Assembly (NCBI RefSeq): GCF_011320115.1
Contig: NZ_JAANOZ010000012.1
Coordinates: 1 to 64,000 of the forward strand
Direction of reading: 5' to 3'
DNA length: 64,000 nucleotides
DNA from: Croceibacterium segetis
Lineage (GTDB): Bacteria > Pseudomonadota > Alphaproteobacteria > Sphingomonadales > Sphingomonadaceae
Shown piece by piece: positions 1-64,000 of the stretch (positions are counted from its first letter, which is position 1; every line of letters starts with the position of its first letter). A model generated the notes under the pieces. The model worked only from the letters and a program-made list of their open reading frames with translations, was not told the DNA's origin and did no database searches. Made by a program: the position numbers and the translations under genes.

Positions 1-77
1 ATCACCACCAGCCGGATCACCTCCGGCGAGGAGTTGAAATAGCGGAACGGGCTATGAGGCTTCTTCGGACGAGGCAT
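1..77 (-). CDS. IS6-family transposase, N-terminal part only (edge-truncated)
   Basis: This is the 5' end of a DDE transposase gene that continues beyond the window. The visible residues (MPRPKKPHSPFRYF...) are the same as those of the transposase at 7135-7851 except for one Gln to His change. The fragment carries no catalytic residues, so function cannot be judged. Confidence 0.85.
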   Translation of the reverse strand, partial: MPRPKKPHSPFRYFNSSPEVIRLVV

Positions 78-132
78 GGTCCTGCCGTGCCCTTAGTTCC
101 TTACCAGGTGGTGCATTTGCTCTGACACGGCC
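1..132 (-). mobile_element. IS6-family element, partial (runs off the left edge)
   Basis: The first 132 bases match the right end of the complete IS6 copy at 7071-7906 almost base for base, including the first codons of the transposase and the terminal inverted repeat at 110-132 (core TTTGCTCTGACA). Only this end is inside the window. The transposase start is at 75-77 on the minus strand, and codons 1-25 read as in the complete copy with Gln8 changed to His. The same orientation as the second copy means the two could bracket 133-7070 as a pseudo-compound transposon. Whether the rest of this copy is intact cannot be seen. Confidence 0.9.
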
Positions 133-513
133 CTCCGCAAGGCATTGCATTGGGGACGGAAATGAGCTTCCTCTGCCCATTACAGTGAGCACGTCGTCGA
201 GCTCGGTAAGGTGGTATGGTCCGTCCACCACCGCGCCGTCGGGCATACGGTGTTGCAGCATGAACCGTTGAGCAGTTACGACGAGAACAGGTGCATCGTT
301 TGCTCGAGCCAGCTCTTCAGCCAGCTGCAGCGGGGATCCTTCGGCCATAGTGTCGCCGATGACGATCAGGTCAGGTGCGTGGAGTGCAGCCGCTTCGACA
401 GCCTGGTGCTCCGCCCAAGCGTGATCGAACGAATTGAAGCCAAAAGCTTCAAGACGATCCTGGATAGCACGGCTGATGATAAGATTGTCATCGATGATCA
501 GAGCGTGGGTCAT
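52..513 (-). CDS. Receiver-domain (CheY-like) protein, degenerate, C-terminus fused into IS6 DNA
   Basis: The start chosen is the ATG at 511-513 (MTHALIIDD), because a receiver fold normally begins right at its first strand; an upstream ATG at 567 is also in frame. Strand-1 acidic residues D8 and D9 are present. At the phospho-acceptor position the strand ends V-I-G53 with Asp at 54, so the Asp appears displaced by one, and the conserved Lys region reads VDGPYH with no Lys. This suggests a pseudo-receiver that may not be phosphorylated. About 127 residues are native; the last ~26 are read out of the IS6 end (133 leftwards), so the original C-terminus was lost by insertion. No output domain is visible. 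An EcfG-like promoter lies upstream. Confidence 0.7.
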   Translation of the reverse strand: MTHALIIDDNLIISRAIQDRLEAFGFNSFDHAWAEHQAVEAAALHAPDLIVIGDTMAEGSPLQLAEELARANDAPVLVVTAQRFMLQHRMPDGAVVDGPYHLTELDDVLTVMGRGSSFPSPMQCLAEGRVRANAPPGKELRARQDHASSEEAS

Positions 514-556
514 GGTCGCACTCGCGCGTTGAGCTTCGTCTGTGAGCGCGCTCTCC

Positions 557-580
557 AACGTTGGCACCTAGATAAGTTCC
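557..580 (-). promoter_or_regulatory. EcfG-type (general stress response) promoter for the receiver-domain gene
   Basis: On the minus strand GGAAC (580-576) is followed after 15 bases by CGTT (560-557), matching the alphaproteobacterial sigma-EcfG consensus GGAAC-N16-17-GTT. The receiver gene's ATG is about 45 bases downstream. Small response regulators of the general stress response are known EcfG targets; regulation here is inferred from the motif alone. Confidence 0.5.
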
Positions 581-684
581 GGAGGCCCCAGCTCCTTAAC
601 ATTACGAATGACCGGTGGCTGTGACCTGTCTTGTCGTCGCCTTGTCAGTCAGGAGCGAAAGCGTCGTCTTGGATCTCTTCGGAA

Positions 685-857
685 GGTGTTGTCAGAGCAA
701 CTGCACCGAGCCGCCTGAGGACGTCATCTTCGTTTCGCGGGAGATGGAATTTTGGCCAAAGGCCTCCGGCCCTGGACTTAGCCTGCGACAAGAGCGAGAC
801 TGACAGCCTCACTTACGTACCGCTCAGATGTTAAGGTGCAGTAGCTCTGACAGAACC
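685..857. mobile_element. IS6-derived MITE, copy 1 (173 bp)
   Basis: This non-coding 173-bp element has 23-bp imperfect terminal inverted repeats, GGTGTTGTCAGAGCAACTGC at the left and its complement at the right. Copy 2 at 3124-3297 matches it closely over the full length, with a 1-bp length difference. The terminal repeats share the core TGTCAGAGCAA-TGCACC with the complete IS6 copy at 7071-7906, so IS6 transposase could have mobilised it. No ORF of note and no clear 8-bp target duplication were found. Confidence 0.8.
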
Positions 858-960
858 ATCGGAGACAGTTGAGAAAATTCGAATCAACGACCGGTTTGTC
901 CAAGGTCCGGCATGATCCTAAGGCCAGCCCGCGGAAACTGCGGAGCCATCCGCAACCTGG

Positions 961-1986
961 TCAATCCGCTTTGGCCTTGATCAATTCCACGGCCTTGGCG
1001 AGCGCCTGATCTCCGGCGACAGCGATGTCAGGTTTGACGCCGACGCCTTCCCAGTTGGTCTTGCTTATCGGATTGATGGCCCGTCCGCCTGGAACAAACA
1101 CGCCAAAGTGGTCCGATAGCCTGACGGTGCCGCCCGGATTGGCGCCGCCCCAAGTCGATTCACCGACCAGTGTCGCGCGCTTCAGTTGCTGGAGATCATA
1201 GGCCAGCTCTTCACCGCCGGAGGCAGTTTGCTTGTCGGTAAGTACGTAGATCGGAACGTCCGCGCGAATCCGCCGACTGTCGCTGATGCTGTCGGTCCAA
1301 TATTGCTTCGTGAGGTCGCCCTCGCGCAGATATATATCGTTTATGTGGGTTTTGGGAGGCAGCAGATAACTGGCGACCAATGCGACAGTATCCGGGCTAC
1401 CGCCATGATTGCCGCGCAGGTCGATCACGATGGCTGCAGAATTGGCCAGGAAGGTCATCGCGGAATCGATGATCGGCGCAGATTTTCCCCCGTCGAGAAA
1501 GCCTTCGATGCTGAGGTATCCGATGTTCCCGTCAAGAACCTCGACCTTGCGGATGCCGTAATTGACTGACTTGAAATAGGCGTCGCGCTCGGCGCGTTCT
1601 GCGGCAGAGGGTTCCTTGTCGGGGTCAGGAACGGGTAGCGCTCGCGGCGAATAGTGCACAGCGAGGTGCGCGTCCTCGACGACAGCGTGAATGTCGTCGG
1701 TCATCGCATCGGCCAGCGCTTTTTGGTCGAGATTCGCATAACGGCCGGAACGATCCGCCAAGCGCAATTTTGCGACGATCGCCGAAACCTTGCCCGGATA
1801 GACATAGCCTTCAGCCAGTGCCCTGGAAATCCCGTCGATCAGTTCCTTACGTTCAGTTGCCGAGAGCGCCGGACCAGTCGCATTATCCTCATCAACCCCC
1901 GCCGAGGGCGCGGCATCGATGGCTTGGACAGGCATGGCACAAACGGAAGCAAGCAATGCAACGGCGGCAACAGTCAGGCGATTCAT
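961..1986 (-). CDS. Secreted S41-family (C-terminal processing type) serine peptidase
   Basis: The product is 341 aa with an N-terminal signal peptide (about residues 1-22). The S41 core is recognisable: strand AAIVIDLRGNHGG (184-196), then LTDKQTASGGEE with the probable catalytic Ser256, and the C-terminal GGRAINP and GVGVKPD stretches. No PDZ domain is evident, so it resembles the interphotoreceptor-retinoid-binding/TSP-type S41 peptidases rather than CtpA. Its start overlaps the stop of a marR-family gene by 4 bp (ATGA), so the two are translated together. The substrate is unknown. Confidence 0.85.
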   Translation of the reverse strand: MNRLTVAAVALLASVCAMPVQAIDAAPSAGVDEDNATGPALSATERKELIDGISRALAEGYVYPGKVSAIVAKLRLADRSGRYANLDQKALADAMTDDIHAVVEDAHLAVHYSPRALPVPDPDKEPSAAERAERDAYFKSVNYGIRKVEVLDGNIGYLSIEGFLDGGKSAPIIDSAMTFLANSAAIVIDLRGNHGGSPDTVALVASYLLPPKTHINDIYLREGDLTKQYWTDSISDSRRIRADVPIYVLTDKQTASGGEELAYDLQQLKRATLVGESTWGGANPGGTVRLSDHFGVFVPGGRAINPISKTNWEGVGVKPDIAVAGDQALAKAVELIKAKAD

Positions 1987-2489
1987 GCATCTACTTTCAT
2001 ATTGAGGCGGGTTGGAATCGGACGTCGGTCAAGCGAACTGACAATGGTGTCGAGGGTATCGAGAAAGGCGTCGGCGTTGCCGCTTCCCTCGTCGAGAACC
2101 TCGCGCATCACCCGGTTTAGACGATCGTTGAAACGCTTCAGGATCGCGGCCTCTTTGCGACCGCGCGCCGTCAGCGCCGACATTCGGCGCCGCTGATCGC
2201 TCGGATCTCCGACGGTGCGCACGAGGCCGAGTTGCTCGAGGACGCGTAAGGCGCGAACCATCATAGGATGCGAAAACTGCAGGGTCCGTGCGATAGCGAC
2301 CGGACCCATCGGTCCGCGTTCGGCCAACAGCAATATCGTGGAAGCGCTACGCGGCGGGATGCTCAGCTTTTCTTCCGCCAGGGCTTCCCCGATCTCGTCA
2401 ACGAAACGGTCTGAGAGCCGGCGGAGCCGGTGGGCGACGAACGCGGGACCAAGGCCAGTAACGAAATCCATATTTGCGGTAGAGCGCAT
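1983..2489 (-). CDS. MarR-family transcriptional regulator
   Basis: This 168-aa protein has a winged helix-turn-helix: LLLAERGPMGPVAIARTL is the first part and HPMMVRALRVLEQLGLV the recognition helix, followed by the wing DPSDQRRRMSALTARG typical of MarR. It is the first gene of a two-gene operon with the S41 peptidase (4-bp overlap). MarR proteins usually repress their own promoter; direct repeats just upstream (2506-2524) are a candidate site. The ligand is unknown. Confidence 0.9.
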   Translation of the reverse strand: MRSTANMDFVTGLGPAFVAHRLRRLSDRFVDEIGEALAEEKLSIPPRSASTILLLAERGPMGPVAIARTLQFSHPMMVRALRVLEQLGLVRTVGDPSDQRRRMSALTARGRKEAAILKRFNDRLNRVMREVLDEGSGNADAFLDTLDTIVSSLDRRPIPTRLNMKVDA

Positions 2490-2505
2490 CGAACATTACG
2501 TGTCA

Positions 2506-2524
2506 AGGTACGTGCCTAGGTACG
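2506..2524 (-). promoter_or_regulatory. Candidate MarR operator: two AGGTACG direct repeats
   Basis: AGGTACG occurs at 2506-2512 and again at 2518-2524, a 12-bp period, 17-35 bp upstream of the marR start. The arrangement suits binding of a dimer near the promoter but is otherwise unproven. Confidence 0.35.
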
Positions 2525-2598
2525 AATAATTTTGTGTCGCAAGCACATTGCGGGACCGGCTCCGAGGACTGCCTCATCCAATGGCAACATTCCCCCTG

Positions 2599-2647
2599 TT
2601 GCGGACATTCAGCCAATGGCTGCTGTCGACCCATTGCGGACATTCAG
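2599..2647. repeat. Direct repeat TTGCGGACATTCAG (two copies, 35 bp apart)
   Basis: The 14-mer lies at 2599-2612 and 2634-2647, separated by a CCAATGG/CCATTG-containing inverted segment. It looks like a short dispersed intergenic repeat. Apart from this and the MarR upstream repeats, no gene is seen between 2490 and 2837. Confidence 0.45.
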
Positions 2648-2837
2648 CGGCACAGGCCTGAACAGCTGAGAATGGTCGACCCTATGCGATCCGCCGCGGG
2701 GCGCTCCTGAGCGATCGTCGCGAATGCACGGTCGAGGAACTGTGGCCCTAAGCGTGACTCGGCGTCTCAGCAGGGATAGGCTGTGCCACTGGCTGCCGCG
2801 ACATAAGTGGCCCGGAAGCAATTCCAGGAGGAACGAT

Positions 2838-3123
2838 ATGGCCGAGGTTACCCGCAGGAATGCCATGTTCGTGGCCGGCGCCGGAGCTGCGGCGGTTTCT
2901 TTCGCCGGTGCGCCCGCGCTCAGCCAGGGCTCCCCGATCCCCGTCCCGGCGTTCGCCGGCAATCACCAAGTGAAGCCCCTCAAGTTCGACCCAGCCAAGC
3001 TGAGCGGCCTTTCGGAGAAGCTGATCACCTCGCATTGGCAGAACAATTACCAGGGCTCGGTCAAGGGACTGAACACGGTCGAGCAGAAGCTCGCCGCGGC
3101 CATGGCTGACAAGGACTTCCCAG
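2838..3123 (+). pseudogene. Secreted Fe/Mn superoxide dismutase, truncated by a MITE
   Basis: A good ribosome site (AGGAGG, 2827-2832) precedes the ATG. The protein begins with a signal resembling a Tat signal (TRRNAMFVAGAGAAAVSFAG), then KPLKFDPAKLSGLSEKLI and SHWQNNYQGSVKGLNT, the N-terminal helical hairpin of Fe/Mn superoxide dismutase. It includes the family's metal-ligand-region His (ISHW-type motif here TSHW). After about 95 codons the frame enters the MITE at 3124 and stops at 3221. The C-terminal metal-binding domain is absent on the far side of the MITE, so sequence was deleted as well as interrupted. It cannot form an active enzyme. Confidence 0.8.
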
Positions 3124-3297
3124 GGTGTTGTCAGAGCAACTGCACCGAGCCGACTGAGGACGTCATCTTCGTCTCCCGGGAGATGGGATTTTGGCCAAAG
3201 GCCTCCGGTCCTGGAACATAGCCGGCGACAAGAGCGAGACTGACAGCCTCACTGACGTAACGCTCAGATGTTAAGGTGCAGTTGCTCTGACAGCACC
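3124..3297. mobile_element. IS6-derived MITE, copy 2 (174 bp)
   Basis: This is the second copy of the element at 685-857, with terminal inverted repeats at 3124-3146 and 3275-3297. Its left end cuts the superoxide dismutase gene and its right end lies 32 bp from the end of the bufferin operon. Flanks (CTTCCCAG against GGCTTGCC) show no target duplication, which fits loss of adjacent DNA by recombination or IS6-type deletion. Confidence 0.8.
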
Positions 3298-3329
3298 GGC
3301 TTGCCACCTAGGCTGGTCGATTTAACCCC

Positions 3330-3800
3330 TCATCCGATCCGGAACGCTCGATCCAGCGAGAACCGTCCGCCTCCAAGAGCGATGAGGGGCAGCATCAGCC
3401 CGGTCCAGCTTAGGTGCGTCGGCCAGGCGTCGGGATAAACGAAGATTTCAATGACCAAGGTCATCCCGAGCAGAGCGAGCGCGGCATAACGCGTGAACAG
3501 GCCGAGCACGAGCAGGATCGGAAAGACGTGCTCCGAAATCGTCGCTCCGATCGCCGCGGCATGCGGCGGGATCAGCGGGAGGGCGTATTCGGACTCGAAA
3601 AGCTCGTATGCGCTGTCGCTGATAGTGAACCAGCCGTCGACCTTGGTTCGTCCCGAGAGAAAGAAGATCGCGGCAATTCCGAAACGCATGATCAACAACA
3701 GCAGCGACATCGGCAGCAGCCGGGAGGCAAGTATCGCCAATCGATCATTGAGCGAGGGGCGCGGCTCGGCGGCGTGCGGCATGGTGGCATCCATATGCAT
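3330..3800 (-). CDS. DoxX-family membrane protein of the bufferin operon
   Basis: The 156-aa product has about four membrane segments (around residues 33-53, 80-100, 103-120, 128-145), the arrangement of DoxX proteins. It begins 5 bp after bufC and is the last gene of a four-gene minus-strand operon. DoxX-type genes are regular companions of MNIO/DUF692 bufferin clusters, where a role in the membrane step of copper handling is assumed but undefined. A start at residue 3 (MDATMP) is also possible. Confidence 0.85.
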
Positions 3801-3805
3801 TGTGA

Positions 3806-4537
3806 TTATCCCTTCATCTTGATCGAGCTGAACGCGCCGCTGGCGACGATCTTGCGGAAGGCGCGAGTGATATTGTCGCCGGGGTACAGGCGGGATGCAG
3901 CGAGCGCGGCTTGCCCGACCGTTTCGCCCAGACGCAGCCCGTGCAGGATGCGGTGTTCACACGCGCCGATGACCCAGGCGCCGACGGCGCCCTCACTCCG
4001 GGTGACCAAGATTCCCTCGGCCTGCCATTCGGGCGCGATCTCGGTCCCATCTGCAACGGGATGGGCGACCCAGATCGACGGCGCAGGAACCGCGAACCAG
4101 GCGATCCGCGTAGCTGGACGCATTGTCACCCGGCAACGGGTCCATTCTTCGGCGGTCAGCCGGGCGACGTCTTCGAGGCCGAACTCGGGCGCATCGGCCG
4201 CGAGATGCGCTTCGGTTCGCATGCGGTCGATCCGCGCCACGTCGGCCAGGTAGGGCAACTCGTCGGCGAGCGGGTGTTCGGCGAGCCATGACGGAAACGC
4301 ACCGCCGTATCGGGCCAGGATCGGGTTGTCCGGCGGAACATCTCGGACGAACTCCTGCGCCAGCGCCTTCATCGCCTTAGGACCGACGAGGGCAGCGACC
4401 GTGGAGAAGTTATCGATAACCGCGGTGATCGCGCCCACGGCGACGGTGTTGCGGTAAACCGCCATCGCCGGATGGGCGAACGTGGCATGGTCGATCTGGT
4501 GCAGGAATTCCTGCTGAAATGTAGCAAGTTCACACAT
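3806..4537 (-). CDS. bufC: DUF2063 protein, BufC-type partner of the MNIO enzyme
   Basis: This 243-aa protein has the DUF2063 N-terminal helical domain ([14 protein letters not shown]..., [13 protein letters not shown]) followed by a mixed alpha/beta C-terminal part. In methanobactin and bufferin pathways such proteins bind the precursor leader and work with the DUF692 oxidase. The start at 4537 is an ATG overlapping the end of bufB by 8 bp, preferred over an upstream TTG. The name follows the gene order bufA-bufB-bufC; biochemistry is inferred. Confidence 0.8.
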
Positions 4538-5354
4538 TGACAAGTTCCTCTCTCATGATCAGCGTGGCTGCGCGGTCGCGCTCGGCCATCAGGTCGGCAA
4601 AGGCGGGCACGTTTCCGTCGCGCTCGAGCAGCACGGGCAGCGGTCCTGTCAGGCCGAGCAAGGCCTCGAGCAAACCCCAGACTTCTTCGGAAACGGGCGC
4701 ATCGTGGCTGTCGATCAGCAGGTCGACGTGGGCGTCGGCGCTGTGGCCGGCGATGTGGATTTCGCCGATCGCGGCGTGCGGCAGGGCCGCCAGATACGAG
4801 CGCGGATCGTAGCCGAGGTTATGCGCCGCGACGGCGACGTTGTTTACGTCGATCAGCAGCCCGCAGCCGCTGCGGCTGACGACTTCGCCAAGGAATTCGG
4901 CTTCGCTCCACTCTCCGGCGATCTGCAGGTAGTGTGCCGGGTTCTCGATCAGAATCGCGCGGCCGATCGCCTGCTGCACCGCATCGATGTTGCGAAGCAC
5001 ACAATCGAGCGCTTGTCGGGTGCGCGGCACCGGCAGCAAGTCGGGCAGGCAACGCGATCCGAAACGCGACCAGGCGAGGTGTTCGGAGACCAGCCACGGC
5101 TCGTACCGGTCGACCAGTCGCTTGAGCCCGGCGAGGTGCTCGGCGTCAGGCAATTCGGCACCGCCTAGCGAGAGGCCCACGCCGTGGAGCGACAGCGGCC
5201 TCGCCTGGCGGAGCGCGGAAAGCATGGCCAGGCGCGGCCCGCCGGGAACCATGTAGTTCTCGGCATGAACCTCGAACCACAGGCCGTCCGCCGACGCGGC
5301 CATGGCCTCGTCGAAATGTTGGGGCTTGAAGGCCACGCCGGCGGTCGGTTGCAT
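4530..5354 (-). CDS. bufB: DUF692 multinuclear non-heme iron oxidative enzyme (MNIO), BufB-type
   Basis: The 274-aa protein has the TIM-barrel signature of DUF692. Visible metal-binding motifs are EVHAENY, SLHGVGLSLG, SEHLAW, LIENPAHY, LLIDVNNV, EIHIAGH and the C-terminal LLERDGNVP. These His, Asp and Glu residues form the two- or three-iron site in MNIO enzymes such as MbnB. Together with BufC it is expected to modify cysteines of the small BufA peptide. It starts 4 bp after bufA. All expected metal-ligand motifs appear intact. Confidence 0.88.
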   Translation of the reverse strand: MQPTAGVAFKPQHFDEAMAASADGLWFEVHAENYMVPGGPRLAMLSALRQARPLSLHGVGLSLGGAELPDAEHLAGLKRLVDRYEPWLVSEHLAWSRFGSRCLPDLLPVPRTRQALDCVLRNIDAVQQAIGRAILIENPAHYLQIAGEWSEAEFLGEVVSRSGCGLLIDVNNVAVAAHNLGYDPRSYLAALPHAAIGEIHIAGHSADAHVDLLIDSHDAPVSEEVWGLLEALLGLTGPLPVLLERDGNVPAFADLMAERDRAATLIMREELVNV

Positions 5355-5358
5355 CGGG

Positions 5359-5634
5359 TCAGGCCTTCGGGGTCAGCGAACCGAACCCCTTGGGGGTCTT
5401 GATCTTCGCGCAGGTGCCCTTGGCGACGTACTTCCAGGCATTCCCCTGGTAGTTCGCATGGCTGGTTCCGGCGCACGACGTGCCCGCGCCGGCCTTGCAA
5501 TCGTTCTTGCCGGCCAGCGAGATGCCGTAGCACTTGTCCTTGTTCGGCTGCGGCTTGACCGGGCCGGCGTGGGCGGCGCTGGCGCCGAGCGCGGCGGCTG
5601 CCGCGGCGGCAATGGCGATATTCATCTTGTTCAT
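5359..5634 (-). CDS. bufA: DUF2282 bufferin-type precursor peptide (copper-buffering RiPP)
   Basis: This 91-aa secreted peptide has a signal sequence (about residues 1-23, ending AHA) and four cysteines in the family pattern KCYGIS, KNDCKAG, GTSCAG and KGTCAKI. The internal ATG at 5632-5634 was chosen because AAGGGA sits 7-12 bp upstream. DUF2282 peptides are the substrates of adjacent DUF692/DUF2063 pairs, and bufferins are reported to bind copper after modification. It is the first gene of the minus-strand operon bufA-bufB-bufC-doxX. Confidence 0.87.
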
Positions 5635-5717
5635 GGCGTTTCCCTTTCGAATGGATCCGAGCACCCAAGGTGCATCGCTTCACTCGCCCACTCGGCGCGC
5701 GATGTCCGCTACCGGGA

Positions 5718-5736
5718 ATGCATGGTTTCGATGCAT
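5718..5736. promoter_or_regulatory. Paired ATGCAT half-sites upstream of bufA
   Basis: ATGCAT occurs at 5718-5723 and 5731-5736 around GGTTTCG, in the 108 bp between the patatin stop and the bufA start. It is a possible regulator site; no function is demonstrated. Confidence 0.3.
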
Positions 5737-5742
5737 CGAGCG

Positions 5743-6888
5743 TCACGCCGCGGCCGAAGTTTCGACCATCTGACCGCCCATCGCCTCGTGCAGCACGAAG
5801 CCTTCGAGCGGATCGACTTCCTCGCGCCACGGCGCCGCATCGAGCGTGCGCATCGTGTCGGCGTATCCGGCCGTCCAGCGCGTGCTGATGCCGGAGGGGC
5901 TGAAGTCGATGTCCTTCGAATGATCCTCGTAATCGAGGACTGGCGCGAGCAGGCGGATGACGTGCATTCGTGTCGGACAGCCGTAAGCGGAAAGCTCGGC
6001 GGCTTCCTGGCTCTGGCGCGCCTCGGGCGGCAGCATCGCCGAAAGTTCGCTGATGACATGGCGCAGGCGGTGGAGCTGGCGCTGCCGCTTGATGTGGCTC
6101 GACGAACGGCTCGAATACTGCACGTCCTTCTGACGGTTCATCACCTCCCAGATCGATTGCGGCTCGGGTCCATGCGGGTTCCAGATGTGAACCGCATAGA
6201 CCATTGAATCGCGCCGCGGATTGTCGTCGAACACGACTTCGACCGGCGTGTTCGAGAGAATGCCGCCATCCCAGTAGAGCTCTCCGTCGATGCGCACCGC
6301 GGGGAACGCTGGTGGCAGCGCGCCCGAGGCCATGATGTGGCGCAGGTCGAGCGGCATGTCGCGGGAATCGAAGTAGACCATCTCGCTCGAGGTGACCTGC
6401 GACGCGCCGACGGTGAGCCTGACAGGGCCGCGGTTGACGAGATCGAAGTCGACCAGGTCGGACAGCGTCTCGCGCATCGGCTCGACCGAATAGTATCCGG
6501 CCTCCTCGGGCCCGAGCGGCGCGTGCGGGCTGGTGAAGGCCAGCGGGTTCGGGCTGAAGAATGTCGGGTGCCCGCCCATGATCGTCGCCATGTTGCGCCA
6601 CATCGTCGAAAGCGAAGCCGGCATCAGCGATTCGAAGGCATGGCCGTGCTGCACCCGGCGCCAGAACTCCGCCAGCCGCTCCATGCGCTCACTCGCCGGG
6701 CTGCCGGCAATAATCGCCGCGTTGATCGCGCCGATCGACGTGCCGATAACCCAGTCGGGCTCGATCCCGGCTTCGTGCAGCGCCTGGTACACGCCGACCT
6801 GATAGGCGCCGAGCGCGCCGCCTCCTTGAAGGACCAGCACTTGCTGGCCGTGGTTGCGCAATTCGTTGCGCAGGCTGGGGTTGGCCAT
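5743..6888 (-). CDS. Patatin-like phospholipase with DUF3734 C-terminal domain
   Basis: The 381-aa product contains the patatin oxyanion motif LQGGGALG (20-27), the nucleophile elbow GTSIG with Ser51 and the DGG motif with Asp207, which form the Ser-Asp dyad. The C-terminal part (DFSPSGISTRWTAGYADT) is the DUF3734 region. The start at 6888 was preferred because AGGAGA lies 6 bp upstream; an ATG two codons earlier has no spacing. It likely hydrolyses acyl lipids. Its start overlaps the last codons of the ndh remnant, so it was once co-transcribed with an NADH dehydrogenase gene. Confidence 0.85.
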   Translation of the reverse strand: MANPSLRNELRNHGQQVLVLQGGGALGAYQVGVYQALHEAGIEPDWVIGTSIGAINAAIIAGSPASERMERLAEFWRRVQHGHAFESLMPASLSTMWRNMATIMGGHPTFFSPNPLAFTSPHAPLGPEEAGYYSVEPMRETLSDLVDFDLVNRGPVRLTVGASQVTSSEMVYFDSRDMPLDLRHIMASGALPPAFPAVRIDGELYWDGGILSNTPVEVVFDDNPRRDSMVYAVHIWNPHGPEPQSIWEVMNRQKDVQYSSRSSSHIKRQRQLHRLRHVISELSAMLPPEARQSQEAAELSAYGCPTRMHVIRLLAPVLDYEDHSKDIDFSPSGISTRWTAGYADTMRTLDAAPWREEVDPLEGFVLHEAMGGQMVETSAAA

Positions 6889-6890
6889 GA

Positions 6891-7070
6891 TCATTCTCCT
6901 GAGATTGCGGGGGCGGGATTGCCGGTGATGAGCCGGGCGCCGCGTTCGAACGTGAGGTAGTTCCACAGCCAGCTGGCGCCGACGATGAAGCGGTTGCGGA
7001 AGCCGACGAGGAAGAAGATGTGCGCCGTGCACCACAGCAGCCAGGCGAATGAGCCGGAAAGGCGCAGCCG
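6891..7070 (-). pseudogene. Type II NADH dehydrogenase (NDH-2), C-terminal remnant
   Basis: Reading the minus strand from the IS6 edge gives RLRLSGSFAWLLW, TAHIFFLVGFRNRF, WLWNYLTFERGARLITG and a TGA at 6893-6891. This is the membrane-anchor C-terminus of NDH-2 enzymes (AWLLW...HI-FLIGFRNR...GARLITG). Only about 58 codons remain; the NAD- and FAD-binding part is missing on the other side of the IS6 copy. The stop overlaps the upstream ATG of the patatin gene, showing a former operon. No product is expected unless IS6 supplies a promoter. Confidence 0.75.
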
Positions 7071-7906
7071 GGTGCTGTCAGTCTAATCGCAACTCGTCTC
7101 CGATCGGCGCAGCTGTGTCTTGATGGCGCATGGTTCATCCCATGAGGTTCTGCCACTCGGCCAGGGCGGCCGAGCGGCGGGTCTTGTAAGTCTGTCGATC
7201 GACGAGGTGGCGTTCAAGGTTGAAGTGGTTGTGGACGTTGGCATGGAGCGAGGCGAACTTCTGCAAGCTCTTCATCTGCCGGAACCGCAGCATCGCCCGC
7301 TCTCGTCGTCGGAACGGCAGGTGGCTGTTCTCCACCCGGTTGTTGGCCCAGCGGCCGACCTCCTGCTTGTCGGCGTTGCCGAGCTCGCTCATCGCGGCCT
7401 TGTACGAGCGCAGCCCATCGGTGGTAATCGTCTCGGGTGAGCCATGGCGCTTGAGCGCCTTCTTCATGAACGTCAGGGCGGCGGCCTTGTCCCTCGTCTT
7501 GGTGACGTAGCTCTCGAGCACCTCGCCTTCCTGGTCCACCGCTCGCCACAGGTAATGCATCTCGCCGTTCAACTTCACGTACATCTCGTCGAGGTGCCAG
7601 CGCCACTGCCTGAAGCCGCGCATCCGGCTCGCTCGCTGCCGGCGCACGTCTGCCGCGAACAGCGGACCGAACCTGTTCCACCAGTGGCGCACCGTCTCGT
7701 GGCAGATGTCGATGCCGCGCTCGGCCAGCAGGTCCTCGACATTGCGCAAGGACAGCGGGAAGCGGACGTACATCATCACCACCAGCCGGATCACTTCCGG
7801 CGAGGAGTTGAAGTAGCGGAACGGGCTCTGAGGCTTCTTCGGACGAGGCATTCCCCCGCCCTGCCCTCAACTCCTTACCAGCCGGTGCATTTGCTCTGAC
7901 AGAGCC
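7071..7906 (-). mobile_element. IS6-family insertion sequence, complete (836 bp)
   Basis: The element is bounded by GGTGCTGTCAG at 7071 and the complement of GGCTCTGTCAGAGCAAATGC at 7906, with one intact transposase gene. The flanking octamers (7063-7070 CGCAGCCG, 7907-7914 CGTCGGCA) do not match, so this copy did not simply insert here; deletion or homologous exchange with another copy is likely. It ends the ndh gene on one side and lies 32 bp from the stop of a sialidase-fold gene on the other. Confidence 0.9.
7135..7851 (-). CDS. IS6-family DDE transposase
   Basis: The 238-aa protein is full length for IS6 transposases. It has the N-terminal helix-turn-helix (SLRNVEDLLAERGIDICHETV) and a DDE core with WHLDEMYV (Asp88), TTDGLRSY (Asp145) and NRVENSH (probable Glu174), followed by FRRRERAMLRF. 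It belongs to the subgroup with the NNR-ENSH-PFRRRERAM motif. It should be active and able to act on the MITE ends in this window. Confidence 0.93.
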   Translation of the reverse strand: MPRPKKPQSPFRYFNSSPEVIRLVVMMYVRFPLSLRNVEDLLAERGIDICHETVRHWWNRFGPLFAADVRRQRASRMRGFRQWRWHLDEMYVKLNGEMHYLWRAVDQEGEVLESYVTKTRDKAAALTFMKKALKRHGSPETITTDGLRSYKAAMSELGNADKQEVGRWANNRVENSHLPFRRRERAMLRFRQMKSLQKFASLHANVHNHFNLERHLVDRQTYKTRRSAALAEWQNLMG

Positions 7907-7938
7907 CGTCGGCAGGGCAACGTCGCGGGCTCTTGGCA

Positions 7939-9312
7939 CTAGTCGATCGAAAATATGCTTCGCGCGAGGTAACGGACGCCGCCTTTGCCCCATGGCGGCC
8001 ACTTCTCCGTCTTGACCTGCACAGGGTCGTTCCGGTCATTGTAGTAATAGATTACGCCGACGCGCCCGGCGGAGACTTCCCACGCGCGCGGATAGCCGAT
8101 GTCCCAGCTGCCCGCGTCGTCCCGCACGATGATCTCCGGGCTCCAGCTCCTGCCGCCGTCTTTGCTGACTACCGCGCGGATGCCGGGCGGATCCATCCGG
8201 CGCCCGTAGACGAGGACCAGCCTGCCATCGCTCATCAGGACGGGCGCACTCGGAGCCCCGAAGTCGGTCGCGCGCGAGAGGAATTGCCAGGTGCCGCCGC
8301 CATCGTCGCTTGAATAGATCTCGGTCCACTGGGCAGCAGACCAATCGCGATCGCGCCTCAGAATGCAGAGCAGCCTCCCGTTCGGGAGTGCTACCCCTCG
8401 CGGGTACATGAATGCGGGTCCACCGTTGCGATCCGGCGCGATCGAGGAAAGGAAATGGAAGTCGGTCCCCGCCTCCGTGCTACAGTACACCAGCGGTCCG
8501 TTCGTGCCCGGCGAACCCTGGAATCCCGGCGTGCTCCCCGTCAGGAACAGGAGGCAACGGCCATCAGCCCTGACTGTCGCCGAATCGTACGCTGCGAGAG
8601 AGGCCAGATTATCCATCGGCAGCATCGCAGAGCGGGACCAGGTCCTGCCGGCGTCCTTGGAAATTCGGAAGAACGAATGACGCTCCGGCGTCTCGACCAC
8701 GGTCTTGAGGTCCGCATAGAAGTCTTTCACAAGCGGGTCGTCCTGCATGTAGAGGTAGTTGAAATTTGTGACGAGGACGTTGGGGTCACCGAGATCGACC
8801 GGCCCGATCTCGCTCAAAGGTCCCGGCCGTCCGTCGATCCCCACCTGGGGGATCATCACATCGTTGTTGGGCCGCCGCGGATCGACGCTGACGACCTTCC
8901 AGGTCCGGCCGTCGTCGTCCGAACGCACAGTCGCTCCGCGCCTTCCACCGGGACTGTTGGTGACCAGAAATGTATGGTTGAGAAGGTCCGGATTGCCGGC
9001 AGCCGCGGCGGCATAATCCACGGTCGCAAGCGAGAAGTTGCAGATCAGGCCGCCCTCGGGAGTTTCCCAGAAACCGCGCGTGTAGGGATGGCTCGCGAAC
9101 TCGCGCTCGTTCCGGTAGACTACCGCGTTGTCGATGTTCTTGGCCCAGCGCGCGCGGCCGAACTTGCGGATTAGCGGTGCGGCTTGCCCGCGCGCTGCGG
9201 CGGACACCAGGACAAGCCCCGCGGCGCCGCCGCCGACGAGCGCGCCGCGGCGAGAAAGGACAGGCGCTGCCCCCATCGCATCGGTGTCCGAGCTCACCTT
9301 GCCCTCCTTCAT
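7939..9312 (-). CDS. Tat-exported sialidase-fold (BNR/Asp-box) protein, paralogue 1
   Basis: The 457-aa protein starts with a signal resembling a Tat signal (SRRGALVGGGAAGLVLVSAAARG, about residues 20-42). It has at least four Asp-box motifs: SDDDGRTW, SKDAGRTW, SSDDGGGTW and SKDGGRSW, so a six-bladed beta-propeller is expected. Shared with paralogues 2 and 3 are PRGVALPNGRLLC, IIVRDD-GSWDIGYPRAWE and the ending RSIFSID. True sialidases keep an arginine triad; whether it is present was not established, so the name describes fold, not reaction. Its stop codon overlaps nothing, but its start lies in the 4-bp overlap with the downstream-coordinate hydrolase gene (9309-9312). Confidence 0.8.
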   Translation of the reverse strand: MKEGKVSSDTDAMGAAPVLSRRGALVGGGAAGLVLVSAAARGQAAPLIRKFGRARWAKNIDNAVVYRNEREFASHPYTRGFWETPEGGLICNFSLATVDYAAAAAGNPDLLNHTFLVTNSPGGRRGATVRSDDDGRTWKVVSVDPRRPNNDVMIPQVGIDGRPGPLSEIGPVDLGDPNVLVTNFNYLYMQDDPLVKDFYADLKTVVETPERHSFFRISKDAGRTWSRSAMLPMDNLASLAAYDSATVRADGRCLLFLTGSTPGFQGSPGTNGPLVYCSTEAGTDFHFLSSIAPDRNGGPAFMYPRGVALPNGRLLCILRRDRDWSAAQWTEIYSSDDGGGTWQFLSRATDFGAPSAPVLMSDGRLVLVYGRRMDPPGIRAVVSKDGGRSWSPEIIVRDDAGSWDIGYPRAWEVSAGRVGVIYYYNDRNDPVQVKTEKWPPWGKGGVRYLARSIFSID

Positions 9313-10148
9313 CTCAGCCGATCGCGCAGTAGGGCTATCGTCGCGGCCCAGGCCCGCTCGGCCGATGGACTGTCGTAAGCGGGATTGTCGGACAGTGCGA
9401 AGCCGTGGTTGCCGGGCATGACCACGACTGTTCCTTTCAGTCCGGCCGTCGCGAATGCCCTGGCCAGGTCTGCCTTGTCATCCGGCTCCCGCGCATCGGC
9501 GTTCTTGCCGATGGCCACGTAATAGGCTGCCTTGCTGTCTTTCACGAACAGGTGCGGACTATTGGGCCGGGCGGTGGCGATGGCCAGCGGCTGAATGGCC
9601 GCCACCGCCGCGATCCGATCGGGCGCGGCCCGGGCGGTAAGGAACGCGTGGACCGAGCCGATCTCGTACCCGACCGCACCGGCTTTGGCGTGTGTGTTCA
9701 CCCGCGGCAGGCTGTCGAGGTAGGCGAGATAGGCCTTCGCGTCGGAGAGTATCCGCTCGTCGGTCGCCGTGCCGCGCCACTCCTTGTTGCGCGTCGCGAA
9801 GTCGAGCTTGCTGGCGGTCGTGCCGTCGAGCGTCATGCTGCGATAGAACGCGTTCGGGGCGAGTACGACATATCCCTCTGCGGCGAGCCTGCGCCCCATC
9901 TCGGCTATTGTTGGCCGCAGCCCGGCAAGGTCCCCCCAAAGGATAACCGCCGGCGCTTTGGCCTTGGCGGGTGTGAACAGCAGGGCATCGGCCCTTCCGT
10001 CCGGTGTGGTTATGGTGACAAGCTGCTCGCCAGCGGCCGCACTTTGCGCGGGAAGTGTGGCGCAGGCCGAGAGTCCCATTGCGGCGGCGACGACGAGGCC
10101 TGTCACGCATCTGCGCGTTATCCTCTCAGCAAGACCATGCATGTCCAT
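9309..10148 (-). CDS. Dienelactone-hydrolase-like lipoprotein with Glu at the nucleophile position
   Basis: This 279-aa protein has a lipoprotein signal (LSAC, Cys29) and the alpha/beta-hydrolase fold of dienelactone hydrolases (AVILWGDLAGL, LAAEGYVVLAPNAFYR, MPGNHGFALS with His248). The nucleophile elbow, normally G-x-C-x-G, reads GYEIGS, placing Glu162 where Cys or Ser is expected. It may therefore be non-hydrolytic or use another mechanism. It is encoded between two sialidase-fold genes in one minus-strand run, overlapping the next by 4 bp. It is probably anchored in the periplasm or outer membrane. Confidence 0.75.
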   Translation of the reverse strand: MDMHGLAERITRRCVTGLVVAAAMGLSACATLPAQSAAAGEQLVTITTPDGRADALLFTPAKAKAPAVILWGDLAGLRPTIAEMGRRLAAEGYVVLAPNAFYRSMTLDGTTASKLDFATRNKEWRGTATDERILSDAKAYLAYLDSLPRVNTHAKAGAVGYEIGSVHAFLTARAAPDRIAAVAAIQPLAIATARPNSPHLFVKDSKAAYYVAIGKNADAREPDDKADLARAFATAGLKGTVVVMPGNHGFALSDNPAYDSPSAERAWAATIALLRDRLR

Positions 10149-10211
10149 GTTTTCTTTCTACTTGTGAGACGGTTCATCCGTTCGTGATTGTTGTCCGGCG
10201 CGAGCGGCGGC

Positions 10212-11450
10212 TCAGTCGATCGAGAAAATGCTGCGCTGCACGTGACGGACGCCGCCATTCACGTGGACCGTGTCGTCCTTGCTGTTGAAGTAGTAGATCG
10301 TGCAGATCCGCCCGTCGTCCATTTCCCAGGCGTTGGGATACCCCAGATCCCAGCTTCCGCCGTCGTCGCGAACGATGAGCTCAGGCCCCCAAGTCGCTCC
10401 CTCGTCCGCGCTCACCCGGGCACGGATGCCGGACGGCATCAGGCGATAGCCATAGACCATCACCAGGCGCCCATCCCTCTTGATGACCAGGCTGCCCGGC
10501 GCGCCGAAATCGTTGACACGGGAGAAGAACGACCAGGTCCGTCCACCGTCGTCACTCTTGTACAGTTCGGTCCACATCACCCCTTGCGGGCCGCGCTGGC
10601 TGCGCAACGCGCACAGCATGCGCCCGCTGGGCAGCAGGTAACCGCGCGGGTAGAACCAATGCTGTCCCGCGTAAGCCAGAGGCGGCTTCCAGTCACCGGC
10701 GGTATTGCGGAACACGTCCACCTTAGGCGTGACGAACGACAGGAAGTGAAAAGCGAGGCCCCGTGGGGGAAGCGCGAAAACACACGGATGACGATCGAAT
10801 CCGTCGATGACTTCGATCAGCCAGATCAACGCGGTGCCGTCGGGCCGAATGAGGACCGAGTTCATGCCCGATACCGAATGCAGACCGTCGAGCGGCACTT
10901 CGAAGGGCTTACTCCACGTATGACCCCGATCTTTCGACACCCGAACCGTCGTCTTGGAGTTCGGGGCGGCGAATGCGGTGGCGTTATTGGCGATGAGGAC
11001 GTTCTTGTCGCGGTAATCGAGGTGGAGGTCTCCCAGGTCCTCTGCGCCGGCCATAGTCCTGTCGATCTTGCCGAAGATGTCATCCTCCGGGCCCGACCAG
11101 GTCCTCCCGTAATCCTTGGAGCGGAACGAGAGCATCTTAGTGACGGCGCCTTGCCCACCGAGCTTGTTGTGGGCGATGGCATCCGCGTCGGGATAAGTCG
11201 TGGTCGTCGCACGGATCTGCTGGAGAATCTCGCCGTCGCCGATATTCCAGTATCCCATCACATGGGGCCAGCCGGCGAACTCGTTCTCCTTGCGGTAGAC
11301 GACCTTGTGTTCGACATTCGTGAGCCTGCGCGGCGGAGCGTAGTCTCGGGTGCGAACTCCGCCCACCTGCGCGCTGACGGACGCCGAGTACGTCATCAGG
11401 CTGGCGGCCACGCCGCTCTTCATGACACTTCGCCGTGTCGCCCGGCCCAT
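10212..11450 (-). CDS. Tat-exported sialidase-fold (BNR/Asp-box) protein, paralogue 2
   Basis: From the ATG at 11448-11450 the protein is 412 aa and starts with a Tat-like signal (ATRRSVMKSGVAASLMTYSASVSA). An in-frame ATG at 11555 would extend it but adds a non-signal-like stretch. Asp-boxes are SKDYGRTW (as read RSKDYGRTW), SKDRGHTW, SDDGGRTW and SADEGATW. The blocks PRGYLLPSGRMLC, IVRDDGGSWDLGYPNAWE and QRSIFSID match paralogues 1 and 3. It precedes the hydrolase and follows the TonB receptor in the same direction, suggesting co-expression for uptake and processing of one substrate. Confidence 0.8.
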   Translation of the reverse strand: MGRATRRSVMKSGVAASLMTYSASVSAQVGGVRTRDYAPPRRLTNVEHKVVYRKENEFAGWPHVMGYWNIGDGEILQQIRATTTTYPDADAIAHNKLGGQGAVTKMLSFRSKDYGRTWSGPEDDIFGKIDRTMAGAEDLGDLHLDYRDKNVLIANNATAFAAPNSKTTVRVSKDRGHTWSKPFEVPLDGLHSVSGMNSVLIRPDGTALIWLIEVIDGFDRHPCVFALPPRGLAFHFLSFVTPKVDVFRNTAGDWKPPLAYAGQHWFYPRGYLLPSGRMLCALRSQRGPQGVMWTELYKSDDGGRTWSFFSRVNDFGAPGSLVIKRDGRLVMVYGYRLMPSGIRARVSADEGATWGPELIVRDDGGSWDLGYPNAWEMDDGRICTIYYFNSKDDTVHVNGGVRHVQRSIFSID

Positions 11451-11554
11451 CGTGGACGTTTTACCCTCCCCCACAAGCAACTGCCGATCCACCGCGACGA
11501 GAGAACCGGTGCGCGTCCCCTTGTCACGGGCGGAAGGGGGGGGAGATCGCAACA

Positions 11555-14251
11555 TCAGAAGCGCTTGCTGAAGCTCACGTACCAGGAACGCGGTTCACCG
11601 GGCTGCGCAAGGTCGACGGACAGCGCAAGGCGCGTGAAGATGGTCCTCTGAATGAAGTACTTCTTGTTGAGCAGGTTCGTCACGCCTGCGGCGATTTCGT
11701 ATTGGTCCTTGTCGTTCTCGTAGGTGAGGCGACCGTTGAAGAGTGACCGTGCCGGCGTATCGAACTCGGGATAGTTCGAACTGTAGGCGATCTTGCCCGT
11801 CCAGAACCAGTCGAGGCGCGGGGTGAGCGAACCGGCGATTGCCGGGATGTCAAACCTGTATTGAACCCCGCCGCTTAGCGTCCAGTCCGGGAAGGTAAGG
11901 GGACGTCCCGTCGTGCTGCCGCGGTCGGTGTAGCCGAGTGAGAAGTTCGCTATGAGGCGGTCGATCGGCTCGACTGTCGCCTCGAGCTCGACGCCCCTGA
12001 TCGGATCACCGCCCTTGACCGGATAGTTCCACGATCGGCCGATGCACTCGATGCCCACCGTCGAGCCGTTCGGCGGCCCGTCGGTCGCGGCGTTGTACGG
12101 CCGGCAGTTCGTGAACTGGCCCTCCCACGCTGTGCCGATCGGGCCGTCGGGGATCAGAGTCTCCAGACCGGGCTTGATGACCAGGGCGGTGGAGCTCGGA
12201 TCGTATCGCGGTTCGCGTCCGCCGAAGGAACCGTTGCGCATCGAATAGGCCATCCAGAAGGCATCGCCGTTCAACCGCACGCGGCGGTCAAAAAAGTCGG
12301 CCTTGAAGCCCAGTTCATAGCTGATCAGGGCGGTCGGGAACTGCTGCTCGATCTGTCCGGCCTGGAAGATGCGGGTGTTGAAACCCGGCAAGCGGTAGCC
12401 TGTCGCCGCAGAACCATAAATCATGATGTCATCAGTGATCTTGTAGTCCGCGCCGAGCTTCCAGTCCCACCGGGTGTTCTTGATCGGCAGCGTGAAGTAG
12501 GTGCTGCTGCTTGACGGCACAAACTGGATCTGCCCCGCGGGCGTGGCGTCGAACTGGGCGGTGTAGTCGACCAGCTTCTTGTCGGTGGAGCGGCGCAAAC
12601 CGCCGTTCAGGCTCAGGCCCTCCGCGAAGCTGAATAGTTCATAGGGCCGAAGGGTGACGTTGAGGTAGGCCGCCTTCGCATTGGGGTAGTAAAACACATC
12701 GTGGAACTGCTGAGTCCCGGCGGCGGTATTCTGGGGCTGGCCGCGCTCGGTCGCGGTGCCGTCGTAATAGAATAGGCCGGCGGTCCAGTCTACCCAGCCG
12801 TGCTGCCCGGTCAGGCGAAACTCGCCAGTCCAGTACTTCATGTCGTCTTCGTGATAGATGTAGGCGTCCACCAGCGGCGTGCCGTCGTAATTGGCGCCAA
12901 ACTGGGTGTGGATCCGGCGCATTCCGAAGATGGCCAGGGCTTCGATGTCGGAAGTGATCCCGACCCGCAGCTTGCCGTTCAAACCCCAGTTCTCAACCGG
13001 AACCCGGCGCCCCCAGCAGTTGCCGCCGCGATAGATCGAGCCGTTGTAGTAGGTATTGCCGGAGATCTTGTACCCGCTCGGGAGACGGTCGCAGTTGGTC
13101 TCGTAGGTGCTGTAGATATCGTCGGTGAGGAAGCGTTGGTCGAAGCGGAACGGCGTTCCGGGAACCGAGTAGAGGTCGAACAGCGTGATGAGGTTGCGGT
13201 TCACACCGGGCCCGGAATTGACGATCACCCCGGTGTAGTCGCCGTAAGGGGCGCCGAGCGAGTCAAGTCCGCGCAGATGGCCCGCGGTCAGCTGCATGTT
13301 GATGTCGGTGACCTTGTCTGCCGCCCCTTCGTTGTTGGCGTAGGAATAGTCACCGGTGATGTTGAGCTCGATATTGTTCGCGGGTTCCCACCGCAAAGTG
13401 GCCCGCGCGGCGCGCACATCCTCGCCACCGGCGTGGTCGATGACGCAATTCTTGGGCTTCTGGACGCCGCCGGCGTAACTCGTCTTCGAACTCGCGAAGG
13501 GGTACGTACCGGCGAGTTCCGGCGTGCCGTTCTTGTACATCTGGCAACTGAAATCGAGGATCTTCATATATCCTCGCTGCCGCTTCGCGACCATCGAGAC
13601 GCCGATCGCCATCGTGTCGCTGATCGGCAGGTTGACGCCGGCGCGGACGTCAGTGCGATTGCGGGAACCAGCCTTCATGTCGACGTACGCCGACAAGTCA
13701 TCGAAGCTCGGCTTGCGCGAGACCATGTTGACCGCGCCCGAAATGGCGTTGCGGCCAAATAGAGTACCCTGCGGACCTCGCAGGACTTCCACGTGATCGA
13801 GATCGAGCAGGTCGAAGTTGGACCCGAACAGGAACGGGTAGTAGATGTCGTCGATATAGTACGCGACCGCGGGCTCCTGCGAGAATTGCGTGTCGACCAG
13901 ACCGATACCGCGAATGGTCACCGAAACACCCGCGCCGTAAATGGCACCCTCCTTCTGGAAGGTCGCGTTCGGGACGATGGAGCCAAGGTCCGCGAATGTA
14001 TTGACCTGGCGGTCTTCCAGGGCCTTCGCTGTTACCGCTGTGATGGCAATTGGCACGTCCTGAACGTTGGTGGCGACCTTGGTCGCGGTGACAATGATTT
14101 CGCCGTTAGCGCGTTCGGATTTCGGCTCGGCCGTCCCGGCTTTCGCAGCGGCGCTGTCTGCTGGGGTGGCAGCTTGGTCCTGCGCAAACGCGGGCTGCGC
14201 GACGAGAAGGGCGAGAACTGAGCTCGTCGCCAATGCCAAAGGCTTCCTCAT
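11555..14251 (-). CDS. TonB-dependent outer-membrane receptor 1
   Basis: The 898-aa precursor has a signal peptide (about residues 1-24, ending AFAQ), a TonB-box-like IIVTATK, a plug domain (VPIAITAVTAKALEDRQV, VEVLRGPQGTLFGRN) and a long beta-barrel ending in aromatic Phe (WYVSFSKRF). It is paralogous to the receptor at 27841-30426, with closely similar plug segments such as NFDLLD-DH-EVLRGPQG. Neighbouring enzymes suggest it imports an organic catabolic substrate rather than siderophores, which is inference. Transcription starts in the 626-bp region shared with the divergent NTF2 gene. Confidence 0.92.
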   Translation of the reverse strand: MRKPLALATSSVLALLVAQPAFAQDQAATPADSAAAKAGTAEPKSERANGEIIVTATKVATNVQDVPIAITAVTAKALEDRQVNTFADLGSIVPNATFQKEGAIYGAGVSVTIRGIGLVDTQFSQEPAVAYYIDDIYYPFLFGSNFDLLDLDHVEVLRGPQGTLFGRNAISGAVNMVSRKPSFDDLSAYVDMKAGSRNRTDVRAGVNLPISDTMAIGVSMVAKRQRGYMKILDFSCQMYKNGTPELAGTYPFASSKTSYAGGVQKPKNCVIDHAGGEDVRAARATLRWEPANNIELNITGDYSYANNEGAADKVTDINMQLTAGHLRGLDSLGAPYGDYTGVIVNSGPGVNRNLITLFDLYSVPGTPFRFDQRFLTDDIYSTYETNCDRLPSGYKISGNTYYNGSIYRGGNCWGRRVPVENWGLNGKLRVGITSDIEALAIFGMRRIHTQFGANYDGTPLVDAYIYHEDDMKYWTGEFRLTGQHGWVDWTAGLFYYDGTATERGQPQNTAAGTQQFHDVFYYPNAKAAYLNVTLRPYELFSFAEGLSLNGGLRRSTDKKLVDYTAQFDATPAGQIQFVPSSSSTYFTLPIKNTRWDWKLGADYKITDDIMIYGSAATGYRLPGFNTRIFQAGQIEQQFPTALISYELGFKADFFDRRVRLNGDAFWMAYSMRNGSFGGREPRYDPSSTALVIKPGLETLIPDGPIGTAWEGQFTNCRPYNAATDGPPNGSTVGIECIGRSWNYPVKGGDPIRGVELEATVEPIDRLIANFSLGYTDRGSTTGRPLTFPDWTLSGGVQYRFDIPAIAGSLTPRLDWFWTGKIAYSSNYPEFDTPARSLFNGRLTYENDKDQYEIAAGVTNLLNKKYFIQRTIFTRLALSVDLAQPGEPRSWYVSFSKRF

Positions 14252-14323
14252 AGTGATCCTACCCCCAAGCTCGAATTGGAATTGAAGCCTGAGTACCTAG
14301 GGGCCTGATTTTCGGCTTGACTG

Positions 14324-14335
14324 CTTGGGCCCAAG
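14324..14335. promoter_or_regulatory. 12-bp palindrome CTTGGGCCCAAG between divergent genes
   Basis: The perfect palindrome lies about 75 bp upstream of the TonB receptor start. The surrounding region 14252-14877 separates two divergent transcription units and shows no convincing gene, so it should hold both promoters. The palindrome is a candidate operator only. Confidence 0.3.
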
Positions 14336-14877
14336 AACTTGTCGGAATTTCTTCCCGATGGCCGAGGCCCGGAACTGCTGAAGCCGGACCGTCTATTCCC
14401 CCCTACGCCAACAGTAAGCCAATGACGAAGCGTTTGTAATGATTAGTTTTTCTTGAGCGCGCGGACCAACCCAACGATCAGGTTCCACAATAAGACCGCG
14501 CGACCGCTCGTGCGAGTGGGACAGGTTTCTCCACCGCCGCATTCAAATGCCCTCGGACCAGCGACCATATCTCAGACCCGTTGCTGTGTTCCACTCGCCG
14601 ATCACGAGAGTCCGTAATGCCCCTGCGCTCCGCCACGGGAACAAAGCAGGGACGGACCCTAACGAAGCGGAACGGCTGGGTGGTTTTGCAACGGCGCCGC
14701 ATCGAAGGCCTTACCATTTCCGAGAGATCCACGGTGCAGCTTGGCTCTTGCTGGATCTTGCCAGCTTTTGACTGAGGTGGCGCAATCATTGGCACTACAA
14801 TGGCAGTTGACGGTTCAGCCTTGCTTATGTCCGCCACGCCAAACATGCTGAGCGCCATACCCCTTCGGGAGCAACAG

Positions 14878-16989
14878 ATGTCTCGGATCAATCACCGCCT
14901 TGCTGCGGCACTTCTTGTCGTGCTGGCGCCTTGCGCGCCGATACAAGCCGAGCCGCCAACCACGGCTCAGATCGATGGTGTCGAACGCGACGTGAGCCGA
15001 ATGGAGTCGCTGCGCGAAGTAAAGGATCTTCAGCGCATCTATGCCCAATACGCACAGTTCGGCCTGTGGAGCGAAATGGCCGATCTCTTTGCATCGCAGG
15101 GCAGGATCGTCTGGGGAGACCAGGCTGTCACAGGCAGGAGCGGGATAGCCAAATGGCTCGCCGCCCACGATGGCCCGGTTACCAACCCTGGCGGGCTCAA
15201 CATGGAGCTCATCGACGATCCCCTGGTCAACCTTTCCGCGGACGGTAAGTCGGCCAAGGGGCGCTGGCGCGGCTTGGCATTCCGCGGCGACGGCCAAGGC
15301 AGCGCATGGATGGAGGGCGGGCTCTACGAGAACGAATACGTACTCGAAGATGGTCGCTGGAAACTCGCCACGCTGCATTATTTCCCGCAGTACAAAGGCG
15401 ATTACAAAACCGGGTGGAGCAACATCGGCCAGAAGGACTTGCCGATCGTCCCCTATCATTTCACCGTCGATGAAACCGGCATCCCCATCCCCGCCCCACA
15501 GGGCACGCCGCCCGCAAGCGGCGCCACGATCATGGCGCTATCCAGTCGCGTAGGCGAGCTGAACGACCAGGACGCCGTCCGCAATTTGCAGAACGTCTAC
15601 GGCTATTACGTCGACATGCGTATGTGGGACGACGTGGTCGATCTCTTCAGTGATGATGGTGTGATCGAAATCGGCGGCAAACTTTACAAGGGCAAGGCCG
15701 GTGTGCGCCAGGCGATGACGCTGATGGGGCCGCAGGGGCTCAGCCGCGGCATCATGAACGACCACTTGCCGTTCGATACGATCGTCAAAGTCATGCCTGG
15801 CGGGTTCGAGGCTTTCGCGCGCGGAACGGAGCTGGCCATGATCGGCGATGCCGACGCGGGCACGTCGAGCTGGCGGGTGAGCGTGTTCCGCAACCGCTTC
15901 GTGCGCGAAGACGGGCTGTGGAAGATTCGCGAGATGCGGATCACGCCCGTCATGGATGCAGACCACGCCGAAGGCTGGGGCAAAGGCGGCCGGCTAGGCG
16001 CGGTCAAGCCGGCGATGCCCGCCTGGCTCGGGCCCAACCCCGCCACTGGCCAGCCGGTTGCGATAAATGGTTTCGCAATGGTCGGGGAACAGACGCTGAC
16101 CGGCCGCGCGCCTTCAGGCTCCCGTGCCCAAACCACCGATCTGTCCGACGTGCGCCGCCGCCTGCTGCGCTCGACCGCGTGGGACGGGGCCGAGAACGTC
16201 TCGGCCGCCTACGGCTATTGCCTCGACGATTTCCAGTGGCCGTGCATGTCCGGCATTTTCGCCGAAAAGGGCAACAAGCAGTCGCCGTTCGCCGGCTACT
16301 ACTTCGGCCGCGACCGGATCGCCGGCGCTGCGACGGCGATGTACGGCAAGACACCCGATCCTTCGACCGTATTGCGTCAGCGGCTTGCGATTCATTGGCG
16401 TATCGCGCCCGTGGTCGACGTTTCGCACGATGGTCGTTCTGCCCTGCTGAGGACATATCTGTTCCATCCCAACACCGCCAAGTACGATCCCGCCGCCCCA
16501 GGTGCGAGCCGGGCGGCGACGATCCAGAGCGGGATGTACCCCAACGACCAGGTCGTGCTCGAGGATGGCATCTGGCGCTTGTGGACCCTTACGATCGACG
16601 AGCCTTACATGACCATGCCGAGCTGGCAGGGTGGCTGGTCCGCGGCCAAGACACCGCCGCCGGGAGGCGGGATGCGCGCCAGCCCGCTGCTGCTGCGCTA
16701 TCCCCCCGACCTGCTCCTGACCGACCTCGGTAAACGCGAAGAAGGGTTCGCTGGCGGAACCGGCACGAAGATCGATTGGCCCGGCATCCTCCCGATGTGG
16801 TTCCACTATCGCAATCCCGTAAGCGGACGCGTGCCCGAACACTACTGGCCCGACTGCGTGCCGTGCGAAGTGCGGCCGGAAGTACGGCTGACCAGCAACG
16901 GGTATGAAATGCCGCCGACCGGCCCCTCGATCGACGGGATCGAGCTGACGCTGCCCGATCCGGCTGGCGCGACCGGGGGCGCGAAATAG
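14878..16989 (+). CDS. Secreted protein with three tandem SnoaL/NTF2-like domains
   Basis: The start at 14878 gives 703 aa with a signal peptide (LAAALLVVLAPCAPIQAE). Three NTF2-like cone-fold domains can be read. Domain 1 has LREVKDLQRIYAQYAQFGLWSEMADLF; domain 2 has DQDAVRNLQNVYGYYVDMRMWDDVVDLFS; domain 3 has VSAAYGYCLDDFQWPCMSGIFA. Domains 1 and 2 end with the same logic (LEDGRWKL, REDGLWKIREM). Such domains are usually single and act as small-molecule isomerases, cyclases or binding proteins. The following gene starts 1 bp after the stop, so they form an operon. The ligand is unknown. Confidence 0.75.
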   Translation: MSRINHRLAAALLVVLAPCAPIQAEPPTTAQIDGVERDVSRMESLREVKDLQRIYAQYAQFGLWSEMADLFASQGRIVWGDQAVTGRSGIAKWLAAHDGPVTNPGGLNMELIDDPLVNLSADGKSAKGRWRGLAFRGDGQGSAWMEGGLYENEYVLEDGRWKLATLHYFPQYKGDYKTGWSNIGQKDLPIVPYHFTVDETGIPIPAPQGTPPASGATIMALSSRVGELNDQDAVRNLQNVYGYYVDMRMWDDVVDLFSDDGVIEIGGKLYKGKAGVRQAMTLMGPQGLSRGIMNDHLPFDTIVKVMPGGFEAFARGTELAMIGDADAGTSSWRVSVFRNRFVREDGLWKIREMRITPVMDADHAEGWGKGGRLGAVKPAMPAWLGPNPATGQPVAINGFAMVGEQTLTGRAPSGSRAQTTDLSDVRRRLLRSTAWDGAENVSAAYGYCLDDFQWPCMSGIFAEKGNKQSPFAGYYFGRDRIAGAATAMYGKTPDPSTVLRQRLAIHWRIAPVVDVSHDGRSALLRTYLFHPNTAKYDPAAPGASRAATIQSGMYPNDQVVLEDGIWRLWTLTIDEPYMTMPSWQGGWSAAKTPPPGGGMRASPLLLRYPPDLLLTDLGKREEGFAGGTGTKIDWPGILPMWFHYRNPVSGRVPEHYWPDCVPCEVRPEVRLTSNGYEMPPTGPSIDGIELTLPDPAGATGGAK

Positions 16990-16990
16990 C

Positions 16991-17884
16991 GTGAGCCTGC
17001 GGCGACTGATCCGCCGTGGCACCCTCGCGTTCGTCGCGGTGGCGGCCCTGGCGACAACCCCCGCCGCCGCAGCCGATTGCGATCGGACCTGCCTCTCGGG
17101 CATGCTCACGCGCTACATCGCCGCGCTGGTGGCGCACGATCCGTCTGCGCTGCCGCTGACTCCGAACGCGCGCTTCACCGAAGATTCGCGCGTCCTCAAG
17201 CTCGGCGAAGGGCTTTGGCGGACGGTGACGCGAAACGGCGAATTCCGGCACGATTACCTCGATGAGAAAAAGCACGTCGCAGTCGCCCACGTCGAACTGT
17301 TCGAGGGCTCGAGGTCGGTCCTCTACTCGGTCGCGCTCCATATGGATGGTGCGCGGATCGCCGGGATCGAGACCTTGGCCCAGCGGGTTACGCCCGACTC
17401 CCGTTTCCAACCGACCGAGCTCGGCGCATCGATCCGCGGAATGAACGACCCAGTCCCGTCTGGCAAAGGGCAATCACGAACCGCGCTGATCGCCACCGCC
17501 CTGACTTACGCCGACGGTCTGCGACGAGGCGATTTCACGGACGCCGGCACGCCTTTCGCGCACGATGCCTACCGGGTCGAAAATGGCGTGATTACCGCCG
17601 GCCATGGCTGCAAGCTGAGCGATTGCGGCATGTACAGCCAGCGGATCATGGTTCATCCGGGCCTGCTGGCGAGCGTCGTCGCTGTCGATGAACATGCGGG
17701 CACCGTCGTGTTGTGGATGAATTTCGGCTTCACGGATTCGTATGGTCCGGGCAAGGCCCTGCTGACATACGAGGCGTTCAAGGTCTGGGGCGGTGAAATC
17801 CATGCGATCAACGCGTTTTTCGAGCCGCTGCCGATTTCCACCCCGCGCGGGTGGAAATCGGCCGAGCCGCCCGTGCAGCGCTGA
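16991..17884 (+). CDS. Secreted protein of unknown function (possibly DUF8021-like)
   Basis: A GTG start directly after the preceding stop gives 297 aa with a signal peptide ending AAAAD. The sequence has a conserved-looking CDRTCLSGMLTRYIAALVAHDPSALPL segment and a second half resembling a repeat of the first (IATALTYADGLRRGDF...), ending with KVWGGEIHAINAFFEPLP. The general shape is that of NTF2-like proteins, and it is encoded with the three-domain NTF2 protein. Cysteines at CDRTC and GCKLSDCG may form disulfides. Function not assigned. Confidence 0.65.
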   Translation: MSLRRLIRRGTLAFVAVAALATTPAAAADCDRTCLSGMLTRYIAALVAHDPSALPLTPNARFTEDSRVLKLGEGLWRTVTRNGEFRHDYLDEKKHVAVAHVELFEGSRSVLYSVALHMDGARIAGIETLAQRVTPDSRFQPTELGASIRGMNDPVPSGKGQSRTALIATALTYADGLRRGDFTDAGTPFAHDAYRVENGVITAGHGCKLSDCGMYSQRIMVHPGLLASVVAVDEHAGTVVLWMNFGFTDSYGPGKALLTYEAFKVWGGEIHAINAFFEPLPISTPRGWKSAEPPVQR

Positions 17885-17926
17885 TCTGCGGGGCCATAGT
17901 CTCCCCCATGCGCGGCTGCTGACGAC

Positions 17927-18724
17927 ATGATGGAAACTCACATGGATACCTCAGACACGCTCTTTGCCCTTGCCGGCAAGATCGCGCTGGTCACCGGCGG
18001 CGGCCGAGGCATTGGGGCGATGATCGCCGGGGGACTCGTCAGGCGCGGGGTGAAAACCTACATCACGGGGCGCGACCTTGGCCAGGTCACGGCTTTCGCC
18101 CAGCAGCTTGCCGACAGCGGCGGCGAATGCATCGGCCTTGTCGCCGAATTGAGCGAGGCCGGGAGCCCCGCGGCCCTCGCGGCGCAAATCGCCGAGCGCG
18201 AGGACCGGCTGCACATTCTGGTCAACAATGCCGGCGCAAACGCGGCCGGGAGCCTGGCCGAGATGACCGTAAGCGACTGGGATCTGGTGATGGATGTGAA
18301 CGTTCGCGCAGCGTTCTTCCTCGCGCAACACTTGCTTCCGCAGCTCAAGGCCGCGGCGCGGGACGAAGATCCGGCGCGGATCATAAACGTCGGATCGATT
18401 GGGGGTCTGCATATTCCCAACTGGGAGGCGCACGCCTACAACACGTCGAAGGCGGCGATTCATCACCTGACCCGCTCGCTGTGCAAGGCGCTGGGCAAGG
18501 ACCGGGTAACGGTCAACGCCATCGCGCCGGGACCATTTCCTTCAGGCCTGACAGACACCCGTTCCGAGAGAGTCAGGGCGAGCGTTGCGACCTTTGTTCC
18601 GCTTGGCCGTGCGGGGACGGCCGAGGACGCCGAAGGGGCGGTCGTATTCCTTGCGTCGCGCGCCGGTGCCTATGTCAATGGCGCCATCCTGCCGCTCGAC
18701 GGGGGCTACATCGCCGCCCTCTAG
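17927..18724 (+). CDS. Short-chain dehydrogenase/reductase (SDR)
   Basis: The 265-aa enzyme has the classical SDR features: TGGGRGIG (23-30) for the dinucleotide, NNAG (100-103), catalytic Ser157, Tyr171 and Lys175 in YNTSK, and the C-terminal GAILPLDGGY. Starts at 17930 or 17942 are also possible. It probably oxidises or reduces an alcohol/ketone in the pathway encoded nearby; the substrate cannot be read from the sequence. Confidence 0.88.
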   Translation: MMETHMDTSDTLFALAGKIALVTGGGRGIGAMIAGGLVRRGVKTYITGRDLGQVTAFAQQLADSGGECIGLVAELSEAGSPAALAAQIAEREDRLHILVNNAGANAAGSLAEMTVSDWDLVMDVNVRAAFFLAQHLLPQLKAAARDEDPARIINVGSIGGLHIPNWEAHAYNTSKAAIHHLTRSLCKALGKDRVTVNAIAPGPFPSGLTDTRSERVRASVATFVPLGRAGTAEDAEGAVVFLASRAGAYVNGAILPLDGGYIAAL

Positions 18725-19141
18725 GCGGGCTCGAGAATCTAGGCTTGCTGGCGGCCGCATCGGCTGTTCCTTCGATGATCAACAGAGGGCTTCTGACCGA
18801 CGCGTGCCTGAGCGGTGCGATGTCCGAACACTCCTCGGAGTATTCGAAGGCTTTGGCGCGATCGAGGCTCGCGAATTCGATGATCATGACCCGCCCCGCT
18901 GGCGGATCGCCCTCCACTGCGATGGTCCTGCCTCCCCAGGTCAGAAAGTTGCCACCATACTTCTGGATGATCGAAAAGCGGTCTTCGCATAGTTGCGCTA
19001 GGCCGCGAGGTCCTTCACGTCGACCTCGGCAACGATGTAGACCTTCGGCGGCGGCGGCCAAATACCCGAGGAGAGACCGCCGGTGGCGTAAGTCGTCAGG
19101 GCAAGGCCGGCGACAAGCGGGGCGAACAACTTCAGGTGCAT
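18675..19141 (-). pseudogene. DUF1330-family protein, inactivated by a stop and a frameshift
   Basis: From the ATG at 19139-19141 the minus strand encodes a signal-like N-terminus (HLKLFAPLVAGLALTTYATGG) and the DUF1330 start KVYIVAEVDVKDLAA, then TAG where the family continues Tyr-x-x-Tyr. Just after this the frame must shift to continue IIQKYGGNFLTWGGRTIAVEG, AGRVMIIEFASLDRAKAFEYS and SPLLIIEG. Two lesions within about 35 bases make a working product unlikely. The 3' end runs antisense into the end of the SDR gene. Confidence 0.7.
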
Positions 19142-19188
19142 GGGTATCGGCCTCAACTAATCTGGCTCAGATGCAACCAGCCGGGCCG

Positions 19189-19782
19189 TTAGCTGGTCGA
19201 TGTCCGGCTGGCGCAATTTGGCCTTGTGCCGGGAGCTACGCGCAAGGCCTCGACGTGACGCCGGGCGTTGTCGACGTAATGCCGCGCCTGCGTCGCCATA
19301 GTGCCGCGCTCATGCGCGGTCAGGTTGCGCCGAAAGGTGGCGGGTCGACCAGTCCATAACTGCGCTTCAGGAATGTGCTTTCCGGGCGTGAGCATGGCTC
19401 CGGCCGCGAGCATCGCCCCGACGCCAATCCTGCAATCGTCCATTACAATCGCGCCCATGCCGACGAAGGCATCGTCTTCCACCGCGCAACCATGCAGGAT
19501 GGCCATGTGGCCAACCAGTACGTCCTTGCCCACGATCGTTGGTAGACCCGCACCACCTGGCCGCGGGCCTTCGACATGGACGATCGTCCCGTCCTGCAGG
19601 TTCGAGCGCGCCCCGATGACGATTCGGTTGATGTCGCCGCGCAGGACGCAATTGTACCAGACGCTCGCATCGGGCCCGATTTCGACGTCACCGATGATGC
19701 GCGCACCCGGAGCTACAAAGGCGCTTGCGTGTATGCGCGGGGTCTTGCCATCGAATGGAAGGATGGTTGCCCAATCGCTCAT
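19189..19782 (-). CDS. Gamma-class carbonic anhydrase family protein
   Basis: The 197-aa product (start MSDWATILPF) is a left-handed beta-helix of hexapeptide repeats (IGDVEIGPDASVWYN, VLRGDINRIVIGARSNLQDG). The three zinc/iron ligands of the family are present: His69 (IVHVEG), His92 (VGHMA) and His97 (LHGC). The start at 19782 avoids a long arginine-rich N-terminal extension that is antisense to the neighbouring gene. It may hydrate CO2 or act as a transferase-like scaffold. It lies 7 bp downstream of an amidohydrolase gene and is probably co-transcribed with it. Confidence 0.85.
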   Translation of the reverse strand: MSDWATILPFDGKTPRIHASAFVAPGARIIGDVEIGPDASVWYNCVLRGDINRIVIGARSNLQDGTIVHVEGPRPGGAGLPTIVGKDVLVGHMAILHGCAVEDDAFVGMGAIVMDDCRIGVGAMLAAGAMLTPGKHIPEAQLWTGRPATFRRNLTAHERGTMATQARHYVDNARRHVEALRVAPGTRPNCASRTSTS

Positions 19783-19789
19783 GACTGCA

Positions 19790-20731
19790 TCAGACTGTCG
19801 CAGTGCCTGCCGTATCGAGTCGGTAGATGCGCGCCGCGTTGTCGTGAAGGAATTTGCGCTTGTCGGCCTCGGAAAGTTCGGCGGCGGCTTCGCGGGCCAT
19901 GGAAACCTTGGTGGCGTAATCCCATAACATGCTTTGACCGACGTCCGATCCCCAGACCAGCCGGTCGGGCCCGAACACGTCGACCATCCGGCGAACCAGT
20001 CCGGCAGAACCGACATTCGCCTTCACCAGCCGCTCCATGTTGATCTCGGTGATCTTGAAATAGACATTCGGCACGTCGGCAAAGATCGCGATCGTGCCTG
20101 CTATGCCGTAATCGGGCGGCGGCGGCATGGACACGACCTCCCCCGCCTGTTCGCGCAGGGCGAGCTCGTACTGCGACATACCGTATGGCATCGCGCCGTG
20201 ATCGAGCACGATTGGCAAGTCCGAATACGTCTTCGCGATCAGCTTGATAAGCGGCAGGACGTAGGAAAGCTGGTTGTCGAACACGATGATCGTCACCGGC
20301 GTCCCGAGATCCGCGCACGCCTCCCAGATTTTCATGGCCGTCGGTGAACTCATCCACCGGGTATCGAGTATCCATGGCCGGCTGTTCGCCATGCGGAATC
20401 CGGCAACCCCATCCTCCCGCACCATCCGGCGATAGGCATCGGGCGTGGCAGGGTCCTGAGTATCGAGGATTACGATCGGGTGGAAGCGGTCAGGAAATCG
20501 GCGCGCCGAATCTAGAATGTAACTGTTGTCGTAGCCGTAAACATGCCCGCGCTGGACCAGGCAGGCATGGTCCACGCCGTGTCGGTCCATGAGCTTCAGA
20601 AGCGCTTCCGCGGTCACCGTGAAATCTGGGCGCTCCGGAACCGGCAGGTCGGCAGTGAAGGGGCGGGCGCGATAAGTGTCCCAATCGTCGGCTATCAGAT
20701 GAGCATGCGTGTCCAGTAGTTTGGCCGACAT
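19790..20731 (-). CDS. Amidohydrolase (TIM-barrel, metal-dependent) 1
   Basis: This 313-aa enzyme begins with the metal-binding DTHAH motif (7-11) and ends with the family's WGSDVGQS segment carrying the catalytic Asp. PIVLDHGAMPYG and YFKITEINM give the other barrel strands. It resembles the amidohydrolase_2 group that includes decarboxylases and lactonases of aromatic catabolism. A second, distant paralogue is at 31752-32729. The first three residues of the longer frame (MLS) were left out in favour of MSAKLL. Confidence 0.85.
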   Translation of the reverse strand: MSAKLLDTHAHLIADDWDTYRARPFTADLPVPERPDFTVTAEALLKLMDRHGVDHACLVQRGHVYGYDNSYILDSARRFPDRFHPIVILDTQDPATPDAYRRMVREDGVAGFRMANSRPWILDTRWMSSPTAMKIWEACADLGTPVTIIVFDNQLSYVLPLIKLIAKTYSDLPIVLDHGAMPYGMSQYELALREQAGEVVSMPPPPDYGIAGTIAIFADVPNVYFKITEINMERLVKANVGSAGLVRRMVDVFGPDRLVWGSDVGQSMLWDYATKVSMAREAAAELSEADKRKFLHDNAARIYRLDTAGTATV

Positions 20732-21006
20732 ACTCAACAATTCCTCGCAATTCGGAGCGTTTAACGCCCCGGCTTCACATCGACCGTCTCGCGCATGGGC
20801 TCAAGACTTGCGCACCGATGGGCCCGGCGCTGAACGTCGATTACGGCGTGTGGGGTCCGAGTAGCTTGCCTGCCGGGGCCGGATAACTTGCTTGCCTGCA
20901 TTCGACGATGACTCTGGCGCGCGGGCAACGGGATCAAGCCCCAATTGATGCGGGGGATCATGGTCGAACTTCGTTTTGAACGAGAATTCCGAGCCCGAAG
21001 TTCTGC

Positions 21007-21966
21007 CTATGCCGCTTTGGCGAGCTGAAGCCTTCGGTATTCACGTGGCGGCATGGCGTACTTCTCATGGAAGGTCCGCGTGAAATGAGCCGCGCTGTTG
21101 AAGCCCCAGGAAAAGGCGATCTCGGTCAAGGTGTGCACACCCCAAGCGGGATTGGACATCTGGCGAGCGCATTCCTCCAGTCGGCGGCGCAGGATGTAAG
21201 CGCTCATCTTCTCGCCTCCGGGAGCGAAGACGGTTCGCAGATATCGCGGCGATATCCTTAGGCCGGCTGAGATCGAGGCAGGCGACAGCTCGGGATCGCG
21301 CAAATTGTCCTCAATGAACTGAATGACGTCCTTGCGGCGCTGCCAGGCGATGGCCGAGGCGTCGTCGACGGTCTCGACGCCGATCGTGTAGGACATCGAG
21401 ATCATTTCGAGCAGGTAGCGCACCACGCGATTTTCGTATCCCGCTTCGATATCCCCGCTCAGTCCCGTACTCAATTCCCGAGCCATCGCCGCGGCCGCAC
21501 GGGTCACGCCCGTCGCTCGGCCGAGCTGGCGGCCACAAAACTGTTCAGGGGTGGGCAGGTAAGTTCGCAGGATCTCGCCCGGCACACGCACCATCACGGT
21601 GACCGAATGATTATCGGTAAGGAAATAATGCGGCAGCCCAGTGTCGCAAAGTACGAAGTCGCCCGCCTCGAGATCGGACTTTTGGCCGCAGTGGTAAAAA
21701 GTGCTTGCCCCTTCGGCCTGGAGCAGGAAATTGAAAAGCCGTGGGGAATTGCGCGCGATGTGGCACTGCTTGCGCTCCACGCTGCAGCGATCGAGCGAGA
21801 GCCGGGCGAGCTTCACCGGTCCGAACTGGCCGATCCTAAGTTCAGCGTCGAAGCTGTTATGATCTCCCGGGGTGAACTCGCACTGGCTCATCCTGGTCGC
21901 GTACATTTCGCCCCAGGCTGCCGCACGACCGGCCACTGGCAACCCCTGCGTAGTCAAAAGTTCCAT
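21007..21966 (-). CDS. AraC-family transcriptional regulator
   Basis: The 319-aa protein has an N-terminal AraC-binding-like domain (residues ~20-190, with LEAGDFVLCDTGLPHYFLT) and a C-terminal pair of helix-turn-helix motifs (LSPASISAGLRISPRYLRTVF and LTEIAFSWGFNSAAHFTRTF). The start at 21966 is supported by GGAGGTG 7-13 bp upstream. It lies 3' of the MFS gene in the same direction and beside the amidohydrolase run, so control of these genes in response to a pathway compound is likely. Confidence 0.9.
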   Translation of the reverse strand: MELLTTQGLPVAGRAAAWGEMYATRMSQCEFTPGDHNSFDAELRIGQFGPVKLARLSLDRCSVERKQCHIARNSPRLFNFLLQAEGASTFYHCGQKSDLEAGDFVLCDTGLPHYFLTDNHSVTVMVRVPGEILRTYLPTPEQFCGRQLGRATGVTRAAAAMARELSTGLSGDIEAGYENRVVRYLLEMISMSYTIGVETVDDASAIAWQRRKDVIQFIEDNLRDPELSPASISAGLRISPRYLRTVFAPGGEKMSAYILRRRLEECARQMSNPAWGVHTLTEIAFSWGFNSAAHFTRTFHEKYAMPPREYRRLQLAKAA

Positions 21967-22060
21967 GTTCTCACCTCCCCGGGGCCCGCTCTGCGACGGG
22001 TTGGCACACGCATTCCCAGACGGCGAGGCTCGCATGGCCTCCGCAACGAGTCAAGCTTTT

Positions 22061-22075
22061 CGAAACAGCGTTTCG
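22061..22075 (-). terminator. Hairpin just after the MFS stop codon
   Basis: CGAAAC-AGC-GTTTCG forms a 6-bp stem immediately beyond the MFS stop at 22078. On the minus strand no T-run follows, so intrinsic termination would be weak. Confidence 0.3.
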
Positions 22076-22077
22076 TT

Positions 22078-23400
22078 TTATCCCAGGCCGTCAACTTGCC
22101 CGATTTGCGAAGCCGACCCTTTCCCGAAGACTGAGCGAAACGCCGTATCCTCAAGGTCCACAAGGCCCTTGCCCGCGGTTTCGGGCAGGAACGCGGTTGC
22201 CACCACCATGATAGCAATGCCCACCGCGCCCATGATTCCCATCGCCGCGCCGAGTCCCGTCGACAGCGCCACTAGCGGCACGAACATCACGAAAAAGGCG
22301 CTGCCCGCGCGGCCGAAATTGTAAGCGAAGGCCTGGCCGGCGCCGCGTAGCTCGGTCGGAAAGAGTTCGGTGAAATAGGCTCCGAACGAGGCGTACATGC
22401 CGAACTGGAAGAAGCCGTACACAAACGCCACCAGCGCAAGGACGGCGGGCGAGGCGCCCGCTGTCGTCAGCACGAACGTAAGCGACAGGATCACGAAACC
22501 GAGCCCGAACAGCCGGAACACGTTGCGGCGCCCTACCCAGTCGCTGACATAGGCGTTGACCAGGAAGCCGAAGAAGCCGCCGGCGCTGAGGCACATCACT
22601 ACCCAGCCGGCAGTCGCTTGCGTCACGCCGCGCTCGCCAGTGAGGAACGGGGTCAGGTAGTTGCTGATCGAATAAGCCGCGCCTTGCACACCGAGTGAAA
22701 GGAGTGCAGCGAGCGCGGTTATCCGCAGGACTCGCGGCTGGAAGATCGCCCCGAGCGAATGCCGCCTGCCGGCGGCCTCGGCACGCTTCTTGGCGTGTTT
22801 GAAAATCTCGGAATCATCGGAATCCCTGCGAACCAGGAAGATCAGCAGCGCGGGCAGGATTCCGCTCCAGAACACGATCCGCCAGCCCCATTCTGGCGCG
22901 AAGGCCGAGGCCACCGGGCCCGCCAGCACCGCGGCGATGGCAGATCCGATCGCCGCGCCGCTGTGCACTGTGCCGAGCGCCTTGCCGCGATGTTTGGGGT
23001 CGATCAGCTCGCCCAGGAGCACCGCGCCGACCGCCCATTCCGCGCCGAAGCCGAGCCCCTGAACCACGCGAATGACCAACAACTGCTCGTAGTTCTGAGC
23101 GAACCCGGAAATGAACGAGCAAACGGAGAACCACAGGATCGTCAGCTGGAGGATGCGCGCCCGGCCGAAACGGTCGCACAGCCAGCCGCCGATCCAGCCG
23201 CCCAGCGCCGCGGCAAAGAAGTTCGCGCTGGAAATAAAGCCGGCTTGCACCAGCGTCATGCCCAGCGCAGTCATCAGCAGCGGGATCAGGTAGGAATAGA
23301 CCACGCTATCGGCCATATCCATCGCCCAGCCCGCACTGCAGGTCCAGAAGATGCGACGGGCCTTCTTATCCGCCTCGCGGTACCAGCTTAACATGGCCAT
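22078..23400 (-). CDS. MFS transporter (organic-anion type)
   Basis: The 440-aa protein has about twelve membrane segments and the MFS motifs GGWLCDRFGRARIL (loop 2-3) and NAYVSDWVGRRNVFR (loop 8-9). It also has the GLGFGAEWAVGAVLLGELIDPKHRGKALG signature seen in aromatic-acid and dicarboxylate proton symporters. A start at residue 3 is possible. It is divergent from the Fe-alcohol dehydrogenase operon across 277 bp, so it probably moves a substrate of that pathway across the inner membrane. Specificity is not known. Confidence 0.87.
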   Translation of the reverse strand: MAMLSWYREADKKARRIFWTCSAGWAMDMADSVVYSYLIPLLMTALGMTLVQAGFISSANFFAAALGGWIGGWLCDRFGRARILQLTILWFSVCSFISGFAQNYEQLLVIRVVQGLGFGAEWAVGAVLLGELIDPKHRGKALGTVHSGAAIGSAIAAVLAGPVASAFAPEWGWRIVFWSGILPALLIFLVRRDSDDSEIFKHAKKRAEAAGRRHSLGAIFQPRVLRITALAALLSLGVQGAAYSISNYLTPFLTGERGVTQATAGWVVMCLSAGGFFGFLVNAYVSDWVGRRNVFRLFGLGFVILSLTFVLTTAGASPAVLALVAFVYGFFQFGMYASFGAYFTELFPTELRGAGQAFAYNFGRAGSAFFVMFVPLVALSTGLGAAMGIMGAVGIAIMVVATAFLPETAGKGLVDLEDTAFRSVFGKGSASQIGQVDGLG

Positions 23401-23677
23401 CTATGCAATGCCTCTCCAAGCCTCTGTTTTGGCGAGCCGCTGCTACGACACGGCCGCCGGGGAACGAAGCGCCTCGGCCGCACCATGCCCAAGCTTTGCT
23501 AACCTAGGTCGCGCTGCCTGGCGAGCTTGTCCCGCGCGGCGTCGGAAGTTGCCGCGTGCCTCGGCAGCAAGGGCTCCGGGAGGCTGAACCGCTCATGCGA
23601 GCGCGCAACCCATTGAGCCGCTTTGGACAAGACACGCGGACGCTCTTGCGCGGATTGGGAGAGGGGAGGAGCGCGAC

Positions 23678-24832
23678 GTGAAAGATTCCCCGAATCTGGT
23701 GCTGCACAATGTTCGAACCGTCCGCCTCGGCCAGGGCGTGGCGGACGCCTGCGCGACAGACATGGCCGGCGCCGGCTGCCGCCGCGTGCTCGTCATCACC
23801 GGCGCACCGATCCGGGCTCTGTGCGCGGGACCGGAGAGGGCGCTCGCAGCCGCCGGCTGCGCGACGCTGGTGCTCGAAGCAAGCGAGGGCGAACCGACCA
23901 CCGGCGATCTCGCCGCTGCCCTCGCGGCGGCGCGTGAATTCCGCGCCGACGGGGTGATCGGCCTTGGCGGGGGCAGCGCCATGGACGTTGCCAAGCTGGT
24001 CGCCGGCCTGATCGACGGGAAGCAGGACTTCGCCGAGACCGTCGGCACCGATTTGCTCTCGCCGCGCCGCATCCCGCTCGCCTGCATCCCGACGACCGCC
24101 GGCACCGGAAGCGAAGTGACACCGATCGCCATTGTCGAGGACGTCGAAGCGCAGCTGAAGAAGGGCGTCGTCAGCCCTTACCTCGTCCCGGATTTCGCCT
24201 ACCTTGACCCCGAGCTGACTCGCACGATGCCGCGCGCGGTGACCGCCGCGACCGGCATCGATGCCCTGACCCACTGCATCGAATCCTATGCCAACCGCTT
24301 CGCCCATCCTGTGGTCGACCAGTGGGCACTCGAGGGCATCCGGCTGGTCGGCCGCCATCTCGAGCGCGCCTGCGCCGATGGCGGCGACATGGAGGCGCGC
24401 GCCGGGATGCTGCGTGCAAGCCACTTGGGCGGCCAGTGCCTGGGCCCGGTGAACACCGCCGCCGTCCACGCACTCGCCTATCCGCTCGGCGGCGAGTTTC
24501 ACGTCGCGCATGGCGTCGCAAATTCGCTGCTCTTGCCGCACGTCCTGCGTTTCAATCTCGACGCGGCGCCGGCGCGCTATGCCGAAGTGGCCCGCGCGCT
24601 GGGATGTCCGACCGGGCGCGACGATGCGGAAACGGCGCTGACCGGGATCGAACGTATCGAACAACTGTCCGAAACGATCGGAATCGAGCGCCGCCTTTCG
24701 GCTTTCGGCATCAGCGACAACACGATCCCGCACATGGCCGCCGCGGCGATGACCGTGCAGAGGTTGCTGGTGCGCAATCCGCGCGAGGTGACCGAAGCCG
24801 ATGCGCGGGCAATCTACCACGCCGCACTCTAG
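23678..24832 (+). CDS. Iron-containing alcohol dehydrogenase
   Basis: A GTG start preceded by GAGGGGAGGAG gives 384 aa. Group III alcohol dehydrogenase features include GLGGGSAMDVAK for the dinucleotide, IPTTAGTGSEVTPIA, and the metal-binding set DALTHCIESY, HALAYPLGGEFHVAHGVAN. The size suits a single-domain Fe-ADH; maleylacetate reductases belong to the same superfamily and cannot be excluded. It is the first gene of a four-gene catabolic operon leading to a semialdehyde dehydrogenase, so an alcohol/aldehyde step is a reasonable guess. Confidence 0.88.
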   Translation: MKDSPNLVLHNVRTVRLGQGVADACATDMAGAGCRRVLVITGAPIRALCAGPERALAAAGCATLVLEASEGEPTTGDLAAALAAAREFRADGVIGLGGGSAMDVAKLVAGLIDGKQDFAETVGTDLLSPRRIPLACIPTTAGTGSEVTPIAIVEDVEAQLKKGVVSPYLVPDFAYLDPELTRTMPRAVTAATGIDALTHCIESYANRFAHPVVDQWALEGIRLVGRHLERACADGGDMEARAGMLRASHLGGQCLGPVNTAAVHALAYPLGGEFHVAHGVANSLLLPHVLRFNLDAAPARYAEVARALGCPTGRDDAETALTGIERIEQLSETIGIERRLSAFGISDNTIPHMAAAAMTVQRLLVRNPREVTEADARAIYHAAL

Positions 24833-24865
24833 CGAACAGAATATCAAAAGGAGATACGAGGGCCC

Positions 24866-25324
24866 ATGGCCGACGCAAACCTACTCCAGCTCAACGCCGA
24901 GTTGTCGCTCCAGCTGGCCGATTACTGGCACGAGATCGATTTCAACGGCGGGCGCGACGCCTCGAGCTATTACGTTGAAGAAGCCGAGTTCCACGGCCAA
25001 TTCGCCAGCTACATCGGGGTCGCCAAGATCCAGCAGTTCTACGATTGGCGGCGCGACCGCGGCGAAAGGCTATCGGTCCACGGATTCACCAACTTCCGGG
25101 CGCGGTTCACCGGCGAGGACAGCGCAGAGGCGAGCAACTTCCTGTTTCTCTATGCCCGCGACGGAGTTAGACCGCTGCCCAGCCACGAACCCGTGACGAT
25201 CAGCCTGGCGACGGATCGTTATGTCCGCCGCGACGGGCGCTGGCTGTGCACCTACCGCCGCTTCGAGCACCTGTTCGAAAGCGACGTCCCGGTGACCAAT
25301 CCCGACCTGGACGCGGACAAGTGA
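24866..25324 (+). CDS. Single-domain NTF2/SnoaL-like protein
   Basis: This 152-aa cytosolic protein has the cone fold pattern ADYWHEIDFNGGRDASSYYVEEAEFHG...YRSTVHGFTNFRARF-like strands and ends RRDGRWLCTYRRFEHLF, as in ring-hydroxylating dioxygenase beta-like and SnoaL-like proteins. AAGGAG lies 12 bp upstream. Its stop overlaps the GTG start of the semialdehyde dehydrogenase, showing coupled translation. No catalytic assignment is possible. Confidence 0.75.
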   Translation: MADANLLQLNAELSLQLADYWHEIDFNGGRDASSYYVEEAEFHGQFASYIGVAKIQQFYDWRRDRGERLSVHGFTNFRARFTGEDSAEASNFLFLYARDGVRPLPSHEPVTISLATDRYVRRDGRWLCTYRRFEHLFESDVPVTNPDLDADK

Positions 25325-26781
25325 CGAACCAAGTCCGCGGCGCGCTCAATAACGCCGATCTGCTCATTTCCAAGAATCTGATCAACGGTCGGTGGATCGG
25401 TGGAAACCGCGCGCCGATCGCGGTCGACGACCCCTTCACACTCGAGAGCTTCGCCGAAGTGCCGAACCTCGGTGAGAACGAAGCGAATGAAGCCGTCGCC
25501 GCCGCCGAGGTTGCGTTTCCCGCCTGGGCGGCCCGGCCTGCCAGGGAGCGAGGCGCGATCCTGCGCCGCTGGTTCGAACTGCTCGTGGCCAACCGGGACG
25601 ACATCGCCCGGCTGATCACGCGCGAAAACGGCAAGACTTATAAGGAAGCGCAAGGCGAGTTCGATTACGGTGCCGGTTTCATCGAATTCTACGCTGACGA
25701 AGCGACCCGCGCCTTGGGCGAAATGATCCCCGCCCCGGTGCCGGGCCGCCGGCTTTACGCCGAGCGCGAGCCGCTCGGGGTCGCCGCGGCGATCACTCCG
25801 TGGAACTTCCCGCTGGCGATGCTCACCCGAAAAGTCGGCCCGGCGCTGGCGGCTGGGTGCACCATGGTCGCCAAGCCCGCCAGCGCCACCCCCTTGACCG
25901 CGCTTGCCTTCGCCCGGCTGGGGGAAGAGGCGGGCGTACCCAGAGGCGTGTTCAACATCGTCACCGGCTCGGCCCGGTTGATCGGCGGCGTGCTCACCGC
26001 CTCGCCGGTGGTGCGCAAGCTTTCCTTCACCGGTTCGACCGAAATCGGCGTGCAGCTCTACCGCGAATGCGCCGGTACGATGAAGAAGCTCGGCCTCGAG
26101 CTCGGCGGCAACGCGCCGCTGCTCGTTTTCGACGACGCCGACCTCGAGACGGCTGTCGAAGCGGCGCTGGTCGCCAAGTTCAGGAACGGCGGCCAAAGCT
26201 GCATCGCCGCCAACCGCATTTATGTGCAGGACGGCATTCGCGAGGCGTTTCTGAGCGCCTTCGGTGAGCGTGTCGGCGCGATGCGCGCGGGCGATGGGTT
26301 CGATCCCGCGAACGACATTGGTCCGCTGATCGACGACGCCGGCAAGGCGAAGGTGGCAGAGCACCGCGACGATGCCCTGGCGCGCGGCGCGCGTCTCGTG
26401 GTCGAGGGCGGCGAAGCGCAGGGCCGGCTGTTTGCACCAACCCTACTCGCTGACGTGCCGGCCGATGCCCAGATCGCGCACGAAGAGACATTCGGTCCGC
26501 TCGCCGGCGTGATCGGCTTCGCCACGCTGGAGGAAGGTCTGCAGCTGGCCAACGCGACCGATTTCGGCCTGGCCGCCTATTTGTGCAGCGAGGACCCCAA
26601 GACCATCGCCAGGGTTTCACGCGGGCTGGAGAGCGGGATGGTCGGGATCAACACCGGGCTGATTTCGACCCCCGCCGCACCGTTCGGCGGCGTCAAGATG
26701 AGTGGTCTCGGCAAGGAAGGCTCGCACCACGGGCTCGAGGAATACCTCAACATCAAGTATCTCTGCCAGGCGCGTTTGTAA
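25321..26781 (+). CDS. NAD(P)-dependent aldehyde (succinate-semialdehyde-type) dehydrogenase
   Basis: The GTG at 25321 overlaps the preceding stop (GTGA) and gives 486 aa, normal for the family. Motifs: [21 protein letters not shown] for the cofactor, [21 protein letters not shown] with the general-base Glu, and [10 protein letters not shown] with catalytic Cys294. The C-terminal [23 protein letters not shown] is typical of GabD-like enzymes. It would oxidise a semialdehyde produced upstream in the pathway. Confidence 0.92.
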
Positions 26782-26791
26782 GGAGGCGCGG

Positions 26792-27727
26792 GTGCGCAAG
26801 TCGAACAAAGTCATCATCACCTGCGCGCCGACTGGCTCGATCCACACCCCTTCAATGTCGCCGCACCTCCCGGTGACGCCCGACCAGATCGCCGAGGCGG
26901 CGCTGGGCGCTGCCGAGGCGGGCGCGGCCGTGCTCCACCTCCACGCGCGCAACCTGGCCGACGGGAGCCCCAGCCCCAAGGCAGAGGACTTCTTGGCATT
27001 CCTGCCCCGCATCAAACAGGGGACGGACGCGGTGATCAACATCTCGACCGGCGGCAGCGCGACGATGACCCTCGACGCCCGGCTCGAAGGCGCTCATGCC
27101 GCGAAACCGGAGCTGTGCAGCCTCAACATGGGGCCACTGATCTTCGACTTCTCGGGGGCCGGGAAACGCGTTGCAGAATGGCAGTACGGCTGGGAGCGCG
27201 AGTACGTCGAGAGCAGCCGTGGCCGGATCATGTACAACGACAACGCGTTCATCGAACGCATCATGGTCGAGGTCGGCCAGGCTTACGGCACGAAATTCGA
27301 GTTCGAATGCTACGACACCGGCCATCTCTACACCCTCGCCCACTTCGTCGACCGGAAGCTCGTCGAACCGCCGTTCCTGATCCAGGCGGTGGTCGGCATC
27401 CTCGGCGGTATCGGGCCTGACCCGCGCAACCTGGCGCACATGACGACGGTGGCCGACAGCCTGTTCGGCGACGACTACATTCTCTCGGCGTTCGCCGCCG
27501 GGCGCCACCAGATGGACTTCTGCACCCAGTCGGTGCTTCTCGGCGGCCACGCGCGGGTCGGGCTGGAAGACAGCCTGTTCATCGGCAAGGGAGAGCTCGC
27601 CACGAGCAACGCGCAGCAAGTCGCGCGCATCCGCTCGATCGTCGAGGCGCTCGGCCGCGAGGTCGCCACCCCGGCCGAGGCGCGCCTAATGCTCGGCCTC
27701 AAGGGAGGAGACCGCGTCGCATTCTGA
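26792..27727 (+). CDS. Beta-keto acid cleavage enzyme (BKACE / Kce family)
   Basis: A GTG start with AGGAGG 5-10 bp upstream gives 311 aa. The BKACE hallmarks are KVIITCAPTGSIHTP at the N-terminus, the metal-binding LHLHAR and the later CYDTGHL and GGIGPDPRNLAHM. These enzymes cleave beta-keto acids with acetyl-CoA to give acetoacetate and a CoA ester; 3-keto-5-aminohexanoate is the founding substrate but many others are used. It is the last gene of the ADH-NTF2-SSADH-BKACE operon, which then ends at a hairpin cluster. Confidence 0.9.
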   Translation: MRKSNKVIITCAPTGSIHTPSMSPHLPVTPDQIAEAALGAAEAGAAVLHLHARNLADGSPSPKAEDFLAFLPRIKQGTDAVINISTGGSATMTLDARLEGAHAAKPELCSLNMGPLIFDFSGAGKRVAEWQYGWEREYVESSRGRIMYNDNAFIERIMVEVGQAYGTKFEFECYDTGHLYTLAHFVDRKLVEPPFLIQAVVGILGGIGPDPRNLAHMTTVADSLFGDDYILSAFAAGRHQMDFCTQSVLLGGHARVGLEDSLFIGKGELATSNAQQVARIRSIVEALGREVATPAEARLMLGLKGGDRVAF

Positions 27728-27744
27728 CAATCCGGTAAAACAGA

Positions 27745-27830
27745 GGCCCGACGCGAAAGCGCCGGGCCCCAGGGAGGAAGGATTGCGGCACGCCGCAATC
27801 GAACCGCGGCGTCTCGCAGAAGCGCCGCGG
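27745..27830. terminator. Three consecutive hairpins between convergent genes
   Basis: Hairpin 1 is GGCCCG-A-CGC/GAAA/GCG-C-CGGGCC (27745-27768). Hairpin 2 is GATTGCGGC/AC/GCCGCAATC (27781-27800). Hairpin 3 is CCGCGGCG with CGCCGCGG (27804-27830). They fill the gap between BKACE and the second TonB receptor, which run toward each other. No T-run follows, so they may act as RNA-end barriers or a bidirectional terminator. Confidence 0.5.
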
Positions 27831-27840
27831 CGGATTCGTC

Positions 27841-30426
27841 TCAGAAGCGCTTGCTGACCGTCAGGTGCCATTCGCGCGGTTGCGCCGGCTGGGCGTCTGT
27901 CTGCGGATAGCCGAGCCCCTGATAATCGAACACGTTCACGTAGTAGAATTTGTCGAACAGGTTCGTGACGCCCAGCGCGACGCTGAAATCGTAGGGATCG
28001 TTCTGGTAAGTGATCCGGCCGTTGAACAGCGCCTTCGCGGGCATCAGGTCGTTATATTTCGTCGAAGTGCCGCTGACGATCTGATTCGATTCGTACGTCA
28101 TATCGATCCGCGGAGTGATCGAGCCTTCGATGGACGGGTGTTCGATCGTGTACTGAATGCCCGCGCTAGCGGTCCAGAACGGATTGTTCTGTCGGCGGTT
28201 CACGGTCCGCGCGGCGATGTCCGGCGCCTTGAGTTTCGACCAGCCAAGTGAGCCGTTGATCAGCAGACCGTCGATCGGGTTTGCCGTCAACTCCGCTTCG
28301 AAGCCCCGGATCGTCGCTGGCTGGTTGCGGAAGTAGGTGCGGCCGAGACAGACAATGCCTGTGCCGGGAGCGACACGCGTCGTGCTGCATTGAGTTGATC
28401 CGGGAGGGCCCCCGGGGAGCGGGATCAGCTGCTGGTCGCCGACTTGCGGTTGCCCCTGATCGTTAAGCAGCGCTTCGGCGCCGCCGATCCCGGTCGGGCG
28501 ATTGTTGAAATCCGTGTAGAATCCGGCCAGGTTCATCCGAAGCCGCCGGTCGAACATGTCCATCTTCGCGCCGAGTTCGTAGGCGATGTCCTCGTTGCCG
28601 TCGAACTGCGCCACCTGGGTGTATTGCAGCGGACGCGGATTGTAGCCGGGCAGCGTGTAGCCGGTCGAAGCTGAGGCGTAGAGCAACATGTTGTCGTTCG
28701 GCTGGAAGTTCGCGCCGGCCTTCCAGCTGAACTTCTTCTGCTTGGGCACCACGGTGAACTTGATGTCCGAGCTGGTGACAGCCGGGCTGAGGTCCGATAC
28801 ATTCGAGAAGTTCACGACCTTCTTATCGTCGGCATAACGGCCGCCGAGGACGATACCGAAGCGCTCGCCGAAGGGCCGCACCGTTGCGTTGGCGAACACC
28901 GCCTTGCTGGTTGGAGTGTAGAACGTGTGCAGTGAACGCTGCAGACCCGAACTACCCTGGATCAGTGATGCGAACTGCTCGCCCTTCGCCTTGAAGTAGA
29001 ACAGGCCGCCGACCCAGTCGACCAGGTCGGACTTGCCCGATAGGCGCAACTCGGCGTGGTCGTAGCTCTGGATCAGGTGATTGATAACGTGTTCGACCAC
29101 GAGCGGCATGCCGTCGGTGTCGAATGTGTGCGTCTCATCGGTCTTGCGGTGTGCGACGACCGCGCTCAGCTCCATGCCTCCGCCGAAGCTCCAGTTGAAC
29201 TTGCCCGACGCTCCCCAGTTAGTGAAGTCGTTGTGGTTGGGGATGACGTAGCCGCCCCGCGTGCACTCACCCGTGATGGGCGACTTGCTGCCGTTGTAGT
29301 AAGTATTGCCCGGGATGACCGTGCACGCCGCGATGCGGTCGGTGTACGTAACGTAAGTGGAGTACGGATCGCCGGTCATGAAGCGGCGGTCGATTGTCAG
29401 GCCGAAGTACGCCGCCTGGCTCCGCATGTTGCCGTTCGCGCGGGCCGGATCGATATCGACGATCGAGTCTGCCGGGTTATCCGACAGGTCGCGAATGTAA
29501 TCGCCGGTGACGGTGACCTTGAGATCACTCGACGGCTCCCACATCAGGCTGCCACGCGCGCCGCGCACATCGGTGCCGCCGTAGTGGCCGATCACACAGC
29601 TCCCCGGGGCATTCGAAAAGGTTCCTTGTAGCGGACTGGTGACGGGGAACGAGCCGGCGAGTTGCGGCGTGCCACGGCGGTTCATCTCGCAGGTGAAGTC
29701 GAGCTCTTTCTGGTAACCGGTCTGCTTCTTCGACAGCCCGGAGACGAGCAGCGCAGCGGTGTTGCCAAGCGGCAGGTTGAACCCGGCGCGCAAGTCCACC
29801 CGATTGAACGAACCCGTCGTCACGTCTGCATAGCCCGACACCTCGTGCAACTTCGGTTGTCGGGCGACGATGTTGATCGCGCCCGCAAGTGTATTGCGAC
29901 CGAACAGCGTGCCTTGGGGTCCGCGCAGAACTTCGATGTGATCGATGTCGAGCAGGTCGAAGTTGGCCCCGAGGAGGATCGGATAGTAAACATCGTCCAC
30001 ATAGAAGGCGACCGGGTTCTCGGCGCCGAGGCCGGTGTCGGTCGAGCCGATGCCGCGGATGAACGCCGAGATGCCGGGACCGAAGGCGCCCTGCACGCGC
30101 CGGAACTGAGCATTGGGGACGACCGAAGTCAGGTCGCCCATATTGGTGATGCCGCGCGCCTCCAGCGCCTCGGCCGTGACAGCGGTGATCGCAATCGGGG
30201 TATCCTGCAGGTTGGTCGCCTGCCGCGTAGCGGTAACGAGAATCTCGTCGATACCGGCTTTAGCGTTCTCGGCGTCCTTGGAATCGACAGGTGCCGGGGC
30301 GGCCGTGTCCTGTGCGCAGGCCACGCCAGGCATTGCAGCAGCGAGCGCCAGCGCGCCTGCGGACAAGGAGTATGCCACTTGCCCGGCCCGAGCGCGATGT
30401 TTCGAACTGTTCCCTGCGATCCTCAT
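27841..30426 (-). CDS. TonB-dependent outer-membrane receptor 2
   Basis: The 861-aa precursor has a signal peptide (to about residue 39, VACAQ), a TonB-box-like EILVTATRQ, the plug (IEVLRGPQGTLFGRN) and a barrel ending REWHLTVSKRF. It is a paralogue of receptor 1: plug and barrel segments run parallel, including the rare DDVYYPILLGANFDLLD segment. As in the first set, a sialidase-fold gene and an amidohydrolase lie directly upstream on the same strand, so the receptor-enzyme pairing is duplicated. Confidence 0.92.
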   Translation of the reverse strand: MRIAGNSSKHRARAGQVAYSLSAGALALAAAMPGVACAQDTAAPAPVDSKDAENAKAGIDEILVTATRQATNLQDTPIAITAVTAEALEARGITNMGDLTSVVPNAQFRRVQGAFGPGISAFIRGIGSTDTGLGAENPVAFYVDDVYYPILLGANFDLLDIDHIEVLRGPQGTLFGRNTLAGAINIVARQPKLHEVSGYADVTTGSFNRVDLRAGFNLPLGNTAALLVSGLSKKQTGYQKELDFTCEMNRRGTPQLAGSFPVTSPLQGTFSNAPGSCVIGHYGGTDVRGARGSLMWEPSSDLKVTVTGDYIRDLSDNPADSIVDIDPARANGNMRSQAAYFGLTIDRRFMTGDPYSTYVTYTDRIAACTVIPGNTYYNGSKSPITGECTRGGYVIPNHNDFTNWGASGKFNWSFGGGMELSAVVAHRKTDETHTFDTDGMPLVVEHVINHLIQSYDHAELRLSGKSDLVDWVGGLFYFKAKGEQFASLIQGSSGLQRSLHTFYTPTSKAVFANATVRPFGERFGIVLGGRYADDKKVVNFSNVSDLSPAVTSSDIKFTVVPKQKKFSWKAGANFQPNDNMLLYASASTGYTLPGYNPRPLQYTQVAQFDGNEDIAYELGAKMDMFDRRLRMNLAGFYTDFNNRPTGIGGAEALLNDQGQPQVGDQQLIPLPGGPPGSTQCSTTRVAPGTGIVCLGRTYFRNQPATIRGFEAELTANPIDGLLINGSLGWSKLKAPDIAARTVNRRQNNPFWTASAGIQYTIEHPSIEGSITPRIDMTYESNQIVSGTSTKYNDLMPAKALFNGRITYQNDPYDFSVALGVTNLFDKFYYVNVFDYQGLGYPQTDAQPAQPREWHLTVSKRF

Positions 30427-30567
30427 GGTAGCTCCTCCTGCCTCTTGTCGTCATGGCTGCATTTGGCGCCACGTTCGCGCGCGTTCTGCCGGCTCGGAGG
30501 GTTGACCGCTTGCCCCGTAAGGCTCTGGCCTATGCTGTATTTGACATCGACAACTGGCGAAGGAGTG

Positions 30568-31728
30568 TCAGTCGATCGTGAATATGCTGCGTTCAATATG
30601 GCGGACCCCGCCATTGGCCTGGATGGGATCGTCCTTGCTGTTGAAATAGTACAGCGTGCCCACGGTGTTCCCGTCAATCAGCCACGAGTTCGGATAGCCG
30701 AGGTCCCAGCTGCCGCCATCGTCGCGAACGATGATTTCGGGTCCCCAACTTTTGCCGCCGTCTTCGCTTACCGTCGCGCGTATGCCGGCGGGCATCAGGC
30801 GATAACCGTACACACAGACGATGCGCCCGTCTGGCATGACCACCAGGTTGCCCGGCGCGCCGTAGTCGTTCACGCGACTGAGAAAGCCCCAGGTTTCACC
30901 CCCATCGTCAGAGTAGAACACCTCTGACCACATCACGCCGGTGGGATCGCGCTGGCAGCGGGTGATACACAGGATCCGCCCGCTCGGGAGCATATAGCCG
31001 CGTGGATAAAACCAGCGATGACCGACGAAGGCAACGCTCGGGTCTGCGTAATTGCCGTCGGCATTGCCGAAGGGGTCCTCGTAGGGTGTCACGTAGGATA
31101 TGAAGTGGAATTCGCGGCCTTCGTTAGTGCTGCCATAGACCAGCGGGTGGCGATGGGTGTTGTCCTTGTCGACGGAGAACATGAACACCAACAGGCGCCC
31201 GTCCGGCCGAACCAGCGTCGATTGGACGCCGGTCATCGAAGCGATGCCTTCGAGCGCAAGGAGGATCGTTGGCCCCCAGGTCTTGCCGCCATCGCGCGAC
31301 AGTCGCGCGGTGCCTTGCGTGCCGGCGGTGGCGAAGCCGCCCATGCTCCCGCTCGACACCAGCACGTTCTGGTCGAGGTAGTTCACCGGCTCGGCGAAGG
31401 CCGCCGGCATATTCTCGCGCTTCATCCCGCGACCTTCCCCGCCAGGCCCGGCCATCATGTCGTACTGCGGGCCGCTCCAGGACCGGCCTCGGTCGTTCGA
31501 GCGCACGGTGACGGTCCGCGGGTTGGAGCTGTTCTTCCCGAGAACGTCGTGGCGGATTTTTGAACCGTCATCGTAAGCCACGGTGCGGGTCGCAAAATTG
31601 GCGATCAGCGTGCCGTCGCCGGTCTGCCAGAAGCCGCTAGTGAAAGGCCACGAGCAGAACTCGTCCTCACGCCGATAGACGACCCCGTGATCGACCTGGC
31701 TGGGCCGGCGTGGCGGAGCGAACTTCAT
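30568..31728 (-). CDS. Sialidase-fold (BNR/Asp-box) protein, paralogue 3
   Basis: From the ATG at 31728 the protein is 386 aa. Asp-boxes are SNDRGRSW, SRDGGKTW, SDDGGETW and SEDGGKSW; the blocks PRGYMLPSGRILC, IIVRDDGGSWDLGYPNSW and ERSIFTID match paralogues 1 and 2. Unlike these it has no visible signal peptide, so either the true start is upstream without homology or the protein stays in the cytoplasm. The open frame runs on to 32226 but that part is antisense-like over the amidohydrolase gene and was not used. It begins 24 bp after the amidohydrolase stop. Confidence 0.78.
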   Translation of the reverse strand: MKFAPPRRPSQVDHGVVYRREDEFCSWPFTSGFWQTGDGTLIANFATRTVAYDDGSKIRHDVLGKNSSNPRTVTVRSNDRGRSWSGPQYDMMAGPGGEGRGMKRENMPAAFAEPVNYLDQNVLVSSGSMGGFATAGTQGTARLSRDGGKTWGPTILLALEGIASMTGVQSTLVRPDGRLLVFMFSVDKDNTHRHPLVYGSTNEGREFHFISYVTPYEDPFGNADGNYADPSVAFVGHRWFYPRGYMLPSGRILCITRCQRDPTGVMWSEVFYSDDGGETWGFLSRVNDYGAPGNLVVMPDGRIVCVYGYRLMPAGIRATVSEDGGKSWGPEIIVRDDGGSWDLGYPNSWLIDGNTVGTLYYFNSKDDPIQANGGVRHIERSIFTID

Positions 31729-31751
31729 CGGCGTGCCCTGCGATCGCGCGC

Positions 31752-32729
31752 TCAGGCCGGGCGCCCGCCGGGAATAAAGACCCGGGTAGCGGTATCGTGG
31801 AACAGGGCCTTCTGCTCCGCCTGAGACAGGCCCGAACCCGAATCGAGAGCGTATTGCACCCAGCCGAACATCGACCCGGGGGTGTTCCCGACGTCGCTCC
31901 CCCAGACCATTTTGTCCGCCGAGAAGGTCTTGACCATGTATTCGAGGAACGGCTTGGGATCCACACCCTGGGTGTGGAACTGCTCGATCAGCAGCGTGGT
32001 GTATTTGTAGTAGACGTTGGGCAGCTTTGCGAGCGCGATGTGCTCCGGCGTCAGGCCTTGCGTGGCCGGCAGATCTTTCGGCCGCGGAAAGCCGATGTGG
32101 TCGAGCACGATGTTCACGCGCGGATACTTCACGGCGAACTGCGCCACCGTGGCCATGGCATTCGCCATATTGCCGCCAATCGGCATCAGCACCACTGCGA
32201 GACCCAGCGAATTCGCCGCTTCCCACGATGCGGTTGCGGCGTCGCTAAGGAAGACGTAGCTGCCGCTCTTGTCCGGGCTGCTTGTCCAACGCACGCCGGA
32301 AATCCGGTTGTCCCTGGTGAACTTTTCAAGCAGCGCAGGGCCATCCTTTGCCACAGGATCGGTGATCACCACCGGGACAATCCGGTCGGGATGGTCTTTC
32401 GCGATGTCGAGCAAATAGCTGTTATCGGTCTGGTAGGTGCTGTTGTACTGCACCCCGCAGCCCTTCTCGATCCCGCACTCGTCCCAGAACGCGAAGATTT
32501 CCTTCGGTGTCTGCGGATAGCGCATAGCCTTGGCAACCATGACTTCCGGACCGTAGCGGCTTCGGGTTGCCTTGAACGGGTACTTGTCAACATCGTTTGT
32601 GTAGAAGTGTGCATGGGTGTCGAACAGCTTGAACGACGGTTTTATGACATGGGCGAAGGCGGCCTTCGGCAGCAACGCTACGCCGGCTACGGCGATACCC
32701 GATCCAATGAGCATGCGACGATCTATCAT
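31752..32729 (-). CDS. Exported amidohydrolase (TIM-barrel) 2
   Basis: The 325-aa enzyme starts with a Tat/Sec-like signal (DRRMLIGSGIAVAGVALLPKAAFA). The metal motif FDTHAHF follows, then VNIVLDHIGFPRPKDLP and VWGSDVGNTP with the catalytic Asp. It is distantly related to amidohydrolase 1 (19790-20731) but exported. It sits between a sialidase-fold gene and a decayed copy of the same family, consistent with a role on the same substrate in the periplasm. Confidence 0.82.
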   Translation of the reverse strand: MIDRRMLIGSGIAVAGVALLPKAAFAHVIKPSFKLFDTHAHFYTNDVDKYPFKATRSRYGPEVMVAKAMRYPQTPKEIFAFWDECGIEKGCGVQYNSTYQTDNSYLLDIAKDHPDRIVPVVITDPVAKDGPALLEKFTRDNRISGVRWTSSPDKSGSYVFLSDAATASWEAANSLGLAVVLMPIGGNMANAMATVAQFAVKYPRVNIVLDHIGFPRPKDLPATQGLTPEHIALAKLPNVYYKYTTLLIEQFHTQGVDPKPFLEYMVKTFSADKMVWGSDVGNTPGSMFGWVQYALDSGSGLSQAEQKALFHDTATRVFIPGGRPA

Positions 32730-32799
32730 GTGCTGAAACCTTTCCCCAGGATCTGCTCGGCGACGCGCAAGCGAATCGGTCCATCTTCATAGGGCACCC

Positions 32800-32960
32800 T
32801 GCTGCCGGCAACTTGATGACGGCGGCGTTGCGAACGAACTGGATCGTCCTGTTGTTCAAGTTATTGAGCTCTCCGACGCAGTTGTCGGGGAGGGCCTAGG
32901 CCTTGGGACGCCCAGATCCCGGCTGCCATGTTGTCGCGGACGATCGGCCCAGCCTTGCAG
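32800..32960 (-). pseudogene. Relic of a fourth sialidase-fold gene (C-terminal part)
   Basis: The minus strand here preserves, with indels, the C-terminal blocks of the three intact paralogues. GGGCC..ATCGTCCGCGAC and GGGATCTGGG correspond to GP-IIVRDDGGSWDLGYPN. Further along NNRTIQFVRNA aligns with FNSKDD-IQANGGVRH. No continuous frame remains. Ends are approximate. The relic lies between the cupin and amidohydrolase 2 genes, showing that the sialidase-fold gene was present in yet another copy. Confidence 0.55.
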
Positions 32961-32972
32961 CCCGCCAGTCCG

Positions 32973-33875
32973 CTACTTGCGCGGATAGTCTGCCGCGTTG
33001 AGCACCCAGCCCGGCATATCCGAGAAATCCTCCCGCGGCGGCGAGAAGATGTCGACCAGAACGTTGTTCTCGGGATCCGATGGCGCCGAGGTGTGGATCA
33101 CCTTGGGAGGGATCACGCAGACCGAGGGCGATGCGCAGCGTTCGTGCTCGTCTTGACGCCAGTCATGCTGGTTGGCCGTCCACGGCCAGCGCAAGTGGTG
33201 CATGTACCAGCCTTCCAGCGCGAGTGAGCATTGCTCAAAATCGTCGTGGTGGTGCGGCGAGAGCTTGGTCACGTCGCGCGGGCCCTGCGGCGGAAAAATG
33301 TTGACCATGAAGGTGGTGCAACGGAAAATCTTGCCGAAACGCCCTTCCTGGTCCGGCACGTCGAGGGAATAGCTGCGAATCTTCCAGCCGCCGGTCGGGT
33401 CGGGCCAGAGCTGGAACGGAGGCACCTGCGGATGCGGCCCGGCGTAGTTGCCGGCATTGTCGACCTTGGCTGTCACATCGGCCGATTGCGCCGTAATCAG
33501 GCGCACGATGCGTCCGCCAGCTTTGCAGGTCACGCGGCTGTCGCCCGGCGGGATCATCGTGATCGTGTAGCCCGGCACCTCGACGGTTTCGCCGTTCGCC
33601 TCCACCGTGGCGGCCATGTTCTCGTCATGGAGCAGGAGCACGTATTCGTCGACTTGGCCCTTGCGCTCAAACACCGCGCCGGCTTCGACCTCCGAGTAGC
33701 AGACGACGAAATTCTGCCCGCGGGTGTACCAGTTGCGCTGACCCTCGCCCGTCTCTTGCGGCGCACCGGCGTAGAACCGGCCGTAGCTGGACGCGCCGAA
33801 CGCGGAGATCGGCCCCGTGCCGCCAGCCGCGGTTGACAGGCGGGAGCGGGGGTCGTCTGCTTCGTACATCGTCAT
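32973..33875 (-). CDS. Cupin-domain protein
   Basis: The 300-aa protein has two cupin-like halves. The second contains LSPHHHDDFEQCSLALEG and, later, VIPPKVIHTSAP, matching the two metal-binding cupin motifs; the first half has VDEYVLLLHDENMAATVEA. A metal-dependent isomerase or dioxygenase-like role is possible. Its ATG overlaps the stop of the aldolase gene (TAATG), so the two are translationally coupled. Confidence 0.75.
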   Translation of the reverse strand: MTMYEADDPRSRLSTAAGGTGPISAFGASSYGRFYAGAPQETGEGQRNWYTRGQNFVVCYSEVEAGAVFERKGQVDEYVLLLHDENMAATVEANGETVEVPGYTITMIPPGDSRVTCKAGGRIVRLITAQSADVTAKVDNAGNYAGPHPQVPPFQLWPDPTGGWKIRSYSLDVPDQEGRFGKIFRCTTFMVNIFPPQGPRDVTKLSPHHHDDFEQCSLALEGWYMHHLRWPWTANQHDWRQDEHERCASPSVCVIPPKVIHTSAPSDPENNVLVDIFSPPREDFSDMPGWVLNAADYPRK

Positions 33876-34642
33876 TACTCCTTAGGCGCTGCCCGTGTGG
33901 CGCTCGCCGCCTCGGCGACGGCTCGGCCGAACAGCGTGGTGTCATTGCTGACCATGACCAGCGAAAAGCCCATCTCCAGGTGCTCACGCGCATCCCGCGG
34001 CGTTGCGACGGCCACGCCCGAGAGGATGCCCGCCTCCCGGGTTGCCTTCAGGACGCGGGCAGTCAGGTCCCTCACCGCCGGGTCGCTCGTCGGCATACCG
34101 CTCGACAGGAACAAGTCGCCATGGCCGATGAAGATGCCGTTCACGTGATCGAGGCCGGCAAACTCGGCGGCGCGTTCGAGCGATGGCCAGTCCTCGAGCT
34201 GGATCATCCGCAGGGCTTCATCGCCGGCGCGAAGATAGTCCGGCAGCGCCATCAGGCCCCACCGGCCCGCCCGCGAAGTGGCGCCCAGGCCGCGCTCTCC
34301 CTTCGGCGCAAAGACCATTCGCCGGGTGAGCGCGTCGGCGATGGCGGGGCTCGTGACCCGCGGCACCAGCAACCCGTCGGCGCCGCCGTCGAGTAGCGGC
34401 TGGATGGTCGTGCCGGTATGGTCGGGCAGTCGCACCAGCGCCGCCATGCCCATCGCCTGGGCGGCGAACACCAGCTCGACCGCCCGTTGCAGCGTGTGCG
34501 GCGCGTGCTCCATGTCGATCACGACGAAATCGAACCCGGCGTGGCCGAGCAATTGCACCGTCTCCAGCGACGGTATCTTCACCCAGGTCCCGAGCAGGCC
34601 TCTGCCGTCGGCGGCGCGAACTCGGGAAATGACGCTTGCCAC
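33875..34642 (-). CDS. HpcH/HpaI-family aldolase
   Basis: The 255-aa enzyme has the class II pyruvate-aldolase pattern: LGTWVKIPSLETVQLLGHAGFDFVVIDMEHAP, LLDGGADGLLVPRVTSP, GERGLGATSRAGRWG and NGIFIGHGDLFLSSG. Such enzymes split 4-hydroxy-2-keto acids to pyruvate or oxaloacetate and an aldehyde using a divalent metal. It is followed at once by the cupin gene and preceded by an alpha/beta-hydrolase. It would serve a late cleavage step in the catabolic pathway. Confidence 0.88.
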   Translation of the reverse strand: MASVISRVRAADGRGLLGTWVKIPSLETVQLLGHAGFDFVVIDMEHAPHTLQRAVELVFAAQAMGMAALVRLPDHTGTTIQPLLDGGADGLLVPRVTSPAIADALTRRMVFAPKGERGLGATSRAGRWGLMALPDYLRAGDEALRMIQLEDWPSLERAAEFAGLDHVNGIFIGHGDLFLSSGMPTSDPAVRDLTARVLKATREAGILSGVAVATPRDAREHLEMGFSLVMVSNDTTLFGRAVAEAASATRAAPKE

Positions 34643-34654
34643 GCCCGCCGCTCC

Positions 34655-35689
34655 TCAGAAGCCGTTCTTCTCGAGCCAGACGAACAGCAGCCTGGCGACC
34701 TGATCGTTGTTCATGTCGGCAAACGGGATGTGCGAGTTGCCGTGGAGCCCTGCGTCGGTGAGGCGCAGAATTTCGACGCGCCCGCCACGGTCGTTGACCG
34801 CCTTGGCGAACTTCAGGCTGAGGTTGTAGAAATCCTGCCAGCCTTTCGAATCCTCGATATGGTCTCCCCAGACCAGCTGGATCGGGATCTTCGTGAGTCT
34901 GGCGAACTCCGCCTCCGATACATAGACCGGGCCGAACGGCCCTTCCTTCATCTTCGGCTCCGTCGTATCGGGCAAAACGTAGCCTGGATCCTCGTAGGCG
35001 ACGATTCCCTTGACGTTGTCGCTCTTGAGCCGGGTCAACAGCGCGCGGAAGCCGCCGGCCGAATTAGTCAGCAGGACCGAAGGGCCGATTCGGTCCATCG
35101 CCTTGGCAGCGGCGTCGGTTTCGAGCTGGGCATTCCTGACCGTGTCGAATTCGTCGTAACGCGCGCGGTTCGCCTGTTCCAGCGCCGCCGGATCATCCGA
35201 CGGAAACTGCTCGCCCGGCCAGAACTCGCCGAACTTCGGCCCAAAGCGCCAGGCGCCGAAATTGCCTTGGTCGCGGCCGACTTGCGCTTTGTAGGTGTAA
35301 TCCTCACAGCCCCAATTGGCGCGGCCGACCCGCGGTCCGTCCCACACGTAAGTGGGATAGCCGGCACGCAGAAGCTTGGTCTGATAACCCTCGCCACCGT
35401 CCCACCGGCGTTGCCACACAGCGGCGCTGGAGCTGTGCCACAGGAATAGCGCTGTAGGCCTTTCGGCGACCGGAATCTCGTATTCGACGTGCCCGTGGTC
35501 GCAGACGAGCGAGGACTTGTCCGGATCGCCGAGCACTTTGCCGCCAGCTTCAAACGATCCTTGCCGCGCGATGGCGACGGCACCGTTCGGAAGGGCGGCA
35601 CCGCTAGCCGTCGCGCAGCCCGCCAGGAAAATGAGGCCGGCGCACGCGATGGCCGAGCGGAATCGCGCGATTTCAAGTCCATGGGTCAT
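34655..35689 (-). CDS. Alpha/beta-hydrolase lipoprotein
   Basis: The start at 35689 gives 344 aa with a lipoprotein signal (LAGC, Cys25). The hydrolase fold is visible in TALFLWHSSSAAVWQRRWDGGEGYQ, the nucleophile elbow LLTNSAGGF (Ser210), QLVWGDHIED with a probable acid, and AGLHGNSHIP with the catalytic His. The longer upstream frame was rejected because it is antisense to the IclR gene. It may hydrolyse an ester at the cell surface before import. Confidence 0.78.
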   Translation of the reverse strand: MTHGLEIARFRSAIACAGLIFLAGCATASGAALPNGAVAIARQGSFEAGGKVLGDPDKSSLVCDHGHVEYEIPVAERPTALFLWHSSSAAVWQRRWDGGEGYQTKLLRAGYPTYVWDGPRVGRANWGCEDYTYKAQVGRDQGNFGAWRFGPKFGEFWPGEQFPSDDPAALEQANRARYDEFDTVRNAQLETDAAAKAMDRIGPSVLLTNSAGGFRALLTRLKSDNVKGIVAYEDPGYVLPDTTEPKMKEGPFGPVYVSEAEFARLTKIPIQLVWGDHIEDSKGWQDFYNLSLKFAKAVNDRGGRVEILRLTDAGLHGNSHIPFADMNNDQVARLLFVWLEKNGF

Positions 35690-35817
35690 TTGCGCGCGAT
35701 CCTCTCCGTTCTGTCCCATTGTGACGGCAAGCGCGGTTGCGTCTTGCTCCAAAGGGCTGCGAGTCGTGCGTTCACCGCACCCCCGACGACGCGATCCGCA
35801 TCGCGGTCGCCTCCCTT

Positions 35818-36597
35818 TCACATGGCAAGCAGTGCGGAAATCTCCGCCGCCGCCGTCTGCAGGGCCTGGACAAGCTTTTTCGGCGGCTCCACCGGGATGA
35901 ACTGGATCGAATCCATGGCTGATACCATCGCTACCAGATCGCCGCGATGGTCGCGCACCGGGGCGCTTACGGCGTTGATGCCGAGCACGACCTCCTCTGG
36001 TGCGTCCGCCCAGCCGAGCGCCTCGACTTTCGCCAGATCCTGCTGGAGTTTGAGCGGGTCGGCGATGGTCAATGGAGTGAAACGGGTGAGCTTTCCATGA
36101 GGCAGGCTGCCTTCTCGCCTGATTTGCTCGACCAGCAGCAGCTTGCCGGCAGCCGTGCAATGGAGCGGGATTTCCTGGTTGAGCTGAACGGTGATCCCCA
36201 CGAGCGCCTTGCCCGGCATGCTCTCGACGATCGAGACACTGTCACCATAGACCAGTGAGAGGTTGAAGCTGTGGTCGAACTCCTGGTGCAACCGGCGCAA
36301 TATCGGCCGCGAGAGTTCGATGAGACCATCATCCGCCGACTGGCCGATCACCCGCGTCAGCGCGAGCAACCGCGGCCCGCGGGCATATCGATCGCTCCCG
36401 TGGCGCTGGACCGCATATCCAAGGGACACGAGGGTGCGCAGGTGACGAAACACGCGGGGCTTGCTGGTTTCGGTCTCGCGCGCGATCTCGGACACGCCGA
36501 GGTCCTCGCGGCTGGCCAAGAGCTCGAGCATTCGCAGTGCCACGCGCGCTGCACGGACCCCGTCACCCGATGCGTTGCCGTCGGGCTCAGACATCAT
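35818..36597 (-). CDS. IclR-family transcriptional regulator
   Basis: The 259-aa protein has the N-terminal winged HTH (LGVSEIARETETSKPRVFRHLRTLVSLGYAVQ) and the C-terminal IclR effector domain (PLHCTAAGKLLLVEQ, GWADAPEEVVLGINAVSAPVRD). IclR proteins often control aromatic-acid catabolic operons; here the genes on the same strand (hydrolase, aldolase, cupin) are the likely targets. The start could be either of two adjacent ATGs. Confidence 0.9.
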   Translation of the reverse strand: MMSEPDGNASGDGVRAARVALRMLELLASREDLGVSEIARETETSKPRVFRHLRTLVSLGYAVQRHGSDRYARGPRLLALTRVIGQSADDGLIELSRPILRRLHQEFDHSFNLSLVYGDSVSIVESMPGKALVGITVQLNQEIPLHCTAAGKLLLVEQIRREGSLPHGKLTRFTPLTIADPLKLQQDLAKVEALGWADAPEEVVLGINAVSAPVRDHRGDLVAMVSAMDSIQFIPVEPPKKLVQALQTAAAEISALLAM

Positions 36598-36880
36598 CCA
36601 CCATCGGGCGGCAAGCGAACTGAAAGGTCATCGTCCGCCACATGATCGCCATCGGCACGATGATCAAGGTAGATAGAGACTCAGGCGGCGGCGTGCGTGC
36701 GGCTCACGTCCTCGCGAAGAGATTTTGCCTAAAATGAGATTCGACGCGCACCGGCGCATGAACCCGGTCCCGTGATCAGCCTGGCGGCCAGTCGTGGCCG
36801 GAAGCCGACTGCCTGCTTCGAATGCAGCTTGTGCTAAAGCAGACGATGCGCGTCTCGCCAGTTGACTCGTAGCCAGACGT

Positions 36881-36955
36881 GAAAGGCGGGGCCGTAGCCC
36901 CGCCCTTATTTGGTGCAGTCAAGCTGCTTGTTAACAGCTGGCTCGCGATTTCTGA
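36881..36955 (-). ncRNA. tracrRNA of the type II-C CRISPR-Cas9 system
   Basis: The minus strand starts at about 36955 with TCAGAAATCGCG-A-GCCAGC, which differs by only one base from the plus-strand CRISPR repeat over its first 17 bases. Further G-U-compatible pairing gives roughly 24 bp of duplex with a crRNA read from the minus strand. Next come a small hairpin GCAG-CTTGA-CTGC (36927-36915, the nexus) and the GC-rich terminator. A sigma-70 promoter with exact 17-bp spacing lies directly upstream. Length is about 75 nt. It diverges from cas9, whose start is 84 bp away. Confidence 0.88.
36885..36904 (-). terminator. Intrinsic terminator of the tracrRNA
   Basis: On the minus strand an 8-bp stem GGCGGGGC/TACG/GCCCCGCC is followed by TTTC. 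This is the usual 3' end structure of II-C tracrRNAs. The T-run is short. Confidence 0.75.
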
Positions 36956-36961
36956 GCGGTC

Positions 36962-36990
36962 ATAATACTGAACTTCCATCACAAAGTCAA
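36962..36990 (-). promoter_or_regulatory. Sigma-70-type promoter for the tracrRNA
   Basis: TTGACT (36990-36985) and TATTAT (36967-36962) are separated by exactly 17 bp on the minus strand. Initiation 5-9 bases downstream falls at the start of the anti-repeat. Of the 441-bp gap 36598-37038 this, the tracrRNA and the cas9 ribosome site explain the right half; the left half (36598-36880) shows nothing recognisable. Confidence 0.75.
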
Positions 36991-37038
36991 TTGCCGGAAC
37001 ACCCTCCGCTTGCCACAATGCCGGCAGGAGGACGCATC

Positions 37039-40000
37039 ATGAGACGACTTGGCCTCGATATCGGCACCAACAGCATCGGTTGGTGCTTGATCGAAGATGG
37101 CAGCCGGATTGTCGACGTTGGCGCGCGCATCTTCAGCGACGGACGGGACCCCAAGTCTGGCGCATCGCTGGCAGTAGATCGACGAGATGCGCGGGCAATG
37201 CGGCGCCGCCGGGACCGTTATCTCGGAAGACGCACAGCTTTTTTGAACGCGCTAATCGTGCACAAGTTCATGCCCGCCAACGCCGACCAGGCCAAGTTAA
37301 TTACCGAGCGCGATCCCTATGACCTGCGCAAGCGCGCACTAAACGAGCGGCTCGAGCCTTACGAGATCGGTCGCGCGCTGTTCCACCTTAACCAGAGGCG
37401 CGGTTTCAAATCTAACCGGAAGACCGATCGCAAGGGGAAGCCGGGCGAGGAAGGAAAGATCGCCAGCGGAGCCAAGGCGCTTGATCAGGCTATAGCCAAG
37501 GTGGGTGCCGACACCCTTGGGCAATTCCTCGCGAACCGCGAAGCCAAGCGTGTGCGGCTCGACAGCGAGAACCAGGAATACGATTTCTATCCGCAGCGGC
37601 GTCATATCGAATACGAGTTCGGTCGTATCTGGGAGGAGCAGGCGAAGCACCATCCCGTGCTTCTCACCGATACGGCACGGGCGGCGCTTCATCGCATCCT
37701 TTTCTTCCAGCGCCCGCTGAAGGAGCAGGAGGTCGGCTATTGCACGTTCGCGGGTTTGAGCGGCGTACCAGCCGACGAGCGGCGGTTGGCCAAAGCGCAC
37801 CCCCTGTTCCAGCAACGGCGGCTTTATGAAGAGGTCAACCAGCTCCGCATCGTCTCGGCCGGCGCGGCCGACCGGCCACTCACGCGCGATGAGCGCGATG
37901 CGCTGATCCTCAAACTCCAGGATAAGAAGAAGGTCAGTTTCCAGTCGCTGGCCAAGGTCATCGGGCTCCATGAAGACGAGCGCTTCAACAAGGAAAGCGA
38001 GAATCGCAAGGACTTGATCGGCGACGAAGTGCGGGCTGAGCTCAGCGACAGGAAGCGCTTCGACACACGCTGGCTGCATTTCGGCCTCGACGAGCAGCTG
38101 CGCGTACTCGACCGGCTGCAGAACGACGAGAGCCCGGAAACACTGCTCGCCTGGCTCAAGGCGGAATACGGGCTCGACGACGCGGCCGCCGAGACCGTCG
38201 CCAATGCCGACTTGCCGGAGGGTTATGGGCGCTTCGGGCTCACGGCAACAAGGCGCCTGCTCGATGCACTCCGCGCCGACGTCGTCACATACGACAAGGC
38301 AGCCGAGGCAGCCGGGTTCCATCACAGCGATCATCGTACCGGGGAGGTACTCGATCAGCTGCCTTACTACGGCGAAATCCTCACCCGCGAGATCGCGCCC
38401 GGCAAGGAAGAGTATGGCGATCCGCTCGAGCGGCGCTATGGCAAGATCACGAACCCCACCGTGCATATCGGCCTTCGCCAATTGGAGAAGCTGGTCAACG
38501 CCGTGATCGCCGTCCACGGCCGTCCGGACCAGATCGTGGTAGAGCTGGCGCGCGAATTGAAGCTCAATGAGAAGCAGAAAGACGAGCACAAGAAGCGCAT
38601 CAAACAGGAGACCGATGCAGCCATCGCGCGGGGCAAAAAGCTCGCCTCGGAAGGCTTCCTCGACACCGGCGCCAACCGAATGCTGCTCCGGCTTTGGGAG
38701 GACCTCAGTCCAGCCAACCCGCTCGACCGCCGCTGCCCCTATTGCGGCCAGCCAATTGGCATCCGCCAGCTTTTCTCCGGCGAAGCGGACGTCGACCACA
38801 TCATCCCCTATTCCCGCTCGCTCGATGACAGCGCAGGCAACAAGGTCGTCGCGCACCGCAGCTGCAATCGCGCCAAGGGCAACAAGACGCCTTGGGAACG
38901 CTGGGGCCATGATGAGGACCGCTGGGACACCATCAGCGCCCAAGTCGCCCGCCTACACAAGTCAAAACAGTGGCGCTTCGGACCCGACGCCCTGCGGCGA
39001 CTGGAGCGCGAGGGCGGCTTCCTCGCTCGCCAACTCACCGACACGCAGTACCTCTCGCGCATCGCGGGCAAGTATCTGCGCAGTCTCTATCCGACAGCAC
39101 AGGACGGCCGCGTGGATGTCATTCCGGGTCGTATGACCGCGATGCTGCGGCGGCTATGGGGCCTCAACAGCCTGTTGCCCGACCACAACTACGTCGAGAA
39201 TGAGCACAGCAACGCCCCGAAGAACCGGCTCGATCACCGTCACCATGCCATCGACGCGGCGGTGGCGGCGGTGACGACCCTTGATCTCATGCAGGAAATC
39301 GCCCACGCGGCCAGCCGAGCAGAAGATAAGGACCTCGACCGCCTGTTCGAGAACTTGCCGCAGCCGTGGGAAGGCTTCCGCGAGGAGCTGGGAGAAAAGC
39401 TGGCGCGCGTCACCGTCAGCCACAAGCCGGATCACGGACGTAAGAGTCGACCCTCGAAGGATCGCGACGTGACGGCAGGTCGCCTGCACAACGAAACCGC
39501 TTACGGTTTCACCGGCGAGTTCGCTGCGGATCGGAAGACGCCCATTGTCGTCCACCGCGTGCCGCTGATGAGCCTCAAGCCGGGCGACTTGACGGACCCA
39601 AGCCGCATTCCCGACGAAACGCTGCGCAACGCGCTCCGCGCCGCGACCCATGATCTTTCAGGTAAGGACTTCGAACAAGCGCTGGCTCGCTTTGCTCAGG
39701 AGCACCCTGTGTTCAAAGGAGTCCGGCGCGTGCGGGTGCGCGAGCCGCTCACGGTCATTCCGGTTCGCGACCGGACGGGCCGGGCCTACAAAGCCTACAA
39801 GGGCGATTCAAATGCGCGCTACGACGTGTGGCGCTTGCCCAATGGAAAATGGGTCCACGACATCGTTTCGATGTTCGACGCTCATCAGCCTGACGCCGCC
39901 GAGCGTCGCCCTCACCCCGCCGCCAAGAAGGTACTCAGCCTTCGCCAGAGCGATTTGCTGGCTGTCGAGCGCCACGGTGGGGCGATTGAAATACTGAGGG

Positions 40001-40203
40001 TCGTGAAGTTCTCGACCAATGGAAGCCTGGCGCTCGCGGCGGCCAATGAGGCTGGTGCCCTGAAAGCCCGCGATGCCGCCCCGGCCGACACGGACCCGTT
40101 CAAGTACGTTTACGCCACCGGTGGCAGCCTCAAGAAAATGAAAGCCCGCCAGGTCCGTATCGATCCGCTTGGCCGCGTGTTTGATTCCGGGCCGCGCGAG
40201 TAG
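37039..40203 (+). CDS. cas9: CRISPR-associated endonuclease Cas9, compact type II-C
   Basis: The ATG at 37039, preceded by AGGAGGA, gives 1054 aa. RuvC-I is MRRLGLDIGTNSIGW with Asp7; the arginine-rich bridge helix follows (RRDARAMRRRRDRYLGRR). RuvC-II is IVVELAREL with Glu502. The HNH domain has CPYCG, DVDHIIPYSRS with His587, and HRSCNRAKGNK. RuvC-III is HRHHAIDAAVA with His735, His736 and Asp739. The C-terminal PAM-interacting region ends RIDPLGRVFDSG. All catalytic residues are present and the frame is open, so both strands of a target should be cut. Size and cas9-cas1-cas2 order without csn2 or cas4 place it in subtype II-C. Confidence 0.97.
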   Translation: MRRLGLDIGTNSIGWCLIEDGSRIVDVGARIFSDGRDPKSGASLAVDRRDARAMRRRRDRYLGRRTAFLNALIVHKFMPANADQAKLITERDPYDLRKRALNERLEPYEIGRALFHLNQRRGFKSNRKTDRKGKPGEEGKIASGAKALDQAIAKVGADTLGQFLANREAKRVRLDSENQEYDFYPQRRHIEYEFGRIWEEQAKHHPVLLTDTARAALHRILFFQRPLKEQEVGYCTFAGLSGVPADERRLAKAHPLFQQRRLYEEVNQLRIVSAGAADRPLTRDERDALILKLQDKKKVSFQSLAKVIGLHEDERFNKESENRKDLIGDEVRAELSDRKRFDTRWLHFGLDEQLRVLDRLQNDESPETLLAWLKAEYGLDDAAAETVANADLPEGYGRFGLTATRRLLDALRADVVTYDKAAEAAGFHHSDHRTGEVLDQLPYYGEILTREIAPGKEEYGDPLERRYGKITNPTVHIGLRQLEKLVNAVIAVHGRPDQIVVELARELKLNEKQKDEHKKRIKQETDAAIARGKKLASEGFLDTGANRMLLRLWEDLSPANPLDRRCPYCGQPIGIRQLFSGEADVDHIIPYSRSLDDSAGNKVVAHRSCNRAKGNKTPWERWGHDEDRWDTISAQVARLHKSKQWRFGPDALRRLEREGGFLARQLTDTQYLSRIAGKYLRSLYPTAQDGRVDVIPGRMTAMLRRLWGLNSLLPDHNYVENEHSNAPKNRLDHRHHAIDAAVAAVTTLDLMQEIAHAASRAEDKDLDRLFENLPQPWEGFREELGEKLARVTVSHKPDHGRKSRPSKDRDVTAGRLHNETAYGFTGEFAADRKTPIVVHRVPLMSLKPGDLTDPSRIPDETLRNALRAATHDLSGKDFEQALARFAQEHPVFKGVRRVRVREPLTVIPVRDRTGRAYKAYKGDSNARYDVWRLPNGKWVHDIVSMFDAHQPDAAERRPHPAAKKVLSLRQSDLLAVERHGGAIEILRVVKFSTNGSLALAAANEAGALKARDAAPADTDPFKYVYATGGSLKKMKARQVRIDPLGRVFDSGPRE

Positions 40204-40217
40204 CTGGAGCGCGCGGG

Positions 40218-41151
40218 ATGGACCGGATCGTCGATATCGCCACTGACGGCCAGCACCTGTCCATCCATCGAGGGTTCCTGATCGTCGAGCGCGAGCGCGA
40301 GGAGATCGGCAGGGTCGCGCTCGATGACATTCATGCCGTCATCGTCCACGCCCGTGGCGCCACCTGCAGCCAATCTGGTCGCCGGCCTTGGCGAACGAGG
40401 CGCGCCAATCGTGTTCTGCGGCTCGAACCATTCGCCGATCGCGGTGACGCTGCCGCTTGAAGGCCACCATGCCCAGAACGCGCGGATGCAGGCCCAGCTC
40501 GCCGCTTCCAGACCTCTAGTAAAACAGCTCTGGCGCCGGATCGTTGGCGCCAAGATCGAAATGCAAGGATCGCTGCTGGCCGCGCGCGGCATCGCCGGCG
40601 CCGAGGCGTTCCCGTTCATGGCGCGCCGGGTCAGCTCGGGCGACAAGGAGAATCTGGAGGCCCAAGCGGCACGGCGGTATTGGCCGCTGCTGATGGGCCT
40701 GGACTTCCGGCGCGATCGTGACGCGGACGGCGTCAACTCGCTTCTTAACTACGGCTATGCCATCATGCGCGCGACCTGCACCCGGGCCGTTGTGGCCGCG
40801 GGCCTGCATCCCACCCTCGGCATCCAGCATTCCAATCGCGGGAATGCCTTCGCCCTCGCCGACGATCTGGTCCAGCCCTTTCGCCCGCTCGTCGATGCAC
40901 TTGCCCGGAACATGGTATACGAAGGAATCGAAGCGCTCGATCCGCCAGCCAAGAGCCGGTTCGCGCGGCTGATTGCCTTCGATCTCAGAATTGCGGGCGA
41001 AGTTTCGCCGGTATCGGTCGCCGCGGCGCGCCTCGCACAATCGCTCGCCCGCGCGTTCGAAACCGGCCATGCCGACCTGATATTATTCGAGCCACCCACT
41101 CCCATCGAATGGGCCGCTGCAGGCCGTCTCGATGACAGCAGCGAGCCATGA
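40218..41151 (+). pseudogene. cas1: CRISPR integrase Cas1, frameshifted
   Basis: The N-terminus (MDRIVDIATDGQHLSIHRGFLI, ALDDIHAVIVHARGATCS) reads in one frame to about 40370. From GCC at 40369 the protein continues in another frame: ANLVAGLGERGAPIVFCG, HHAQNARMQAQLAASRPL and onward to 41151. Family spacing suggests two bases are missing at 40368-40371. Beyond the break the catalytic residues look intact: LEAQAARRYW (Glu), GIQHSN (His) and ALADDL (Asp). No slippery heptamer is visible at the break. Cas1 is required for spacer acquisition, so adaptation is probably lost. Its end overlaps cas2 by 4 bp. Confidence 0.85.
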
Positions 41152-41495
41152 TCGCGAGCGATCTGGCTCATTTGAGCGGATATCGGCTGATGTGGATCTT
41201 CGTGATGTTCGACCTGCCCGTGAGCACCAAGAAGCAGATGCGCGACGCCGCAAAGTTTCGCGAATTCCTGCTCGATGAAGGTTTCGAGATGAGCCAGTTC
41301 TCGGTCTATGCTAGATTCTGCAACGGCAAGGTCGCCTACAAGTCCTACCTCAAGCGGATCGAGATGAGACTGCCGGAAAAGGGCTAGGTCCATGTGCTCA
41401 CGTTCACCGACCGACAGTATGAAAGCGTCGTCCGATTCGCGAGCCAGCGGCGCAAGCAGCCGCGCAGGAATCCCGACCAGCTCGCCATGTTCTAA
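41148..41495 (+). pseudogene. cas2: CRISPR protein Cas2 with an in-frame amber codon
   Basis: The ATG at 41148 begins a Cas2 reading MWIFVMFDLPVSTKKQ (metal-binding Asp in FDLPV) and MSQFSVYARFCNGK. It stops at TAG (41385-41387) after 79 residues. The same frame continues beyond with VHVLTFTDRQYESVVRF and RRNPDQLAMF before TAA at 41495, which is the normal Cas2 C-terminus. TAG replaces the codon usually encoding Lys in the G-K-VH-LTFTD motif, a single-base change. The lost part forms the last beta-strand used for Cas1-Cas2 assembly. Confidence 0.85.
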
Positions 41496-41566
41496 TTATA
41501 TCTGGCGGAATGTGCTGGCCGGATGTTCCGATTTCCTGTTTTTCACAGCAGGTTATCGGGCCATCC

Positions 41567-42327
41567 GGCCTAGCAGTTCAGAAATCGCGGGCCAACCGCA
41601 ACTATAACCACAGGCATATTCCCGGTGCCTGTGGCCTAGCAGTTCAGAAATCGCGGGCCAACCGCAACTGCTCCCCGTCATCGGTCGAAGCGGGGTGGGG
41701 CCTAGCAGTTCAGAAATCGCGGGCCAACCGCAACAAGCCATCCGAGGTCGACAGCCCATCGAGGGGCCTAGCAGTTCAGAAATCGCGGGCCAACCGCAAC
41801 CGCACAAGGACAAGCGAAATGACCCGCGCTGGCCTAGCAGTTCAGAAATCGCGGGCCAACCGCAACTCGATAAGCCGATGAAAGCACTGGACCTGCGGCC
41901 TAGCAGTTCAGAATCGCGGGCCAACCGCAACTGACGTTGGGCTTCCTCGATGCGCTTGCAGGGCCTAGCAGTTCAGAAATCGCGGGCCAACCGCAACTCA
42001 TGCCGGTGTCGGCCTTCTACGCGCTGTGGCCTAGCAGTTCAGAAATCGCGGGCCAACCGCAACCAATCCCTCAATCAGCCCTCGACGCCGCAGGGCCTAG
42101 CAGTTCAGAAATCGCGGGCCAACCGCAACGGCTTGTTGCTGCATGGCTGCGCTTGTTCAGGCCTAGCAGTTCAGAAATCGCGGGCCAACCGCAACCGGCA
42201 TCTATCGCATCTACAGGCTGAGTGCGGCCTAGCAGTTCAGAAATCGCGGGCCAACCGCAACGCGCATCTCAAGCAGACACGCCCCATGACAGGCCTAGCA
42301 ATTCAGAAGTCGCGGGCCAACCGTAAC
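41567..42327 (-). CRISPR. CRISPR array: 12 repeats of 36 bp, 11 spacers of 30 bp
   Basis: Repeats (plus strand beginning GGCCTAGCAGTTCAGAAATC and ending CCAACCGCAAC) start at 41567, 41633, 41699, 41765, 41831, 41897, 41962, 42028, 42094, 42160, 42226 and 42292. All spacers are exactly 30 bp. The repeat at 41897 is 35 bp, lacking one A of the AAA. The last repeat (42292-42327) has three substitutions. Pairing with the tracrRNA requires transcription on the minus strand, from the variant repeat toward cas2. In that direction the variant repeat is not the 3' handle of any spacer, which explains why it could drift. The 71 bp between cas2 and the first repeat (41496-41566) hold no gene. Confidence 0.97.
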
Positions 42328-42481
42328 TGTCGGCGCAGTTGCACCGAATGCGTTCAAGGGGAGTTTCGCATCCGCCTGTGCCCTCCACCCCGCCTGTGCG
42401 GAGTCCACTCGAAGCAGACAGTCGGCTCACAGGCTCTACCCAGTTACTGACATGCGGCCGAGATTGGCGCAAAGCAGCCAT

Positions 42482-43048
42482 TCAACCTTTTTCGGCCCAC
42501 CAAGCCGGCCAGCACACCTTGTCCGGGGTGCGAGTGTTCATCCAGACTTCTCGCTGCTCGTCCTTGGAGAGGGCCCCCGCGTCCAACCTGCTCAAAGCTG
42601 CCTCAACTATCCAGGGCTCAAGCTCCCAGCGGACCTTTTGCTTGTCGAGCGGGTACTTCTTGACCCCCAGGCCAAGGATCCGGAGCGCGCTTCCGACTCC
42701 GAATGAGCATATGATGATCCGCGTTATCTCGAGGTCTTTGTCAGGCTCGCGTTTCCCTCGCGCTTCCTCGATCGCCGCCAGGGATGCACGCGCTGCCGCA
42801 CTGTCTCCGGCCAGGCCCTTCTGCGTCAGCTGGAGAATGAACGCTTCCGCCGCCGTGATGCGCCGTTCGCGCCCATCCTCGCGGACCGTAACCATCTGTC
42901 CAAGAACACTGTCATAGGGAATCTGCCGGTGCCGGGTCCGAGGCCGGCCTTTCGGATTGCCGGACCGACCCTTCTTGAACTGCGTGGCAGGAGGTGGCCG
43001 CTTGTAACCGACACGCGGCCCCTCCTCAGGAATTTGCGGCTCGCTCAT
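42482..43048 (-). CDS. DUF5681-domain protein A
   Basis: The start at 43048 overlaps the stop of the next gene (ATGA) and gives 188 aa. The N-terminus carries the DUF5681 signature TQFKKGRSGNPKGRPRTRHR; a helical remainder follows (ITAAEAFILQLTQKGLAGDSAAARASLAAIEEA) and a tryptophan-rich tail. The domain occurs in small proteins near phage terminases and DNA methyltransferases; its role is unknown. It is the last gene of a three-gene minus-strand operon. Confidence 0.8.
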   Translation of the reverse strand: MSEPQIPEEGPRVGYKRPPPATQFKKGRSGNPKGRPRTRHRQIPYDSVLGQMVTVREDGRERRITAAEAFILQLTQKGLAGDSAAARASLAAIEEARGKREPDKDLEITRIIICSFGVGSALRILGLGVKKYPLDKQKVRWELEPWIVEAALSRLDAGALSKDEQREVWMNTRTPDKVCWPAWWAEKG

Positions 43049-43584
43049 GCCAACCGCCCGCGCGGCCATTTCAGGCGCTCCGGACTGCAGGTCAGCCGCT
43101 TGATGTCTTCAACATCCTTCTCGGTAAGCCGTCGGCGCCCCGGGCGGCTGAGAGCGGCCTGGGTCGCCCAGGTGGCAAGACGCAGGTGTGTGCTCCAGTA
43201 ACCGCCGGAATCTTCGGTCTTGTCGAGAGTCGCGATCCCCAGAATGCGCATGGCTTCGTCGGCGTTGTCAGCATCGTGCTCGACTTCCATCGTCAGGGCG
43301 CGGGACTTGGGAGGATTGAGCTTAGCGAGCGCCGCCTCTCGCTTCTCGATCATCTTGAGGACCTGGCGGATCGCCATCCGGCTGCCCTTGAGCGCCGCCT
43401 GATAGGTCTGCAACTGCAGCGCCTCGTCGATGGTCAGTTCGCGCTCAACACCTCCCTGGGTGACAGTCAGCGTCTTGTCGAAGATGATGTCGAACGCCGA
43501 GACGTGCGGCCGGCGGGCCTTTGGCCGACCCTTGGGGTTTCCAGACTGGCCCTTCGAGAACCTGGTGTGGCCGCCCCTGCTCAT
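43045..43584 (-). CDS. DUF5681-domain protein B
   Basis: This 179-aa protein has the same N-terminal signature (TRFSKGQSGNPKGRPKARRP) and the same helical order as protein A (LTIDEALQLQTYQAALKGSRMAIRQVLKMIEKREAAL). The two are paralogues in tandem, joined to each other and to the methyltransferase by 4-bp overlaps, so all three are translated together. Basic N-termini suggest nucleic-acid contact, which is inference. Confidence 0.8.
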   Translation of the reverse strand: MSRGGHTRFSKGQSGNPKGRPKARRPHVSAFDIIFDKTLTVTQGGVERELTIDEALQLQTYQAALKGSRMAIRQVLKMIEKREAALAKLNPPKSRALTMEVEHDADNADEAMRILGIATLDKTEDSGGYWSTHLRLATWATQAALSRPGRRRLTEKDVEDIKRLTCSPERLKWPRGRLA

Positions 43585-44885
43585 GCCGCGGCCTCCTCGC
43601 TCGCGCGATGAACCAGCTGCGGCTCCTTGCCGGTGATCTCCGACCAGCGGGTCATCGCGACGTCGACATACGCCGGATCGATATCGAGCCCGCGGAAGTG
43701 GCGGCCGACCCTCTCGGCAGCGATCAGGCTGGTGCCGGAGCCAAGGAAGATGTCGAGCACCAGCTCACCCTGACGGGTGACGTCGCAGATCGCATCGGCG
43801 ACCATGGCAACTGGCTTCACGGTCGGATGCAGCGCCAGATCCTCGCGTCGACTTCCCTTGAGCGAGTTGACCGAGGCGTAGTCCCACACGTTGGTCCGGT
43901 TGCGACCGTGCTTGCCCAGCTCGACCGCGTTGGTGTGCGAGGCATCCCCGACGCGGTAGACGAACACCATCTCGTGCTTGGAGCGATACAGGGAGCCCAT
44001 CCCGGCGTTGCTCTTGTTCCACACGCAGATGTTGAGCAGCTCGTCGTAGGTTCCACCCGCTGCAGCGGTCACATCATCCATGTGCCGCCAGTCCATGCAC
44101 ACGAAGTGGACGGCGCCGTTGCGCGAGACAGAAGCGCAAGCGCCGAGGGTGTCCTCGAGAAACTTGCGAAACTCGTCCGTCGTCATCTCGCCTGAGGCCA
44201 TGGCGAACTCGCGGTGGCGGCCCTTGGCGTTGACGTGGCCGTTGATCTTCACATTGTACGGGGGATCGAGGAAGGCGGCATCGATTCGGGCGCCTTCCCC
44301 GATCACCTCAGCCAGGAACGTTCGATCGCGCCCGTCGCCGCAGCCGATGCGGTGTTCGCCGAGCTGCCAGATATCGCCGGGACGCACGCGGGGATTGGCC
44401 GGCACCGCCGGAATGACCTCGTCATCCGGATCCGGGCTGCCGGCGAGCACCACATCGATCTCGCCGGGACTGAACCCGGTGAGCGAGAGGTCGATGTCGA
44501 TCTCGGGAAGCGAGAGATCGGCGAGCTCGAGCTTGAGGATCTCGACATCCCACCCGGCATTGAGCGCGATCTTGTTGTCCGCGAGCCGCAGCGCCTTCTT
44601 TTGCGCCTCGCTGAGACCCGCGAGTTCGATCACCGGGACTTCGGCGAGGCCCATCTCCTTCGCCGCGCGCAGTCGTCCGTGGCCGGCGATCAGGTTTCCT
44701 TCCGGATCGGCAAGGATCGGGTTGGTGAACCCGAACGCGCGGATCGAGGCGACGATCTGCTCGACCTGCCGCTTGGGGTGCGTGCGGGCATTGCGCGGGT
44801 CCGGGGTCAGGCTGTCGATCGGCTTGTAGACGACCGTGAGCGGGCGAGTGGCAGCTCCGGCTGCCAGGGCGGGAGGTGTGTCCAT
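43581..44885 (-). CDS. ParB-like plus beta-class DNA (N6-adenine or N4-cytosine) methyltransferase
   Basis: The ATG at 44885 gives 434 aa. Residues ~20-110 are a ParB/sulfiredoxin-like domain (LTPDPRNARTHPKRQVEQIVASI, NLIAGHGRLRAAKEMGL). The methyltransferase part has DPPY at 207-210 (motif IV) before DIFLGSGTSLIAAER (motif I), the order of beta-class enzymes such as CcrM. No restriction endonuclease gene is adjacent, so it is an orphan methylase, common on phages and mobile islands. The operon promoter lies in the divergent gap to DUF3489. Confidence 0.9.
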   Translation of the reverse strand: MDTPPALAAGAATRPLTVVYKPIDSLTPDPRNARTHPKRQVEQIVASIRAFGFTNPILADPEGNLIAGHGRLRAAKEMGLAEVPVIELAGLSEAQKKALRLADNKIALNAGWDVEILKLELADLSLPEIDIDLSLTGFSPGEIDVVLAGSPDPDDEVIPAVPANPRVRPGDIWQLGEHRIGCGDGRDRTFLAEVIGEGARIDAAFLDPPYNVKINGHVNAKGRHREFAMASGEMTTDEFRKFLEDTLGACASVSRNGAVHFVCMDWRHMDDVTAAAGGTYDELLNICVWNKSNAGMGSLYRSKHEMVFVYRVGDASHTNAVELGKHGRNRTNVWDYASVNSLKGSRREDLALHPTVKPVAMVADAICDVTRQGELVLDIFLGSGTSLIAAERVGRHFRGLDIDPAYVDVAMTRWSEITGKEPQLVHRASEEAAA

Positions 44886-44974
44886 TCGAGAACAATAGTG
44901 GACCGCGACACCCCGAATAACCCTTAGACCCCCCGCGGCGGGGGAAAAACCCGGGACAGCGCGATTGCACTGGA

Positions 44975-44988
44975 CTGTCGGCCGACAG
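44975..44988. promoter_or_regulatory. 14-bp perfect palindrome CTGTCGGCCGACAG between divergent operons
   Basis: The palindrome lies in the 189-bp gap between the methyltransferase operon and the DUF3489-DUF2924-recombinase operon. A second hairpin-forming stretch (CCCCCG-CGG-CGGGGG, 44930-44944) lies nearer the methyltransferase start. It could be an operator for both units; no cognate regulator was seen. Confidence 0.4.
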
Positions 44989-45074
44989 CGAGCATTGCTG
45001 TTCCACGCCCGGCGAGCCGGGCTCGCGCCGGTAGCGGCGGCCATTCCGGCACCGCCTGAACCGGAAGAACCACG

Positions 45075-45374
45075 ATGACACAAACCACCACAGCGAAGCG
45101 CGCTCGCCGCATGGCGCGCGAGCCCAAGACCGACGCGCAAAATATTTCCAGCAAGGCATCGGCGAAGAAGCCGGGTCCCTCTCGGCTCCATCAGCTCGAG
45201 GCTCTGCTCACGCGGGAAACCGGAGCTACCATCGCCGAGATGGTCGAGGCCACCGGCTGGCAGCCCCATTCGGTGCGCGGAGCGATGGCAGGAGCGCTCA
45301 AGAAGCGCGGCCTCGCGATCACCTCGGAAAAGCTCGACGGGGTGCGCCGCTATCGCGGGAGCCGGGCGGCATGA
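45075..45374 (+). CDS. DUF3489-domain protein
   Basis: The 99-aa product has a basic N-terminus and the DUF3489 helix-turn-helix-like domain: SRLHQLEALLTRETGATIAEMVEATGWQPHSVRGAMAGALKK. It is the first gene of a conserved three-gene set with DUF2924 and a large serine recombinase, each overlapping the next by 4 bp. It probably binds DNA, either as a regulator of the set or as a recombination cofactor. Confidence 0.88.
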   Translation: MTQTTTAKRARRMAREPKTDAQNISSKASAKKPGPSRLHQLEALLTRETGATIAEMVEATGWQPHSVRGAMAGALKKRGLAITSEKLDGVRRYRGSRAA

Positions 45375-45781
45375 GCGGCGACAGTATCGAGCAGCTCGTT
45401 GCCGAGATCGGGGCGATGGACCTCGAGCAACTGCGCGAACTCTGGAGGCGGCGCTACGGCGCCCCTCCCCCGCTGCGCTCAGTACCGATCATGCAAATGA
45501 TGCTCGCCTGGCGCGTTCAGGCCGAAGCATTCGGCGGGCTCGACCGGGAAACCCGGCGCGCGCTGGTCCGAACGGGTGCGACCGAGGCCGAGGGCAAGCA
45601 CCTCGGCCATGGCGCCATCCTCAGCCGCACCTGGCAGGGGCGCAAGGTCGAGGTGATCGTCGAGGAGCAGGGGTTCCGCTGGCAGGATCGGCTTTATCCG
45701 AGCCTGTCGGCGGCGGCGACCGCGATCGCGGGCAGCCGCTGGAACGGGCCTCGCTTCTTCGGCCTGAGAGACGCCGCATGA
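45371..45781 (+). CDS. DUF2924-domain protein
   Basis: This 136-aa protein shows the DUF2924 pattern (MDLEQLRELWRRRYGAPPP, IMQMMLAWRVQAEAFGGL, GAILSRTWQGRKVEVIVEEQGFRWQDRLYPSLSAAATAIAGSRWNGPRFFGL). The C-terminal SLSAAATAI-GSRWNGPRFFGL block is found fused or next to serine recombinases in alphaproteobacteria. The fixed context suggests a partner of the recombinase encoded downstream. Confidence 0.9.
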   Translation: MSGDSIEQLVAEIGAMDLEQLRELWRRRYGAPPPLRSVPIMQMMLAWRVQAEAFGGLDRETRRALVRTGATEAEGKHLGHGAILSRTWQGRKVEVIVEEQGFRWQDRLYPSLSAAATAIAGSRWNGPRFFGLRDAA

Positions 45782-47352
45782 CGGTCAAGACCATCCGCTG
45801 CGCGATCTATACGCGCAAGAGCTCCGACGAAGGCTTGGACCAGTCGTTCAACTCGCTCGATGCCCAGCGCGAAGCCGGTGAGGCCTACGTCAAGAGTCAG
45901 GCCAGCGAAGGCTGGACCGTGATCCCTGCGCTCTACGATGACGGCGGGTTCTCGGGCGGGACCATGGAGCGCCCCGGTCTGCAGCGTCTCCTCGCCGATA
46001 TCGAGGCGGGGCTGGTCGACGTCGTAGTGGTCTACAAGATCGACCGCCTGACGCGCTCGCTGTCGGACTTTTCGCGCATCGTCGAGGTGTTCGAGAAGGC
46101 GGGGGCGAGCTTCGTCTCGGTCACGCAGTCGTTCAACACCACCAACTCGATGGGCCGGCTGATGCTCAACGTGCTGCTCTCGTTCGCCCAGTTCGAGCGC
46201 GAGGTCACTGGCGAGCGCATCCGTGACAAGATCGCTGCCTCGAAGGCCAAGGGCATGTGGATGGGCGGGACACTGCCTCTCGGCTACGATCTTCCAGCAG
46301 CGGGCACGCGGACGCTGCAAGTGAACAAGAGCGAAGCGGCGACGGTCCGGCATATCTTCGCTCGCTATCTCGAGCTCGGCTCGGTCCACGCCCTGCAGCG
46401 CGAACTCGCCGATCAGGGTATCCGTCCCAAGCAGCGGGTGACCGCGAACGGCAAAACCCTGGGCGGCGACGCCTTCAGCCGCGGGGCGCTGTTCCACCTT
46501 CTGCGGAACCGCATCTACCTTGGGCAGATCGTGCATCGCGAGGCGGTCCACCAGGGCGAGCACGAGGCCATCGTCGACGAGGACCTGTTCAAGCGCGTGC
46601 AGCGGATACTGGATGGCAATGCCCGTCGGCATCGCGCCGAGGCAGAGCACCGCATCGCCAGGGCGCCTCTCACCGGCAAGTTGTTCGACGCCACCGGCGA
46701 ACCGATGTGCCCGACCTTCTCGCGCGGCAAGTCGGGGCGGAGCTATCGCTATTACGTCTCCGCTTCGCTGCAGCAAGGCGCCGCTTCATCCGATGGCGGC
46801 GTGATCCGACGCCTTTCTGCGCAAGCCATCGAGCGAGTGGTCACCGAGGTCGCCGAACGTTTGCTCGACACCAGCGAACGGCAGCTCGACAAGATCATGG
46901 CCGTCCGGCTCGTCAGCGATGGGCTCGTAGTCGATCTCCCCGGCGGTCGCGCTGCCGATCTCGGTCTTCGACTCAGCGATGAAGAGACAATCGTTCACGC
47001 CGCCAGCAAGGTGGTCCGCATCCATGTGCCGCTTGCGCTGCCGCTCCGCGGAGGACGACCGCTGGTACTCACTGGTGCAACGAGAAGCGCCAGGCCTGAT
47101 CCAGCCTTGATCACGGCGCTGCGAAAGGCGCATCGGATGCTCGAACGCGAGGGCGGCATGCCAGTCGTGAAGAGTTCACCGCTCTCGCTTTACGATCGCC
47201 AGATCTTGCGGCTCGCCTTTCTTGCTCCCGAACTCCAGCGCGACATACTTGCCGGTCGGCAGCCGCCGATGCTCAATCTGGAAAAGCTCAAATCGATTGC
47301 CATTCCGCTCGCCTGGAACGGGCAGAAAGCGGCCCTGGGATGGCCGACATGA
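45778..47352 (+). CDS. Large serine recombinase
   Basis: The 524-aa enzyme has an N-terminal resolvase domain (IRCAIYTRKSSDEGL with probable catalytic Ser15, VVVYKIDRLTRSLSDF, FAQFEREVTGERIRDKIA). A recombinase domain follows (GTLPLGYDL, VRHIFARYLELGSV, FHLLRNRIYLGQIVHR) and a zinc-ribbon-like/helical C-terminus. Large serine recombinases move integrative elements; this one lies 393 bp from a tRNA-Ser gene, with an array of short repeats in between, so it may define the right edge of the island. Confidence 0.92.
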   Translation: MTVKTIRCAIYTRKSSDEGLDQSFNSLDAQREAGEAYVKSQASEGWTVIPALYDDGGFSGGTMERPGLQRLLADIEAGLVDVVVVYKIDRLTRSLSDFSRIVEVFEKAGASFVSVTQSFNTTNSMGRLMLNVLLSFAQFEREVTGERIRDKIAASKAKGMWMGGTLPLGYDLPAAGTRTLQVNKSEAATVRHIFARYLELGSVHALQRELADQGIRPKQRVTANGKTLGGDAFSRGALFHLLRNRIYLGQIVHREAVHQGEHEAIVDEDLFKRVQRILDGNARRHRAEAEHRIARAPLTGKLFDATGEPMCPTFSRGKSGRSYRYYVSASLQQGAASSDGGVIRRLSAQAIERVVTEVAERLLDTSERQLDKIMAVRLVSDGLVVDLPGGRAADLGLRLSDEETIVHAASKVVRIHVPLALPLRGGRPLVLTGATRSARPDPALITALRKAHRMLEREGGMPVVKSSPLSLYDRQILRLAFLAPELQRDILAGRQPPMLNLEKLKSIAIPLAWNGQKAALGWPT

Positions 47353-47356
47353 TGAG

Positions 47357-47443
47357 CCTGTTATGGACGAGAACAGGGCCTGATATGGCGATTAAAGCCC
47401 CTGTTATGACCGATTAAATACCCTGTTATGGCGAATAACAGGG
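47357..47443. repeat. Four direct repeats CCTGTTATGG at a 21-22 bp period
   Basis: CCTG(T/A)TATG(G/A) begins at 47357, 47379, 47400 and 47422, i.e. every two helix turns; copies 2 and 3 are followed by CGATTAAA. The last copy is half of a perfect inverted repeat, CCCTGTTAT-GGCGA-ATAACAGGG (47421-47443). The set begins 5 bp after the recombinase stop and could be a binding array for it, an attachment site or a terminator. Confidence 0.7.
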
Positions 47444-47548
47444 AAAGACGGTTTTTGGCGCGTAACCCACGGTAAAACCGTGATAAATCTCCGGCCAAGT
47501 CGGCTGAATCGGCTGAAAACGGCCTGTTTTCGGCCTCAGATTTGCATT

Positions 47549-47579
47549 TTTCCCTGTTCTTGCCTGAAATGCAGGGAAA
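47549..47579. repeat. Inverted repeat TTTCCCTG...CAGGGAAA
   Basis: Arms at 47549-47556 and 47572-47579 are separated by 15 bases. It shares CCCTG with the repeat array at 47357-47443. Apart from these two, the gap 47353-47745 shows no gene. Confidence 0.4.
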
Positions 47580-47745
47580 CCGAACCGATGGCGAAAGGCC
47601 GAGAGACGGCGCCCGCGAAGCCGGCCTGAAATGGCCAGAGACGCTCGAGGATTGGACGGCCAGTGACGGCTTCGGCTGCGCAAACCCGCCTGTTCCGCGC
47701 CTTTGCGCGGGCCCCCAGCAACAGGAGAATAGTGCTGGGGGTGCA

Positions 47746-47836
47746 TGGCGGAGCGGGTGGGATTCGAACCCACGATACGCTTTTGGCGTATACACACTTT
47801 CCAGGCGTGCGCCTTCGACCACTCGGCCACCGCTCC
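47746..47836 (-). tRNA. tRNA-Ser(GGA)
   Basis: The minus strand folds as a class II tRNA: acceptor GGAGCGG/CCGCTCC, D-arm GCCGAGTGG, anticodon loop CTGGAAA (anticodon GGA), a long variable arm ATACGC...GCGTAT, T-arm GGTTCGAATCC, discriminator G and an encoded CCA (47748-47746). It marks the boundary between the recombinase island and core genes. Confidence 0.97.
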
Positions 47837-47912
47837 GCATCTCCTGGGACGGCGCGGCCTAGCGATGCGGCGGGGGTTTCGCAAGCGCGCGGGCGGTGGC
47901 ACACCGGCGCAC

Positions 47913-48902
47913 ATGATCACCACACGCCTCGCCGCCTTCGCTCTGGTGTTTGCCGCTTCGCCGCTCGGGGCGCAGGAGAAGGCCGCCGAGCCACCCACGC
48001 CGGCCTCGGTCGTCGCGGCTTCCCAGGCGAGCGAGTGGAAAGCAATCGACCCGGCGGAGCTGCTGGTCATGGACCTGGCGCCCGATGCAACAGGGGCCAA
48101 ACGCCAGGTCATCGTCCAGTTGATGCCGCCACCGTTCAGCCAGGGCTGGGTTGGCAACATTCGAACCCTCGCCAAGGCCCACTGGTGGGACGGGACGAGC
48201 GTCTATCGCGTAGTCGACAACTGGGTGGCGCAATGGGGCGACGGCGAGGACGACCCGAAGAAGGCAAAGCCGCTTCCGGCGGGAATCACCAAGGTTCCCG
48301 AAAGCGAGTACACCGCGCCGGTGAGTTGCAAGGTCTATTTGTTCGAGAAGAAGGTCATCAAGGAGGAGTGCGACCCGCCGTTCACGGCGCTTGAGCCGAT
48401 CGACCCCTACGTCCTGAAAGGCCAGGCCGGGTTCGCCGCCGGTTGGCCTGTTGCGGTGGCACTGCAAGGCGAGGGCAATCGAACATGGCCGGTGCATTGC
48501 TATGGCGGTGTCGGCGTTGCCCGCGACCTGTCGCCCGACACAGGCACGGGGGCCGAACTCTACGCGGTGATCGGCCACGCGCCCCGCCAGCTTGATCGCA
48601 ACATCGCTGTCGTCGGACGGGTGATCGAGGGGATCGAGAACCTCTCCACCCTCCCGCGCGGCAAGGGCGCACAGGGCGTATATGACGATCCGGCGCTCAG
48701 GGTGCCGATCGTGTCGCTGCGGCTGGGCAACGAGTTGCCCGCAGCCGAGCAACCGCGCTTCGAATACCTCGCCAGCGACAGCCGGAGCTTCGCCGACTAC
48801 ATTCACGTCAAGGCGAACCGCAACGACGCGTTCTACAAGGTCTCCGCCGGGGGGATCGACGTGTGCAACGTCCAGGTGCCGATCCGGCGGGCGAAGAAAT
48901 GA
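47913..48902 (+). CDS. Secreted cyclophilin-type peptidyl-prolyl isomerase
   Basis: The ATG at 47913 gives 329 aa with a signal peptide (TTRLAAFALVFAASPLGAQ). The longer frame would begin inside the tRNA gene and was rejected. The cyclophilin core is recognisable (KRQVIVQLMPPPFSQGWVGNIRTLAKAHWWDGTSVYRVVDNWVAQWGD...VYAVIGHAPRQLDRNIAVVGRVIEGIENL) with a large insertion between the first strands. It probably assists folding of periplasmic or outer-membrane proteins. Its stop overlaps the following start (ATGA). Confidence 0.88.
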   Translation: MITTRLAAFALVFAASPLGAQEKAAEPPTPASVVAASQASEWKAIDPAELLVMDLAPDATGAKRQVIVQLMPPPFSQGWVGNIRTLAKAHWWDGTSVYRVVDNWVAQWGDGEDDPKKAKPLPAGITKVPESEYTAPVSCKVYLFEKKVIKEECDPPFTALEPIDPYVLKGQAGFAAGWPVAVALQGEGNRTWPVHCYGGVGVARDLSPDTGTGAELYAVIGHAPRQLDRNIAVVGRVIEGIENLSTLPRGKGAQGVYDDPALRVPIVSLRLGNELPAAEQPRFEYLASDSRSFADYIHVKANRNDAFYKVSAGGIDVCNVQVPIRRAKK

Positions 48903-49222
48903 GCGCCGATACCGTCCGCTTCACCGCGCCGCTGCAGGCGATGGTGATCGAGGAAGGGTACGACCCGATCGGCTGGGTTCCGCTCACCGGCGAAGCGGCC
49001 GATGCCGTTGCTGGGCACGAACTGGTCCGCCGCCTCGAGCGCGGCAAGCGCCGCGGGTTCGGCTCAGTGAAGGTGACAGTCCAGGTAGGCGACAGTCGCT
49101 GGCAAACCTCGCTGTTTCCGCAGAAGACCGGCGGCTGGTTCCTGCCGATCAAGAAGCCGGTGCGTCTGGCCGAAGGGCTTGAGGAAGGCGAGCCGGTCGA
49201 GGTCTTGCTCGAGCTTCACTGA
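48899..49222 (+). CDS. DUF1905-domain protein
   Basis: The 107-aa product begins at the ATG overlapping the cyclophilin stop. The DUF1905 fold is visible (VRFTAPLQAMVIEEGYDPIGWVPL, GFGSVKVTVQVGDSRWQTSLFPQKTGGWFLPIKKPVRLAEGLEEGEPVEVLLEL). The function of the family is not known. It ends 7 bp inside the convergent VOC gene. Confidence 0.88.
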   Translation: MSADTVRFTAPLQAMVIEEGYDPIGWVPLTGEAADAVAGHELVRRLERGKRRGFGSVKVTVQVGDSRWQTSLFPQKTGGWFLPIKKPVRLAEGLEEGEPVEVLLELH

Positions 49223-49578
49223 TCGAACCGCTGCATCAGCTCGATCCTGTTGCCGAACGGATCGGCGATGTCGCCGCGCTTGTATCCGGCGAGCGGACGG
49301 CCCGCCGCGAAGCCCACACCGGCTGCTTGGAGCTGGCCGACGAACGCATCGAGGTCGTCGACAAGCAACGCGGGATGCGCCTTGTTCGTCGGCGCGAACC
49401 CCTCCTCGACGCCGAGGTGGACGTGCGCCGCGCCGCCGACGAACCAGCAGCCGCCGCGATCGGTCTCGGGCTTAGGCACCTCGATGAGGCCGAGCACGCC
49501 GGCATAGAATGCCCGCGCCCGCTCCTCCTCGCCCCGCGGCATGGCCAGCTGGACGTGATCGAGCCCGATCACACCCAT
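49216..49578 (-). CDS. VOC (glyoxalase/dioxygenase-fold) protein
   Basis: The start at 49578 gives 120 aa of one VOC domain pair: IGLDHVQLAMPRGEEERARAFYAGVLGL, AHVHLGVEE, KAHPALLVDDLDAFVGQLQAAG and DPFGNRIELMQRFDQ. The His and Glu metal-ligand positions are plausible (HVQL, HLGV, IELM). Substrate not assignable. It ends only 4 bp from the rsh start region and runs in the same direction as rsh. Confidence 0.88.
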   Translation of the reverse strand: MGVIGLDHVQLAMPRGEEERARAFYAGVLGLIEVPKPETDRGGCWFVGGAAHVHLGVEEGFAPTNKAHPALLVDDLDAFVGQLQAAGVGFAAGRPLAGYKRGDIADPFGNRIELMQRFDQ

Positions 49579-49582
49579 CGGC

Positions 49583-51664
49583 TCAGATCCGCTCGGCCTG
49601 CGCGACCGCCTCGCTGGCACGCAACGCGCTGACGATGCGGGTCAGGTGCGCAAGGTCGTTGACCTCGAGATCGACTTCGTAAGTGTGGAAAGGGTCATCG
49701 CGCTGGGTCAGCTCGAGGTTGATCACATTGGCGCGGTTCTGCGCGAAGATCGTCGCCATTTCGGCGAGAGTGCCGGGGCGGTGATAAAGCACGATCCTGA
49801 GGCGCCCGATCGCGCCTTTCGAGCGCTCGCCCCACGACAGGTCGACCCAGTCGGCGTCGACTCCGTTGGCCAGCCTGAGGCAGTCGATCGCATGGACCTC
49901 CACGCCGACCCCCGGCTTGCGCAAGCCGATGATCCTGTCGCCAGGCAGTGGATGGCAGCACGGCGCCAGCGTGAAGCCCATGCCAGGGGTGAGTCCGCGG
50001 ATCGAGATCGCCCGCTCCTGAGCCGGTAGCTCGGGCAAGTCGGCGGTACTGCCGGGGACAAGCGCTTCCATCACTTCGCGGTCGGTCAGCTTGGCCGAGC
50101 CGATCGCGTGCATCAGCGCATCCTCATCCTCGAGTTCGAGGCGCTCGACCGCGGCCTTGATCGCCTTGCGGCCGATCTTGGCCGGCACGCGTCCGGCGAT
50201 GTCGTCGAACAGCTTGCGGCCGATGGCGGCGACCTCCTCGCGTTCCTTGGCCCGGACGGCCCGGCGGATGGAGGCGCGGGCCTTGCCGGTGACAACGAAG
50301 CCGAGCCACGAAAGCTGCGGCTCGACGTGCTTGCCCTTGACGATCTCGACCACGTCGCCGTTGTGCAGCTCGGTCCTCAGCGGCATGTGCCGCCCGTTTA
50401 TCTTCGCACCGACCGCCTGCGCGCCGAGGTCGGTGTGGACCGCGAAAGCAAAATCGACCGGGGTCGCCCCTTTCGGAAGCTGGAACAGAGCGCCCTTGGG
50501 AGTGAAGGCGAAGATGCGATCCTGGTAAATCGCCATGCGGGTGTGCTCGAGCAGTTCCTCGGCGTCGTGGCTGGCGTCGACGATCTCGATCAGGTCTCGG
50601 ACCCAGCCGACCTGTCCGTCCGGCCGGTCTCCCTGCTTGTAGGCCCAGTGCGCGGCGAGCCCGAACTCATTGAGGCGGTGCATCTCGCGGGTGCGGATCT
50701 GCACTTCGACGCGCATCGAGCTTTCATAGATCAGCGTGGTATGAAGCGAACGGTAGCCGTTCGATTTCGGTGTCGAGATGTAGTCCTTGAAGCGCCCGGG
50801 GACCATCTGCCAGACTTGGTGCAGGACGCCGAGCGCGCGATAGCAATCCTCGACGTTTTCGGTGACGATGCGGAACGCCATGATGTCGGTGATCTGTTCG
50901 AACGGCATGTGCCGTTCGGCCATCTTGCGCCAGATCGAATAGGGGTGCTTCTCCCGCCCCTGGACCTCGACCTTGATGCCGCCTTCGGCCAGCGCCTGCT
51001 TGATCTTGAGCGCGATGGCGTCGACCTGGCCGCCTTCGCTGCTCCTGATCTGCTCGAGCCTCCCGGCTATGGTTGCGTAGGCCTCAGGCTCGAGCTGCTC
51101 GAAGGCGAGCAGCTGCATCTCGCGCATGTATTCGTACATCCCCACGCGCTCGGCCAGCGGGGCGTAGATATCCATCGTCTCTCGGGCGATGCGCTGCCGC
51201 TTCTCGGGGCTCTTGATGAAGTGCAGCGTGCGCATGTTGTGCAACCGGTCGGCGAGCTTGACCAGCAGCACCCGCAAGTCCTCGCTCATCGCCAGCAGGA
51301 ACTTGCGCAGGTTCTCGGCCGCCCGCTCGTCGTCGGTCAGCTGCTCGATCTTGGAAAGCTTGGTGACGCCGTCGACCAGCCGGGCGATGTCGGGCCCGAA
51401 CTGGTGTTCGATATCCTCGATCGTCGCCAGCGTGTCCTCGACCGTGTCGTGGAGCAGCGCGGTGATCACCGTGTCCTGGTCGAGCTTGAGGTCGGTCATC
51501 AGCCCGGCGACCTCGATCGGATGGCTGAAATAGGGATCGCCGCTGGCGCGCTTCTGGGTGCCGTGCTTCTGCACGGTGTAGACGTAGGCACGGTTGAGCA
51601 ACGCCTCGTCGGCGTCGGGCTCGTAGGCCTTGACCCGTTCGACAAGTTCATACTGGCGCAGCAT
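49583..51664 (-). CDS. rsh: Bifunctional (p)ppGpp synthetase/hydrolase
   Basis: The 693-aa enzyme has the full RelA/SpoT layout: HD hydrolase domain (FSHPIEVA, LLHDTVEDT with His72-Asp73), synthetase domain (ADIMAFRIVTENVEDCYRALG-like segment, GRFKDYISTPKSNGYRSLHTTLI), TGS domain (FAFTPKGALFQLPKGATPVDFAFAVHTDLG) and C-terminal ACT domain. The intact HD motif indicates hydrolase activity. As in other alphaproteobacteria it is likely the sole stringent-response enzyme. Confidence 0.97.
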   Translation of the reverse strand: MLRQYELVERVKAYEPDADEALLNRAYVYTVQKHGTQKRASGDPYFSHPIEVAGLMTDLKLDQDTVITALLHDTVEDTLATIEDIEHQFGPDIARLVDGVTKLSKIEQLTDDERAAENLRKFLLAMSEDLRVLLVKLADRLHNMRTLHFIKSPEKRQRIARETMDIYAPLAERVGMYEYMREMQLLAFEQLEPEAYATIAGRLEQIRSSEGGQVDAIALKIKQALAEGGIKVEVQGREKHPYSIWRKMAERHMPFEQITDIMAFRIVTENVEDCYRALGVLHQVWQMVPGRFKDYISTPKSNGYRSLHTTLIYESSMRVEVQIRTREMHRLNEFGLAAHWAYKQGDRPDGQVGWVRDLIEIVDASHDAEELLEHTRMAIYQDRIFAFTPKGALFQLPKGATPVDFAFAVHTDLGAQAVGAKINGRHMPLRTELHNGDVVEIVKGKHVEPQLSWLGFVVTGKARASIRRAVRAKEREEVAAIGRKLFDDIAGRVPAKIGRKAIKAAVERLELEDEDALMHAIGSAKLTDREVMEALVPGSTADLPELPAQERAISIRGLTPGMGFTLAPCCHPLPGDRIIGLRKPGVGVEVHAIDCLRLANGVDADWVDLSWGERSKGAIGRLRIVLYHRPGTLAEMATIFAQNRANVINLELTQRDDPFHTYEVDLEVNDLAHLTRIVSALRASEAVAQAERI

Positions 51665-51957
51665 CGCGGCCTAGATGGGGGTATTCGCCGCGATCCGGCA
51701 AGGCAAAAGCGCGAGTCTTGCAGAGGCGGCAGCCGACAGTGACGCGAAGTTGACACGCTGACACGATCCGCGAGCGGAAACGTCACTTTCGAATGGAAAG
51801 CGTCGCGTCGGCGGCGGACCTGCCGCCCTGACGCCAAGAAAATCGCTTGGCCCCCGCCGAAGGACGCTGCGCCGGGCGGGAGTCTGGCCAACCGCAGGGC
51901 CTGCAGGGAATTCATCTTTTCGTTGCGTATACACAATATCTATGGCACTTTACGCGC

Positions 51958-52209
51958 GTGGCACGGAAAATATACAACCGAATCGCGGTCCTGCGCGCTG
52001 AAGCCGGCATGAGCCGCAAGGCGCTGGCCGAGAAAGTCGGCGTCAACCCGCAGACGATCGGATTCCTCGAACGCGGCGACTACAATCCCAGCCTCGAGCT
52101 GGCGCTCAATGTCGCCGCCGTCTTCAAGCTGCCGGTCGAGCTGCTGTTTTCCTTCCGCCCCTTCCCCAGCATGGCCGAAACGCTGCTCGGCCAAGGAGAC
52201 CAGGCATGA
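51958..52209 (+). CDS. XRE-family (Cro/CI-like) regulator
   Basis: A GTG start gives 83 aa: MARKIYNRIAVLRAEAGMSRKALAEKVGVNPQTIGFLERGDYNPSLELALNVAAVFKLPVELLFSF-type HTH_3 domain occupying most of the protein. The longer frame has a non-homologous N-terminus. No clear ribosome site precedes the GTG. The stop overlaps the next gene by 4 bp, the usual pairing of such regulators with a small membrane protein. Confidence 0.88.
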   Translation: MARKIYNRIAVLRAEAGMSRKALAEKVGVNPQTIGFLERGDYNPSLELALNVAAVFKLPVELLFSFRPFPSMAETLLGQGDQA

Positions 52210-52733
52210 CTTACAAGGGCGATCCGATCGCCGAAAAGCTCGATCAGCTGGCCGAGGCAACCCGTATCCCGGCGTTGCAGCGCAAGTTCCAGTCGCGCGA
52301 CCCGATGCGCTTCCGCGCGCTGCCCTCGATCCTGCTGATCCTGGCCGTGGCTGGCATGGCGCTGCAGATCGGCCGCGGCGGCCTGTCCGGGTTCTGGATC
52401 GTGTGGGCCGGCTGGATGGGCAGCTTCATGTGCCAGCCGTTCGGGCCCATGGGGCGGCTCGGCGCGCGCAAGCTCGACGAGCGCGAGGCGGCCATTGTCC
52501 GCGAGGGGCATTTCACCGGCATGATGTGGGCGCTCGGCGTCGCGATCCTCGGCTCGCTGACGATCACCTTCTGCACTGTCTGGACGATGGCCGGAATGGC
52601 GGGCCTGTGGGCGCCTAAGACGCCGATGGACTGGATGACGATTACCCTGTTCCTGCTCGCGGTCGAAATGAACGTCGCAGTTCTGGCGGCGAGCGCGGCG
52701 ATGCCCGAGCCGCTGGAGGACGACGAGGAGTAA
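52206..52733 (+). CDS. Small integral membrane protein, partner of the XRE regulator
   Basis: The 175-aa protein has two N-terminal membrane segments (LPSILLILAVAGMALQIG, GFWIVWAGWMGSFMC) and two more after a charged loop (GMMWALGVAILGSLTITFCTVW, MTITLFLLAVEMNVAVLAAS). It is translationally coupled to the XRE gene. Not assigned to a named family with certainty. Confidence 0.75.
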   Translation: MTYKGDPIAEKLDQLAEATRIPALQRKFQSRDPMRFRALPSILLILAVAGMALQIGRGGLSGFWIVWAGWMGSFMCQPFGPMGRLGARKLDEREAAIVREGHFTGMMWALGVAILGSLTITFCTVWTMAGMAGLWAPKTPMDWMTITLFLLAVEMNVAVLAASAAMPEPLEDDEE

Positions 52734-52757
52734 CCGCCGGTCCGCCGGGAGCTTCGC

Positions 52758-53558
52758 CTAGTTCCCGGTCCGCTCGTCCGCCGGGGGTTCGATGGTGTTC
52801 AGTCCGTTTTCGGAGCCGGTGCGGTCGTTGCTCCAATCCGCCTGCGGCATACGGTCGAACCCCTCTTCGCGCACCCAGTTGACGTTGACGGTCCACGGGG
52901 CGCTCAGGGTCACCGGATCCTCGATCGTCATGGTGCCGCGCAGCTTGTCTCCGTCGAGCCAAAGGCGCTCGTGGTAGCGCGCTTCCTCGCTGAGCGGCGG
53001 CCCGCCCTGGAAGAACACGTTGGGGTTGGTCACCTGGATCGTGTCGATCACCAGCGTGCGCCCTTCCCAGCGCCCGATCGAGGTGCCGGTGACGGTCGGC
53101 CACAGGTCTTCGCCCGGCGGCATCGGCCGTCCGTCGGTGTAGATGTGCCGCGTTTCGTTGTAGGCGTTGACGATCAGCACTTCCTCCGGCGTGATCAGCA
53201 CCTGCAGCGGCGTGGGCGCGGTCATCATCAGGGGATAGCCCCAGCCGAGGCCCTTCCTGCCCGCCATTGTCCGCAAGGCTTCCGCGAGCCTGCGCCGCCC
53301 TTCGTCATTCCAGGGGGCGGCGTTGGCCCATAGCGCCAGCGAATTGGTCGGGTCTCGTGCCGCAGGCTTGTCGTTCGCGGGGCGGACGCCGCCGATGGTG
53401 GTTCCGGCCTCGGCTTCGCTGACCCAGTATCCCGGCCAATAGGGCAATTGTGCGAAGGCCCGCTGGCGCGCCTGGGCTGTCGGCTGTCCCGTATCGGCGG
53501 CGAGAGTGGTGGGAGCGGTCACCAGGAGAAGTCCCGCCAGCATCCAAAAGCGACCCAT
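52758..53558 (-). CDS. Secreted protein of unknown function
   Basis: The 266-aa precursor has a signal peptide (MLAGLLLVTAPTTLAAD). Repeated features are a TWPTVTGTSIGRWEGRTLVIDTIQV segment and HERLWLDGDKLRGTMTIEDPVTL, resembling the beta-strand modules of other proteobacterial secreted proteins of unknown role. It is convergent with the XRE/membrane-protein pair and divergent from cydA. Confidence 0.7.
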   Translation of the reverse strand: MGRFWMLAGLLLVTAPTTLAADTGQPTAQARQRAFAQLPYWPGYWVSEAEAGTTIGGVRPANDKPAARDPTNSLALWANAAPWNDEGRRRLAEALRTMAGRKGLGWGYPLMMTAPTPLQVLITPEEVLIVNAYNETRHIYTDGRPMPPGEDLWPTVTGTSIGRWEGRTLVIDTIQVTNPNVFFQGGPPLSEEARYHERLWLDGDKLRGTMTIEDPVTLSAPWTVNVNWVREEGFDRMPQADWSNDRTGSENGLNTIEPPADERTGN

Positions 53559-53698
53559 CGCTCACTCCTCCCCTCGTTCCCAGCGCAAACGTGCCACATG
53601 CGGCGTCGCGCCGGAAGGGCCGGCTTGCCGGAACCGCAACGGTCGTTGCACGCTTCGCTCTTATCAAGGCCGCGCGGGCGGCGTAGCAGGAGGGCGCG

Positions 53699-55114
53699 AT
53701 GCTGACGGACCCAACCGCCCTCCTGCTCGCGCGCTGGCAGTTCGCCTTCACGGTGAGCTTCCACTTCCTGTTCCCGCCCTTTACTATCGGTCTGTCCGCT
53801 TACCTCGCGGTGCTCGAAGGGCTGTGGCTGAAGACCGGCAAGGCGCTGTACCTCGACCTGTTCCGCTACTGGCTGAAGATCTTCGCGATCAACTTCGCGA
53901 TGGGCGTCGTTTCGGGGATCGTGCTGTCCTACCAGTTCGGCACCAACTGGGCGGTGTTTTCCGACAAGGCCGGGCCGGTGGTCGGGCCCTTGATGGCTTA
54001 CGAAGTGCTGACGGCGTTCTTCCTCGAGGCCGGGTTCCTCGGGGTTATGCTGTTCGGTATGGAGAAAGTCGGGCGCGGGCTGCACTTCGCCGCGACCGTC
54101 TGTGTGGCGGCCGGGACCCTGCTCTCCTCGTTCTGGATCCTCGCGGCGAACAGCTGGATGCAGACGCCGCAAGGCTTCGAGATGGGCGCGAACGGCCAGT
54201 TCCTGCCCGGTCCGAGCTGGTGGACGATCATCTTCAATCCGAGCTTCCCCTATCGGCTGGTCCACACGGTAACCGCCTCATTCCTCGCCACGGCGCTGGT
54301 AGTCGGCGGTGTCGCGGGATGGCACCTGCTGCGCGGCAACGGCACGCCGCAGGTGAAGAAGATGTTCTCGATGGCGATGTGGATGGCGGCGCTGGTCGCG
54401 CCGATCCAGATCGCCATCGGCGACCAGCACGGTCTCAATACGCTCGAGCACCAGCCGGCCAAGGTCCTGGCTCTCGAAGGAGACTACGACAGCCATCCGG
54501 ACGGCGCCCCGCTTTACCTGTTCGGCATACCCAACGACCGCACGCAGCATCTCGATTACGCGGTCGGCATCCCCAAGCTCGGCAGCCTGATCCTCAAGCA
54601 TGATCCGAATGCGCCGCTGGCCGGGCTCGACACCATACCCGACGACCAGCAACCGCCAGCGGCGATTGTGTTCTGGTCCTTCCGCCTGATGGTCGGCCTC
54701 GGGCTGCTCATGTTCGCGCTCGGCCTGCTGAGCCTGTGGGCGCGCTGGCGCGGCACGCTCTATCGGTCGCGCTTCCTGCACCGCTTCGCAGTGCTGATGT
54801 CGCCGATGGGCTTCGTGGCAATCATCGCCGGGTGGGTGACGACCGAAGTCGGCCGACAGCCTTACCTCGTCTACGGCCTGCTGCGCACCCGTGAGAGCAT
54901 GAGCCCGCTCGGCGCCCCGGCCGTGGCAACCTCGCTGCTTGCCTTCGTGGTGGTCTACTTCGCCGTGTTCGGTGTGGGCATCTGGTATATCCTGCGCCTG
55001 ATGCACCGGCCGCCGCAGGAGCAGGAGCCGCGCCTCAAGGACGTCGACGCCGGGCCGATCCGCACCGCCGGCATCACCCCGGCGGCGCAAGGCACGGCGG
55101 AGGGCGAGCTATGA
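53699..55114 (+). CDS. cydA: Cytochrome bd-type (cyanide-insensitive) ubiquinol oxidase subunit I
   Basis: The 471-aa membrane protein has the heme-ligand segment ARWQFAFTVSFHFLFPPFTIG (His22), the GWVTTEVGRQPYLVYGLLRTRES motif and about nine membrane helices. The short Q-loop region suggests the CIO branch rather than the E. coli long-loop type. It overlaps cydB by 4 bp. It transfers electrons from ubiquinol to oxygen at low oxygen or under respiratory inhibition. Confidence 0.95.
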   Translation: MLTDPTALLLARWQFAFTVSFHFLFPPFTIGLSAYLAVLEGLWLKTGKALYLDLFRYWLKIFAINFAMGVVSGIVLSYQFGTNWAVFSDKAGPVVGPLMAYEVLTAFFLEAGFLGVMLFGMEKVGRGLHFAATVCVAAGTLLSSFWILAANSWMQTPQGFEMGANGQFLPGPSWWTIIFNPSFPYRLVHTVTASFLATALVVGGVAGWHLLRGNGTPQVKKMFSMAMWMAALVAPIQIAIGDQHGLNTLEHQPAKVLALEGDYDSHPDGAPLYLFGIPNDRTQHLDYAVGIPKLGSLILKHDPNAPLAGLDTIPDDQQPPAAIVFWSFRLMVGLGLLMFALGLLSLWARWRGTLYRSRFLHRFAVLMSPMGFVAIIAGWVTTEVGRQPYLVYGLLRTRESMSPLGAPAVATSLLAFVVVYFAVFGVGIWYILRLMHRPPQEQEPRLKDVDAGPIRTAGITPAAQGTAEGEL

Positions 55115-56115
55115 TCGACTTCGACCTGACCACCGTCTGGGCCTTCATCATCGCCTTCGCAGTGTTCGCCTACGTGGTGATGGACGGGTTCGACCTCGGC
55201 ATCGGCATCCTGTTTCCGGCAATCACCGTCGGCCACGGGCGCAACCGGGCGATGAACGCCATCGCGCCGGTGTGGGACGGCAACGAGACCTGGCTGGTGA
55301 TGGGCGGCGGCGGGCTGCTCGCCGCCTTCCCCCTCGCCTATGCGGTGATCCTGCCGGCGACTTACCCGCTGATCATCGCCATGCTGCTCGGCCTGGTGTT
55401 CCGCGGCGTCGCCTTCGAGTTCCGCTGGCGCGACGAACGGCATCGGGCGTTCTGGGACTTCGCTTTCTTCGGCGGCTCGCTCGTCGCTGCCCTTTGCCAG
55501 GGAATGGTGCTCGGCGCGATCCTGCAGGGGATCGAGGTCACCGGCCGCTCCTATTCGGGCAGCTGGTGGAACTGGCTGACGCCCTATACGCTGCTGACCG
55601 GCCTCGGCGTCGTCGCCGGCTACGCCTTGCTCGGCGCCTGCTGGCTGGTGTGGAAGCTCGAGGGCGATGTGCAGGAAAAGGTCCGCCGCCTCGCCGTGCG
55701 CGCCGCGATCGCCACGCTGGCGCTGATGGCCGCGGTGAGCCTCTACAACCTCTCGCTGTTGCCCGAGTACCGCGAGCGCTGGCTCGGCACGCCGGAGATC
55801 TACTTCGCCAGCCAGGTGCCGCTGCTGACGGTGATCATCGCCGGCTTCCTGTTCTACGGCCTGGCGAAGAAGTGGGAGCTGGCGCCGTTCTTGCTCGCGC
55901 TGGCGCTGTTTGCTCTCGGCATGGCCGGCGTCGGTGTGACCATGTGGCCCTACGTCGTGCCCGGCGAGCTGACGATCTGGGACGCGGCCACGTCGGCGCG
56001 CAGCCAGTGGTTCATGTTCATGGGCTTCCTCATCACCATCCCGCTGATCCTCGGCTACACCGCCTGGTCCTACTGGGTGTTCCGCGGCAAGGTCGGCGGC
56101 GAGGGGTATCACTGA
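55111..56115 (+). CDS. cydB: Cytochrome bd-type ubiquinol oxidase subunit II
   Basis: The 334-aa protein starts with TTVWAFIIAFAVFAYVVMDGFDLGIG and has GRNRAMNAIAPVWDGNETWLVMGGG, diagnostic of CydB, plus about eight membrane helices. It is translationally coupled to cydA upstream and to the DUF2474 gene downstream (TGATG). Confidence 0.95.
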   Translation: MIDFDLTTVWAFIIAFAVFAYVVMDGFDLGIGILFPAITVGHGRNRAMNAIAPVWDGNETWLVMGGGGLLAAFPLAYAVILPATYPLIIAMLLGLVFRGVAFEFRWRDERHRAFWDFAFFGGSLVAALCQGMVLGAILQGIEVTGRSYSGSWWNWLTPYTLLTGLGVVAGYALLGACWLVWKLEGDVQEKVRRLAVRAAIATLALMAAVSLYNLSLLPEYRERWLGTPEIYFASQVPLLTVIIAGFLFYGLAKKWELAPFLLALALFALGMAGVGVTMWPYVVPGELTIWDAATSARSQWFMFMGFLITIPLILGYTAWSYWVFRGKVGGEGYH

Positions 56116-56282
56116 TGGAGCGCGGGCGAGAGGCGGAGGCCTGCCCTCATGCAGCGCGCAGCGCTGTGGGGCAGACAAGTGCTCCGTTGTGGAAGCGGCT
56201 CGCCTGGATGGCCGCGATCTGGGCGGCCAGCGTGGCTGCGCTGGGAGCGGTCGCGGGCCTGCTGCGACTTTGGATCGTCTAG
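56115..56282 (+). CDS. DUF2474 small membrane subunit of the bd-type oxidase
   Basis: The ATG overlaps the cydB stop (TGATG) and gives 55 aa: a charged N-terminus and one membrane helix (PLWKRLAWMAAIWAASVAALGAV). Such single-helix proteins accompany cydAB as stabilising subunits, equivalent in position to CydX. Confidence 0.82.
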   Translation: MERGREAEACPHAARSAVGQTSAPLWKRLAWMAAIWAASVAALGAVAGLLRLWIV

Positions 56283-56420
56283 GCACCCGCCGAACATCGC
56301 CTCGACCCAAAGACCGACTGGGGTGAGCCCGGCGTCGCGGCGTCTTCGCATCGAACTATCCGTCCAAACGAGACAGCCGGACTTTGCGTCGGCGGCGGGT
56401 AATAGGCGAGGGAGCGTTCG

Positions 56421-57386
56421 TTGTTTCTATGCCTGCTTCCGGCGGCGATCCTGCTTGCCGAGACTCCCGCGCCCGCGCCCGAATCTGCGCCCCTGCAAGG
56501 CGTCGCGGCGCCCGTTGCCGGCGACCAGATCGATCAAGCGCTCCCACCTGAGGCAGCCGCGCCCGAGGCGCAGGTCGCCTCCGAGGCGTCTCCTGACTCC
56601 GCGCTCGCTCCCACGCCGCCCGATGACACCGGACAAGACACCGGGATCGTCGTCATCGCACGCGCGTACAGTCCGGCCGATCCGCTGGAAAAGGTCAACA
56701 TCAAGTCGTTCGAAGCGACGCAGGCGTTCGACGACAAGATCACCGCGCCGCTCGCCCATGGCTTCGAGCACGCCGTACCCAAGCCGGTGCGTAGCGGGCT
56801 GCACAATTTCATCACCAACCTGCACCAGCCGGGGGTGTTCGTGAATTTCCTTTTGCAACACCACATCGGAAAGGCCGCCGAAACACTGGCGCGCTTCGCG
56901 ATCAACTCGACCATCGGGCTTGCCGGCGTAATCGACGTAGCCAAGCGCAAGCCGTTCAAGCTTCCGCAGCGGCGCAATGGCTTTGCCGACACGCTCGGCT
57001 TCTATGGCGTCAAGCCCGGCGCGTTCCTGTTCGCGCCACTGCTCGGTCCTACCACGGTGCGCGACCTGGTCGGCAACGTGCTCGACCGGCTAATGCCGTT
57101 CGGCGGTCTCCAGCCCGTCTCGGGGCCGGAATTCACCGTCTCGGCCGGCGTGCTGCACACGCTGGACCGGCGGATCGCAATGGATGACGAGTTGACCCGC
57201 GAGCGAGCCAGCGGCGATTCCTACACTGCGGCGCGCGAATATTACCTGGCCCGGCGCCGCGACGAAATCGCCGCGCTCCACGGCAAGCTCCACAAGTCGC
57301 AAGACGTGGCCGGTGCCACCGCGATGCCGCAAGTTGTCGCGGTAGCGCCTGCGCAACCCGACGCGGCTACGCCGGTCAAAGAGTAA
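56421..57386 (+). CDS. mlaA: MlaA/VacJ-family phospholipid-transport protein
   Basis: A TTG start with GAGGGAG upstream gives 321 aa. After a proline/alanine-rich N-terminus the MlaA domain follows: DPLEKVNIKSFEATQAFDD, FITNLHQPGVFVNFLLQ, ARFAINSTIGLAGVIDVA, NGFADTLGFYGVKPGAFLFAPLLGPTTVRD. MlaA removes phospholipids from the outer leaflet of the outer membrane. The N-terminus LPAAILLAETP shows no clear lipobox Cys; the TTG start therefore remains uncertain. Confidence 0.87.
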   Translation: MFLCLLPAAILLAETPAPAPESAPLQGVAAPVAGDQIDQALPPEAAAPEAQVASEASPDSALAPTPPDDTGQDTGIVVIARAYSPADPLEKVNIKSFEATQAFDDKITAPLAHGFEHAVPKPVRSGLHNFITNLHQPGVFVNFLLQHHIGKAAETLARFAINSTIGLAGVIDVAKRKPFKLPQRRNGFADTLGFYGVKPGAFLFAPLLGPTTVRDLVGNVLDRLMPFGGLQPVSGPEFTVSAGVLHTLDRRIAMDDELTRERASGDSYTAAREYYLARRRDEIAALHGKLHKSQDVAGATAMPQVVAVAPAQPDAATPVKE

Positions 57387-57413
57387 TGGCGAACGGCACC
57401 TTTCGCGACAGGC

Positions 57414-58271
57414 TCAACTCCATCGCACCTCGGGCGGCAGGCTCATCAGGATCGCGTCGATGTTGCCGCCCGTGCGCAGGCCGAACAGCGTGCCGCGGTC
57501 GTAGACGAGGTTGAACTCGGCGTAGCGGCCGCGCCATTCGAGCTGCTGCTGCTTCTCCGCCTCGGTCCATTCCATGCCCATCCGGCGGCGGACGATCCTC
57601 GGGAACACGTCGAGGAACGCCTCGCCGACGTCGCGGGTGAAGGCGAAGTTGCGCTCGAACTGCGCCAGGTCGGCGCATTCGAGGTGGTCGTAGAAGATGC
57701 CGCCCACGCCGCGGGCGACGCCGCGGTGGGGAATGAAGAAGTACTCGTCGGCCCACTTCTTGAACTTGTCGTAATAGGTCGGGTTGTGGCCCATGCACGC
57801 GGCGCGAAAGGCGGCGTGGAACTCGGCGGTGTCGTCCTCGTACGGCAGCGGCGGATTGAGGTCCGCCCCGCCGCCGAACCACGCCTTGCTGGTGGTCAGG
57901 AAGCGGGTGTTCATGTGCACCGCCGGCACGTGCGGGTTGGCCATGTGGGCGACGAGGCTGATCCCCGTGGCGGTGAAGCCGGGATTGTCCTCGTCGGCGC
58001 CGTTGATCGTCTGCGCGAAGCCGGGAGCGAACTCTCCCGAGACGGTCGAGACGTTGACCCCGACCTTCTCGAACACCTTGCCCTTCATCACCCCGCGCAC
58101 GCCACCGCCGCCTTCGCTTTCGTCGGCGGTCTCGCGGTTCCACGGGGTGTATTCGAACGCCGCGTCCGAACCCGCCTCGCGCTCGATCGCCTCGAAGGCG
58201 TCGCAGATGCGCGTGCGCAGGCTCTCGAACCACTCGCGGGATAGCCGGGTCTGTTCGCTCCAGTCGCTCAT
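57414..58271 (-). CDS. hemF: Oxygen-dependent coproporphyrinogen-III oxidase
   Basis: The 285-aa enzyme has the HemF hallmarks: EGGGGVRGVMKGKVFEKVGVNVSTVSGEF, FTATGISLVAHMANPHVPAVHMNTRFL, AWFGGGADLNPPLPYEDDT, HRGVARGVGGIFYDHLE and the C-terminal VYDRGTLFGLRTGGNIDAILMSLPP. It converts coproporphyrinogen III to protoporphyrinogen IX in haem synthesis. It is a stand-alone gene on the minus strand. Confidence 0.97.
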   Translation of the reverse strand: MSDWSEQTRLSREWFESLRTRICDAFEAIEREAGSDAAFEYTPWNRETADESEGGGGVRGVMKGKVFEKVGVNVSTVSGEFAPGFAQTINGADEDNPGFTATGISLVAHMANPHVPAVHMNTRFLTTSKAWFGGGADLNPPLPYEDDTAEFHAAFRAACMGHNPTYYDKFKKWADEYFFIPHRGVARGVGGIFYDHLECADLAQFERNFAFTRDVGEAFLDVFPRIVRRRMGMEWTEAEKQQQLEWRGRYAEFNLVYDRGTLFGLRTGGNIDAILMSLPPEVRWS

Positions 58272-58316
58272 CGCACGTCCCTTGCCAAAGCCTGTACCCT
58301 ACGGCAAGGACGGCGC

Positions 58317-59009
58317 ATGGTTCCCCTTTCGTTCGCCGGCGAGGAATTCGCGCTCGTGGAAGGGCGCGCGCTCTACTGGCCGCGCGAACGGGCGCTGCTC
58401 GTCGCCGACCTGCACCTCGAGAAAGCGAGCTTTTACGCCAAGCACGGGCAGATGCTGCCGCCCTATGACAGCCGCGAGACGCTTGGGCGCGTGGCCCTGG
58501 CGATCCGCGAGACCGGCGCGCGGCGGGTGTTCACGCTGGGCGACAACTTCCACGACTCGGCGGGCCCTTCGCGGCTCGAGCCGCATGCCGCGGGCATGCT
58601 CGACGCGCTCGTCCGGGCGACCGACTGGGTGTGGATCACCGGCAACCACGATGCCGCGATGGAAGCCAGCGCCGGCGGCACCCTCGCCGAGGAACTCACC
58701 ATCGCCGGGCTTATCCTGCGCCACCAGGCCAAGGCCGGAGAGACGCAGCCGGAAATTTCCGGCCACTACCACCCGCGCCTGCAGATCACCGTCCGCGAAC
58801 GCGCGATCCGCCGCCCCTGCGCGGTGGTCAGCAGCGGCGGCCAAGGACGTGGGCGAATGATCCTTCCCGCATTCGGCGCGCTGACCGGCGGGATGAACGC
58901 CGCCGACCCGGCGATCGTCAAGGCGCTTCAGCCCGCGGCGGCGATCGACGCGGTGCTGTCGTCGAAGGGGCGGCTGATGCAGTTCCCCCTGTGGCGGCAG
59001 GCGGCCTAG
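58317..59009 (+). CDS. pdeM: Ligase-associated DNA-damage-response endonuclease PdeM
   Basis: The 230-aa metallophosphoesterase has LLVADLHLEKAS, FTLGDNFHDS, WVWITGNHD and SGHYHPR, the five-motif two-metal site. Size and termini match PdeM, which is usually encoded with an ATP-dependent ligase and the exonuclease Lhr/Mle cluster; those partners are not adjacent here. It starts 45 bp from hemF, divergently. Confidence 0.88.
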   Translation: MVPLSFAGEEFALVEGRALYWPRERALLVADLHLEKASFYAKHGQMLPPYDSRETLGRVALAIRETGARRVFTLGDNFHDSAGPSRLEPHAAGMLDALVRATDWVWITGNHDAAMEASAGGTLAEELTIAGLILRHQAKAGETQPEISGHYHPRLQITVRERAIRRPCAVVSSGGQGRGRMILPAFGALTGGMNAADPAIVKALQPAAAIDAVLSSKGRLMQFPLWRQAA

Positions 59010-59710
59010 CCCAGATAGGCAAGGGCGTTGAGGGCGATCGCCATCGCGAAACCGGTCAGCGAAACCGGGTGAATGCGCCGCAGGACCAGCCAGTCGTAAA
59101 CGAAAAGCGACAGGTAGAATGCGCTCCACGTGCCTGCCAGGTAGACGAGATAGGCGACGGCATCCCACCGGTTCACCGCATCCGGCAGCACCGGCACGAG
59201 ATAAGGATCGTAAAGCCTGGCGAGGATCGGTTCGAGCAGGAAAAGGGTGCCGGCAAGGACCAGGCGCTTGTGAATCTCCGGCCGCCGCCGGTTGCGATAC
59301 GCGAGCAGGATGAAGATCGCGAACGCGGGCAGGAGCAGGCGGTTCGCCTTCACCTCCGGCTCCATCAACGCCCACCCCTTCCATTTCGCCACGAAGAGAT
59401 AGAGCGTGCTGAGCGTCACCCCGACCGCAGCGATGAACCCGGCGGTGCCAAGCCTGCGATGCAGGCGAACGTTCCCCGCGCGGATGAAGGCCGACTGCAC
59501 GACCAGCGTCAGCATCCACGACGCCGCGAAGAAAGCATGCACAAGCATCTTGGGGTCGCCGTTGCTCGGCTGGTGGACATCGGTGACCAGATTGTCCCAG
59601 AACGCCGCCAGCGACAGTGCGAACAGCAGCACGAAGAGGGCCGGGAAATAGTGCCGCCTCGTCGCTAAGGCGGCGACCGACCAAGCCCGCGGTGTCGCCG
59701 AAGTAGCCAT
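59006..59710 (-). CDS. Seven-helix membrane protein of unknown function
   Basis: The ATG at 59710 gives 234 aa with about seven membrane segments (FPALFVLLFALSLAAFW, MLVHAFFAASWMLTLVVQSAF, LGTAGFIAAVGVTLSTLYLF, LLLPAFAIFILLAYRN, VAYLVYLAGTWSAFYLSLF and the tail). HxF and RLHRRLG motifs resemble DUF420-like/cytochrome-assembly-type membrane proteins, but no firm family is assigned. It overlaps the end of pdeM by 4 bp, convergently. Confidence 0.72.
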   Translation of the reverse strand: MATSATPRAWSVAALATRRHYFPALFVLLFALSLAAFWDNLVTDVHQPSNGDPKMLVHAFFAASWMLTLVVQSAFIRAGNVRLHRRLGTAGFIAAVGVTLSTLYLFVAKWKGWALMEPEVKANRLLLPAFAIFILLAYRNRRRPEIHKRLVLAGTLFLLEPILARLYDPYLVPVLPDAVNRWDAVAYLVYLAGTWSAFYLSLFVYDWLVLRRIHPVSLTGFAMAIALNALAYLG

Positions 59711-59855
59711 GCGATGGTCCCCCCGTGTCGTTCGACGCGCGGCGAAATCTACCACTCGATCCGCAAATGCGCCACACGGCCCGCCACGACCCCTAGCGCC
59801 CGAGGGCGTTTCCCCCTAAGTAACCGCGTCCGAATCCACCCTAGGAGAATACCCC

Positions 59856-60398
59856 ATAGCTCGTCCCCCCCGCCGCACGTTGTCCCCGCCGGTCAAGAGT
59901 GGCCCGCGCTTCGACGACATGATCCAGTCGGACAAGGTCCGCGTGATCGACGAAAACGGCGAAAATCTCGGCGTCATGTACACCAAGGAAGCGATGGAGC
60001 AAGCCAACGAGCTTGGCCTGAACTTGGTCGAAGTCTCGCCCAACGCCGACCCGCCGGTGGCCAAGTACCTCGATGTCGGCAAGTACCGCTACGAGGCGCA
60101 GAAGAAGGCCAACGCCGCGCGCAAGACGCAGAAGACGCAGGAGATCAAGGAGATCAAGATGCGTCCGAACATCGACGTCCACGATTACGACGTGAAGATG
60201 CGCAGCGTCCGCAAGTTCCTCGAGGAAGGCGACAAGGTCAAGATGACCCTGCGCTTCCGCGGCCGCGAGATGGCCCACCAGGAACTGGGCATGGACTTGC
60301 TCAACCGGGTGCGCGACGACACCGCCGAGATCGCCAAGATCGAAGCCTACCCGCGCCTAGAAGGCCGCCAGATGCTGATGGTGCTGGCGCCGAAGTAG
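59856..60398 (+). CDS. infC: Translation initiation factor IF-3 (probable AUA start)
   Basis: The IF-3 N-domain ([47 protein letters not shown]), linker and C-domain ([45 protein letters not shown]) are complete. A TTG at 59880 could start the protein, but an in-frame ATA at 59856 sits 8 bp after AGGAG (59843-59847), the correct spacing, and adds [10 protein letters not shown]-3 itself discriminates against such codons, as with AUU in E. coli, giving autoregulation. From 59856 the product is 180 aa. Confidence 0.88.
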
Positions 60399-60428
60399 GC
60401 GCCTTTGCTCAGCGACGAGTTACCGGGA

Positions 60429-60450
60429 GGGCGTGCCGCGAGACGCGCCC
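60429..60450 (+). terminator. Possible terminator after infC
   Basis: A 5-bp stem GGGCG/CGCCC with a 12-base loop is followed by TTCGTTTGT, 30 bp after the infC stop. The stem is short, so this is a weak candidate. Confidence 0.35.
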
Positions 60451-60495
60451 TTCGTTTGTCCGAGATCGGTGCGTCGGTGAGCCGGCGTTACGGCT

Positions 60496-60891
60496 TCATC
60501 GCCCAGTGGCAAGCCAGCCCCTAGTCAGCGGATTCCAAAGCAACCAGACTTGGAACACGTTAAGAGCGACGACTGCGAACGCCGGCCAGTCGAAACCTGC
60601 AACTTGCTGCGAGCCAGACGGCAGCATGGCGGGAACGGTCGACACGAGCATGACGACGATATTCAGGACCGTAAGCGCCGTAAATATCCCGGTGGCGCTC
60701 AAGCTCCGTTTGCGCGTGATGCTTAGGCCCATCCAAAAGTAAACCGTCGCCAGCAAGATGAGCAGCCAGAAAAAGCCCGAGAAGATTACTTGCAAGAGCG
60801 AAATGACGACGACCAGTGCTTCAAAAGTTGTCACGGTCCAAGGCCGAGTGGTCGGGTGTCTCACCCCTTCATCCATGCCGCGATTTGTCAT
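60496..60891 (-). CDS. Small membrane protein of unknown function
   Basis: The 131-aa product has three to four membrane segments (VVVISLLQVIFSGFFWLLILLATVYFWMG-like stretch, IFTALTVLNIVVMLVSTVPAML, FAVVALNVFQVWLLWN). No family recognised. It ends close to infC and is convergent with it. An alternative start at residue 6 (MDEGVRH) exists. Confidence 0.55.
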   Translation of the reverse strand: MTNRGMDEGVRHPTTRPWTVTTFEALVVVISLLQVIFSGFFWLLILLATVYFWMGLSITRKRSLSATGIFTALTVLNIVVMLVSTVPAMLPSGSQQVAGFDWPAFAVVALNVFQVWLLWNPLTRGWLATGR

Positions 60892-60930
60892 GGTGACATC
60901 TCCCTCTCGCTGGCCAAACCAAGCCTAATC

Positions 60931-61320
60931 TCACTCCGCCGGCGGCTCCCAGAGCTCGATCGGGTTGCCTTCGGGATCGCGAATACGCGCGAAGCGGCCG
61001 ACGCTGGGGTGGTCCCATTCGGCCTTGCGCTCGGCCGCGATACCCGCCGCCGCCAGCTTGGCGACCAGCGAATCCAGCCCGGAGACCCGAAAGTTGAGCA
61101 TCATCTGGCGGTCGGTCGAGAAGTAATTGTTGGTGCGCGGGAAGAATGAGAACACCGTGTCGCCCGCCTCCTGCTTCCATGACCAGTAGCCGTCCGGCGC
61201 CGGTTCGCCCCCGGCAGTGACGGTGAAGCCCAGATGTTCGCGGTACCAGGCGCTGAGCTTGCCTGGATCATCGGCGCGCAGGAATAACCCGCCGATCCCC
61301 AGGACCTTGCCTTCGTCCAT
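60931..61320 (-). CDS. VOC (glyoxalase/bleomycin-resistance-fold) protein
   Basis: The start at 61320 gives 129 aa: VLGIGGLFLRADDPGKLSAWYREHLGFTV, QMMLNFRVSGLDSLVAKLAAAGI and RIRDPEGNPIELWEPPAE with the C-terminal metal-ligand Glu. The His of the first strand is not obvious, so activity is uncertain. It is divergent from the MFS gene across 73 bp. Confidence 0.85.
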   Translation of the reverse strand: MDEGKVLGIGGLFLRADDPGKLSAWYREHLGFTVTAGGEPAPDGYWSWKQEAGDTVFSFFPRTNNYFSTDRQMMLNFRVSGLDSLVAKLAAAGIAAERKAEWDHPSVGRFARIRDPEGNPIELWEPPAE

Positions 61321-61393
61321 CACGCCCCTCCTTGCCCTCTTGCGCACGCAGGCTAGGATCGGAACGGGCGCGGGTAAAGCGGGGGATGAGAAG

Positions 61394-62602
61394 ATGGGCG
61401 TTCTGGCCGACTATCGCGAGCTGACGCCGCCCCAGAAGACCGCGATCTGGGCCAGCTACCTCGGCTGGATGCTCGACGCGTTCGACTTCTTCCTGCTGGT
61501 GTTCATGATCAAGGCGATCGGCGAGGAATTCGGCGCCAGCATCGAGCAGGTCTCCGAAGCGCTGTTCCTCACCCTCGCCGCGCGGCCGCTGGGCGCGCTG
61601 GTGTTCGGCTGGCTCGGCGACCGCTTCGGCCGGCGGCCGGTGCTGATGCTGGTGATCGCGTTGTTCTCGCTGATGTCCGGCCTTTCGGGCCTGGCGACCT
61701 CGCTGCCGCAACTGCTGCTGATCCGCGCATGCTTCGGCTTTGCCATGGGCGGTGAGTGGGGTTTGGGCGCGAGCCTGGTGATGGAGACGATCCCGGCCAA
61801 GATGCGCGGCGCGGTCTCGGGCCTGCTGCAGTCGGGCTACCCCACGGGCTATCTCGTTGCGAGCCTCGTTTATTACCTGTTCTTCGACGCGATCGGCTGG
61901 CGGGCAATGTTCTTCATCGGGGTGCTGCCGGCGCTGTTCGTGCTGTTCATCCGCCTGCGCGTCGAGGAGAGCCCCACCTTCGTCGCCAGGCGCGGCCACG
62001 CCCGGCCGGAGTGGCTCGGCCTGCTCGCGCAGCACTGGAAGCTGGCGCTCTACCTGATCGTGCTGATGACCGGGATGAATTTCCTCAGCCACGGCACCGG
62101 CGACCTCTACCCCACCTTCCTGCAGAAGCAGCGCGGGTTCGACACGCATATGACGGGCACGCTGGCGATCGTGCTCAATGTCGGCTCGATTATCGGCGCG
62201 ATCGGCTTCGGCCAGTTCGCCGAACGGATGGGCCGGCGGCGCAATCTCGCGCTTGCCTGCCTGGTGGTCATCCCGGTGATCCCGCTGTGGGCCTATTCGA
62301 CCGGCCTGTTCCCGCTCGCGCTCGGCGCCTTCCTGATGGGCTTCGCCGTGCAAGGCGCGTGGGGCAACATCCCGGCCTACCTCAACGAGCTTTCACCCCC
62401 GGCGATCCGGGCGATGTTCCCCGGCTTTGTCTACCAGCTCGGCAACCTGTTCGCCTCGCGCGTTTCGCCGTTCCAGGCCGGTATCGCGGCGGATCGCGGC
62501 GGCGATTATGCCTATGCGCTGGCTTCGGTCACGCTGGTCACCGCGGTCGCGATCATCGCATGGGTGTGGTTCGGCCCCGAGCGGCGCGAGGAGCTCGAGT
62601 AG
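61394..62602 (+). CDS. MFS transporter (organic-acid symporter type)
   Basis: The ATG at 61394 gives 402 aa with twelve predicted membrane segments and the motifs GWLGDRFGRRPVLM, GFAMGGEWGLGASLVMETIPAKMRG and GQFAERMGRRRNL. These place it with sugar-acid/aromatic-acid proton symporters. Its GGEWG signature is shared with the carrier at 22078-23400. Specificity unknown. Confidence 0.88.
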   Translation: MGVLADYRELTPPQKTAIWASYLGWMLDAFDFFLLVFMIKAIGEEFGASIEQVSEALFLTLAARPLGALVFGWLGDRFGRRPVLMLVIALFSLMSGLSGLATSLPQLLLIRACFGFAMGGEWGLGASLVMETIPAKMRGAVSGLLQSGYPTGYLVASLVYYLFFDAIGWRAMFFIGVLPALFVLFIRLRVEESPTFVARRGHARPEWLGLLAQHWKLALYLIVLMTGMNFLSHGTGDLYPTFLQKQRGFDTHMTGTLAIVLNVGSIIGAIGFGQFAERMGRRRNLALACLVVIPVIPLWAYSTGLFPLALGAFLMGFAVQGAWGNIPAYLNELSPPAIRAMFPGFVYQLGNLFASRVSPFQAGIAADRGGDYAYALASVTLVTAVAIIAWVWFGPERREELE

Positions 62603-62645
62603 GCATCGATTGCGGCCGCCGATCAATCCGGTTACAGGCGCAACC

Positions 62646-63956
62646 ATGTCCGAACCCGTGATCCCGCCCACCCCGCGCCGCAAACCCAAGCCCGAGGTCA
62701 CCACCATCGGCGGGCGGGCGCTCAAGCCGTCCACCCTGATGATGGGCTTCGGCTACGATCCGGTGCTCTCCGAAGGCTCATTGAAGCCGCCGATCTTCCT
62801 CACCAGCACCTTCGTGTTCGAGAGCGCCGAGGCCGGCAAACGGCACTTCGAGGGCATCACCGGCAAGCGCAGCGGCGGGGCCGAGGGCCTGGTCTATTCG
62901 CGCTTCAACGGCCCCAACCAGGAAATCCTCGAAGACCGCCTCGGGGTGTGGGACGGGGCCGAGGACGCGCTGGTGTTCTCGAGCGGGATGACCGCGATCT
63001 GCGTGCTGATGATGGCCTACTGCGAGGCCGGCGACGTGATGGTCCACTCCGGCCCGCTCTACGCCGCCAGCGAGGGCTTCGTCGCCAAGGTGCTCGGCAA
63101 GTTCGGGGTCAGCTATTTCGACTTTCCCGCCGGCGCGACCCGCGAAGAGCTCGACGCGGTGCTGGCGCAGGCGAAAGCCAAGGCGGCCGAGACCGGCGGC
63201 AAGGTGGCGATGGTCTACCTCGAAAGCCCGGGCAACCCGACCAACGCGCTGGTCGACATCGAGGCGGTGAAGGCCGCGCGGGATGCCGCGCTCGACGCCG
63301 ACGAGACGCCGATCGCGATCGACAACACGTTCCTCGGCCCGCTGTGGCAGAGCCCGCTCAAGCACGGCGCCGACATCGTCGTCTATTCGCTGACCAAGTA
63401 CGCCGGCGGCCATTCCGACCTCGTCGCCGGCAGCGTCTCGGGCGCACGGCGGTGGATCGAGCCGGTGCGCGCGCTGCGCAACACGATGGGCGGCATCTGC
63501 GATCCGAACACCGCATGGATGCTCTTGCGCAGCCTCGAAACCCTCGAGATCCGCATGCAGCGCGCGACCGAGAACGCGATCCGCGTGTGCGACTTCCTCG
63601 ATGCCCATCCCAAGGTCGAGAGCGTCGGCTTCCTCGGGCTGCTGCGCGACGGTCGGCAGAAGGACATCTACGACCGTCACTGCACCGGCCCGGGCAGCAC
63701 CTTCAGCCTGTTCATCAAGGGCGGCGAGGCCGAGGCTTTCCGTTTCCTCGACGCGCTCAAGGTCGCCAAGCTGGCGGTCAGCCTCGGCGGCACCGAGACG
63801 CTCGCCAGCCATCCGGCGGCGATGACGCACTTGTCGGTGCCCGACGAGCGCAAGAAGCAGCTCGGCATCACCGACAACCTGGTGCGGATCAGCATCGGCA
63901 TCGAGGACGCCGACGATCTTATAGCGGATTTCGATCAGGCGTTGGGGGCGGTTTAG
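62646..63956 (+). CDS. PLP-dependent cystathionine gamma-synthase/lyase-family enzyme
   Basis: The ATG at 62646 gives 436 aa of the Cys/Met-metabolism PLP family: TSTFVFESAEAG, YSRFNGPNQEILEDRLGVWDGAEDALVFSSGMTAI, AIDNTFLGPLWQSPLKHGADIVVYSLTKYAGGHSDL with the PLP Lys251, and the C-terminal SLGGTETLASHPAAMTHLSVP. Synthase, gamma-lyase and sulfhydrylase functions cannot be told apart from sequence alone. It starts 43 bp after the MFS gene and may be co-transcribed. Confidence 0.9.
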   Translation: MSEPVIPPTPRRKPKPEVTTIGGRALKPSTLMMGFGYDPVLSEGSLKPPIFLTSTFVFESAEAGKRHFEGITGKRSGGAEGLVYSRFNGPNQEILEDRLGVWDGAEDALVFSSGMTAICVLMMAYCEAGDVMVHSGPLYAASEGFVAKVLGKFGVSYFDFPAGATREELDAVLAQAKAKAAETGGKVAMVYLESPGNPTNALVDIEAVKAARDAALDADETPIAIDNTFLGPLWQSPLKHGADIVVYSLTKYAGGHSDLVAGSVSGARRWIEPVRALRNTMGGICDPNTAWMLLRSLETLEIRMQRATENAIRVCDFLDAHPKVESVGFLGLLRDGRQKDIYDRHCTGPGSTFSLFIKGGEAEAFRFLDALKVAKLAVSLGGTETLASHPAAMTHLSVPDERKKQLGITDNLVRISIGIEDADDLIADFDQALGAV

Positions 63957-64000
63957 GAGAAGACGCCGGCCAAGCGCCTGAACCAGTGCCGCAGGATGCC

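What the first reader, a model, noticed from the sequence alone, without database searches (positions are those of the whole stretch)
40218..41495. Both spacer-acquisition genes of the II-C system are broken while cas9, tracrRNA and array are intact
cas1 switches frame at about 40368-40371 (family spacing suggests a 2-base loss), and cas2 has a TAG at 41385-41387 with the normal C-terminus continuing in frame beyond it. Catalytic residues of both proteins remain, so the lesions look recent. Cas9 has all RuvC and HNH residues. The system should still cut but not learn: a frozen immunity locus. Two independent lesions make a single sequencing error an unlikely full explanation.
Basis: partly seen in the sequence, partly recalled or inferred. 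Interest (0 to 1): 0.75.

Follow-up and report, generated by a model that had tools for sequence, protein, structure and literature searches.

The report
CRISPR-Cas9 locus with broken spacer-acquisition genes
A sphingomonad bacterium carries a CRISPR-Cas9 immune system whose cutting half looks intact but whose two "learning" genes, cas1 and cas2, are both wrecked, so it probably keeps old phage memories and cannot add new ones; this is a clear but ordinary case of gene decay with known precedents.

Summary
Against 11 relatives in which both genes are complete and open, cas1 (40218-41151) changes frame at 40370/40371 (two bases short), and cas2 (41148-41495) has an in-frame TAG at 41385-41387 with 35 family-like residues beyond it. 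Cas9 keeps its seven RuvC/HNH catalytic residues and ordinary constraint. A tracrRNA gene with promoter and terminator hairpin, the leader and a 12-repeat array are present. The genome holds no second Cas1. I add a third lesion that contradicts "catalytic residues remain": the Cas1 metal-binding Glu (SpyCas1 E220; Glu in all 37 relatives compared) is Gln (CAG, 40873-40875). The frameshift separates Cas1 from its N-terminal part (β1) and the TAG removes the Cas2 C-terminal tail, two surfaces that pair to build the integrase. Thirteen nearby genes are intact, so a poor assembly is unlikely. One spacer matches uncultured phage DNA at 29/30. Best reading: a recently decayed adaptation module on a still plausible interference module. 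Of 52 sampled order genomes with such a Cas1, no other was found with both genes at fault. Retention of cas9 without cas1/cas2 is already described (Campylobacter coli clade 3), so interest is modest.

The parts
36882..36956 (-). tracrRNA gene: anti-repeat (36956-36930) followed by a GC hairpin and short T run (36907-36882)
   Evidence: Lies just upstream of cas9; sequence; same RNA at the same place in L003, L009, L012 and L014; duplex with the crRNA repeat -39.3 kcal/mol, not the strongest in the scan; folding z -3.9; the perfect 8-pair G-C stem was printed by the scan on the other strand.
36962..36990 (-). sigma-70-like promoter of the tracrRNA, TTGACT-17-TATTAT
   Evidence: 10 of 12 consensus, expected 0.2 in shuffles of the region.
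37039..40203 (+). cas9 (type II-C), intact
   Evidence: TIGR01865 597 bits; seven RuvC/HNH catalytic columns identical to 11 relatives; 12/456 departures at otherwise invariant columns, mean of relatives 11.3.
40218..41151 (+). cas1 pseudogene: frame A 40218-40370, frame B 40371-41151, two bases short at the junction
   Evidence: TIGR03639 (type II Cas1) 203 bits on the frame-B part.
40873..40875 (+). CAG (Gln) where 37/37 relatives have Glu: the Cas1 catalytic E220 position
   Evidence: solved type II-A Cas1 chains aligned; catalytic set E149, H205, D217, E220, R223 from PMC12216489.
41148..41495 (+). cas2 pseudogene with in-frame TAG at 41385-41387; 79 of about 115 residues before the stop
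41496..41566 (+). leader-like region between cas2 and the array, 71 bases
   Evidence: Similar length and a conserved array-proximal part in 15 relatives.
41567..42327 (-). CRISPR array: 12 repeats, 11 spacers of 30 nt; inferred to be transcribed from the minus strand
   Evidence: Repeat 6 (41897) lacks one A; the far repeat (42292) has three substitutions.
41932..41961 (-). spacer 6, matches a DNA-methyltransferase gene in uncultivated viral contigs at 29/30 (L048, L050) and 27/30 (L049)

Best explanation
A type II-C CRISPR-Cas locus whose adaptation module has decayed into two pseudogenes while the interference module is still in place. Shown from sequence: a frameshift, a nonsense codon and loss of a catalytic Glu in cas1-cas2; an intact Cas9 frame, tracrRNA gene, leader and repeats; no other Cas1 in the genome. 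Inferred: the remaining pieces cannot form an integrase. The Cas1 part that could be translated from 40324 lacks the N-terminal beta-1 strand, Cas2 lacks its C-terminal tail, and these two elements pair with each other in solved type II-A integrases. Hence no new spacers are added, while Cas9 with tracrRNA and crRNAs from 11 stored spacers should still cut matching phage DNA. Loss of constraint on cas1 is recent compared with the split from the nearest relative.
For: Lesions against complete relatives. E220-equivalent is Gln where 37/37 have Glu; catalytic role and dead variant from PMC12216489. Pairing of the Cas2 C-terminal beta-6 with Cas1 beta-1, and the essential role of the Cas2 C-terminus, from PMC12216489. 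cas1 departs at 7/167 otherwise invariant columns against a mean of 1.9, Poisson P about 0.003, while cas9 is ordinary (12 against 11.3). Single Cas1 and single Cas9 in the genome. tracrRNA and promoter. Thirteen nearby genes, 14.5 kb, read in one frame against congeners. Spacer 6 matches phage DNA.
Against: No expression, cutting or acquisition data. Cas2 shows no departures at its 67 otherwise invariant columns, and a second test (class-breaking changes) finds no significant excess in cas1 (3 against 2.2) or cas2 (2 against 1.2). Pairwise dN tests give no significant rate increase. Reads could not be examined, and no conspecific genome with the locus was found. Only one of the eight spacers scanned has a convincing viral match.
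Confidence: 0.85

Rival explanations
1. Sequencing or assembly error: the frameshift and the TAG are not in the living genome.
For: Draft assembly of 42 contigs; reads are not available; repeat 6 also differs from the others by one A in a run.
Against: Three separate changes of different kinds (a short gap, a nonsense codon, a missense change at a catalytic site) fall in the two adjacent adaptation genes, while cas9 and 13 nearby genes, about 17.6 kb, show none. The extra departures at conserved Cas1 columns are also unexpected under error.
Confidence: 0.07
2. Rescue: ribosomal frameshifting and stop read-through still give full-length Cas1 and Cas2.
For: Both frames of cas1 are open across the junction and the sequence beyond both lesions is still family-like.
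Against: Complete relatives encode both proteins without any such event, and a rescued Cas1 would still have Gln at the metal-binding position, where the deep mutational scan reports substitutions as highly disfavoured.
Confidence: 0.03
3. Adaptation continues in trans, with Cas1-Cas2 from another system in the cell.
For: Trans use is known: a type VI-B array uses type II-C Cas1 in Flavobacterium columnare (PMC8092290). The leader is kept.
Against: No second Cas1 in the genome, 99.99% complete, and no second array with these repeats.
Confidence: 0.03
4. The whole locus is dead: Cas9 is no longer expressed and the interference half simply has not yet picked up visible lesions.
For: Decay of cas1 looks recent, so an equally released cas9 might not yet show damage.
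Against: cas9 is more than three times longer than cas1 and is still intact with ordinary constraint; tracrRNA and its promoter-like site are preserved.
Confidence: 0.15

Closest known systems
Complete type II-C loci of sphingomonads (L003, Sphingomicrobium MAG, Cas9 82% identical; L004; L005)
   Same: Order cas9-cas1-cas2-array, near-identical 36-nt repeats with 30-nt spacers, leader of about 71 nt; L003 has the same tracrRNA.
   Different: Their cas1 and cas2 are open and Cas1 has the catalytic Glu.
Campylobacter coli clade 3 type II-C locus (PMC4607530)
   Same: cas9 kept without a working cas1/cas2 and no other cas genes elsewhere.
   Different: There the two genes are absent; here they are still present as pseudogenes.
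Bacteroides fragilis truncated type I-B loci (PMC5704556)
   Same: Acquisition genes damaged, presumably after spacers were gained.
   Different: Type I-B, one large deletion that also removed effector genes.
G062 (L028), another sphingomonad II-C locus
   Same: Cas1 reading frame broken.
   Different: Break is in the C-terminal tail after the catalytic core, and cas2 is open.

Membership tests
type II-C CRISPR-Cas | Cas9 of the Csn1 family with RuvC and HNH domains | tested here: met
   TIGR01865, 597 bits; HNH_4 and RuvC_III; catalytic columns
type II-C CRISPR-Cas | only cas9, cas1 and cas2; no csn2 or cas4 between cas9 and array | tested here: met
   ORFs 36910-41607; families
type II-C CRISPR-Cas | tracrRNA with anti-repeat | tested here: met
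type II-C CRISPR-Cas | array opposite in transcription to cas genes, degenerate repeat at the transcription-proximal end (PMC4607530) | tested here: inconclusive
   Degenerate repeat at 42292 fits minus-strand transcription; transcription itself not measured
type II-C CRISPR-Cas | functional Cas1-Cas2 adaptation module | tested here: not met
   Frameshift, loss of catalytic Glu, nonsense codon. The locus is a type II-C system by descent, but a degenerate one
type II-C CRISPR-Cas | RNA-guided DNA cleavage | not testable with these tools
   Needs an interference assay

The most novel reading that the evidence does not exclude
Loss of acquisition was favoured: keeping Cas9 and a fixed set of spacers while disabling Cas1-Cas2 is an adaptive end state (avoiding self-immunity, or Cas9 retained for a non-immune role), not simple drift.
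Probability: 0.1. Interest if true: 0.5.

Novelty: new member of a known kind. Interest (0 to 1): 0.3.

Why it matters
It is a clean natural case of adaptation and interference being uncoupled in one type II-C locus, with cas1 and cas2 hit in parts that the literature says they need to bind each other and to catalyse integration. Strains of this species, if collected, would allow a direct test of whether a CRISPR array stays fixed after acquisition is lost and how long cas9 outlives it. As a discovery it is modest, because retention of cas9 without cas1/cas2 is already described.

Tried and rejected
Overall dN comparison of the window's cas1 and cas2 with sister genes gave no significant difference. 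The class-breaking substitution test gave no significant excess for cas1 or cas2. The array against the phage and plasmid collections gave only a chance hit and repeat-like hits. Eight viral-contig scans: spacer 1 had a 20-nt match that fails outside the pattern (9 mismatches in 30), spacer 6 matched, six others had none. Self-targeting: the best own-genome match outside the array is 20 nt at 42123-42142, 7 nt of repeat and 13 of spacer, judged chance. Rfam had no match to the tracrRNA. In-frame stops flagged in G009 and G408 are natural Cas1 ends; G585, also flagged, was not read. The duplex scan alone did not single out the tracrRNA, since GC-rich coding stretches score alike; conservation and position did.

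Full report
What is there. The window is the first 64 kb of contig C4 of a 3.28-Mb, 42-contig genome, 99.99% complete. Its closest Cas9 relatives are mostly from sphingomonads. The locus reads tracrRNA (-), cas9 (+), cas1 (+), cas2 (+), leader, array. Cas9 scores 597 bits to the Csn1/Cas9 model, the frame-B part of Cas1 scores 203 bits to the type II Cas1 model, and the Cas2 part before its stop scores 50 bits to Cas2.

The lesions. Cas1 begins in frame A at 40218 and continues after 40370 in another frame; the window is two bases short there against four relatives. Frame A ends at 40460 after 80 residues. cas2 carries TAG at 41385-41387 where the 11 relatives have Asp or Glu, and 35 family-like residues follow in frame. 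All 11 relatives from genome contigs in which both genes are complete are open. Among the 51 other genomes of the order with a matching Cas1 in my two samples (26, 38, 13 shared), the only other break seen is a C-terminal frameshift in G062 with cas2 open. cas2 was checked only in the loci, and Cas1 of the further genomes only by that tool's open-frame and stop columns (two of three flagged stops were read and are natural ends).

A third lesion. The column that holds Glu in all 37 relatives, and that aligns to the Glu of 'MEPFRP' in solved type II-A Cas1 chains, is Gln in the window (CAG at 40873-40875). The literature lists E149, H205, D217, E220 and R223 as catalytic in SpyCas1, and uses H205A with E220A as the dead variant (PMC12216489). 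The equivalents of E149 and H205 are kept. His46 to Arg and Trp50 to Cys are further changes at columns invariant in the 11 close relatives, though not in the wider set of 37.

Strength of the decay signal. At columns invariant in the other ten close relatives, the window's Cas1 departs 7 times in 167; each relative departs 0-5 times, mean 1.9 (Poisson P about 0.003; this ignores differences in branch length). Cas9 departs 12 times in 456, mean of relatives 11.3; Cas2 departs 0 in 67. Overall dN on the window branch is not significantly raised for any of the three genes. I read this as recent loss of constraint, with cas1 showing more than cas2. The order of the three events is unknown.

Mechanism. 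In type II-A integrases the C-terminal β6 strand of Cas2 forms a sheet with β1 of Cas1, and the Cas2 C-terminus is essential (PMC12216489). In the window the cas2 stop removes the last 36 residues, and the Cas1 frame that could start at ATG 40324 lacks the N-terminal part that holds β1. Transfer of these type II-A facts to type II-C is inference. Even a read-through protein would lack the catalytic Glu.

Interference side. The Cas9 RuvC and HNH residues are all present and identical to 11 relatives. On the minus strand before cas9 lies TTGACT-17-TATTAT, an anti-repeat, and a GC hairpin with a short T run; the same RNA is found at that place in four relatives. The array has 12 repeats and 11 spacers of 30 nt; relatives whose arrays are held to the end have about 13 to 52 repeats, which fits but does not prove a frozen array. 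The degenerate repeat is at the far end, as described for II-C (PMC4607530). Spacer 6 matches a phage-like DNA methyltransferase gene at 29/30 in two uncultivated viral contigs and 27/30 in a third. That gene motif may be widely conserved, so the match says 'phage-derived' more safely than it names a phage.

Controls. The genome has one Cas1 and one Cas9 and one array of this repeat. Four congeners have no matching Cas1. Thirteen nearby genes (14.5 kb) align in one frame to congeners without stops, so a generally error-ridden assembly is unlikely. This was not a genome-wide survey.

Context. A large serine recombinase, a ParB/DNA-methylase gene and two DUF5681 genes lie between the array and a tRNA-Ser at 47746. 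Sequence to the right of that tRNA is shared with congeners, while the stretch to its left is not found there in the places read. The CRISPR locus may therefore sit in or beside a mobile island; this was not pursued.

Verdict. A real, doubly and indeed triply lesioned adaptation module beside a plausible interference module. It is a new instance of a known kind of decay; interest 0.3.

Noticed in passing
window 42482-47352: Two adjacent DUF5681 genes, a ParB_N/N6_N4 methylase gene and a large serine recombinase lie between the CRISPR array and tRNA-Ser (47746-47836); congeners share the right flank but not this stretch, which suggests a mobile island.
   Followed up: partly
L028 (G062), about 1351-2270: Another sphingomonad II-C cas1 has a C-terminal frameshift after the catalytic core, with cas2 open.
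   Followed up: partly
window 41897-41931: Repeat 6 of the array is 35 nt, one A short, while 10 of the other 11 repeats are identical.
   Followed up: no
L048, L049, L050: Spacer 6 targets have 3' flanks AGGCGAC and GGGGCAA, a possible NGGNNA-like PAM from very few sites.
   Followed up: no
L051 (Pseudosulfitobacter plasmid CP070878), 4001-4034: A lone 34-base stretch resembling the CRISPR repeat lies among IS66 genes; 37 plasmid records of this genus gave such a hit.
   Followed up: no
window 7135-7851: A transposase-like gene that resembles the IS6 family, by eye only.
   Followed up: no
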